Part shown: in pieces, positions 1-30,463 of the stretch
Numbering within the stretch: position 1 is the stretch's first letter
Layout of the letters: every line of letters begins with the position of its first letter
Virus record (IMG/VR): IMGVR_UViG_3300042564_000578
Span: 1-30,463 of that record
Strand: one strand, 5' to 3'
Origin: a virus
Length of the DNA: 30,463 nt
Notes under the pieces: model-generated
Databases searched by the model: none
Told to the model about the DNA's origin: nothing
The model's input: only the letters and a program-made list of their open reading frames with translations
Made by a program: the position numbers and the translations under genes

Positions 1-1932
1 GCCGAGCGCGATGCGATCAAGGCCATCTCAAAACATATCGACAGCCGTGCGTCGACCATCGCCAAGACCGAGATGCGTCCGTACCTCAACGAACTGATGA
101 ACCTGTCGATGCGCTCGTCGCAGGAGTTGTGGAACGGCAACAAGGCGGAACTGGACCGCCTCAAGAAGCAGGCCGAGACCAGTGGCACCACCACTGATCG
201 CCGCAACTACAACCGGTACAAGTACATGTTCGAGACCACCAACCCGAAGGGTGGGGCCGAGCGTGGCAACGAGTTCTACAATGAGGCGTCTCGCACCGTC
301 CAGTTCCTGAACGAGAGCCGCGATGTGTCGACCTCGAACTTCGAGTCCGGGGCTACCGCCGCCCGCCTGCGGTCCTTCGCCAGTGCCGTCCAGCTTGGTG
401 GTTCTATCGCCACGGCGGTGATGAACTTCATCGGTGTCTACACCAACGGCATCCCGTTCCTCGCCACGTACAACGACCGCAACGGCTTCGGTGGGGGCTT
501 CGGCGCTGGTGCCGCTATCTCTGAGTATCATCGCGCACTGGGTCAGGTGGGCGCACCGGGTGTCACGGACACCAAGCTGAACACCGCTGAGTTCTACGCC
601 GATATGTCTGAAGCTGACCTCAAGAAATATGGTCTGACCCGCAACGAAGCCAAGTTCATCGCCGCCGAAATCCGTGAAGGACGGATGATCCCGGCGCAGT
701 CCAACGCCCTGCTCAACACCTCGCGCGGCTATGCTGACTCGCCGTTCCTGCGGCGGTTCACCGAGGTCTGGATGGCTCCGTTCAACACGTCTGAGCAAGC
801 TGCGCGGCGTAGTCTGGGGCTGGCTGCCTTCCGTCTGGAGTTCGCCCGTCAGAAGCTGGACAAGAAGACCGACCAAGAAGCGTACGACGCAGCCAGCCGG
901 TTCGCCGCCGAGACTCTCGACGTTACCATGGGTGAGTATGGTGTGCTCAACCGTCCGCCGGCATGGCGCGGTGGCATCCAGACAATTCTGTACATGTACA
1001 AGGTCTACCCGACCACGGCGATCCAGTTGCTGGCCAACATGGATCGCAAGGGCCAGATCGCCATGCTGTTCATGCTGCTCCTGTTTTCCGGTTTGCAGGG
1101 GCTGCCGTTCGCTGAGGACCTAGAAGATATCGTGGACACCATCGCGCAGGCACTGGGCCTGACGATGGGCAGCATCCGCGCCGAAGGCACCAAGATGCTG
1201 GAGAGCGCCCTGCCGGGCGCGTCGGTGCCGCTGATGCAGGGTGTGATGAACATGGTCCTGCCGGTGGACATCGGGGCCAAGCTGTCGCTGGGCGGTCAGA
1301 TTCCCGGTACTGGCATCCTGCTGGCTGGTGCCGACGTGACGCGCGAACTCCAAGATATCGCTGGGCCTATGCCTGCTGCCATCATCCAGTCTGGGAAGAC
1401 GGTATACAACGCACTGCGGCTGCCGTTCTCGGATCAGGTGAGGCTGCCGGATGTGCTGCGCGAGACGCCGGTCACGATGCTCCGCGCCCTTGGTGACACC
1501 ATGGCCTACGCTGAGAGCGGGATGGTCGTCGATAAGCGTGGCTATACCGTCACGGGCGAAGCTACCATCGGCACGTTCGCCGCCCGCCTGACTGGGTTCC
1601 AGCCGCCGGAGACGGCGCAGCAGTACGCGGCTATCCGTGTGGCCAACCGGATCACAGACTACCGTAGAGATACCGTCACGATGTACCGCACCGCGTGGGT
1701 CCGGGCCAAGATGGCTGGCGACAACGACGCCGCACGAGACATCGAGAAGGCCGTGGCCAAGTGGAACGAGGGTGCTGCGGGTACCGGGCTGCGGATAAAC
1801 AACTTCTCGCAGGGGAACCAGCGCGCACTCAGGGAAGCGAAGCGTCCCGCCGGTGAGCGGGCGCTTCGTACAACCCCGATGGACAACCGCGAAGACATCG
1901 CGGCGATCTACGATATGATGGGGGCTACTTAA
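1..1932 (+). CDS. C-terminal part of a giant virion protein (PLxRFG-type), 5'-truncated by the window
   Basis: The frame is open from base 1 (it reads AERDAIKAIS... before the first ATG at 73), so this is the 3' part of a longer gene; 643 residues are visible. The product is mostly hydrophilic and helical, with one strongly hydrophobic stretch near codons 357-369 (IAMLFMLLLFSG). The end contains a run rich in R, A and P (KRPAGERALRTTP). That ending, and the position at the end of the late operon, resemble the very large (often over 2000 residues) internal or ejected virion proteins annotated as PLxRFG-domain proteins in podoviruses. I infer a structural, possibly DNA-ejection role; no catalytic motif is visible. 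It ends 8 bp inside the convergent primase-helicase gene, with no terminator between them. Confidence 0.6.
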   Translation, partial: AERDAIKAISKHIDSRASTIAKTEMRPYLNELMNLSMRSSQELWNGNKAELDRLKKQAETSGTTTDRRNYNRYKYMFETTNPKGGAERGNEFYNEASRTVQFLNESRDVSTSNFESGATAARLRSFASAVQLGGSIATAVMNFIGVYTNGIPFLATYNDRNGFGGGFGAGAAISEYHRALGQVGAPGVTDTKLNTAEFYADMSEADLKKYGLTRNEAKFIAAEIREGRMIPAQSNALLNTSRGYADSPFLRRFTEVWMAPFNTSEQAARRSLGLAAFRLEFARQKLDKKTDQEAYDAASRFAAETLDVTMGEYGVLNRPPAWRGGIQTILYMYKVYPTTAIQLLANMDRKGQIAMLFMLLLFSGLQGLPFAEDLEDIVDTIAQALGLTMGSIRAEGTKMLESALPGASVPLMQGVMNMVLPVDIGAKLSLGGQIPGTGILLAGADVTRELQDIAGPMPAAIIQSGKTVYNALRLPFSDQVRLPDVLRETPVTMLRALGDTMAYAESGMVVDKRGYTVTGEATIGTFAARLTGFQPPETAQQYAAIRVANRITDYRRDTVTMYRTAWVRAKMAGDNDAARDIEKAVAKWNEGAAGTGLRINNFSQGNQRALREAKRPAGERALRTTPMDNREDIAAIYDMMGAT

Positions 1933-4789
1933 CCACCGTCAGTCGCTTGAAGGCGTCTGTCTCGAAGGCGTTCTCTGCCTCGTCGAGTATGCCCTTCAGC
2001 CTGTCGTGGGATAGGTTCAGGCGGACCACGTATGACTGGCCCATCTTGATGTCGGTGTCGCGGGAGAGGTATGCCTTGTCACCACGGATCGGCATGACGA
2101 TGTTGTCAGCCTTGAACTGGCTCATCATACCACGGTAGTCGCCGGCGTTGATCGCAAGCCACTTGCGGAAGTGTGCCCTGTCGACGGTCACTGTGCCTGT
2201 GCTGAACGGCACAGTCGGCCCGCTCCTGTACATATCGTAGCGGATGCGGACTTCCTCCCGTGGCATACGATTCAAGATCGGCACCGGTGGGTTCGCCCCT
2301 GTGTGCATCATCGTCAGCGCGTACTTGGTGTTGTCGTTCAGGTACGCTGACAGGACATCGAAGCTGTCCATGGTGTTATCGGTCAGCGCCTGACGGTTGA
2401 CCCCAAGCTGCTCCAGTACCCACATCAGTGATGGCTCATGGTCGAAGTCGATCAGTCCGATCTCACTGGCCATTGTCAGCGCCAAGTCCACCAGTACGAG
2501 GGTGGTCTCCCAGAACCGTTCCTCACCGTTGAACGTCGCCCCGTGGTAGCGACTTGAGAACGTCTCCGTGGCTTCTTTGATCCGCCGCTTGATCTCGTCT
2601 GGCCCCAACTCCAGCAGGTACTTGGCAAACTCAGGGCCAGCCAGCCCGTAGTTGCTGTTCACAAACTGGTATATCTTCCGGCCAAGGTCGGTGCTCTGTG
2701 TGAACAGGGGGTGCCGGGGCAGGTCCAACTCCAGCAGGCGCAGGCTCTGCGCGTTCGTGGCGCTGCTGACAGCCGACAGCTTGGTCGAGAGCGGGATGTT
2801 GGTGGACACCGAGGTCATCGAGGACCACGTCTTGGTCTCCCGTTCCTCCGCCGAGCGCGTCAGTCGGGTCTTATCCCGGCCCTGCGTAACCATGTACAGG
2901 AAGTCACCGATCTCTTTATCCGAGATGACCGTCGCTTCGTCGATGGACATGGGCAGGTGGCAGTAGAGACCGAGCCGGTTGTACAGAGCGTTCTGTGTGA
3001 ACTTGGCAGAGAAGTGGACCTTGTCCGGGTTGCCCCAGATCGACTGCTTCACAAGCTGTGCCAGCGTCTTACCCGCGCCGCTCGGCCCAGACAGGGCGAT
3101 GGTCACACCGTTGAGACCGGTCAGGTTCAGCATCGGTGAGGCGAACCCAACACCCAGCATGAACACATGCGCCGGCATGTTGGCCTGTGCAAACACCCGC
3201 ACGAACTTGGTCCAGTCGGACAGGCTACCCTGTGAGCAGAACAGATCGCCTGAAAGGCGGGCCGTCGACGAGGCAAGGGAGATTTGTTCCTGTGTGATAG
3301 CGCCATCGTCGCCCTTGGTGAAGACCGTGGTGCCCAGTACGAAGTGGCGGTAGTCCTCCTTGAACCCCATGCTGTTGTAGATGTTGGTCATCGCGCGCAT
3401 CTGGCGCAGGTTGTCCATGTATGAGCGCAGCATAAACTGGAAACTTTCTGTCTGAGTCTTCGTCTTCAGCACGATCCCTTGGTCAGCGATGTCGGTGGTA
3501 AACTCTCGGCTCTTGGTGTCAGTGAGGTGCGCCTGTCGCAGCACCAGTTCACACCACCCACGGTGGGGGCGCTTCCAGTGGTAGCGCACGATCTCATAGC
3601 CGAGGTTATCGTCCCGCCCGTAACCAACTGGGTAGATGTCGTAGGGGGAGATGACGATGTCGGTGCCTTCAGTGGTCTGGACAATGCCAGCGGCAGTGCG
3701 CTTGAACGGGCGCGGCAGCGGTACCTCACTGGCCACTGGGTCCTTAACGTCGGCGGCGACTTCCACCTCTGCGTACTTGGTACCAAGCTGGGTCGGGGTG
3801 GTGATCTTGTTGGCGAACTTGCAGTTCGCGCAGCCCTTCGGTCGCTCGGTCCTGAACTTATCGCAGGTCGCCGGTCCGGTGGTCACTGATCGCCACTGGT
3901 CCATCTTCTTGATGGTGGTGGCGTAGCTATAGTCCGGGTGGTTCTGTGACCACGCTACAGCCGTAGCCTCCGGGTCTTCGCAGTGAGCAGCGACACCCAG
4001 CAGGGCGTACCAGAACGGCTCCTCGACATCGCCTTGGTTCTCGGTGGCCCACTTGATCTGGGCGCACTTCTCCACCAGCACGGCGGGGTCGGACGGAGGG
4101 AACTCGACCTCGACAGCAAGGGCTTGTGACAACTTACTTGTGGGTGTTTGCTGTCGGGAGGTAGGGGGTAGAATACTCGGCGTCGACAAAGTGTACCCTG
4201 TGAGCGCCGCCCGCAGGGTGTCGGGGTGAACCGCCGGCGCGTCGATCAGCGCCTTCACGGTGTTGCCGCCCTTGGGGTTGATGGTGCCCACGATCCGTAG
4301 CAGTCGTGCGCTGTCGCCCGGTACGGACCGGTCGATGTAGAAGTCCTTGGCGATAGCCGCGCCCTTCATGGCGTTGGCCAGTGGCTGCCACTCAGCCGGC
4401 TCCAGTTCGTCCGTCAGGGTCCAGTAGACGTGCAGCCCGTTGCCTGAGTCGATGACCGTCGGCTTGGGTAGGGACATCTCGGAGACGAACGACAGCAGGG
4501 CTTGCAGTCCCTCACGCTTGCCGGGGTATGGCTTCTTGGGGCCGCAGTCTACGTCGAGCGCGACCAGCTTTGTGACTCGTGTGTTGGCCTGAGTCCGCTC
4601 GGAGCCATCGTTCATGGCCGACACGGTGTAGTAGACGTTGCCACCACGTGCGCTGGCGTCCAGCGCCCAATCACTCAGGTCCTCGATGGTGTGGAAGAAC
4701 GCATGGCGCATCCCGAAGGACGACAACTGCGCGCCGACATACACTCCTTGTGCCGGCAGAACTTTGTACAGAAATGTATTGGTGTCCAT
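1925..4789 (-). CDS. AEP-type primase fused to a DUF927-like SF3/AAA helicase
   Basis: This 954-residue protein probably primes and unwinds DNA at the phage fork. The N-terminal part has the three marks of archaeo-eukaryotic primases: an acidic DVDCG at about 79-83 (metal-binding DxD), GLHVYW at 118-123 (the sxH motif) and a basic RLLRIVGT at 162-169. A middle region (about 235-330) has C309, C320 and C323 and may be a PriCT-like and zinc-binding linker. The C-terminal half has a Walker A, GPSGAGKT (568-575), and a Walker B-like LPMSIDEA (612-619), as in DUF927/D5-like helicases. It is the last gene of the leftward block. Its start codon directly follows a hairpin (4795-4809) that would cover the GGGGA ribosome-binding site. 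Function is inferred from motifs. Confidence 0.85.
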   Translation of the reverse strand: MDTNTFLYKVLPAQGVYVGAQLSSFGMRHAFFHTIEDLSDWALDASARGGNVYYTVSAMNDGSERTQANTRVTKLVALDVDCGPKKPYPGKREGLQALLSFVSEMSLPKPTVIDSGNGLHVYWTLTDELEPAEWQPLANAMKGAAIAKDFYIDRSVPGDSARLLRIVGTINPKGGNTVKALIDAPAVHPDTLRAALTGYTLSTPSILPPTSRQQTPTSKLSQALAVEVEFPPSDPAVLVEKCAQIKWATENQGDVEEPFWYALLGVAAHCEDPEATAVAWSQNHPDYSYATTIKKMDQWRSVTTGPATCDKFRTERPKGCANCKFANKITTPTQLGTKYAEVEVAADVKDPVASEVPLPRPFKRTAAGIVQTTEGTDIVISPYDIYPVGYGRDDNLGYEIVRYHWKRPHRGWCELVLRQAHLTDTKSREFTTDIADQGIVLKTKTQTESFQFMLRSYMDNLRQMRAMTNIYNSMGFKEDYRHFVLGTTVFTKGDDGAITQEQISLASSTARLSGDLFCSQGSLSDWTKFVRVFAQANMPAHVFMLGVGFASPMLNLTGLNGVTIALSGPSGAGKTLAQLVKQSIWGNPDKVHFSAKFTQNALYNRLGLYCHLPMSIDEATVISDKEIGDFLYMVTQGRDKTRLTRSAEERETKTWSSMTSVSTNIPLSTKLSAVSSATNAQSLRLLELDLPRHPLFTQSTDLGRKIYQFVNSNYGLAGPEFAKYLLELGPDEIKRRIKEATETFSSRYHGATFNGEERFWETTLVLVDLALTMASEIGLIDFDHEPSLMWVLEQLGVNRQALTDNTMDSFDVLSAYLNDNTKYALTMMHTGANPPVPILNRMPREEVRIRYDMYRSGPTVPFSTGTVTVDRAHFRKWLAINAGDYRGMMSQFKADNIVMPIRGDKAYLSRDTDIKMGQSYVVRLNLSHDRLKGILDEAENAFETDAFKRLTVVK

Positions 4790-4794
4790 GTCGT

Positions 4795-4809
4795 CCCCGC
4801 AATGCGGGG
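4795..4809 (-). promoter_or_regulatory. Hairpin covering the ribosome-binding site of the primase gene
   Basis: CCCCGC-AAT-GCGGGG forms a six-pair GC-only stem with a three-base loop. Read on the minus strand, its second arm holds the only Shine-Dalgarno-like run (GGGGA), five bases from the primase ATG. It may lower or time primase translation. No U-run follows, so it is not a typical terminator. Confidence 0.4.
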
Positions 4810-4840
4810 GTGAGTCACTCGACCCACCCCTCGCCCTCTC

Positions 4841-5128
4841 TTATTGCTGGTTCAGAAGCGCGATGACCATCTCCCTTCGCTTCTTCTGATCCGCTGCCAT
4901 CGCCTCCGGTGTTGGCCACGAGTGATCCGTGACCAAGGAAAGGAGCCGTTTTAGCATGTCCCGTACCGCTTCGTCATTGCTTTTGCGAAGCGGGGTTCCC
5001 TTGAGCCACCCGTAGTAGGTGGCTCGTGAGACTCCGAACAGGTGTGCGATGTCACCGACGGACAACAGCATACGCCGCCGCATCCAGTCGATCTTCGCAA
5101 AGTCGAGGGGTTGCGGATCACTCGTCAT
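4841..5128 (-). CDS. Small helix-turn-helix DNA-binding protein
   Basis: This 95-residue protein contains a segment at about residues 21-45 (LLSVGDIAHLFGVSRATYYG) that reads as a canonical helix-turn-helix: DIAHLFGVS is the first helix and turn, and RATYYGWL the recognition helix. The rest is charged and helical. It is likely a phage transcription regulator or a replication accessory protein. Its ATG lies 11 bp inside the end of the SSB-like gene, so it is probably translated by coupling; no good independent Shine-Dalgarno is seen. It sits between the SSB-like and primase genes. Operator sites are not evident here; the decamer cluster at 20815-21532 is one candidate target. Confidence 0.7.
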   Translation of the reverse strand: MTSDPQPLDFAKIDWMRRRMLLSVGDIAHLFGVSRATYYGWLKGTPLRKSNDEAVRDMLKRLLSLVTDHSWPTPEAMAADQKKRREMVIALLNQQ

Positions 5129-6143
5129 CAGAGTTCATGCTCCCCACCAGTGCAGCGATCTCGTCAGCGAGGCTGCCACCCTGCGGCTCGGCACTAACCA
5201 CGGTAGGCTTGGGGGCCGCCTTGGTTTCCGCCTTGGTTTCCGCCTTGGTACCGAACCCACGCTTCGGAGCAGGCGCTTCCTCTGCCTTCGGGGCCGGTTC
5301 CGCAGCAGCCTTGGCACCGAACCCACGCTTGACCGGGGCTTCCTCCACCGGCTCAGCGATAACTTCCGGGGCTTCTTCCACCACGTGGACAGACTGCGGC
5401 TTGGCCGGAGTAGGGGCCGGCAGGGCTTCGAGGACCGTCGCCTTCTCGCCGGTGATCTCCGTCACCTTGTCCGTACCGAACAGACCATCGGCCACTTCCT
5501 GCGTTTCAGCATCGAGGAACCCACCGAAAGAGAACTTCAACTTGGGGAAGGACGCATCGGTGTCGAACGACAGGGTGGTGAACACCACCTCCGGCGGGAT
5601 ACCGCGCAGCGTGAGTTCCTTCTGGTACTGGTTCAGGTCCTTCAGCGCAGCCGGCGTCACCTGAAGCAGATAGATCGGACCGGTCGGGTCGTCACCAGCC
5701 ACGACAGCCAGACGCTTCTGGTCAGCACACGCCTTGATCTTCTGCCCGTTGGGGCTGATCTTGGAACCCCATGCGTTCATGGGGCAGGCGACACAGGTGT
5801 CGCTCTGCGGCGACGGCGACTCAGGGTCCGGCGTCTTGCCGTTCATCGAGAAGCATTCCGGGCCAGAGGCTTCAGCGTTGGGGTCCCATGCCTTGCCGTA
5901 GTAGTTCTTGGTGATGGCCGGGTTGGAGCCAACGATCACCACCTTCAGGCGGGTCTCGTCCAGCACGGTCTCGGTCTTGCCTTCGACGATGCGGAAGCGG
6001 GCACCCTTGATGCTGATGCGGGGATAGTCGGAACCCGAACCCAGACCGGCAGCCAGTGAGGCGGCCAGTGCCGACGGCTGCTGCATACGGGCAGCGAGGT
6101 GAGCGGGGATTTGGATGTTAGCGGGGATGATTGCGTTGCTCAT
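5118..6143 (-). CDS. Probable single-stranded DNA-binding protein
   Basis: The protein has 341 residues: a folded N-terminal part to about 220, a low-complexity Ala/Glu/Lys/Pro linker with two KRGFG(A/T)KA repeats, and an acidic tip (MNSDDE). An acidic C-terminus after a flexible linker is the hallmark of phage and bacterial SSBs, which use it to recruit partners. Four cysteines, C97, C117, C120 and C139 (C-x19-C-x2-C-x18-C), could bind zinc as in T4 gp32, although no sequence similarity to gp32 is claimed. It lies within the replication block next to helicase and primase genes. The start has a strong ribosome-binding site (AGGAG, about 6 bases upstream). The role is inferred from architecture and context. 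Confidence 0.55.
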   Translation of the reverse strand: MSNAIIPANIQIPAHLAARMQQPSALAASLAAGLGSGSDYPRISIKGARFRIVEGKTETVLDETRLKVVIVGSNPAITKNYYGKAWDPNAEASGPECFSMNGKTPDPESPSPQSDTCVACPMNAWGSKISPNGQKIKACADQKRLAVVAGDDPTGPIYLLQVTPAALKDLNQYQKELTLRGIPPEVVFTTLSFDTDASFPKLKFSFGGFLDAETQEVADGLFGTDKVTEITGEKATVLEALPAPTPAKPQSVHVVEEAPEVIAEPVEEAPVKRGFGAKAAAEPAPKAEEAPAPKRGFGTKAETKAETKAAPKPTVVSAEPQGGSLADEIAALVGSMNSDDE

Positions 6144-6164
6144 ATATTCTCCTGTGATGAGCGG

Positions 6165-6299
6165 TTAGACGTGCGGTTGGTTGAAGGGTGGTGGTGGGAA
6201 GTGCGGGAGCGGGGGATCGAAGGGTAACTCCAACTGATCCTCATCCTCAGACTTGTTCTTCGGTGGCCTACGGAGCCAACGCTTAAGCCAGTCGATCAT
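6165..6299 (-). CDS. 44-residue proline-rich protein with a beta-clamp-binding-like motif
   Basis: This small gene reads MIDWLKRWLRRPPKNK..., with a basic amphipathic N-terminus, an acidic SEDED patch, the hexapeptide QLELPF at residues 22-27 and a Pro/Phe-rich tail. QLELPF fits the QLxLxF form of the bacterial sliding-clamp binding motif. Its ATG overlaps the stop of the upstream gene by one base (TGATG), typical of coupled translation. It lies in the replication block. No clamp gene is seen in the window, so any partner would be the host DnaN or a phage clamp elsewhere. Translation is likely from the overlap; function is inference. Confidence 0.5.
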   Translation of the reverse strand: MIDWLKRWLRRPPKNKSEDEDQLELPFDPPLPHFPPPPFNQPHV

Positions 6300-6700
6300 C
6301 AGTCCTCCTTGTTGGTGGGTTTGCGAACCTGCACCTCGATCTTGGTGCCGAAGTTCACGCCGGGCGGGAGTTCCTTGGTCTCGTTCATGTACTCCCGGAT
6401 TGCTACCTTGCTGACGCCCTTGGTCAGCATGTCGTAGGCGTCGTTCTCCTTGACGAACTTAACCACTGCATCCCAGTCCGCCACTGACGCATAGTCCGTG
6501 GCCTTGAGGAACGCCGTGCCAGCGGGTGTCTTGAAGCTGGCGACACCAGTCTCGTCTGCCTGTATCTTGAGCCACGAGGTCAGCTTGTCCATGTCACGCT
6601 CCAGCTTCTCGACCTCCGCCTTCGCTGCCTTCTCGATCTGCGCCTTCTGTTCGCGCAGCTTTAGGTACACCGCGATTGCGGCATCCACCTTCACTGTCAT
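6299..6700 (-). CDS. Conserved-type phage protein with N-terminal coiled coil
   Basis: The product has 133 residues. Residues about 8-48 are a charged heptad-like helix (LREQKAQIEKAAKAEVEKLE) consistent with a coiled coil. The rest is a compact mixed alpha/beta segment with VASFKTPAGTAFLK, a core DWDAVVKFVKEND, and a basic tail QVRKPTNK. It overlaps the SNF2 helicase stop by 4 bp (ATGA), so it is probably co-translated with it, and it precedes the SSB-like gene. The coiled coil and context recall Gam-like or other small recombination accessory proteins, but I cannot support a named function. Confidence 0.6.
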   Translation of the reverse strand: MTVKVDAAIAVYLKLREQKAQIEKAAKAEVEKLERDMDKLTSWLKIQADETGVASFKTPAGTAFLKATDYASVADWDAVVKFVKENDAYDMLTKGVSKVAIREYMNETKELPPGVNFGTKIEVQVRKPTNKED

Positions 6701-8250
6701 CGCTTGGTCTCCTCTCTTATCAAGTCCAGCAGAAGTCCCTGTATCTTCTGCTTATTCCTCAGTCGGTCGTACATCTTGTGCTCCAAGTCGGTTGCCTCGA
6801 TGTGGATCACGTTCGATGTTTTGTTCTTACCGATCCGTTCGATCCGACCACAGGCTTGGACATACACCTCGTTGCTTGTGATCGGGCCGTACCAGATGAT
6901 TGTCGACGCACTGGTCAGAGTGAGACCGTGCGCCATGGTGCCGGGGTGGGCGATGAGGACACGCGGGTCCTTCGCCTCTTGGAAGTTCTTGAAGATCACG
7001 TCTCGCTTCGAGGATGATACCTCGCCGTTGACCACGCCTACCGTCCAGTGCTTGGAGAGTTCTTTCTCCAGCATGTGCAGTGTGCCTGTCAGTGGCACGA
7101 ACAGGATGACCTTCTCCCCTGCCTCCTCGATGATCTCCTTCACCAGTTTGACACGGGGTCCGGCATCAAGCTCGATGTGCTGGCCGTCGTCGCCGTAGAC
7201 CACGCCACACGCTATCTGGATAAGTTTCTGTACCTTGACCGCTTCGTTCACGGCGCTAATCATACCGTCGCTGCCGATCTCAGTGACCAGTTCCTTCACC
7301 ATCTTCTGGTAGTGCTGCTTCTGCTCCGGTGTCAGGTCCACCTTGCGGGTCTGGAGCATGGTCTCCGGTAGGTCGAAGCACTCCTCACGGGTGTACCGCA
7401 CCGCAGGTTGCAGCACGTTCTTCACGATCTCAGTGGCGTCAGACCGGGGCACGAAACGCCACTGCCCCATCTTCTGCATGACGGTCTCACGGAAAGCCGT
7501 GAAGGTCAGCGTCAGGTTCGGGCTGTTAATCAGGCGGGCCAAAGCCCAAGCATCGGTGGGTTCGTTCGGTGTCGGGGTGCCCGTCATCAACCACAGACGT
7601 GTCTCCGGGTTGGCATCCATCCACTTGCGGAACTGCTTGAACCTTTGGGTACTGGGGTTACGCAGCACCGCCGCCTCGTCAGCGATCACAAGGTCAAACA
7701 TACCCGTGGCTTCCTTGGATATGATCGGGAAGCCGTCGTGGTTCACGATGTAGAAGTCTACGTCCTGCTTCATCAGCCGGTGCCGCCGCTCGGCAGAGCC
7801 GTGCAACACGACGAACTTCCGGTGCGGGAACCCCATGAAGATACCGTCACCCCACACCCGCTCCAGTGTGGACAGCGGGGACATGATGAGCACCTTCTTG
7901 ATGACACCCTTGGACAGCAGATAGTCCGCTGCCCACAGTGCCGACTGCGTCTTGCCTGTGCCGATCTCGTTAAGCACGATGCACTTGGGGTGCAGGGTCA
8001 GGAAGGCAGCCGTCTCCCGCTGGTGGTCGAACGGGGTGAACTTACCCGGCCAGTCGTAGTAGTACAGGATAGGGGACGGCGCGCGGATGCCGATGTTGTT
8101 GAGGACGCGCACTTCATCCAAGCGGTGGGGTGCCACCACCAGATCGACGCCGCGCACATTGATAGTCCTAGCTGTAGGTATGGATTCTAGTACGCGCTCA
8201 GGCTTACCCAGCTTCAGCGCCAGCACCTTCGCTTTCTCGATGACCAGCAC
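6697..8250 (-). CDS. SNF2/DEAD-like superfamily 2 helicase
   Basis: This is a 517-residue SF2 ATPase. Motifs in order are a Q-like FTPFDHQ (71-77), Walker A NEIGTGKT (94-101), DEAA (191-194, motif II), MTGTP (motif III), then a second RecA-like lobe with HPGTMAHGL and the arginine finger motif QACGRIERIGK. The layout is that of phage SNF2-family translocases, used in replication, recombination or DNA remodelling. The frame can be extended to an ATG at 8307. I prefer the GTG at 8250, because GGAGGAG lies exactly seven bases upstream and the longer form would overlap the VRR-NUC gene by 104 bp instead of 47. It sits between VRR-NUC and the coiled-coil gene. Confidence 0.88.
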   Translation of the reverse strand: MLVIEKAKVLALKLGKPERVLESIPTARTINVRGVDLVVAPHRLDEVRVLNNIGIRAPSPILYYYDWPGKFTPFDHQRETAAFLTLHPKCIVLNEIGTGKTQSALWAADYLLSKGVIKKVLIMSPLSTLERVWGDGIFMGFPHRKFVVLHGSAERRHRLMKQDVDFYIVNHDGFPIISKEATGMFDLVIADEAAVLRNPSTQRFKQFRKWMDANPETRLWLMTGTPTPNEPTDAWALARLINSPNLTLTFTAFRETVMQKMGQWRFVPRSDATEIVKNVLQPAVRYTREECFDLPETMLQTRKVDLTPEQKQHYQKMVKELVTEIGSDGMISAVNEAVKVQKLIQIACGVVYGDDGQHIELDAGPRVKLVKEIIEEAGEKVILFVPLTGTLHMLEKELSKHWTVGVVNGEVSSSKRDVIFKNFQEAKDPRVLIAHPGTMAHGLTLTSASTIIWYGPITSNEVYVQACGRIERIGKNKTSNVIHIEATDLEHKMYDRLRNKQKIQGLLLDLIREETKR

Positions 8251-8539
8251 AGATAAACTCCTCCACTCCTCGGATCGTCTCGTCGTCGTAGACCAAGAAC
8301 CAGACACCCCCTGCGGCGCGTATCTCCTTCGCGCACTTGTATTGCAGGGCCGTGGGCTTCTTGGTTCGGTCCGCCTTCACCTCGATCCCGACAAACACAC
8401 CGCGCACAATGGCGATGAAGTCGGGGATGCCGGACTTACCGAACCCGTTGTTACCGGGCAGAAAGAACCATACCTTATGACGCAGAAGCATCGCGCGGAG
8501 GCGCTGCTTGATACGTCCTTCGGGGGTCGTCACTCCCAT
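8204..8539 (-). CDS. VRR-NUC domain nuclease
   Basis: The 111-residue product is a minimal VRR-NUC (PD-(D/E)xK) nuclease. It has E7 in an N-terminal helix, GIPDF at 37-41 with catalytic D40, then IEVKAD with E53 and K55, followed by Q66 after PTALQ. Such stand-alone domains in phages are thought to act as structure-specific endonucleases, with Holliday-junction or flap cleavage described for relatives. The residues after about 95 (the GHRESEGAGAEAG end) look like a disordered tail lying over the helicase start. A promoter-like TTGACA-N16-TAGGGT stands just upstream of the ATG. The weak AGGG six bases before the ATG may serve as its ribosome-binding site. Confidence 0.85.
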   Translation of the reverse strand: MGVTTPEGRIKQRLRAMLLRHKVWFFLPGNNGFGKSGIPDFIAIVRGVFVGIEVKADRTKKPTALQYKCAKEIRAAGGVWFLVYDDETIRGVEEFICAGHRESEGAGAEAG

Positions 8540-8544
8540 GTGTC

Positions 8545-8572
8545 ACCCTACTCTGTTGGACATACGTGTCAA
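8545..8572 (-). promoter_or_regulatory. Possible internal leftward promoter before the VRR-NUC gene
   Basis: On the minus strand TTGACA (8572-8567) and TAGGGT (8550-8545) are separated by 16 bases. The -10 lies only five bases from the ATG at 8539, which would make a nearly leaderless mRNA. The -35 half sits in TAGTTGACAC, two mismatches from the decamer clustered in the control region. This 42-bp space is one of the few gaps in the leftward block. Confidence 0.3.
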
Positions 8573-8581
8573 CTACTATTT

Positions 8582-9241
8582 TCACCGCGCCCACTTACAC
8601 GTCGGCTTGGCGGGGCAGTAATTGCACAGGCCGCTCGGTCGCGCCGGCCAGTTGTCATGCTCGACAGCCTGCTCGATCCGTGTGATCTTGCTCTCGATGG
8701 CCTGCCAGATGGTGTGCATGTCGATGCGATTGTACGCCTGCTTGTCCATGCTGGCATCACCCAGCCACACGAGAGATGTCTGTACGATCTGGACGTTCTT
8801 GTAGTGTTTGAACACCTGCGCTGCGAACATCTGCATCTGGAAGAAGTCGGGCCGGCGCTTGCCGGTTTTCCAATCGAGGACGACAGCCTTCTCCCCCTTC
8901 AGCACCAGCACGTCCAGCTTCGAGCGGAGCCATGCGTCCTTGTCCCACCAGCCTGTAGGCTGGAGGCTTTCGTTCAGCACCAGTTCCTTCTCGACCAGCA
9001 GTTGTCCGCCGTCGCTGGCCAGCTTCTCGACGCTCTGGCACAGCGGTTCATACGCAGACATATCCTTGGAGAACTGCGTGTTCTCCATGAGGCGCACCTC
9101 GAACGCCGTATGGATGCGTTCGCCGTTCTTGCTGGCCTCGCCTCCCTCATCCTTGATGTCCTTGAGGATACGCTGGCGGTAGTACCGCTGCGGGCAGTTC
9201 TCGAACTGCTTGAGCGCCGAGTATGAGTGCGACAGTTTCAT
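8582..9241 (-). CDS. Cas4/RecB-like PD-(D/E)xK exonuclease with Fe-S cysteines
   Basis: The 219-residue protein has the Cas4/AddB-type arrangement: one cysteine near the start (C16 in ENCPQRYY), GERIH with H44, SKLD with D110, LDWKTGK with D123 and K125, and Q135/Q137. Three clustered cysteines at the end (C206-x2-C209-x5-C215) complete a probable 4Fe-4S cluster. Relatives are 5'-3' single-strand exonucleases used in phage replication or recombination; no CRISPR array or other cas gene is near, so an adaptation role is not supported. Its ATG overlaps the polymerase stop by one base (TGATG). All key residues are present, so it is likely active. Confidence 0.85.
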   Translation of the reverse strand: MKLSHSYSALKQFENCPQRYYRQRILKDIKDEGGEASKNGERIHTAFEVRLMENTQFSKDMSAYEPLCQSVEKLASDGGQLLVEKELVLNESLQPTGWWDKDAWLRSKLDVLVLKGEKAVVLDWKTGKRRPDFFQMQMFAAQVFKHYKNVQIVQTSLVWLGDASMDKQAYNRIDMHTIWQAIESKITRIEQAVEHDNWPARPSGLCNYCPAKPTCKWAR

Positions 9242-11133
9242 CAGCAGTCCCCGTAGTTTTTGGCCACGCCGTACTCACATGCGACGGGCAGGTTGGGTGC
9301 CCACTTGGGAGCGGTGGACATGATCCACTCGATCCGCTGGGTGGCAGCAGGCAACTGGTCGTCAGGTACCACCATGACGTTCTCGTCGTGGACTTGGAAG
9401 GCGACGTGGTAGCCAGCCAGTTTGATCTTCACCATCTGCTCACGGACAGCGATGCCGGCCAGCGCCTGCACCAGATTCTCCACCACCTTGCCCCCGTATA
9501 TCTTTGTCCATAGCAGGTCGTTGACCGTCTCACCACGCAGCCGCATCTCCACCATCTTGCGGTAGGTCCGGGCGTCATTGATATACCCGTACCCGTTGTT
9601 GCTCTGGCGCAGGCCCATGTACCCAAGCCGCATACCATTGGGTAGGTAGAACCCATCGGCATCATACTTAAGTATACCGTTGATGTCGCCGCTGCCACCG
9701 TTGAGCATGGTCCCCAGAGCACTGTTGCACAGCACCCAGAGGCGGGAGATCATGTGGTACTTCTGTCGGTAGATGGCGACGATCCGCTGCGCTTCGTTGT
9801 CGTCGATGATGACCTTGGCTTGGACGCGCAGCATCTCCTTGAACTTGGCCCAGCCGCAGCCGTAACCCAGCCCGAGGATGCCCGTCTTACCGACGAAGCG
9901 TTCCTTGGTGTCAGCCTTGGTGATGGTGCGTCCGTAGATTTCCGAGGCGAACTCACAGTACACGTCGTTGCCGGCAGTGAACGATGCCAGCAGGTCGTCC
10001 TGCCCAGCCAGCCATGCCACGGTGCGCGCCTCGATCTGGCTGCTATCGCAGGCCAAGAGACTGTGCCCCTCCGGTGCCACCAGTGCGCGCCGCAGGGTGA
10101 CGTTACCCCGGCTCGGTAGGTTCTGGAGGTTGACCTTGTCGCCACCGCTGAAGCGCCCGGTGTGGGCACCATAGTAGTTCAGCATGATGGGCAGGCTACC
10201 ACGCTGAGAGATACCTATGAACGCTTCGGTGCGGGTCCTCTCGATGCTGGACTTGGTACCCAGCCGTGCCTCCACTGCCACCCTGACCCGGTCGTCGGGG
10301 TGTTCCAGCAGATCGGTCAGTCCCTTGTCGGTCTTGGAGAACGCATAGGTTTCTTTCCCTGTGGTGGGGCTGACCTTCATCGGCGGGTCAACGCCGAGTG
10401 CCGTGAGCAGGGTGGCGAAGTTGTTGTTGCTCATCAGGGTGGTCTGCACCGTGGCCAAATCCACGTCTGCCCCCTGCCCCATGGCGTCGGCCAGTTCACG
10501 CAACAGTGCAGCCCGGTTCTCCTCGACGTTGGCAAGGTGGACCCGCAGTGCGTCCACATCCAGTTCGATGGTCGGCTCGGTGTACATGCGGATGGTCTGG
10601 TCGATGACCAGCAACTCGTGCGTCGGAATCTGTGGCTTCAGCTTGTGGAACAGGGCGTATGTCAGTTCGGTATCGTTGATGCAGTACGATCCGTAGGCGG
10701 CCAGTTCGGGTGGAGAGAAGTCTGCGTATCGTTTGCCGAGGGCGTTCACCACCTCGGTACCCTTCGCCCCCAGATTATAGTACGCCACCAGCGCCTTGAG
10801 GCTGCCGCCCACGTCCACACTGTGGATCGGTCGGGCCATCGACAGGGTATCCAACCAGAGCGTCGGCTTGATGTCGTAGTGCCACGACAGGATCGCCCCA
10901 TCGAACGCCGTGTTGTGGCAGAGGACCGCTGCCTTCTCCAGCACCGGGCGCATGGTGTCGAGGAACGGCTTGACCAGCGGCTTGGGTACCCACTTGGTGG
11001 GGCCGTCGTTCTTCTTGATGCCCATGCCGATCACCTCAAACAGCGGCGACCGGACGTAGGCTTCGGTTGTCAGGCGGGATAAACTATACTCCCGTGTATA
11101 GTGAGTTTCCCAATCTATCGTATAGATGTCCAT
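9241..11133 (-). CDS. Family A DNA polymerase (PolA type) with 3'-5' exonuclease
   Basis: This 630-residue polymerase is the phage replicase. The exonuclease domain is intact: DWE (D7, E9), HNTAFDG with D78, and Y150-x3-D154. The polymerase domain shows motif A, LLACDSSQIEAR (D363); motif B, R412-x3-K416-x7-Y424-G; and motif C, VHDE (H582-D583-E584). There is no 5'-nuclease domain, as expected for phage enzymes of this size. In motif B the position equal to E. coli Pol I F762 is L420. The ATG overlaps the previous stop by one base. It lies upstream of the Cas4-like, VRR-NUC and SNF2 genes, forming the core replication segment. Confidence 0.95.
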   Translation of the reverse strand: MDIYTIDWETHYTREYSLSRLTTEAYVRSPLFEVIGMGIKKNDGPTKWVPKPLVKPFLDTMRPVLEKAAVLCHNTAFDGAILSWHYDIKPTLWLDTLSMARPIHSVDVGGSLKALVAYYNLGAKGTEVVNALGKRYADFSPPELAAYGSYCINDTELTYALFHKLKPQIPTHELLVIDQTIRMYTEPTIELDVDALRVHLANVEENRAALLRELADAMGQGADVDLATVQTTLMSNNNFATLLTALGVDPPMKVSPTTGKETYAFSKTDKGLTDLLEHPDDRVRVAVEARLGTKSSIERTRTEAFIGISQRGSLPIMLNYYGAHTGRFSGGDKVNLQNLPSRGNVTLRRALVAPEGHSLLACDSSQIEARTVAWLAGQDDLLASFTAGNDVYCEFASEIYGRTITKADTKERFVGKTGILGLGYGCGWAKFKEMLRVQAKVIIDDNEAQRIVAIYRQKYHMISRLWVLCNSALGTMLNGGSGDINGILKYDADGFYLPNGMRLGYMGLRQSNNGYGYINDARTYRKMVEMRLRGETVNDLLWTKIYGGKVVENLVQALAGIAVREQMVKIKLAGYHVAFQVHDENVMVVPDDQLPAATQRIEWIMSTAPKWAPNLPVACEYGVAKNYGDC

Positions 11134-11378
11134 CAGTTATCTCCCTCCACTTCCACCGTTACCTTACACTTCCACCCGTCGTTGAACATGACGGACCGCT
11201 CGACCTTCTTGGTGCCGTCGACCCCGTTCAGGTCAGCACACAGGCAGAGAAGTATCTCGTTCGTCAGGTCCTTCACCGGGCGCACCGGGTCCCCGATCTT
11301 CTCGTGCGTTAGCCATATGGTGCCGTCTTCCCGCCTCGCCCTGATACGGAAGTGGTTAGGGTTGAGTACGACTTTCAT
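11133..11378 (-). CDS. Hypothetical 81-residue protein
   Basis: The protein starts MKVVLNPNHFRIRARRED and looks like a small beta-rich fold with a TIWLTHEKIG strand, a cysteine pair (CLC) in a central helix and a final strand KCKVTVEVEG. The frame is open further upstream to 11471. I chose the ATG at 11378 because it overlaps the stop of the preceding gene by 4 bp (ATGA), the spacing seen throughout this block; the longer form would overlap that gene by 97 bp. It directly precedes the polymerase, sharing one base with its start. No family is recognised. Confidence 0.6.
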   Translation of the reverse strand: MKVVLNPNHFRIRARREDGTIWLTHEKIGDPVRPVKDLTNEILLCLCADLNGVDGTKKVERSVMFNDGWKCKVTVEVEGDN

Positions 11379-11674
11379 GGCGCACCTAGCGCGCGTTGTT
11401 GCAGCCAGTCGGCGGCAATGCTCAGCATCGTTTCGCGGCGCTTGTTTTCTTGTGCCGACAAATAAGGCCATTCCTCCGCGACGTTACGCAGAGCCTCTGC
11501 ATCAATTTCGCGCGTGGCGGCCATTGCAGCGCGGGCCAGTTCGGCAACTTCGTCGTCCGTTAGTTGCGCGTCTTTGGCCACGCAGACTTCGTGACCGCCG
11601 ACGTGCATTTGAACAGCGCGCATTGCTGCAATCACCCGTTCCACATCATACTGCTCCTGCGTGATCGTAGTCAT
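11375..11674 (-). CDS. Hypothetical 99-residue helical protein
   Basis: An acidic, Ala-rich and predicted helical protein (for example DEVAELARAAMAATREIDAE) with a final basic/amphipathic helix (ADWLQQRALGAP). The start at 11674 has GGAG seven bases upstream and overlaps the DUF3310 stop by 4 bp. No catalytic motif or known domain is visible. It is most likely a small accessory protein of the early block. Confidence 0.6.
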   Translation of the reverse strand: MTTITQEQYDVERVIAAMRAVQMHVGGHEVCVAKDAQLTDDEVAELARAAMAATREIDAEALRNVAEEWPYLSAQENKRRETMLSIAADWLQQRALGAP

Positions 11675-11886
11675 TCCGTCTCTCCGTACTCTAGCTTCAG
11701 CAGCAACTGGGCGTAGTGGATCACCTTGCGGATGTCCTGCGCCCGGCCCTTGTCACGATGTCTCGTGACGTACTTGACGATGTTCCCCTCGACGAACCCC
11801 AGCTTGTTGGCATGGATGTACTCGATGGGCTGAATCGCCAGCTTGTAGTGGTCGCCCCCCACTTGGGTGTCGAGCGGGTCACTCAT
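11671..11886 (-). CDS. DUF3310 family protein
   Basis: The 71-residue product is almost entirely a DUF3310 domain: VGGDHYK near the start, QPIEYI, then GNIVKYVTRHRDKG, and HYAQLLLKLE at the end. DUF3310 also forms part of T7 gp1.7, an atypical nucleotide kinase. The stand-alone short form is common in phages of many hosts, but its activity is unproven. A nucleotide-metabolism role is therefore possible but not shown. The ATG overlaps the stop of the GcrA/SANT-like gene by 4 bp. Confidence 0.85.
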   Translation of the reverse strand: MSDPLDTQVGGDHYKLAIQPIEYIHANKLGFVEGNIVKYVTRHRDKGRAQDIRKVIHYAQLLLKLEYGETE

Positions 11887-12185
11887 CCTGCATATCCCCT
11901 ATAGTCAGTGACAGACAGCCAGCCGTTGCGCTTGGCAGCGGTGCGGTATGCCTTCTCGAACTCACGTGTGGCCCTCACATCACGGGTGCTGTCGGTGTCG
12001 ACACGTCCACCGAGTGATGCCTTGTCCCTCGTCATCTCAAGGCCGAGCGTCTGTGCCCTGCGGTACAGGCTGGACTCGGTGGTGTTCATCTCACGTGCTG
12101 CCTCATGCCGCTTCATCACTGGCCAGATTTGTTTGAGCTTCTCGTCCATCTCTGGTGTCCACTGTACGATCACACCCTTCGCCAC
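11883..12185 (-). CDS. SANT/GcrA-like helix-turn-helix protein
   Basis: This 100-residue protein opens with a tryptophan-anchored helix pattern, WTPEMDEKLKQIWP, followed by AAREMNTTESSLYRRAQTLGL. That resembles SANT/Myb-like and GcrA-type DNA-binding heads (WT.E....L..LW...S...IA..L...T..AV..R...LGL). It is likely a small transcription regulator. The start is a GTG at 12185 supported by AAGGAGG eight bases upstream. This start makes the gene overlap the end of the DnaA domain IV-like gene by 83 bp, unusually long for this block. An internal ATG at codon 13 lacks such a signal. Confidence 0.65.
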   Translation of the reverse strand: MAKGVIVQWTPEMDEKLKQIWPVMKRHEAAREMNTTESSLYRRAQTLGLEMTRDKASLGGRVDTDSTRDVRATREFEKAYRTAAKRNGWLSVTDYRGYAG

Positions 12186-12495
12186 TGTCAGTCCCTCCTT
12201 CGTTAAATATCAACCGCCTCAGTACCCCACACAGGTCGCGGAACGCTGAGTGGTTCTCGCGCAGGATCACAGCCTGCTTCACCCCGTGCATGATGGTGGT
12301 GTGGTGCTTGCCCAGCAGCCTACCGATGGCAGAGTAAGACATCCCTCCGTCCCACAGAGCGAACATCAGCGCCTGTCTTGCCTCCACCACGGTGCGGCTG
12401 CGGCCTTTGCCCCTCAATGTATAGTCCGCGACACCCGTCAGCAGAAAGGTATACCGGAACGCACGAGCCTTCAGTCCTATGACATCGAGGGGCAT
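12103..12495 (-). CDS. Stand-alone DnaA domain IV-like DNA-binding protein
   Basis: The 130-residue protein carries a segment matching the DNA-binding domain IV of the bacterial initiator DnaA: RTVVEARQALMFAL (34-47), then YSAIGRLLGKHHTTIMHG (54-71). In DnaA the equivalent is a helix-turn-helix ending in (D/R)HTT, which reads the DnaA box; here it is HHTT (64-67). There is no AAA+ domain, so it can bind but not remodel DNA. I infer a phage replication or transcription regulator that could bind DnaA-box-like sites. The start follows the Nmad5-like stop by four bases (TGACACCATG), with no separate ribosome-binding site. Confidence 0.8.
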   Translation of the reverse strand: MPLDVIGLKARAFRYTFLLTGVADYTLRGKGRSRTVVEARQALMFALWDGGMSYSAIGRLLGKHHTTIMHGVKQAVILRENHSAFRDLCGVLRRLIFNEGGTDSGEGCDRTVDTRDGREAQTNLASDEAA

Positions 12496-12499
12496 GGTG

Positions 12500-13144
12500 T
12501 CAGGACCCGCCCAGCAGCTTGCGTACAGTGAGGGTGGCGGTCATCGAGGAGAGGTCGATGCCATCCAGTGCAACCTCCTTCTTCTCCCGCTTGGTCACGT
12601 CCTTGTGCTTCTCCTTCACATCGTCGGGCAGCAGGTCCCACAGCGGGGGCCAAGCCTTCAGTGCCGGGGCCAGTGAGGAGTACGCACCGAGAAGTTTCTC
12701 CAAGTTTCGCCGGAACGCCTTGCGTTGTGAGTCGATAGTATTCAGCGTGTCGACCCACGCCGTGACCTCACCGACCAGCCCATCCCAGTGCGGGACAGGA
12801 CGCAGCTTGATGAAGCGAGCGTCCCACGACGCAGACCCTTCGATCAGGGCGTTGTCGGGTAACACGGCGGGCACCGGCATCCTCTGCGGCAGTGACATAG
12901 TGATATCACGGTGGCCATCACCAACAGGGACACGCACGTTGAGGCTCAGTGTGTGCTGGAAAGCATACTCAGGCAGCGACTTCACGGTGCTGGCATGTTC
13001 CATCCAGAGCGCACCCCACACCGCCTCACCGTAGTGGTCGAACGACGCCGCAGTTCTGGCTTTGTCGTACTGTTGGCTGAACGGTAGATCACCGAGTCGG
13101 ACCAAGCGTTCGGACAGTTCCTTAGTTATACGTACAGTCGCCAT
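12500..13144 (-). CDS. Nmad5-like protein (putative nucleotide-modification-associated)
   Basis: The 214-residue protein starts MATVRITKELSERL and ends with an AWPPLWDLLPDDVKEKHK-type segment. This shape resembles the Nmad5 family, which is associated by gene neighbourhood with DNA-modifying phages. The similarity is from memory of the family pattern and is not certain. No methyltransferase or glycosyltransferase motif is present. The start at 13144 has GGAGG nine bases upstream; the ATG nine bases earlier (13153) directly abuts that GGAGG and so is less likely. A second, divergent protein of similar layout is at 17999-18598. Confidence 0.5.
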   Translation of the reverse strand: MATVRITKELSERLVRLGDLPFSQQYDKARTAASFDHYGEAVWGALWMEHASTVKSLPEYAFQHTLSLNVRVPVGDGHRDITMSLPQRMPVPAVLPDNALIEGSASWDARFIKLRPVPHWDGLVGEVTAWVDTLNTIDSQRKAFRRNLEKLLGAYSSLAPALKAWPPLWDLLPDDVKEKHKDVTKREKKEVALDGIDLSSMTATLTVRKLLGGS

Positions 13145-13367
13145 TGGTTTCATCCTCCATCATCGCAAGCATTGTTGTGTATATCCCGGCAGCAAACTCC
13201 CGGTTATCCACCGGGAGTTCATCTCCTATGCTGCTGAGTATCTGGCAGAAGGCTGTCACAATATCTCTGACTGTGTAGCCGTCTACTATCTCCCCTACCT
13301 CATCAACTAACTCGTTGATCTTCTTGCAGTAGTCACACTCACACACACCGTGGTCTACTACTTCCAT
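13122..13367 (-). CDS. Hypothetical 81-residue Cys-motif protein
   Basis: A short acidic protein with an N-terminal CECDYCKK (C-x-C-x2-C) that could hold a metal, then a helical region (INELVDEVGEIVDGYTVRDI). It overlaps the VWA gene by 10 bp and the Nmad5-like gene by 23 bp, so it is tightly fitted in the operon. GAGG lies seven bases before the ATG. No family is recognised. Confidence 0.55.
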   Translation of the reverse strand: MEVVDHGVCECDYCKKINELVDEVGEIVDGYTVRDIVTAFCQILSSIGDELPVDNREFAAGIYTTMLAMMEDETNGDCTYN

Positions 13368-14464
13368 GCTACCACCTCACCGAAGGGTGCCTTGTCAGCG
13401 CCATCGCTGACCCACAGCACCGGGTAGTCCGGCTCCGGACCGAAGTCGGAACAGTACAAATCGGTCAGGAAGATGCAAGCGCACGGCTCGATGTCGTTGG
13501 CCTCGATGTGCCGGAACACAGGGCTGAAGGCAGTACCACCGCCGCCGTGCGGCTTGATGACCGGCTCCTCATCACGGGTGAACACATCGTAGTGGCACAC
13601 CTCGCTGTCGAAGTAGACCACGTGCAGTGCAGCAGGAGCGAAGTCCTCGAACACAGCGGTGATCTCACCGGCAGCTTGGCTGATCTGCTCGGCAGTGATG
13701 GAACCAGAGCAGTCGACAGCGAACACCAGCGGACCCATCGTGACACCGGACGGACCGGGCAGATAGACACCTTGGTGCAGGAAGCGGCGGTTAGGCCGCT
13801 CGTATGACCGACCACCGGCGCTGATCTTCTGCATGAACTGGCGTAGCACGTCAGCCCAGTTGACCTTGGGCTGGAGTATCTCACCGACCAGCCGCTCCAT
13901 GTTGGCCGACAGTTTGCCCATCATCTTGGCAGCCTGTGCTGCCTGAGCAACTTGTACACGCATCTCTGCCTGTGCTTGCTGCCGCTCCGTCTCGGTGGCA
14001 CCGCCGTCCTCGCAGTCATCGTAGGCGTCACTGTTATCGTCAGGCTCATCGGGCAGCAGGTTGTAGATACCGTCGCTGGTGCCGTTGCCTGCGTTGTACA
14101 GGTTGGGGTTGAGACAGCCGCCGTCGATGAACTTGCCGATCTTCTCGGCCACGAGGTGGTGGTTGATGACGTAGTCAGCGGCACGGTTCCACTTGCCGGG
14201 GATACGGGTACCACGGCGGTAGTTGTGCTCGAACATGGGGTGGAAGCACTCGTGTGCCACGAGGAACTTAAGCTGCTCATCACACAGCGGGTCGATGAAG
14301 TCCGGGTTGAACTTGATGTACTTGCCGTTGGTGGCAGCGGTCGGCACGTCGGGGGTGACGATGTACTGCATGTTGAGAGCGATGGTCCCGATGAACGGAT
14401 GCTCAAGGATCAGTGATGTCTTGGCCTTGGCCAAGCGCCGCTCCAGTGCTTTGATGTCGGTCAT
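13358..14464 (-). CDS. Putative zinc metallopeptidase with VWA domain (DUF2201-like)
   Basis: The 368-residue protein has two parts. The N-terminal half carries HECFH at 71-75 (HExxH zinc site) followed by NRAADYVIN (93-101), as in DUF2201 N-terminal metallopeptidase-like domains. The C-terminal part is a von Willebrand A fold with a MIDAS motif DCSGS (251-255). Such proteins pair with MoxR AAA+ ATPases, as RavA with ViaA, and a MoxR-like ATPase gene is encoded 1.5 kb upstream in the same operon. A role in chaperoning or remodelling a phage or host complex is inferred. Its leader (GGAGG plus ACACACCA) and MTDIK start nearly copy those of the next gene upstream. Confidence 0.8.
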   Translation of the reverse strand: MTDIKALERRLAKAKTSLILEHPFIGTIALNMQYIVTPDVPTAATNGKYIKFNPDFIDPLCDEQLKFLVAHECFHPMFEHNYRRGTRIPGKWNRAADYVINHHLVAEKIGKFIDGGCLNPNLYNAGNGTSDGIYNLLPDEPDDNSDAYDDCEDGGATETERQQAQAEMRVQVAQAAQAAKMMGKLSANMERLVGEILQPKVNWADVLRQFMQKISAGGRSYERPNRRFLHQGVYLPGPSGVTMGPLVFAVDCSGSITAEQISQAAGEITAVFEDFAPAALHVVYFDSEVCHYDVFTRDEEPVIKPHGGGGTAFSPVFRHIEANDIEPCACIFLTDLYCSDFGPEPDYPVLWVSDGADKAPFGEVVAWK

Positions 14465-14477
14465 TGGTGTGTCCTCC

Positions 14478-14831
14478 TTACTTGGCCGGGTCGATGTCGG
14501 TGCAAAGCACCTCGACGTAGGTGTCGTGGCTCTGGGTCAGGTAGTTGCCCTTGCCGAACATGGTATAACAGCGTGACGATGCCGCCTGCTTGACCTTGTC
14601 CGCCGGGATGTCGTGCGGGTAGGGAATCTGGATCACGTCACCCGGTTTCATCGTCTCCAGATAACTATCCACGTACCGAGCCGGCGCACCGAACTTGACC
14701 GGTGGGTTGTAGACGAACCCCTTGTCGTTGCTAACGACGTCACCTGCCTCGGTGACGATCATGTACTTGGCGTTGAGGTTGCCCAGTTGGGTGGCGATCT
14801 TGCTGATGAACGCAGTCTTGATGTCAGTCAT
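14478..14831 (-). CDS. Hypothetical 117-residue protein of the AAA+/VWA island
   Basis: The protein starts MTDIKTAFISK and is probably alpha/beta. A segment GDVIQIPYPHDIPADKVKQ is followed by SSRCYTMFGKGNYLTQSHD. Basic and aromatic residues around 85-105 could contact nucleic acid, but no known fold is recognised. A strong ribosome-binding site (GAGGAGG, about seven bases) precedes the ATG. It lies between the DUF3150-like and VWA genes with 13 bp before the latter, so it is probably part of the same functional set. Confidence 0.6.
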   Translation of the reverse strand: MTDIKTAFISKIATQLGNLNAKYMIVTEAGDVVSNDKGFVYNPPVKFGAPARYVDSYLETMKPGDVIQIPYPHDIPADKVKQAASSRCYTMFGKGNYLTQSHDTYVEVLCTDIDPAK

Positions 14832-14854
14832 GGTGTGTCCTCCTCGGTTGGTAA

Positions 14855-15703
14855 TCAGTTGCCCATGAACACCGACATGGCGTCCATGATCTTGCGTGCC
14901 TCAGCCGCAGCGTCAGCCCTCAGGTCGAGGTCAGTACGCAACACATCGGGGTGATGGCTAAGCAACTTCGCCTCCACTTGTTGCCGCATGTCCTCAAGGT
15001 GAGGATCATCAGAAACATTCAGACGTGTCAAGAGATCACAGGTCTCTCGTGCGTTGTCGATCATGCTGTCGCGGAAGATAGCCGCCGGGTCAGCCATCTT
15101 GGTGGCGATATGTTCGACGTGCTTGTGCAGCCGGTGCCAGCAGTCAGCCATCGCTTCCTGTTGGACCGTCGCCATCCGTGCCTCCAAGTCCTCTTGGATG
15201 CGGGCGATCTCATCGTCTGCCAGTTCCACACGGAAGTCGTTGGTCGGCACAGGCAGCACAGCCATGTCCATCTTGAACTTCTTGGCCACGGCATCGACAG
15301 GCGGGTAGTCGTTGGCTTCGTACATGTCACCGAGCCACCGCTTGGACTCGTCGACCAGCGCATCGTAGTTGTCGAGGAACTCCCGCACCAACGTCTGCCA
15401 CTCGCCCTTCTCACGACGGAACTGGGTCATGAACTGGAGGTAGTTCTTAGATGGCAGGATGCGGGTGCCGTCGATGCCCCAAGGCAAGGTGTTCTTGGTC
15501 AACTCGGCACGGATGACACGGGTCTTTCCGTGGACGTTCTCCAGCAGATCATTCATGGGGAACAGAGACTTGTTGTACCGACCAGCCTTGCTGCTGGCAC
15601 GGTTATCGGTGGCGACCTGCTTGGTCACACGCTTGTCCAGTTTCTTGGCAGTCCACTCGGACACACCGAGAGATACCAGTAGGGCACGATCATTGAGCTT
15701 CAT
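14855..15703 (-). CDS. DUF3150-like protein
   Basis: The 282-residue protein begins MKLNDRALLVSLGVSEWTAKK and continues with KLDKRVTKQVA, AGRYNKSLFP and LPWGIDGTRILPS. These match the pattern I associate with DUF3150, a family found in phages next to MoxR-like ATPase and VWA genes; the recognition is by pattern, not by search. The second half is helical and acidic (EIARIQEDLEARMATVQQEA) and may oligomerise. The ATG overlaps the next upstream gene by 4 bp and has GGAGG seven bases upstream. Function is unknown; the neighbourhood suggests it is a substrate or adaptor of the AAA+/VWA pair. Confidence 0.6.
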   Translation of the reverse strand: MKLNDRALLVSLGVSEWTAKKLDKRVTKQVATDNRASSKAGRYNKSLFPMNDLLENVHGKTRVIRAELTKNTLPWGIDGTRILPSKNYLQFMTQFRREKGEWQTLVREFLDNYDALVDESKRWLGDMYEANDYPPVDAVAKKFKMDMAVLPVPTNDFRVELADDEIARIQEDLEARMATVQQEAMADCWHRLHKHVEHIATKMADPAAIFRDSMIDNARETCDLLTRLNVSDDPHLEDMRQQVEAKLLSHHPDVLRTDLDLRADAAAEARKIMDAMSVFMGN

Positions 15704-15927
15704 TGGAAGTCCTCCGCTGTGAAGTTACCCAGCAACCGCTGCTGGGTTTGGAATACGATCCATAGATCAGGGTACTGGGTGGCCAGAGTACGCAGCCTGT
15801 TGGTGGCATGTTGTTGCTGGTACCTGTGACTGACCATCAGGTTCGACAGGTGCTGTAACTCCAGCCGTTTGTGGGGCTGGCGCTCCCTGAGAAACGCCAG
15901 CCATTCGTATGCAACCTTAGGTCGCAT
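15700..15927 (-). CDS. Hypothetical 75-residue basic protein
   Basis: A small, basic, probably all-helical protein (MRPKVAYEWLAFLRERQPHK..., ending LLGNFTAEDFQ). The frame is open further upstream to 15999, but I chose the ATG at 15927. It lies one base after the AAA+ ATPase stop (TGAGATG), while the longer form would lie inside the ATPase gene. It overlaps the DUF3150-like start by 4 bp. No domain is recognised; DNA or RNA binding is possible from charge alone. Confidence 0.5.
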   Translation of the reverse strand: MRPKVAYEWLAFLRERQPHKRLELQHLSNLMVSHRYQQQHATNRLRTLATQYPDLWIVFQTQQRLLGNFTAEDFQ

Positions 15928-15928
15928 C

Positions 15929-16924
15929 TCAGAACAACACGTCCTGATGCTTGAGCGACCACTGGATGAACGCCTGTGTCGACGCCAACATGGGGTCACG
16001 CTTGAGAGCGAGGCTCACCATAAGCACAGAGAACTCTGCCGGCATACGCTCAGCATACTGTGCAGCACGGTCGAAGTTGGACACGGTGAGACGCTGTGCC
16101 AGTGATCCAGACAGGGCGTACAGGGTAGCCGGATCGGTCGGCACCTCAGAGGTGGTCGGATTGAGTAGCACAGCGTCAGGGTTGGGCAGCTTGCGCCAGA
16201 TACGCATGAACCCGGTGAACTCTGCCGCTGCACCCTCACCGACATCGCCCTTGAACACCTCGTACTCTGCCTCAGCGGGCACAACACCGAGGTTATCGCT
16301 GACACCCTCGACCCATGAACGGGGTGTCGGATTGCTGCGGCGCTGCGGATCGTAGTCATGCAGCAGACCAGACCGGAAGCGCAGGAACGCCACAACCTCC
16401 GGCTTGACACCGTTACGCATCATCCAGTCGGTGCTGTCGTTGAGGTCAGTCTCGAACTCCAACACAGTCTCGCGGTTGCCGAGATGCCCCAGCACACGGT
16501 TGGCACCGGCACGATCCTGCTGCCTGTTACCAGTGGACACCACCTGCCAGCCATCGGCCAGCTTGAAGCCGTTAAGCTCACGCTCTTGGCAGATGTTGGC
16601 GATAACTTTCTGGATGTCTGCATCGGCTTGGTTGCGATCATCCAGCAACAGTATGCCGCCCTTGCCAGTGTCATGGGCAGAGCCAACGGATGGGAACCAG
16701 TCTGGCACGGTGAAGAAGTGGGTGCCGTCGTCGTTGAACTTGGGCATACCGAAGTCCTCGACCTTGCGAAGCGGCATGTGGAGGTGGATGTAGGGAACAT
16801 CGAGTTCCTTGGCCACGTCCTTGACGATGGTGGTCTTGCCGCCACCGGGTGGGCCTTCGATGCAGACAGTACGCTGGCGGCGGAACATCGACATGAGAGT
16901 GGTCTTGAGAAGTGCAGGACGCAT
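15929..16924 (-). CDS. MoxR-family AAA+ ATPase
   Basis: The 331-residue ATPase has a Walker A GPPGGGKT (24-31), a Walker B ILLLDD (91-96) followed by RNQAD, and a sensor 1 region VVSTGNRQQD (128-137). The NRQQDR and PTPRSWVEGVSD segments fit the MoxR/RavA group. The Walker B ends in DD where MoxR proteins usually have DE, so the second acidic residue is conservatively changed; ATP hydrolysis may be altered. MoxR proteins work with VWA partners, and one lies downstream (13358-14464). The ribosome-binding site is weak (AAAGGGAAAA). I infer a remodelling or chaperone role. Confidence 0.88.
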   Translation of the reverse strand: MRPALLKTTLMSMFRRQRTVCIEGPPGGGKTTIVKDVAKELDVPYIHLHMPLRKVEDFGMPKFNDDGTHFFTVPDWFPSVGSAHDTGKGGILLLDDRNQADADIQKVIANICQERELNGFKLADGWQVVSTGNRQQDRAGANRVLGHLGNRETVLEFETDLNDSTDWMMRNGVKPEVVAFLRFRSGLLHDYDPQRRSNPTPRSWVEGVSDNLGVVPAEAEYEVFKGDVGEGAAAEFTGFMRIWRKLPNPDAVLLNPTTSEVPTDPATLYALSGSLAQRLTVSNFDRAAQYAERMPAEFSVLMVSLALKRDPMLASTQAFIQWSLKHQDVLF

Positions 16925-16977
16925 TGGTGTTTTCCCTTTGAAAGTTCGTTGGTTGGTACGCTAAGCTACTGAGTTAC

Positions 16978-17193
16978 TTATGCTTTGTAAGTTGTGCTTC
17001 GACCGCCGCCGTCGCCGTTGCCGTAGCCGCCGCCGTAGCCGTAGCCGCCGCCGTAGCCGCCGCCGTAGCCGTAGCCGCCGCCGTAGCCGCCGCCGTCGCC
17101 GTAGCCGTTGCCGTAGCCGATGCCGTAGCCGTTGCCGTTGCCGGGTAAGGTTCGGGCTGGTGCAAGCCGTAGGCTCCAGAGGATCACGGCCAT
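16978..17193 (-). CDS. Gly/Tyr-repeat low-complexity protein (copy 1)
   Basis: The 71-residue product begins MAVILWSLRLAPART and then becomes a Gly-X repeat where X is Y, N, D, G or I, ending RSTTYKA. The DNA is a GGCNNC hexamer array. I prefer this frame because its start overlaps the stop of the upstream gene in the same way as copy 2, and because both copies end at a conserved position (GCATAA, GCATAG) after similar Tyr-containing tails. No good ribosome-binding site is seen; coupling is likely. The repeat should be disordered and could self-associate. Function is unknown, and expression is unproven. Confidence 0.45.
   Translation of the reverse strand: MAVILWSLRLAPARTLPGNGNGYGIGYGNGYGDGGGYGGGYGYGGGYGGGYGYGGGYGNGDGGGRSTTYKA
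17007..17143. repeat. GCCGNN hexanucleotide tandem array 1
   Basis: On the plus strand the sequence is a run of GCCGTA, GCCGCC, GCCGTT, GCCGTC and GCCGAT units. On the minus strand this gives GGC-NNC codon pairs, coding Gly-X. Array length changes in whole hexamers keep the frame open. Confidence 0.85.
17147..17184. repeat. 38-bp direct repeat, copy 1 (identical to 17728-17765)
   Basis: An exact 38-bp repeat of the segment at 17728-17765, 581 bp away. It starts AAGGTTCGGGCTGG and ends CTCCAGAGGAT. It encodes the shared ILWSLRLAPART start of both Gly-X proteins. Identity at every base, including silent positions, points to recent duplication or gene conversion. Confidence 0.9.
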
Positions 17194-17438
17194 GTCTTGC
17201 ATGGGATGGCGAACAGGAAGGCAGACTTGGCCAGTACAACATCTCCGGGTGTATCGAGTACGGTCTCCTTGCGGGGGCCGGGGATAAGTTGTGCCAAGCC
17301 TTGGTCAGTACCCCAGACACGGATGATCCGTGCCTTGGTGAGCATCATATACTCCCCGTTGTCGGTCACTGTCGGTGCGTACCAGACGAAACCTGCTGTC
17401 CCGACGATGATGCAGGCTGTCTTGAAGTGATCGTCCAT
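17184..17438 (-). CDS. Hypothetical 84-residue protein
   Basis: The start MDDHFKTACIIVGTAGFVWYAP has a short hydrophobic run that could be a membrane or core strand. It is followed by a basic KARIIRVWGTDQGLAQLIPG segment typical of small soluble phage proteins. AGGAG lies six bases before the ATG, and the gene begins just after the stop of the copy 2 Gly-X gene. Its last codons overlap the start of the copy 1 Gly-X gene. No family is recognised. Confidence 0.6.
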   Translation of the reverse strand: MDDHFKTACIIVGTAGFVWYAPTVTDNGEYMMLTKARIIRVWGTDQGLAQLIPGPRKETVLDTPGDVVLAKSAFLFAIPCKTWP

Positions 17439-17447
17439 GTGTATCTC

Positions 17448-17780
17448 CTATGCTTCGTAGGTCCTGCTAATGCCGCCGCCGTCGCCGTAGCCGTAGCCGA
17501 TGCCGATGCCGTAGCCGTAGCCGATGCCGATGCCGTTGCCGTAGCCGTCGCCGTAGCCGTCGCCGTCGCCGTCGCCGTGACCGTAGCCGTAGCCGATGCC
17601 GATGCCGTAGCCGTAGCCGATGCCGATGCCGTTGCCGTAGCCGTAGCCGCCGCCGCCGCCGTAGCCGTAGCCGCCATAGCCGTGACCGTTGCCGTGGCCG
17701 TTGCCGATGCCGATGCCGATGCCGGAAAAGGTTCGGGCTGGTGCAAGCCGTAGGCTCCAGAGGATGGCCGGATCAGACAT
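17448..17780 (-). CDS. Gly/Tyr-repeat low-complexity protein (copy 2)
   Basis: The 110-residue protein begins MSDPAILWSLRLAPART, followed by about 75 residues of Gly-X with X being Y, I, N, D, G or H, and ends ISRTYEA. It is a longer paralogue of copy 1. The ATG lies within the end of the upstream gene (ATGTCTGA, 8-bp overlap). A different frame with a TTG start at 17746 and a GGAG eight bases before it would give an Ala-Thr/Ser repeat, but its stop is not shared between copies. The product is likely disordered; a scaffold, condensate or adhesive role is possible but unproven. Confidence 0.45.
   Translation of the reverse strand: MSDPAILWSLRLAPARTFSGIGIGIGNGHGNGHGYGGYGYGGGGGYGYGNGIGIGYGYGIGIGYGYGHGDGDGDGYGDGYGNGIGIGYGYGIGIGYGYGDGGGISRTYEA
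17469..17723. repeat. GCCGNN hexanucleotide tandem array 2
   Basis: A longer array of the same hexamers as 17007-17143. It contains an exact 60-bp internal duplication, 17485-17544 and 17581-17640, offset by 96 bp (16 hexamers). One three-base phase break near 17670-17690 shifts the Gly-X register but keeps the reading frame. Confidence 0.9.
17728..17765. repeat. 38-bp direct repeat, copy 2 (identical to 17147-17184)
   Basis: The second copy of the exact 38-bp repeat, at the 5' end of the longer Gly-X gene. Together with the arrays it shows that the Gly-X gene was duplicated around an intervening 84-codon gene. Confidence 0.9.
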
Positions 17781-17961
17781 CGTACAGGTGGTGGTCGGGG
17801 CCGTAGGACACCACGGTGGTGCCCCTGATCCGGTCACGAGCCAGCTTCGCCTCCATCTTGTTGTCGTAGTAGATCACGTCTCCGAACTGGTCGGTGATGA
17901 CCGGCCCCTTGCGCCACTTGCGGAGGGTGAACAGGCGGAGTTGTGCAGATACGTTTGTCAT
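17773..17961 (-). CDS. Hypothetical 62-residue basic protein
   Basis: A small basic protein (RLFTLRKWRKGPVITDQFGDVIYYDNKMEAKL...) that reads as beta strands followed by a helix, then GPDHHLYDV. AAGGA lies about ten bases before the ATG. The gene overlaps the start of the longer Gly-X gene by 8 bp, the same arrangement as the 84-codon gene with copy 1. No family is recognised. Confidence 0.6.
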   Translation of the reverse strand: MTNVSAQLRLFTLRKWRKGPVITDQFGDVIYYDNKMEAKLARDRIRGTTVVSYGPDHHLYDV

Positions 17962-17998
17962 TGTCTGTCGTTCCTTATTTTAGTTAAGCGATACACAA

Positions 17999-18598
17999 TC
18001 ACTCAGCCTTGGACTCAGGGGGCAGGCCGAACTTGGCGTTGACATCGGCAACCTGCACAGTGGGCAGCGTCCGGTCAGCCTCAGGGATGAGATCACCGAT
18101 GACAGGCATAGCCTCAGGCCACGCTGCTGCCAGCTTCTTGCCGGTGGAGCAGGTGCTCAGCACTGCCATGGCTTCACTGTATGCCGCTGCACAGAGATCA
18201 TCGAACTGCCTGTACCGCGTGGCGAAGTTCTTGATCTCCTCGGACAGCGCCTCGTCGGTGATGCCGTGTTCAGTGTAGCGACCGGCGATCTTGTACCCGT
18301 CGTGCTTGGCCTGCTCGATCCTCACCCAACGGCTATGGAGATTGCCGCCGATGTTGACCCTGTAACCGCCGGCGTTGACCGGCATACCCCTGTAGTCACT
18401 GGTCACGGTGAAGGCGTCGGGGAAGTGTTTGTTCACCACCGCCATCGCTGCCAGCACTTCCTTGGAGTAGAGGTAGGCATAGGCTCGGTCAGCCAGCTTG
18501 CGGTTCAGTTGCACCAGTTCCTTGGCGTCGTTGGTGTAGCGATAGGCCACCAGTTTGCGGGCCATTTCCTCACGGATGCTGTTGGTCAGTCGGCTCAT
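17999..18598 (-). CDS. Nmad5-like protein, second divergent copy
   Basis: The 199-residue protein begins MSRLTNSIREEMARKLVAYR and has a helical middle followed by KKLAAAWPEAMPVIGDLIPE near the end. This order (RLT...IRE start, Trp-Pro followed by a Leu/Ile-Pro-Glu turn near the C-terminus) matches the shape of the protein at 12500-13144 and the Nmad5 pattern. The assignment is by pattern only. The ATG at 18598 has GGAGG seven bases upstream and overlaps the previous stop by 4 bp (ATGA); the longer open frame to 18646 is therefore not used. Confidence 0.45.
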   Translation of the reverse strand: MSRLTNSIREEMARKLVAYRYTNDAKELVQLNRKLADRAYAYLYSKEVLAAMAVVNKHFPDAFTVTSDYRGMPVNAGGYRVNIGGNLHSRWVRIEQAKHDGYKIAGRYTEHGITDEALSEEIKNFATRYRQFDDLCAAAYSEAMAVLSTCSTGKKLAAAWPEAMPVIGDLIPEADRTLPTVQVADVNAKFGLPPESKAE

Positions 18599-19248
18599 TC
18601 GTCGTCCTCCTCTTGGTGTAAATCGTTGGCTTCGATGGTGTCCCACACAGCGTCATCGCTGGTGAGATGTTCATATTCTGACTCCAGTGACCGGTAGAGT
18701 TCTCTGCACAAGGCATAGCGTGTCGACTCGATGTCCTTCTCAAGCTGGTCGATGTCGGCGCTGAGTGCTTCGTCCCATGCTCCGAGCACTGCACTACGGG
18801 TCTCATCGTCACCGTCGTCGAGCATGTAAGCGAACGACCCGGCAAACCCGATGTCGATCCCACAGGTGTTCTCGTGGGCATAGTGACGGCTGTTGCGAAC
18901 AACCTTGATCTCGATGTCGCTACCGTGCTGGTACAGCTTGTCGATCCATGGGTAGGGGTCGAGGGGGGCAGTCTTGCCCTCAGCTACCAGCTTGGCGTTC
19001 TCCGCCTTAACGTAGGCAATGAAAGCCGGCACATCGACACCGCCAGTGAAGGAGGCACCGTCACCCTGTGACCAGAACCCGCTGAAAGACATGTCCTTGG
19101 TTGTGGTGTAGAACCCCTTGGCCTTGGCTGTCTCGATGAAGTCGTCGTAGGTGCAGTCCCACCAGTCATAGTCGACGTTAATGTGACGGTGCTGCTCGAT
19201 CAGCGCCGCTTTGCGCTTCTCAGATATCCCAGTCGATGTCGTCGTCAT
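18595..19248 (-). CDS. Hypothetical 217-residue phage protein
   Basis: An acidic protein with a segment GFYTTTKDMSFSGFWSQGDGASFTG (about 46-70) of a kind I have seen in unassigned proteins of many phages, and a helical C-terminus ending EEDDE. It has no recognised catalytic site. The start at 19248 has AGAGGAG eight bases upstream, better than the ATG ten codons earlier at 19278. It overlaps the small membrane protein gene by 29 bp. Confidence 0.6.
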   Translation of the reverse strand: MTTTSTGISEKRKAALIEQHRHINVDYDWWDCTYDDFIETAKAKGFYTTTKDMSFSGFWSQGDGASFTGGVDVPAFIAYVKAENAKLVAEGKTAPLDPYPWIDKLYQHGSDIEIKVVRNSRHYAHENTCGIDIGFAGSFAYMLDDGDDETRSAVLGAWDEALSADIDQLEKDIESTRYALCRELYRSLESEYEHLTSDDAVWDTIEANDLHQEEDDE

Positions 19249-19417
19249 GGGTCTCGCTCCTCTTGAGGTCGTTGACATAGGCGTAGTGGATCACTGCCAA
19301 GCCGACGGCCAGCAGTGCGTAGGCCACCACGAAGGTGGTGAGGTGGGATGATACAGCCCACCAAGTGAGAACCCCCAGCATGGCGTAGAGGATCAGAAAC
19401 AGGGGATGTAGGCTCAT
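19220..19417 (-). CDS. Small membrane protein, two helices
   Basis: The 65-residue protein has two hydrophobic stretches, about 5-21 (PLFLILYAMLGVLTWWA) and 27-45 (TFVVAYALLAVGLAVIHYA), separated by a short polar turn, then a highly acidic tail (HDDDIDWDI). This is a two-pass inner-membrane hairpin with the tail on the same side as the N-terminus. It could affect host membrane or superinfection, but nothing in the sequence proves that. It overlaps the gene upstream by 4 bp. Confidence 0.6.
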   Translation of the reverse strand: MSLHPLFLILYAMLGVLTWWAVSSHLTTFVVAYALLAVGLAVIHYAYVNDLKRSETHDDDIDWDI

Positions 19418-19836
19418 GCTGTGATCCTTTCCTCGGTAACGATGGCGATGTCGTTGGGGTCAGAGAGAAGTTTCAGCTTGGCAGCCTCCACCATGGCAGC
19501 CGTCGATGGCTGGCTGTAGGAATATATCTGGTACATCTGTGCCAGTGACAGCGGGACACACTTACCGAGGGGGTGAGCCTGACTGCTGTGCTTGCTGGTG
19601 GTAGGACCGTACTTGTCCTCGTTCTTGAACCACACCCCCTTCCAGCAGGCATAGAGGGGCCAACTGAGGCAATAGCTGAACACCATGTAGAGGTCAGGGG
19701 TAAGCTGCTCTCCCCACAGGGTGCTGCCCTTGGGATGGTTATAGTTGCTGCCGCTGTTGTGGAACGGTTGCCGGTTCTGAACGAACTGTCGGACTTTGTG
19801 TCCACCGACACGGGTGGACTTGGTGGTATCCGTCAT
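19414..19836 (-). CDS. DUF8033-like hypothetical protein
   Basis: The 140-residue product has a core with MVFSYCLSWPLYACW, then WFKNEDKYGPTTSKHSSQAHP. This is like small phage proteins with a YxVYSYxxxWPLY signature (DUF8033-like), recognised by pattern only. Two in-frame ATGs are near the start, 19848 and 19836. I chose 19836, with GGAG six bases upstream; the earlier one has only a weak AGG. A 76-bp gap follows to the previous gene, with a small hairpin. Function is unknown. Confidence 0.5.
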   Translation of the reverse strand: MTDTTKSTRVGGHKVRQFVQNRQPFHNSGSNYNHPKGSTLWGEQLTPDLYMVFSYCLSWPLYACWKGVWFKNEDKYGPTTSKHSSQAHPLGKCVPLSLAQMYQIYSYSQPSTAAMVEAAKLKLLSDPNDIAIVTEERITA

Positions 19837-19890
19837 AGACTTCTCCATGTGTGACCTGTCTCATCAGTGTGGGATGGTCATTACCCACAG

Positions 19891-19907
19891 ACCGGCACTA
19901 GGCCGGT
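19891..19907 (-). promoter_or_regulatory. Intergenic hairpin, possible attenuator
   Basis: ACCGGC-ACTAG-GCCGGT forms a six-pair GC stem with a five-base loop in the gap after the 106-codon gene. On the minus strand it is followed by CTGTGGGT, not a U-run, so it is not an intrinsic terminator. It may mark RNA processing or attenuation. Confidence 0.25.
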
Positions 19908-19912
19908 TTCGA

Positions 19913-20233
19913 CTAGCTATGGAACGAGAAGTACCCCTCGCCATCAGGGCCACCGTCATGGTGCCAGACAGCACCCATCTGGAAAGTGATGGGGTTGTCG
20001 TTGACGTTATGGGCAGCGTGTTCTTCCCGCCAGTAGGTCGCTGTCAGTTCCGGCACATCACCGTAGACACCACCGATGATGCGGCAGTGGCGATAGCGAT
20101 CACTGGATGCAGCCCATACAGAGAGATATCCCACAGCCTCCCACAACTTCTTCCCACCACAGGTGAGATTGAGCATGGGGAGATGTTCACCGAACGACAG
20201 TTCGAGAGTGCGGTTAGCGAGGTCGGTGGTCAT
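19913..20233 (-). CDS. Hypothetical 106-residue protein
   Basis: The protein begins MTTDLANRTLELSFGEHLP and has a mixed fold with several Trp and His residues (ATYWREEHAAHN, MGAVWHHDGG). AAGGAG lies seven bases before the ATG at 20233, and that ATG overlaps the previous stop by 4 bp, so the longer frame to 20281 is not used. No known domain is visible. It is in the promoter-proximal part of the leftward block, where small host-takeover genes are common. Confidence 0.6.
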   Translation of the reverse strand: MTTDLANRTLELSFGEHLPMLNLTCGGKKLWEAVGYLSVWAASSDRYRHCRIIGGVYGDVPELTATYWREEHAAHNVNDNPITFQMGAVWHHDGGPDGEGYFSFHS

Positions 20234-20469
20234 TGAGCGGCTCCTTCGATCCACTTGAGGTTGTAAACGCTGACGTAGCACTGGTGGTAATGCTGCCGGT
20301 CGTCGTTGCCGGTGTAGATTACAGTGGCATAACCAGCAGCACCGGGCTTGCGAGGTGGGGTAGCATCATGGAGGACGTGCATCTCTCCACGGAAGTCAGT
20401 GATGGTGTCACCCTTGTTGACGGGTTCGTTGGTGGCCTTGTCGACCAGTAGCCAGTTACCGATACGCAT
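20230..20469 (-). CDS. Hypothetical 79-residue protein
   Basis: The sequence MRIGNWLLVDKATNEPVNKG, then TDFRGEMHVLHDA and GYATVIY, reads as a small beta-barrel-like domain of a type common among unassigned phage proteins. It overlaps its neighbours by 1 bp at the start (TGATG) and 4 bp at the end. No function can be assigned. Confidence 0.6.
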   Translation of the reverse strand: MRIGNWLLVDKATNEPVNKGDTITDFRGEMHVLHDATPPRKPGAAGYATVIYTGNDDRQHYHQCYVSVYNLKWIEGAAQ

Positions 20470-20777
20470 CAGAACACCTCCCGAACCAGCGGCAGAGCAA
20501 CCGGCTCAAGGCCACGATTGTAGCTGATGGACAGGTCAGTGTAGCCATTCTGACGGAGAACAGGGGTATCGAGAACGCTGAGGGTGCAGCCATTGAAGGG
20601 GCTGTCGGTGTCAATTACCAGCAGATCGTGACCAACACGCCAGTCATAGACCGCATCCTGTGACGACAGGTAGCTACGGCGGATGGTGCAGACCTTGAGG
20701 GTCTTGGTGTCAAGTTTCGAGGAACTGAACACGTTGTCACGTAGATCACTGAACGAGGTGTATACTTTCTTTGGCAT
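20469..20777 (-). CDS. Hypothetical 102-residue protein, first gene of the leftward block
   Basis: The protein begins MPKKVYTSFSDLRDNVFSS and continues with beta-rich segments (DAVYDWRVGHDLLVID, DLSISYNRGLEP). GGAGG lies five bases before the ATG at 20777, which decides against the longer frame to 20849. It is the gene nearest the leftward promoter at 20849-20877 and so is probably among the first expressed. No family is recognised. Confidence 0.6.
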   Translation of the reverse strand: MPKKVYTSFSDLRDNVFSSSKLDTKTLKVCTIRRSYLSSQDAVYDWRVGHDLLVIDTDSPFNGCTLSVLDTPVLRQNGYTDLSISYNRGLEPVALPLVREVF

Positions 20778-20810
20778 GATAGCCTCCGGTATGTGGTGGT
20801 GTGTAATCCC

Positions 20811-20824
20811 GTGTAACTTTACAC
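20811..20824 (-). promoter_or_regulatory. Palindromic operator-like site between promoter and first gene
   Basis: GTGTAA-CT-TTACAC is an exact 6+6 inverted repeat containing one AACTTTACAC decamer. It lies downstream of the predicted leftward promoter and about 34 bases before the first ATG. A protein bound here could control the leftward block. Confidence 0.4.
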
Positions 20825-20848
20825 CGGGTCGCCGCTTCGGGCCAGCCA

Positions 20849-20877
20849 AACCTAGGCCAGCCGGCCCGGCGTGTCAA
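20849..20877 (-). promoter_or_regulatory. Predicted leftward early promoter
   Basis: On the minus strand TTGACA (20877-20872), a 17-base spacer and TAGGTT (20854-20849) form a sigma70-type promoter pointing at the first leftward gene (20777). The -35 is perfect and lies inside an AACTTGACAC decamer; the -10 is weaker (3 of 6). Transcription would begin near 20842, giving a leader of about 65 bases that includes the palindrome at 20811-20824. Confidence 0.5.
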
Positions 20878-21076
20878 GTTTCGGCGCAAGCCGTTGATTT
20901 CGCTGGGTTTTTTCGTAATAGGGCTATGTAACTTTACAATCTAGTATATAATCTAGTTTCTGGGGGTGTAATCCGGAAATGAGCTAACTTGACACGGCTA
21001 AGTCATTGATATTGCTAGGTTGATCTAAATAATCTACTCGCGAAACTTAACACCACAAGTTTTTTAGGGGTTGCGT

Positions 21077-21094
21077 AACTTTACATGTAAAGTT
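21077..21094. repeat. 18-bp perfect palindrome made of two facing decamers
   Basis: AACTTTACAT facing its own complement gives a perfect 18-bp palindrome. It is the only perfect head-to-head decamer pair, in the middle of the AT-rich region, and a likely binding site for a dimer. Confidence 0.7.
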
Positions 21095-21533
21095 TCATTT
21101 TCCTAAAAACAGCAAAACATAGTATGTTCTACAAATGTTCTATGTATTAAACAGATTATCTATATTATATAGAGAATCGATTTCTGCCGGATGCCTGTGG
21201 CTTAACCCACTGTTTTTCCTTGGTAAAACGCTAACTTTACACGCTAACTTTACACTTTTTCCGCGTATCACGTGTCAAGTTACGCCTAACTTTACACACA
21301 TCCGTCGTGTCAAGTTATCGGTATACAGGGTTGTATAGTTAAGTGCTAAGTCATTGAAATTACACGATATGGGCTATAGATTTTCTAGATTATTGTAAAG
21401 TTACGGCCCCCCGACTGTATAATCGCATGATCGAGGCAGTCGATAACGGCGCTGCAACACGCGCGAGATACAGACCCCCGACGTATGGGGAGCGATAGCG
21501 ACCTCGAAACTTGACACCTGATAACTTGACACG

Positions 21534-21564
21534 AAAAAACCCCACCAGCCGAAGCCAGTGGGGT
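21534..21564 (-). terminator. Rho-independent terminator, leftward
   Basis: On the minus strand an 11-pair stem (ACCCCACTGGC with GCTGGTGGGGT, two G-T pairs) closes a TTCG loop and runs into six Ts. It ends the short leftward unit (22156-21570) before the control region, which implies that the main leftward block has its own promoter downstream. Confidence 0.85.
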
Positions 21565-21569
21565 CAGGG

Positions 21570-21647
21570 TCAGTTGGTGCCGATCCACACACCGAGGAAG
21601 AACAGGATCGTCAGTGGCATCGCTGCCAGTTCGAGTAGCTTAAGCAT
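21570..21647 (-). CDS. 25-residue membrane micropeptide
   Basis: The short reading frame gives MLKLLELAAMPLTILFFLGV followed by WIGTN, one hydrophobic helix with a charged start. GGGAG lies about six bases before the ATG, and the ATG overlaps the end of the upstream gene by 8 bp, like other coupled pairs here. The stop comes a few bases before the terminator stem. Small single-helix peptides are known as phage regulators of membrane enzymes or lysis, but no specific role can be given. Confidence 0.4.
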   Translation of the reverse strand: MLKLLELAAMPLTILFFLGVWIGTN

Positions 21648-21798
21648 GTACAACTCCCTCTACGATGTCGAACTCGTCCGGGTCCATGCCCGTGGCGTCG
21701 ACGTACTCTTGCGCTTGATGTTCAGTGGCGAACCACTTGCGGTACTCGCTCCACCCTTCGTACCAAACGACGGTGTAGCCCTTGTCATAATCAGGCAT
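21640..21798 (-). CDS. Hypothetical 52-residue acidic protein
   Basis: MPDYDKGYTVVWYEGWSEYR is followed by KWFATEHQAQEYVDATGMDP and an acidic end. It reads as a small beta-alpha domain with many Trp and Tyr residues. The frame is open further upstream, but that part lies opposite the next gene, and the ATG at 21798 fits the gene order. The ribosome-binding site is weak. Function is unknown. Confidence 0.5.
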   Translation of the reverse strand: MPDYDKGYTVVWYEGWSEYRKWFATEHQAQEYVDATGMDPDEFDIVEGVVHA

Positions 21799-21825
21799 GG
21801 TGTGCGTCCGTAGGTTAGGGGACTT

Positions 21826-21849
21826 GGGAGGCAGCTTGCGCTGCCTCCC
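21826..21849 (-). terminator. Strong hairpin after the 97-codon gene; partial terminator or processing site
   Basis: GGGAGGCAGC-TTGC-GCTGCCTCCC is a perfect 10-pair stem with a four-base loop, 13 bases after the stop of the 97-codon gene. No U-run follows on the minus strand, so full intrinsic termination is doubtful. It could reduce expression of the two smaller genes downstream or protect the mRNA end. Confidence 0.45.
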
Positions 21850-21862
21850 GTCCGTCTTTGAC

Positions 21863-22156
21863 TTAGAACTTCGGGCCGGCTGCCGTGGCAGTGGCAGCCT
21901 TGGGGGCTTCCACGTCCTTGATGGTGTAGGCGGGGATACCGCCAAAACCCATACCGAAGGCAAGATACTGGCTTGCGCCGATCACCTTGGCCTTGCGGGC
22001 CGCCGCCGATGCAGTGTCTTGGAACGCCTTCTTGGCGTCCTTCGCCGCTGCGTCAGCCTTCAGCCACGCTTCCGCCTTCTGGCGGACCGGTGCTGACATG
22101 TTCTCCAAGGGCATCTTGGTGAACTCGGCCTTCTGTTCGTTGCGCTTCATAGCCAT
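21863..22156 (-). CDS. Hypothetical 97-residue basic, Ala-rich protein
   Basis: The first 60 residues are basic and helical (RNEQKAEFTKMPLENM, then AEAWLKADAAAKDAKKAF). A glycine-rich segment AFGMGFGGIPAYT follows, then an Ala/Thr-rich tail. GGAG lies seven bases before the ATG. It opens the short leftward unit nearest the divergent boundary with the rightward genes, a position often taken by very early or highly expressed genes. The charge suggests nucleic-acid binding, but no family is recognised. Confidence 0.6.
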   Translation of the reverse strand: MAMKRNEQKAEFTKMPLENMSAPVRQKAEAWLKADAAAKDAKKAFQDTASAAARKAKVIGASQYLAFGMGFGGIPAYTIKDVEAPKAATATAAGPKF

Positions 22157-22483
22157 GGTAATGCTCCACGTTATAAAGCCCCTAGCGATGTCAAAGAGCG
22201 GGTTCGGGGCTTGTGAACCCGTCTCCCTGTCTGCGGTGCGTCGTGCGCCGCTGACCCTTTCCTTAGACCATAACCTGACGGGGAAGTCTAGTTTTGCCCG
22301 TTTCCCTAGGTAGCGGCGCTTGCCCTAAGCCGTTGCAAACGCAGGCTAAACAGTCAGGCATGGGGGGGGGTTGGACTGGAGAAAACCGACGCCCCCGGTA
22401 TGATAGTATCCCTCTCAGAACAAGACCCCAAAAAACCAAGGGGGGTATTGACCCAACCGCGCCAGTCCTGTACATACCCCCCT
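22157..22483. other. Divergent intergenic region between leftward and rightward units
   Basis: About 330 bp with no credible gene. It holds a GGGTTC/GAACCC hairpin (22200-22220), a run of nine Gs (22362-22370) and a possible rightward promoter near its end. A leftward promoter for the 97-codon gene must lie here but could not be placed with confidence. Confidence 0.5.
22448..22476 (+). promoter_or_regulatory. Possible rightward promoter before the HNH gene
   Basis: TTGACC (22448-22453), a 17-base spacer and TACATA (22471-22476) form a weak sigma70-type promoter. Transcription would start at or next to the ATG at 22484, so the mRNA could be leaderless; that fits the absence of any ribosome-binding site. 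Confidence 0.35.
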
Positions 22484-22960
22484 ATGACGAACGCAAAACA
22501 TGTGAACTTCCAAGCGTACTTTACGTACGACCACGGCACTGGTGTGCTTATCAGGCGCTCGACGGGTAAGCCCGCGTATGTCCAGTTGCGGAAGAAGAAG
22601 GACGACAGACAGCCGTACGGGGAAGTGAAGATCGAAGGCCGCAAGTACGCCGCTCATAGGGTGGTGTGGGCTGTCGTCCATGGAGAGTGGCCGGACGGGA
22701 TGCTGGACCACATCAACCGCGATACGCTCGACAATAGGATCGAGAACCTCAGGGTCGCAACCCCAGCGGTCAACGCGAAGAACAAGAGCCGCGCTAAGAA
22801 TAATACGTCTGGGCAAAACGGCATCGACTTTAGCAGCGGCGGATGGAGGGTTCGCGTCGGTACCGTGTTTGGGGGCAGATATAGCACACTCGAACTGGCT
22901 ATGAAGGTGCGCGATTTGCTGTACCGGGAGTTGGGGTACACAGACGATCACGGGGAGTAG
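22484..22960 (+). CDS. HNH homing-type endonuclease with AP2 domain
   Basis: The 158-residue protein has an N-terminal sheet region, then an HNH_3-type site: HRVVWAVVHG, DHINRDTLDNRIENLR and NAKN. It ends with an AP2-like DNA-binding segment (NTSGQNGIDFSSGGWRVRV). Such enzymes are free-standing homing endonucleases that often sit beside terminase genes. HNH proteins can also assist cos cleavage during packaging, so its place directly before the terminase genes is notable. The frame is open from 22400, but the ATG at 22484 starts the conserved domain. No Shine-Dalgarno is visible for either start. Confidence 0.85.
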   Translation: MTNAKHVNFQAYFTYDHGTGVLIRRSTGKPAYVQLRKKKDDRQPYGEVKIEGRKYAAHRVVWAVVHGEWPDGMLDHINRDTLDNRIENLRVATPAVNAKNKSRAKNNTSGQNGIDFSSGGWRVRVGTVFGGRYSTLELAMKVRDLLYRELGYTDDHGE

Positions 22961-23006
22961 GGACAGCCCCCTTCCCCATCCCATAGCCAAGTGTTATCTT
23001 CGCCCC

Positions 23007-23525
23007 ATGGACAGGCACCCATTACACCTCACCAAGTGGACGGACCGACTTACGTTCGATGTGGCCCTCATGCTGGAAGGCAGCGGGGAGACGCTCGATG
23101 AGGTCAAGGATCGCCATGGTATAGACGCCAACCAACTGCTGGCGTTCAACAAGGACCCCGTGTTTCTCAAGCAGGTGGAGAAGTACCGCGACGAGATCAG
23201 GGAGAAGGGGCTGACCTTCCGCCTCAAGGCGCGGGCGCAGGCTGAGGAACTGCTGACGACCAGCTATATGCTGATCCACGATCCGGGCGTGTCCCCCGCC
23301 GTGAAGGCCGACCTCATCAAGAGCACGGTCAAGTGGGCCGGACTGGAACCCAAGAACACCGAGGACAACAGCAATGCCAGCGCCGGCGGTGTCCGAATCA
23401 CGATCAACCTTGGCAACAACCCAGCAGACGCCCGAGTCATCGACGCCACCCCAATCTACGACACCGACAACATCCCTGACTCTGAAGCCCACCTCTACCA
23501 GATCGACCACGACGATGAGTTTTGA
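23007..23525 (+). CDS. Putative terminase small subunit
   Basis: The 172-residue protein has an N-terminal helical region with a helix-turn-helix-like part (GETLDEVKDRHGIDANQLLAF, about 27-47). A central helical segment (RLKARAQAEELLTTSYMLIH) and PAVKADLIKSTVKWAGL follow, then an acidic disordered tail. That is the usual layout of small terminases, which recognise phage DNA for packaging. It lies directly before the large terminase with only a 47-codon gene between. No ribosome-binding site is visible; TGTTATCTT lies just upstream and could be an extended -10 box. Assignment rests on position and layout. Confidence 0.65.
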   Translation: MDRHPLHLTKWTDRLTFDVALMLEGSGETLDEVKDRHGIDANQLLAFNKDPVFLKQVEKYRDEIREKGLTFRLKARAQAEELLTTSYMLIHDPGVSPAVKADLIKSTVKWAGLEPKNTEDNSNASAGGVRITINLGNNPADARVIDATPIYDTDNIPDSEAHLYQIDHDDEF

Positions 23526-23658
23526 GTCCCTGAGCCTCGCCACCATTGAGGACGCGGCACACGCCGTCGCTCAGAGTGGCAGGTCCTACATGATCCGGAT
23601 CAAGCGGCTGAAGGAAGGGACGCTGTACCAGATGAGGGTCTACCCCCGTGGCAGTTGA
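23515..23658 (+). CDS. Hypothetical 47-residue protein between terminase genes
   Basis: The short frame gives MSFESLSLATIEDAAHAVAQ, then a basic RIKRLKEGTLYQMRVYPRGS end. It overlaps the small terminase by 11 bp and the large terminase by 11 bp, so it is probably translated by coupling and required for the spacing of the two genes. The helix plus basic strand could bind DNA. Function is unknown. Confidence 0.5.
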   Translation: MSFESLSLATIEDAAHAVAQSGRSYMIRIKRLKEGTLYQMRVYPRGS

Positions 23659-25030
23659 GATTCTCTACACGCCCCCGCCGACGGGGAAGAAGTTCATGGA
23701 GAGCAACGCCAAGATGCGCGTGCTCATGGGGCCGGTCGGCTCCGGCAAGTCCGTGACCTGTTCGTTCGAGATCATCCGGCGGGCCAGTATGCAGAAGCCC
23801 AACGAGCAGGGCATCCGCAGGACGCGGTGCATCGTGGTGCGCGAGACGGCGCGGCAGTTGGAAGATACCACGATCAAGACGTTCATGGACTGGTTCCCGC
23901 CGGGTCAGTGCGGCTACTACCTGCGGACGAAGAAGACCTACTACCTCAAGGTGGGCGACATCGAGTGCGAGATTATGTTCCGCGCGCTGGACGACAGCGA
24001 CGACGTGGCGAACTTGAACTCCCTCGAAGCGACCTTCGCATGGGTCAACGAGTGTAGAGATATCCACCCAGACATCATCGACGCGCTGTCCAAGCGTGTG
24101 GGTCGCTTCCCGTCCGCCAAGGACGGCGGGCCGACGTGGCATGGCATCTTCTGTGATACCAACCCGCCAGTGCAGGATAGCTGGTGGTACTACATGATGG
24201 AGCACACTGACCCCAAGGACGGGGTGTCGCCCAACGACAACGGGTGGCATGTGTTCAAGCAGCCGTCGGGTAGGTCGCCTCACGCGGAGAACATCGAGAA
24301 CCTGCCCGAAGGGTACTACGATCCGCAGGGGCGGTCGGAGGAGTACATCCGGGTGTTCATCGACGGGGAGTATGGCCTGTCGAGCGCGGGCACCCCGGTC
24401 TACAAGTACTTCCGCACGGACTACCACATGGCCAAGGAGGCGCTGCGGGTCTACGCGGGGCGCACGGTGCTGGTCGGGATGGACTTGGGGCTGACGCCGG
24501 CGGCTGTGTTCGGTCAGCAGGACCCGCGTGGGCGGGCGCTGATCCATGCGGAGGCCGTCAGCTTCGACATGGGCATCCAGAGATTTCTCCGTACGATTGT
24601 CAAACCGCTGCTATATGAGCGGTTCCCCGGCTGTCAGGTGATGATTATCTGCGATCCGGCGGGGGTGCAGCGTGCCCAGACTGACGAGCGCAGCGTGGTC
24701 GACATCATCAAAGCGGAGGGGTTCAAGGTCATCCCGGCGCGGACGAACAACATCTCTGCGCGCATCAACGCGGTCGACGACTACCTCATGCGGCAGATGG
24801 ACGGCGACCCTGCGTTCATGGTGGACCCGCGCTGCACGTCACTGAAAGCAGCCATGATGGGCGGCTACCGGTACAAGATGAAGCAGCCCGACACCATCGA
24901 CAAGAACAGCCACAGCCACATTGCCGAAGCCCTACAATACCTCATGCTGCACCTGAACAGCGGATTCGCAGGGGCACAGGTCGGCCAGCGGCGAGAGATC
25001 AAGCCCGTTGTCTCGACAGGCTGGACATGA
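23648..25030 (+). CDS. terL: Terminase large subunit
   Basis: The 460-residue protein is the packaging motor and nuclease. The ATPase part has a Walker A GPVGSGKS (28-35) and a Walker B-like FAWVNE (130-135) with catalytic E135. The nuclease part has GMDLG with D279, IICDPAG with D336, and a late HSHIAEALQY segment that supplies the third metal-site region. It starts with GTG, eleven bases before the end of the 47-codon gene, with a GAGGG about nine bases upstream. The portal follows after a small gene and a terminator. The length is typical for podovirus-like terminases. Confidence 0.95.
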   Translation: MAVEILYTPPPTGKKFMESNAKMRVLMGPVGSGKSVTCSFEIIRRASMQKPNEQGIRRTRCIVVRETARQLEDTTIKTFMDWFPPGQCGYYLRTKKTYYLKVGDIECEIMFRALDDSDDVANLNSLEATFAWVNECRDIHPDIIDALSKRVGRFPSAKDGGPTWHGIFCDTNPPVQDSWWYYMMEHTDPKDGVSPNDNGWHVFKQPSGRSPHAENIENLPEGYYDPQGRSEEYIRVFIDGEYGLSSAGTPVYKYFRTDYHMAKEALRVYAGRTVLVGMDLGLTPAAVFGQQDPRGRALIHAEAVSFDMGIQRFLRTIVKPLLYERFPGCQVMIICDPAGVQRAQTDERSVVDIIKAEGFKVIPARTNNISARINAVDDYLMRQMDGDPAFMVDPRCTSLKAAMMGGYRYKMKQPDTIDKNSHSHIAEALQYLMLHLNSGFAGAQVGQRREIKPVVSTGWT

Positions 25031-25060
25031 TACTTTTCACCTTCTCTCAAGGAGACTGAC

Positions 25061-25285
25061 ATGCCGGGTAAGATGCCGCCGATTGGCGCTAGTGTTGCGA
25101 GTGGGAACCGTATGGCTGCTGCTGAGGCGGCTGAGGCCAAGGCCATGCGCCGTCGTCCGTCGATGCCGTCCCCCGCCGAGAGTGCCGCCAGTGGCAATCG
25201 GATGGCTGCCGCCGAGGCCGCAGAGGCTAAGGCCATGCGGAAGTACGGCGTGAACGGCACCGGCTATGGGTCGTTCAAGAAATAG
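25061..25285 (+). CDS. Small Ala-rich protein with an 18-residue internal repeat
   Basis: The 74-residue protein contains ASGNRMAAAEAAEAKAMR twice, at 13-30 and 43-60, identical in protein sequence. The DNA of the two copies differs at ten sites, all silent. The repeats are helical and basic/acidic patterned; the ends are Pro/Gly-rich. AAGGAG lies about six bases before the ATG, so it is well translated. It sits between the large terminase and portal, where head-assembly accessory proteins are found. No family is recognised; it is probably a virion or assembly factor. Confidence 0.6.
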   Translation: MPGKMPPIGASVASGNRMAAAEAAEAKAMRRRPSMPSPAESAASGNRMAAAEAAEAKAMRKYGVNGTGYGSFKK

Positions 25286-25366
25286 GACTCTTGTGTCCCA
25301 TAACGTGCCATGATACTACATTTAGTGACCGCTCCTCCTCGGTCGCATTGGTGTGCTCCTTCCCCT

Positions 25367-25400
25367 CCCCCCGGTGGCCCTCCCCACCGGGGGGTTTCTT
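25367..25400 (+). terminator. Rho-independent terminator between terminase and portal units
   Basis: CCCCCCGGTGG pairs with CCACCGGGGGG (11 pairs) around a six-base loop and is followed by TTTCTT. It closes the terminase unit, so the portal gene probably has its own promoter in the 47 bases after it, or depends on read-through. Confidence 0.8.
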
Positions 25401-25446
25401 ATGTCTGTTGTAGAGTAACTTTCTACGTGTTAAGCTACGAGCCGAC

Positions 25447-27504
25447 ATGGCAGGTCTAACTTTTCTCCGCGTCGTCGGGAACGACGAACTCGTTCGACAA
25501 GAGCGAGAGGCGACTGAGCGCGCTCTGCAAGAACGGCAGAACCAACCGCTCATTCTCGGCCTGACTGCACATCTTCGTGCGTGCTGGGACGCGGCGCGCA
25601 TGGCCAAGAAGCCCATCGAGAACATCATGCTGCGCGCCATGCGCCAGCGCAACGGTGAGTACGAGGCCGACAAGCTGACCCAGATCAGGGCGCAAGGCGG
25701 CTCGACAGTCTACATGATGATTACCGAGGTGAAGTGTCGGGCAGCAGAAAGCTGGTTGCGTGACATTCTGCTCGAAACCGGCGGTCCGCCGTGGGACTTG
25801 GAAGCCACACCCATCCCCGACATGTCTCCGGGACAGTCGCAGGAGATACAGGGTGCGTTCGCACAGAAGGTGCTCGGCATCGTCGAGGCGTCTGGGCAGG
25901 CACCGGACCCGGTGCAGATGCTGGAACTCAAGGAACTGGTCAGCCAAGAGTATCGCTTCATGCTGCTCCAGCAGGCGCAGAACCGGGCTGACAAGATGAA
26001 GACCCGGATCGAGGACCAGTTCGCCCAAGGCGGCTGGCTCACTGCGTTCAACGACTTCATCACCGATCTGGTGACGTTCCCAGCGGCAATCGTCAAAGGT
26101 CCCATCGTGCGGCGTCAGCGGGCGCTGGGCTGGGATCGTGGCCCCGACGGCAAGACGACCGTCAAACCCATCGAGCGCATTGCCCCTGAGTATGAGCGTG
26201 TTGATCCGTTCCGACTCTACCCCGAGCCGGGGATCAGCAACATCAACGAGGGATATCTTTTCGAGCATCATCGCCTGTCGCGCATGGAACTGGCTGACCT
26301 GATCGGTGTGCCGGGCTATGACGACGACGCGATCCGCAAGGTGTTGGAAGTCGGCAACGGACAGTCATGGGTGTCCGAAGACGTGGAACTCCAGAAGGAC
26401 GAGGAGGAGCGCAAGTTCTACGCCTACATGCGTCCGACCACCGAGTTCGACGCACTGGAGTTCTGGGGCAAGGTCAGCGGCAAGATGCTGCGCGACTGGG
26501 GTATGTCCGAGGAGGATGTCCCTGATACGGCGCGCGAGTACGACGCCAACGTCTGGATCGTGGGCAACTACACCATCAAGGCGGTGCTGAACTACGACCC
26601 GCTGGGCGAGAAGCCCTACGCCAAAACCAGCTTCATCAAGTGCCCCGGTGCCTTCTGGGGCAAGGGCATCCCTGAGATCATCGAGGACCTGCAAGGCGTC
26701 TGCAACGCAGCAGCCCGTGCGCTGGTCAACAACATGGGTATCGCGTCGGGTCCGCAGGTTGAGATCAACCTCGACCGCATCCCGCCGAACGAAGACATCA
26801 CCCAACTCAGCCCGTGGAAAATCTGGCAGACGGTCAACGACCCCGCTGGTTCCTCGGCACCGGCGATCCGGTTCACGCAGCCGGACAGCCGCGCGACCGA
26901 GTTGATGGGTGTGTACGAGAAGTTCAGCCGACTGGCCGACGATCACTCCGGTATCCCAGCCTACGTCTATGGCGACCTCAACGTGCAGGGGGCGGGGCGC
27001 ACCTCGTCGGGCCTGTCCATGCTGATGGGCGCGGCGGGTAAGGGCATCCGGCAGGTAGTGATGCACATCGACAGCGATGTGATCGAGCCGATTGTCCATC
27101 GGCAGTTTGTCTACAACATGCGCTACGACCCTGATGAAGCCATCAAGGGTGACGTGTCCGTGGTTCCCAAGGGCACGGTCAATCTGGCGGTCAAGGAGAC
27201 CGTCAACGTGCGCCGTATCGAGTTCCTCAACGCAACCGCCAATCCTTTCGACATCGAGATTATTGGTAAGGATGGCCGTGCCGCGCTGCTGCGCGAAGTG
27301 GCTAAAGGGTTGCAAATGCCCGTGGACGAAGTCGTCCCATCTCGGGAGAAGGAAGCGTTCCTTCAGAACCAGCAGGCAGTCCTTCAGGCTGCCCAACAGG
27401 CCCAGCAACCGCAGGCCCCGCAGGCTCTGGATAGCGCAGGTTCTCCCAAGGGTGGGATGGAAGGGAACACGGTCAGTAACCGCCAAAGCGGGAGGGCAGC
27501 GTGA
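25447..27504 (+). CDS. Portal protein
   Basis: The 685-residue protein has the size, composition and place of a podovirus portal (head-tail connector), the ring through which DNA is packed and ejected. Visible portal-like features are a helical N-terminus, a central part with YERVDPFRLYPEPGI and KCPGAFWGKGIPEIIEDLQG, and the segment GRTSSGLSMLMGAAGKGIRQ, as in P22/N4-like portals. A Gln/Ala/Pro-rich C-terminal tail follows (AQQAQQPQAPQ). It lies after the large terminase and before scaffold and capsid genes. The ribosome-binding site is weak. Its stop overlaps the next gene by 4 bp (GTGA). Confidence 0.9.
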   Translation: MAGLTFLRVVGNDELVRQEREATERALQERQNQPLILGLTAHLRACWDAARMAKKPIENIMLRAMRQRNGEYEADKLTQIRAQGGSTVYMMITEVKCRAAESWLRDILLETGGPPWDLEATPIPDMSPGQSQEIQGAFAQKVLGIVEASGQAPDPVQMLELKELVSQEYRFMLLQQAQNRADKMKTRIEDQFAQGGWLTAFNDFITDLVTFPAAIVKGPIVRRQRALGWDRGPDGKTTVKPIERIAPEYERVDPFRLYPEPGISNINEGYLFEHHRLSRMELADLIGVPGYDDDAIRKVLEVGNGQSWVSEDVELQKDEEERKFYAYMRPTTEFDALEFWGKVSGKMLRDWGMSEEDVPDTAREYDANVWIVGNYTIKAVLNYDPLGEKPYAKTSFIKCPGAFWGKGIPEIIEDLQGVCNAAARALVNNMGIASGPQVEINLDRIPPNEDITQLSPWKIWQTVNDPAGSSAPAIRFTQPDSRATELMGVYEKFSRLADDHSGIPAYVYGDLNVQGAGRTSSGLSMLMGAAGKGIRQVVMHIDSDVIEPIVHRQFVYNMRYDPDEAIKGDVSVVPKGTVNLAVKETVNVRRIEFLNATANPFDIEIIGKDGRAALLREVAKGLQMPVDEVVPSREKEAFLQNQQAVLQAAQQAQQPQAPQALDSAGSPKGGMEGNTVSNRQSGRAA

Positions 27505-27716
27505 AGCGACCCGACCCGCTGGTAGTGCGTCAAGCGGCTGATGTCAGCCGTCAGTACCAAGACCTGATGGCTTGGCTGGCGGACTGGCGTATGGCTGAAC
27601 TGGAGCGGCTACCGCGTGCGGTTGAACACACTGGCATCTATCAGGGCAGGTGCCAAGTGTTGGAGGAACTCTATGAGTTTCTCCGAGACGCCCCGAACTT
27701 AGCGGCTAAGTCCTAG
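27501..27716 (+). CDS. Hypothetical 71-residue protein after the portal gene
   Basis: A helical protein (DVSRQYQDLMAWLADWRMAE, then RCQVLEELYEFLRDAP). It starts with GTG at the portal stop (GTGA overlap), with GGGAGG five bases upstream. Short helical proteins at this place in podoviruses may assist head assembly. The family is not recognised. Confidence 0.6.
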   Translation: MKRPDPLVVRQAADVSRQYQDLMAWLADWRMAELERLPRAVEHTGIYQGRCQVLEELYEFLRDAPNLAAKS

Positions 27717-27749
27717 CCGACAATCAAGCTCACAGATCGGAGCAAATCA

Positions 27750-28799
27750 ATGGCACTTCCAGAGCAAATCCGTAAACAAACAGCAGAGGTTAAGGCGTTC
27801 TACGACCAGTCGAACGCGGGCCAGCAGCCGGCGGGAACCGTCCCGACCGAAGCGACTCCGCCTGCCAACGATACCGCAGAGCCGCAGCAGACCGACTCGT
27901 TTGGTGATGAAGGTGCTACTCAACCGCCGGTGTTCGAGCAAACCACCGGTGCGTCAAACTCGGATAACGAGAACTCTGAGACTTTCGCTCAGAGGTGGCG
28001 GTCTCTCCAAGGAACGTACAACGCTACTGTTCGCCAGAAGTCTGTTCTGGAAAACCGCGTGTCGCAGTTGGAAGAATTGCTGGCCACGATCTCAAAGCAG
28101 TCTCCTGTCCCTCAGCAGGCAGCCGACTCCGCACCACAGCCGCAGGCCCAGAGCCAGCGTCTCGTGACGGACAAGGATGTCGAGGAGTACGGGGATTCAA
28201 TCGACGTCATGCGTCGGGTGAGCCAAGATGTGCTCGGCCCGGTGATGGCCCGCATTGGGCAGCTTGAGAACGCCCTCCAACAAATGCAGGCTACGGTCGT
28301 GCCGCAGGTCACTGCGGTCTCCCAGCGCCAGCAGGTGTCGGCGGAACAGCAGTTCTGGTCTGACTTGGGCACGTATGTCCCGAACTGGCAGGAGGTCAAC
28401 AACAACGACGGATTCCAGAACTGGCTTCTGGAACTCGATCCGATGACCGGCAACACACGTCAGGCGTTCCTCGAAGCCGCCCAGCAATCGCTCGACGCAT
28501 ACCGCGTCAGCGCGTTTTTCCGAACTTGGCTTGAGTCTTCTGGACAAGCCGCTGTTGCTCAGAACACGCCTACGCCACCGGCGCAGTCGGAACTTGAAAG
28601 GCAGGTTACTCCGGGTCGTTCACGCAGTGTGTCGGCCCCTCAGGGGAATCAGTCTAAGAACTACTCACCGACGGACATCAAGAAGTTCTATGATGACGTT
28701 CGGACGGGTAAGTACAAGGGACGCGAGACGGAGCGTGCGCGCATTGAACGCGATATCTTCTCGGCTCAACGGGAAGGTCGCATTGCTGTGAACACTTGA
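27750..28799 (+). CDS. Scaffolding protein
   Basis: The 349-residue protein is acidic, Gln/Pro/Thr-rich and mostly disordered or coiled. Residues about 94-108 and 165-185 are coiled-coil-like (LENRVSQLEELLATI, RIGQLENALQQMQA). The last 40 residues are basic and helical (KKFYDDVRTGKYKGRETERA), as in capsid-binding tips of scaffolds such as P22 gp8. It directly precedes the major capsid gene, the usual place. It should be absent from mature virions. The assignment rests on order and composition, since scaffolds diverge fast. Confidence 0.75.
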   Translation: MALPEQIRKQTAEVKAFYDQSNAGQQPAGTVPTEATPPANDTAEPQQTDSFGDEGATQPPVFEQTTGASNSDNENSETFAQRWRSLQGTYNATVRQKSVLENRVSQLEELLATISKQSPVPQQAADSAPQPQAQSQRLVTDKDVEEYGDSIDVMRRVSQDVLGPVMARIGQLENALQQMQATVVPQVTAVSQRQQVSAEQQFWSDLGTYVPNWQEVNNNDGFQNWLLELDPMTGNTRQAFLEAAQQSLDAYRVSAFFRTWLESSGQAAVAQNTPTPPAQSELERQVTPGRSRSVSAPQGNQSKNYSPTDIKKFYDDVRTGKYKGRETERARIERDIFSAQREGRIAVNT

Positions 28800-28814
28800 T
28801 AAAGGACTCAGAAC

Positions 28815-29744
28815 ATGTCGTATCCCAACGCTCCCGGTCGTCCGAACTATTCGGGCAACTTCATCCCGGAAATCTGGTCGGGCAAGCTGATCGAGAACTT
28901 CTACGACGCCACTGTGCTGGCGGCGATCTCGAACACCGACTACGAGGGTGAAATCCGCCAGTACGGCGACACCGTCAACATCCGCACCTCGCCGGAAATC
29001 ACGCTGCGTGAGTACGTGAAGGGTCAGACCCTGACCGTCGAGAACCCCGACAAGCCGAAGCTCCAGCTTCTGATCGACAAGGGCGAGTACTTCGCTTGCG
29101 TCGAAGACGATGTGGACAAGGTGCAGGCCGACATCAACATGATGGACCTGTGGTCGAAGGACGCCTCGGAGAAGATGAAGATCAAGATCGACCAGCGCGT
29201 CTTGACCGACATCCTGCCGGGCATCTCGGCTCTGAACAAGGGCGCTGCTGCCGGTCGCATCTCGGGCAACTTCAACCTCGGCACCACCGCTTCGCCGGTG
29301 CCGGTGTCGAAGGATGGTGCCTCGTCAACCGTGAACGTGACCGACCTGATCGTCGACATGGGCACTGTGCTTGACGAAGCGAACTGCCCGGAGTCGGACC
29401 GCTTCCTCGTGATCCCGGCCAAGATGGCTGGTCTCATCAAGAAGTCGGAACTGAAGGATGCCTCGCTGGCCGGCGACACGCAGTCGATCCTGCGTAACGG
29501 TCGTCTGGGCATGATCGACCGCTTCACCATCTACATGAGCCACAACCTTCAGGTTCAGGCCGGTGGCAAGTACAGCATCATCGCTGGCCACAAGATGGGC
29601 TTCACCTTCGCCTCGCAGATGACGAACATGGAGACCCTGCGGTCGACCACCACGTTCGGTGACATCATCCGTGGTCTTCAGGTGTACGGCTATCAGGTCG
29701 TGAAGCCGGAAGCTCTGGCTCAGGGCATCGTCACCCTCGCCTGA
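28815..29744 (+). CDS. Major capsid protein (HK97-like fold expected)
   Basis: The 309-residue protein starts MSYPNAPGRPNYSGNFIPEIWSG and contains features of podovirus coat proteins: YGDTVNIRTSPEITLREY, LLIDKGEYFACVEDDVDKV and a C-terminal GFTFASQMTNMETLRS. The last two suit the spine helix/P-domain and core of the HK97 fold. Codon choice is strongly biased towards C-ending codons, as expected for the most highly made protein. The ATG follows the scaffold stop by about 15 bases, with AAAGGA upstream. A hairpin terminator follows it. The gene order is typical (scaffold, coat, decoration). Confidence 0.9.
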   Translation: MSYPNAPGRPNYSGNFIPEIWSGKLIENFYDATVLAAISNTDYEGEIRQYGDTVNIRTSPEITLREYVKGQTLTVENPDKPKLQLLIDKGEYFACVEDDVDKVQADINMMDLWSKDASEKMKIKIDQRVLTDILPGISALNKGAAAGRISGNFNLGTTASPVPVSKDGASSTVNVTDLIVDMGTVLDEANCPESDRFLVIPAKMAGLIKKSELKDASLAGDTQSILRNGRLGMIDRFTIYMSHNLQVQAGGKYSIIAGHKMGFTFASQMTNMETLRSTTTFGDIIRGLQVYGYQVVKPEALAQGIVTLA

Positions 29745-29747
29745 TCG

Positions 29748-29780
29748 TGAGGGGGCTTCGGCCCCCTCATACTTCTTTCT
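29748..29780 (+). terminator. Hairpin terminator after the capsid gene
   Basis: TGAGGGGGC-TTCG-GCCCCCTCA is a nine-pair stem with a TTCG loop, four bases after the capsid stop, followed by TACTTCTTTCT. The T-run is broken, so partial termination is likely, which would set the capsid mRNA level above that of later genes. Confidence 0.65.
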
Positions 29781-29794
29781 GAAAGGTTCTCATC

Positions 29795-30280
29795 ATGGCT
29801 ACCTATACTGACTCCCTCGGCTTCAATAAGGGCACTGCTGCTGCCTACGTTGACAACGGTCTGCACAAGGTCACTGTGCTCGAAGTCACCCTCGACTTCG
29901 CCGCCATCACTGCCGCCCGTCTGGCTGCCGGTGCCACCGCCCTGACCAGCGGCGACGTGCTGGAAGTCCTGCGTATCCCGGCGAAGTCGCAGGTCCTGAA
30001 TGTCGGCGTCGACGTGACCAAGGCGGAAGGCGGCACGCTGACCATCGACGTCGGTGACGGCGCTGACCCGGACGGCTTCCTCGATGGCGTGAACGCTAAC
30101 ACCGTGGCCGGCTACTCGTCCTCGACGGTGACGCTGGTTGAAGGCGCTCCGAACACGCTGTCGCCGGCGTTCGGCTTCGGCAAGTACTACGGTGCTGCTG
30201 ACACCATCGACGTGACCACCGTGAACGCTGCCGACGTGGCGGTGATGCGCGTGTGGGCCATCGTGGCTGACTGCAACTAA
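29795..30280 (+). CDS. Putative capsid decoration or virion structural protein
   Basis: The 161-residue protein is Ala/Gly/Thr/Val-rich and predicted beta (KVTVLEVTLDFAAIT, VLRIPAKSQVLNVGVDVT, LTIDVGDGADPDGF). This suits a beta-sandwich head decoration or head-fibre protein. It directly follows the capsid gene, has a good AAAGG ribosome-binding site, and is followed by its own hairpin terminator. Codons are as biased as in the capsid gene, so it is probably abundant. No enzyme motif is present. The exact role is inferred. Confidence 0.65.
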   Translation: MATYTDSLGFNKGTAAAYVDNGLHKVTVLEVTLDFAAITAARLAAGATALTSGDVLEVLRIPAKSQVLNVGVDVTKAEGGTLTIDVGDGADPDGFLDGVNANTVAGYSSSTVTLVEGAPNTLSPAFGFGKYYGAADTIDVTTVNAADVAVMRVWAIVADCN

Positions 30281-30286
30281 GGGGAT

Positions 30287-30310
30287 GGGGGGCTTCGGCC
30301 CCCCGTTTCT
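30287..30310 (+). terminator. Hairpin terminator after the decoration-like gene
   Basis: GGGGGGC-TTCG-GCCCCCC, a seven-pair GC stem with a TTCG loop, is followed by GTTTCT. It lies six bases after the stop codon. Like the one after the capsid gene it is short of Ts, so partial termination is likely. Confidence 0.6.
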
Positions 30311-30324
30311 GATAAGGGTGAGAT

Positions 30325-30463
30325 ATGCCGACGAACCTGACTGGGACCAAGATCAACGAGACGTTCGACCAGTTGCTGCATGTCAGCGACGGGCCGACCG
30401 CAACTGAGAAGACGGTCTACAGCGGCACTGGGGTTGCGACCACGCTGAGGCTGGGTACGCAGT
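30325..30463 (+). CDS. N-terminus of a tail-fibre-like or virion protein, cut by the window end
   Basis: Forty-six residues are visible: MPTNLTGTKINETFDQLLHV, then GPTATEKTVYSGTGVATTLR. This opening, with NLTG(T/S)KI and a LHV...TEKTVY(S/D)GTG strand pair, is like the start of phage virion or fibre proteins that hold repeated beta modules. AAGGGTGAG lies upstream of the ATG. The gene continues past the window, so the full function cannot be judged. Confidence 0.55.
   Translation, partial: MPTNLTGTKINETFDQLLHVSDGPTATEKTVYSGTGVATTLRLGTQ

Follow-up and report, generated by a model that had tools for sequence, protein, structure and literature searches.

An AT-rich, decamer-iterated control region with origin-like anatomy, and its predicted HTH reader, in a lineage of uncultured phages

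Results

Genomic setting

The window analysed here is the entire IMG/VR record IMGVR_UViG_3300042564_000578 (30,463 bp), a partial genome. A contig of 57,308 bp is near-identical to it (99.98% across 16 kb), and looks like a complete circular map because its ends overlap by 127 bp. The closest named phages are distant, and include Pseudomonas phage Rollin (terminase 45%), Rhizobium phage RHph_TM3_14A and Pseudomonas phage KPP25 (polymerase 37%). A nucleotide search of named phages with the window, and with the region 20778-21533, gave no match.

The genes left of position 20777 are transcribed leftward and encode a PolA-type DNA polymerase, a helicase, a PD-(D/E)XK exonuclease, a primase-helicase (DUF927), a MoxR-type ATPase and a VWA-like protein. 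Those right of 22400 are rightward and encode an HNH endonuclease, the large terminase, the portal and the major head protein. A short leftward unit of small genes is present at 21573-22156, with a terminator at its end (21538-21565). The region 20778-21533 is flanked by this terminator and by the gene that opens the long leftward operon; it is upstream of that operon, which carries the replication genes. The features are listed below, where A denotes the decamer, B a second repeat, and HTH95 a small protein considered further on.

Features of the window
1925-4789, minus: primase-helicase (DUF927; PHROG DNA primase/helicase)
4841-5128, minus: HTH95, 95-aa lambda-repressor-fold HTH protein, predicted reader of A
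20469-20777, minus: first gene of the leftward operon, 102 aa
20707-20716, minus: A site AACTTGACAC, inside the first leftward gene
20723-20732, plus: A-like site, one mismatch, inside the first leftward gene
20778-21533, no strand: AT-rich control region without genes, origin-like; the most AT-rich part of both the window and the 57-kb relative; counterparts in about 40 relatives
20815-20824, plus: A site AACTTTACAC
20871-20880, minus: A site AACTTGACAC
20887-20899, minus: IHF-consensus site AATCAACGGCTTG
20930-20939, plus: A site AACTTTACAA
20937-20943, minus: B core TAGATTG
20949-20955, minus: B core TAGATTA
20986-20995, plus: A site AACTTGACAC
20999-21011, minus: IHF-consensus site TATCAATGACTTA
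21021-21027, minus: B core TAGATCA
21030-21036, minus: B core TAGATTA
21044-21053, plus: A site AACTTAACAC
21076-21175, no strand: 100 bp with the lowest GC content in the window (23%); candidate unwinding element
21077-21094, no strand: perfect 18-bp palindrome made of two A sites, AACTTTACATGTAAAGTT
21156-21162, minus: B core TAGATAA
21233-21242, plus: A site AACTTTACAC
21246-21255, plus: A site AACTTTACAC
21272-21281, minus: A site AACTTGACAC
21288-21297, plus: A site AACTTTACAC
21307-21316, minus: A site AACTTGACAC
21332-21340, minus: A variant AACTATACA, the form of one clade of relatives
21347-21361, minus: IHF-like site AATTTCAATGACTTA, one mismatch
21377-21383, plus: B core TAGATTT
21386-21392, plus: B core TAGATTA
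21393-21402, minus: A site AACTTTACAA
21475-21488, plus: invariant single-copy box CCCCCGACGTATGG
21508-21517, plus: A site AACTTGACAC
21523-21532, plus: A site AACTTGACAC
21538-21565, minus: intrinsic terminator-like hairpin closing the leftward small-gene unit

Several other features of these genomes were noted. The window has a clear match to the Nmad5 (nucleotide-modification-associated) domain at 17999-18598 (minus) and a weak one at 12500-13153 (minus), which suggests that the phage DNA is modified. A type II hammerhead ribozyme is present at 19850-19914 (minus; Rfam RF02276, 37.4 bits), and the same family was found at L025 2037-2101 and L206 6307-6371 (50-53 bits). The segments 17001-17184 and 17579-17765 are 83% identical, an apparent recent gene duplication. 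The near-identical 57-kb contig encodes a protein with the Major tropism determinant N-terminal domain (Mtd_N; L106 5401-6900, minus) and a conserved protein of 2426 aa without any Pfam match (L105 8808-16088, minus).

The decamer cluster

Fifteen matches to AACTTDACAC with no more than one mismatch were identified in 20778-21533, 11 of them exact, with 10 on the plus strand and five on the minus strand; the count and the mixed orientation agree with the preliminary description of this DNA. Dinucleotide-preserving shuffles of the region (n = 500) contained a mean of 0.26 matches and a maximum of three. Across the whole window, 17 of the 18 matches fall in 20707-21532 (2.9 expected in all), and two of these 17 sit inside the first leftward gene, just left of 20778. 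That the decamers are concentrated here and not in the genome at large was borne out by the 57,308-bp contig, in which all 12 exact copies of AACTTNACAC lie in one cluster.

The perfect 18-bp palindrome that had been described was confirmed at 21077-21094. The region is also, as claimed, an AT-rich outlier: its lowest-GC 100-mer (21076-21175) is 23% GC, compared with a minimum of 43% elsewhere in the window. It had been called gene-free, and no ORF within it is conserved in three or more of 12 relatives. The decamers and the palindrome of the preliminary description are real; it had overlooked the invariant box, the IHF-like sites and the second repeat, B.

An excess of -10 boxes at 16-17 nt from A was weak and concerned a small minority of sites. 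One candidate is the TTGACA of the A site at 20871-20880 (minus), which lies 17 nt from TAGGTT and may, weakly, represent a leftward promoter. A was considered as a -35 promoter element and rejected; it is not simply a -35 box, because for the majority of A sites no -10 element is found at the distance expected in a promoter. The region also differs from lambdoid operators, in which dyad-symmetric sites lie over promoters, in having one palindrome and few sites with a -10 partner.

Conservation of the locus and its repeat families

A query with the large terminase identified 69 related loci, and a corresponding AT-rich locus was found in approximately 40 related uncultured phages. Wherever relatives had enough flanking sequence, the AT-rich stretch was found upstream of both the terminase (by 2-4 kb) and the ATPase gene (by 1-4 kb). 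In 12 of the 13 longer related genomes examined, no other 600 bp is as rich in AT as the locus; the exception is a contig that terminates close to it. Iterated sites were present at the locus in 36-38 of 38 non-redundant relatives.

Three families were obtained from pooled k-mers: A (ACTTGACA, ACTTTACA, ACCTTACA), the AT-rich repeat B (TAGATnnTT; TAGATTATT and its forms), and the IHF consensus WATCAANNNNTTR. All were enriched in the 38 non-redundant relatives, with 193 observed against 6.6 in shuffles for A, 155 against 6.2 for B, and 52 against 2.5 for the IHF consensus. Backward-read controls in the same relatives were at background for A (6 vs 5.6) and IHF (4 vs 2.9) and raised for B (36 vs 6.5), since tandem copies of B are frequent. 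In the first 33 loci the density of the IHF consensus inside the locus was 27 times that outside. The four spacer bases of these sites are non-random and, the label being a consensus match, it is possible that a factor other than IHF acts at them.

The substituted fraction between relatives was 0.19 for A, 0.10 for B, 0.13 for the IHF consensus and 0.31 for the remainder, in comparisons where this background includes some coding flank and the genome pairs are not independent. The spelling of A is mostly uniform within a genome and differs between genomes, with centres TTT/TTG, CTT, TTA or TAT, or the form CCGGTTACA. That of B is likewise genome-specific (TAGATTA, TAGATAG, TAGATTG or TAGATCG). 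Such concerted respelling is what sites with a co-evolving binder would be expected to show.

The 14-mer CCCCCGACGTATGG has 12 columns that are invariant across 23 divergent sequences. It is single-copy in the window; in most relatives it lies where the AT-rich region ends on the right, and in most sequences GCTATAAA precedes it. Possible roles for this box are a promoter start region and an origin element.

In relatives, A sites are found upstream of terS as well, with nearly all of them on the minus strand; some of these sites are also possible -35 boxes, with a conserved element 17 nt away. In the window, an HNH endonuclease gene (22400-22960, plus) occupies the spot where most relatives have these sites, and its insertion may have displaced them. 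In one relative, a tRNA gene lies between the control region and terS (L072 5000-5071, plus).

HTH95 as the predicted reader of the decamers

The gene for HTH95 is conserved and is located directly upstream of the primase-helicase gene, 15.6 kb away from 20778-21533. The modelled structure has a mean pLDDT of 88.6 and a lambda-repressor-like arrangement of helices. No match to solved structures passed an E-value of 0.001 and the best was 0.23; the fold assignment consequently rests on many consistent weak matches together with Pfam HTH matches. No distant homologue was found in Rollin, RHph_TM3_14A or KPP25, in a search run without a positive control.

To relate motif to protein, spelling was measured by simple word counts, per-genome EM motif building having proved unstable and been discarded, and was compared with four proteins: HTH95, the primase, P341 and TerS. 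The distance in A spelling between genomes correlated with that of the HTH segment of HTH95 (r 0.65). Partial correlations were 0.58 given the primase, 0.56 given P341, 0.63 given TerS, and 0.51 given the C-terminal half of HTH95 itself (p about 0.0005 for all, by Mantel tests that ignore phylogeny and are optimistic for related genomes). None of the primase, P341 and TerS retained a signal for A spelling once the HTH segment was accounted for.

The covariation survived removal of the CCGGTTACA group and of genome G024; none was seen when the SR(M/V) class was taken by itself. About four recognition classes underlie the result, such as TRA helices with AACTATACA. Pairs of helix and spelling include SRA with AACTTKACAC in the window, TRA with AACTATACAC in genomes of the G009 type, and TRM/YR with CCGGTTACA in those of the G019 type. 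As the words that define the motifs, the CCGGTTACA class among them, were selected with the data already in view, and the p-values ignore phylogeny, the evidence linking A to HTH95 is strong and not conclusive. Because the spelling of A changes in step with its DNA-reading part, HTH95 is statistically predicted to be the protein most likely to bind the decamers.

The primase-helicase was considered as the reader of B and rejected; the partial correlation was 0.33 (p 0.001), yet no domain stood out. TerS tracks the spelling of B nearly as well. For both reasons, the correlation of the primase with B was treated as general relatedness.

The preliminary description had linked the decamers to a DnaA domain IV-like gene. 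The window does encode a stand-alone HTH gene of this kind (12103-12495, minus; PF08299, E 1.9e-11), which could in principle supply a reader, as could host DnaA. However, it was detected in one of 16 records, namely the near-identical contig itself, and in no relative above the cut-off, although the repeats are general. Relatives with the repeats lack the gene, and the DnaA box TTATNCACA, an optional component of iteron origins, does not occur in the window. The link was not supported, and reading of the decamers by host DnaA or by the phage's domain IV-like protein is very unlikely.

The same comparisons bear on whether the region serves in packaging, as a pac or cos site that the small terminase would read. 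Some cos regions have iterated terminase sites and an IHF site, and the region lies 1.5-2.9 kb upstream of terS and terL. Covariation with TerS did not identify it as the reader: its partial correlation with A given HTH95 was -0.016 (p 0.57), or -0.095 for its N-terminal 70 residues, and HTH95 keeps 0.63 given TerS. Contigs also do not share an end at the locus. A packaging site is unlikely.

Origin, operator or both

The decamers and IHF sites resemble in outline the lambda attachment site, attP, in which arm-type sites are combined with IHF sites. A tyrosine integrase (PF00589) was found in none of 12 long relatives, in a search directed at this integrase type whose control was positive in 14 of 14 genomes. 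Terminase patterns identified no prophage relative in 84,980 species genomes. An attachment site is the least likely of the explanations considered.

The remaining alternative is a cluster of operators only, through which HTH95 would time early, small-gene and late transcription, with replication starting elsewhere. Phage repressors and controller proteins belong to the same fold family as HTH95, and covariation of site and protein is a known behaviour of repressor/stoperator pairs (PMC6550527). The A sites near terS in relatives, nearly all in one orientation and some at a possible -35 box, point to a transcriptional role. However, 15 sites of mixed orientation over 750 bp, mostly without a -10 partner, far exceed what ordinary promoter control uses, and operators alone give no account of the AT outlier, the IHF-like sites or repeat B. 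We regard operators alone as possible but somewhat doubtful, and as the next most likely reading.

The most likely reading, in which we place intermediate confidence on the basis of sequence comparison, is that 20778-21533 combines a replication origin with the control region of the early leftward operon, its decamers being read by HTH95. An origin is favoured because the 23%-GC outlier lies by the palindrome in the company of repeat B and IHF-like sites, and because many A sites lack a promoter partner and the predicted reader is encoded with the primase-helicase. Specific sites are repeated and concentrated at one locus, as in iteron origins, and the adjacent stretch at 21076-21175 (23% GC) corresponds to an unwinding element in composition, which is distinct from melting. 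Minima of the detrended GC skew lie within about 7 kb of the locus in seven of seven genomes; as gene orientation switches at the same place, this is not independent evidence for an origin. The preliminary proposal of "origin or master operator" was of the right class; the tests do not separate the two, and both may hold.

Discussion

In the combined reading, HTH95 would bind the decamers and assemble together with a host IHF-type bending protein. This complex would control leftward transcription and would help to open the 23%-GC stretch beside the palindrome. The primase-helicase, encoded right after HTH95, could then be loaded at the opened stretch, where replication would start. Repeat B would act at the same place, either in the unwinding itself or by binding a second protein. 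Given the A sites upstream of terS in relatives, HTH95 probably regulates the late operon too. More speculatively, a lambda-repressor-fold protein, and not a winged-helix or DnaA-like initiator, may read the iterons of a phage origin and also act as the switch from early to late expression, while another factor reads a second repeat family that evolves independently at this locus.

Relatives of HTH95 are encoded in at least 294 IMG/VR stretches, so that the phages belong to a large, uncultured and apparently undescribed lineage, which now gains a defined control locus and a named candidate binding protein. Because natural variants pair spellings with helices, the binding specificity is testable with short oligonucleotides and small purified proteins. 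Should the locus prove to be an origin, it would illustrate how replication begins in the many tailed phages that lack recognisable initiators.

Comparison with known systems

In phage P4, the origin is used by the alpha primase-helicase, and in lambda, ori is used by the O protein; both systems have iterated sites, an AT-rich segment and a primase-helicase or initiator. The present locus is similar in its iterated sites, AT-rich segment and phage primase-helicase. It differs from the P4 alpha system in that the primase tracked B no better than general relatedness would, with no primase domain standing out.

Plasmid iteron origins (RK2, R6K, pSC101, F and P1) comprise clustered short repeats for a cognate protein and an AT-rich unwinding stretch with its own repeats, with IHF sites in some (PMC4980987). 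Clustered repeats, a repeat-bearing AT-rich stretch and IHF or IHF-like sites are common to these origins and to this locus. The plasmid iterons are mostly 17-22 bp, in direct orientation and bound by a winged-helix Rep, whereas the repeats here are 10 bp, mixed in orientation and irregularly spaced. The reader here, unlike Rep, is predicted to have the lambda-repressor fold, and the region is probably active as an origin, as judged from its anatomy.

In RHph_TM3_14A, neither HTH95 nor, in its AT-rich region, decamer A was found. That intergenic region (L085 19356-20124) is the AT minimum of the stretch examined and contains two exact IHF-consensus sites; it is AT-rich like the window's locus, and lies just upstream of early rightward genes.

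Cluster A mycobacteriophages carry many asymmetric, phage-specific stoperators that diverge with an HTH protein (PMC6550527, PMC9283540). Stoperators are dispersed through the genome, mainly in one orientation, whereas the sites here form a single AT-rich cluster in both orientations, and, unlike in the Cluster A system, no tyrosine integrase was found. As with stoperators, the asymmetric sites of this locus diverge in step with an HTH protein.
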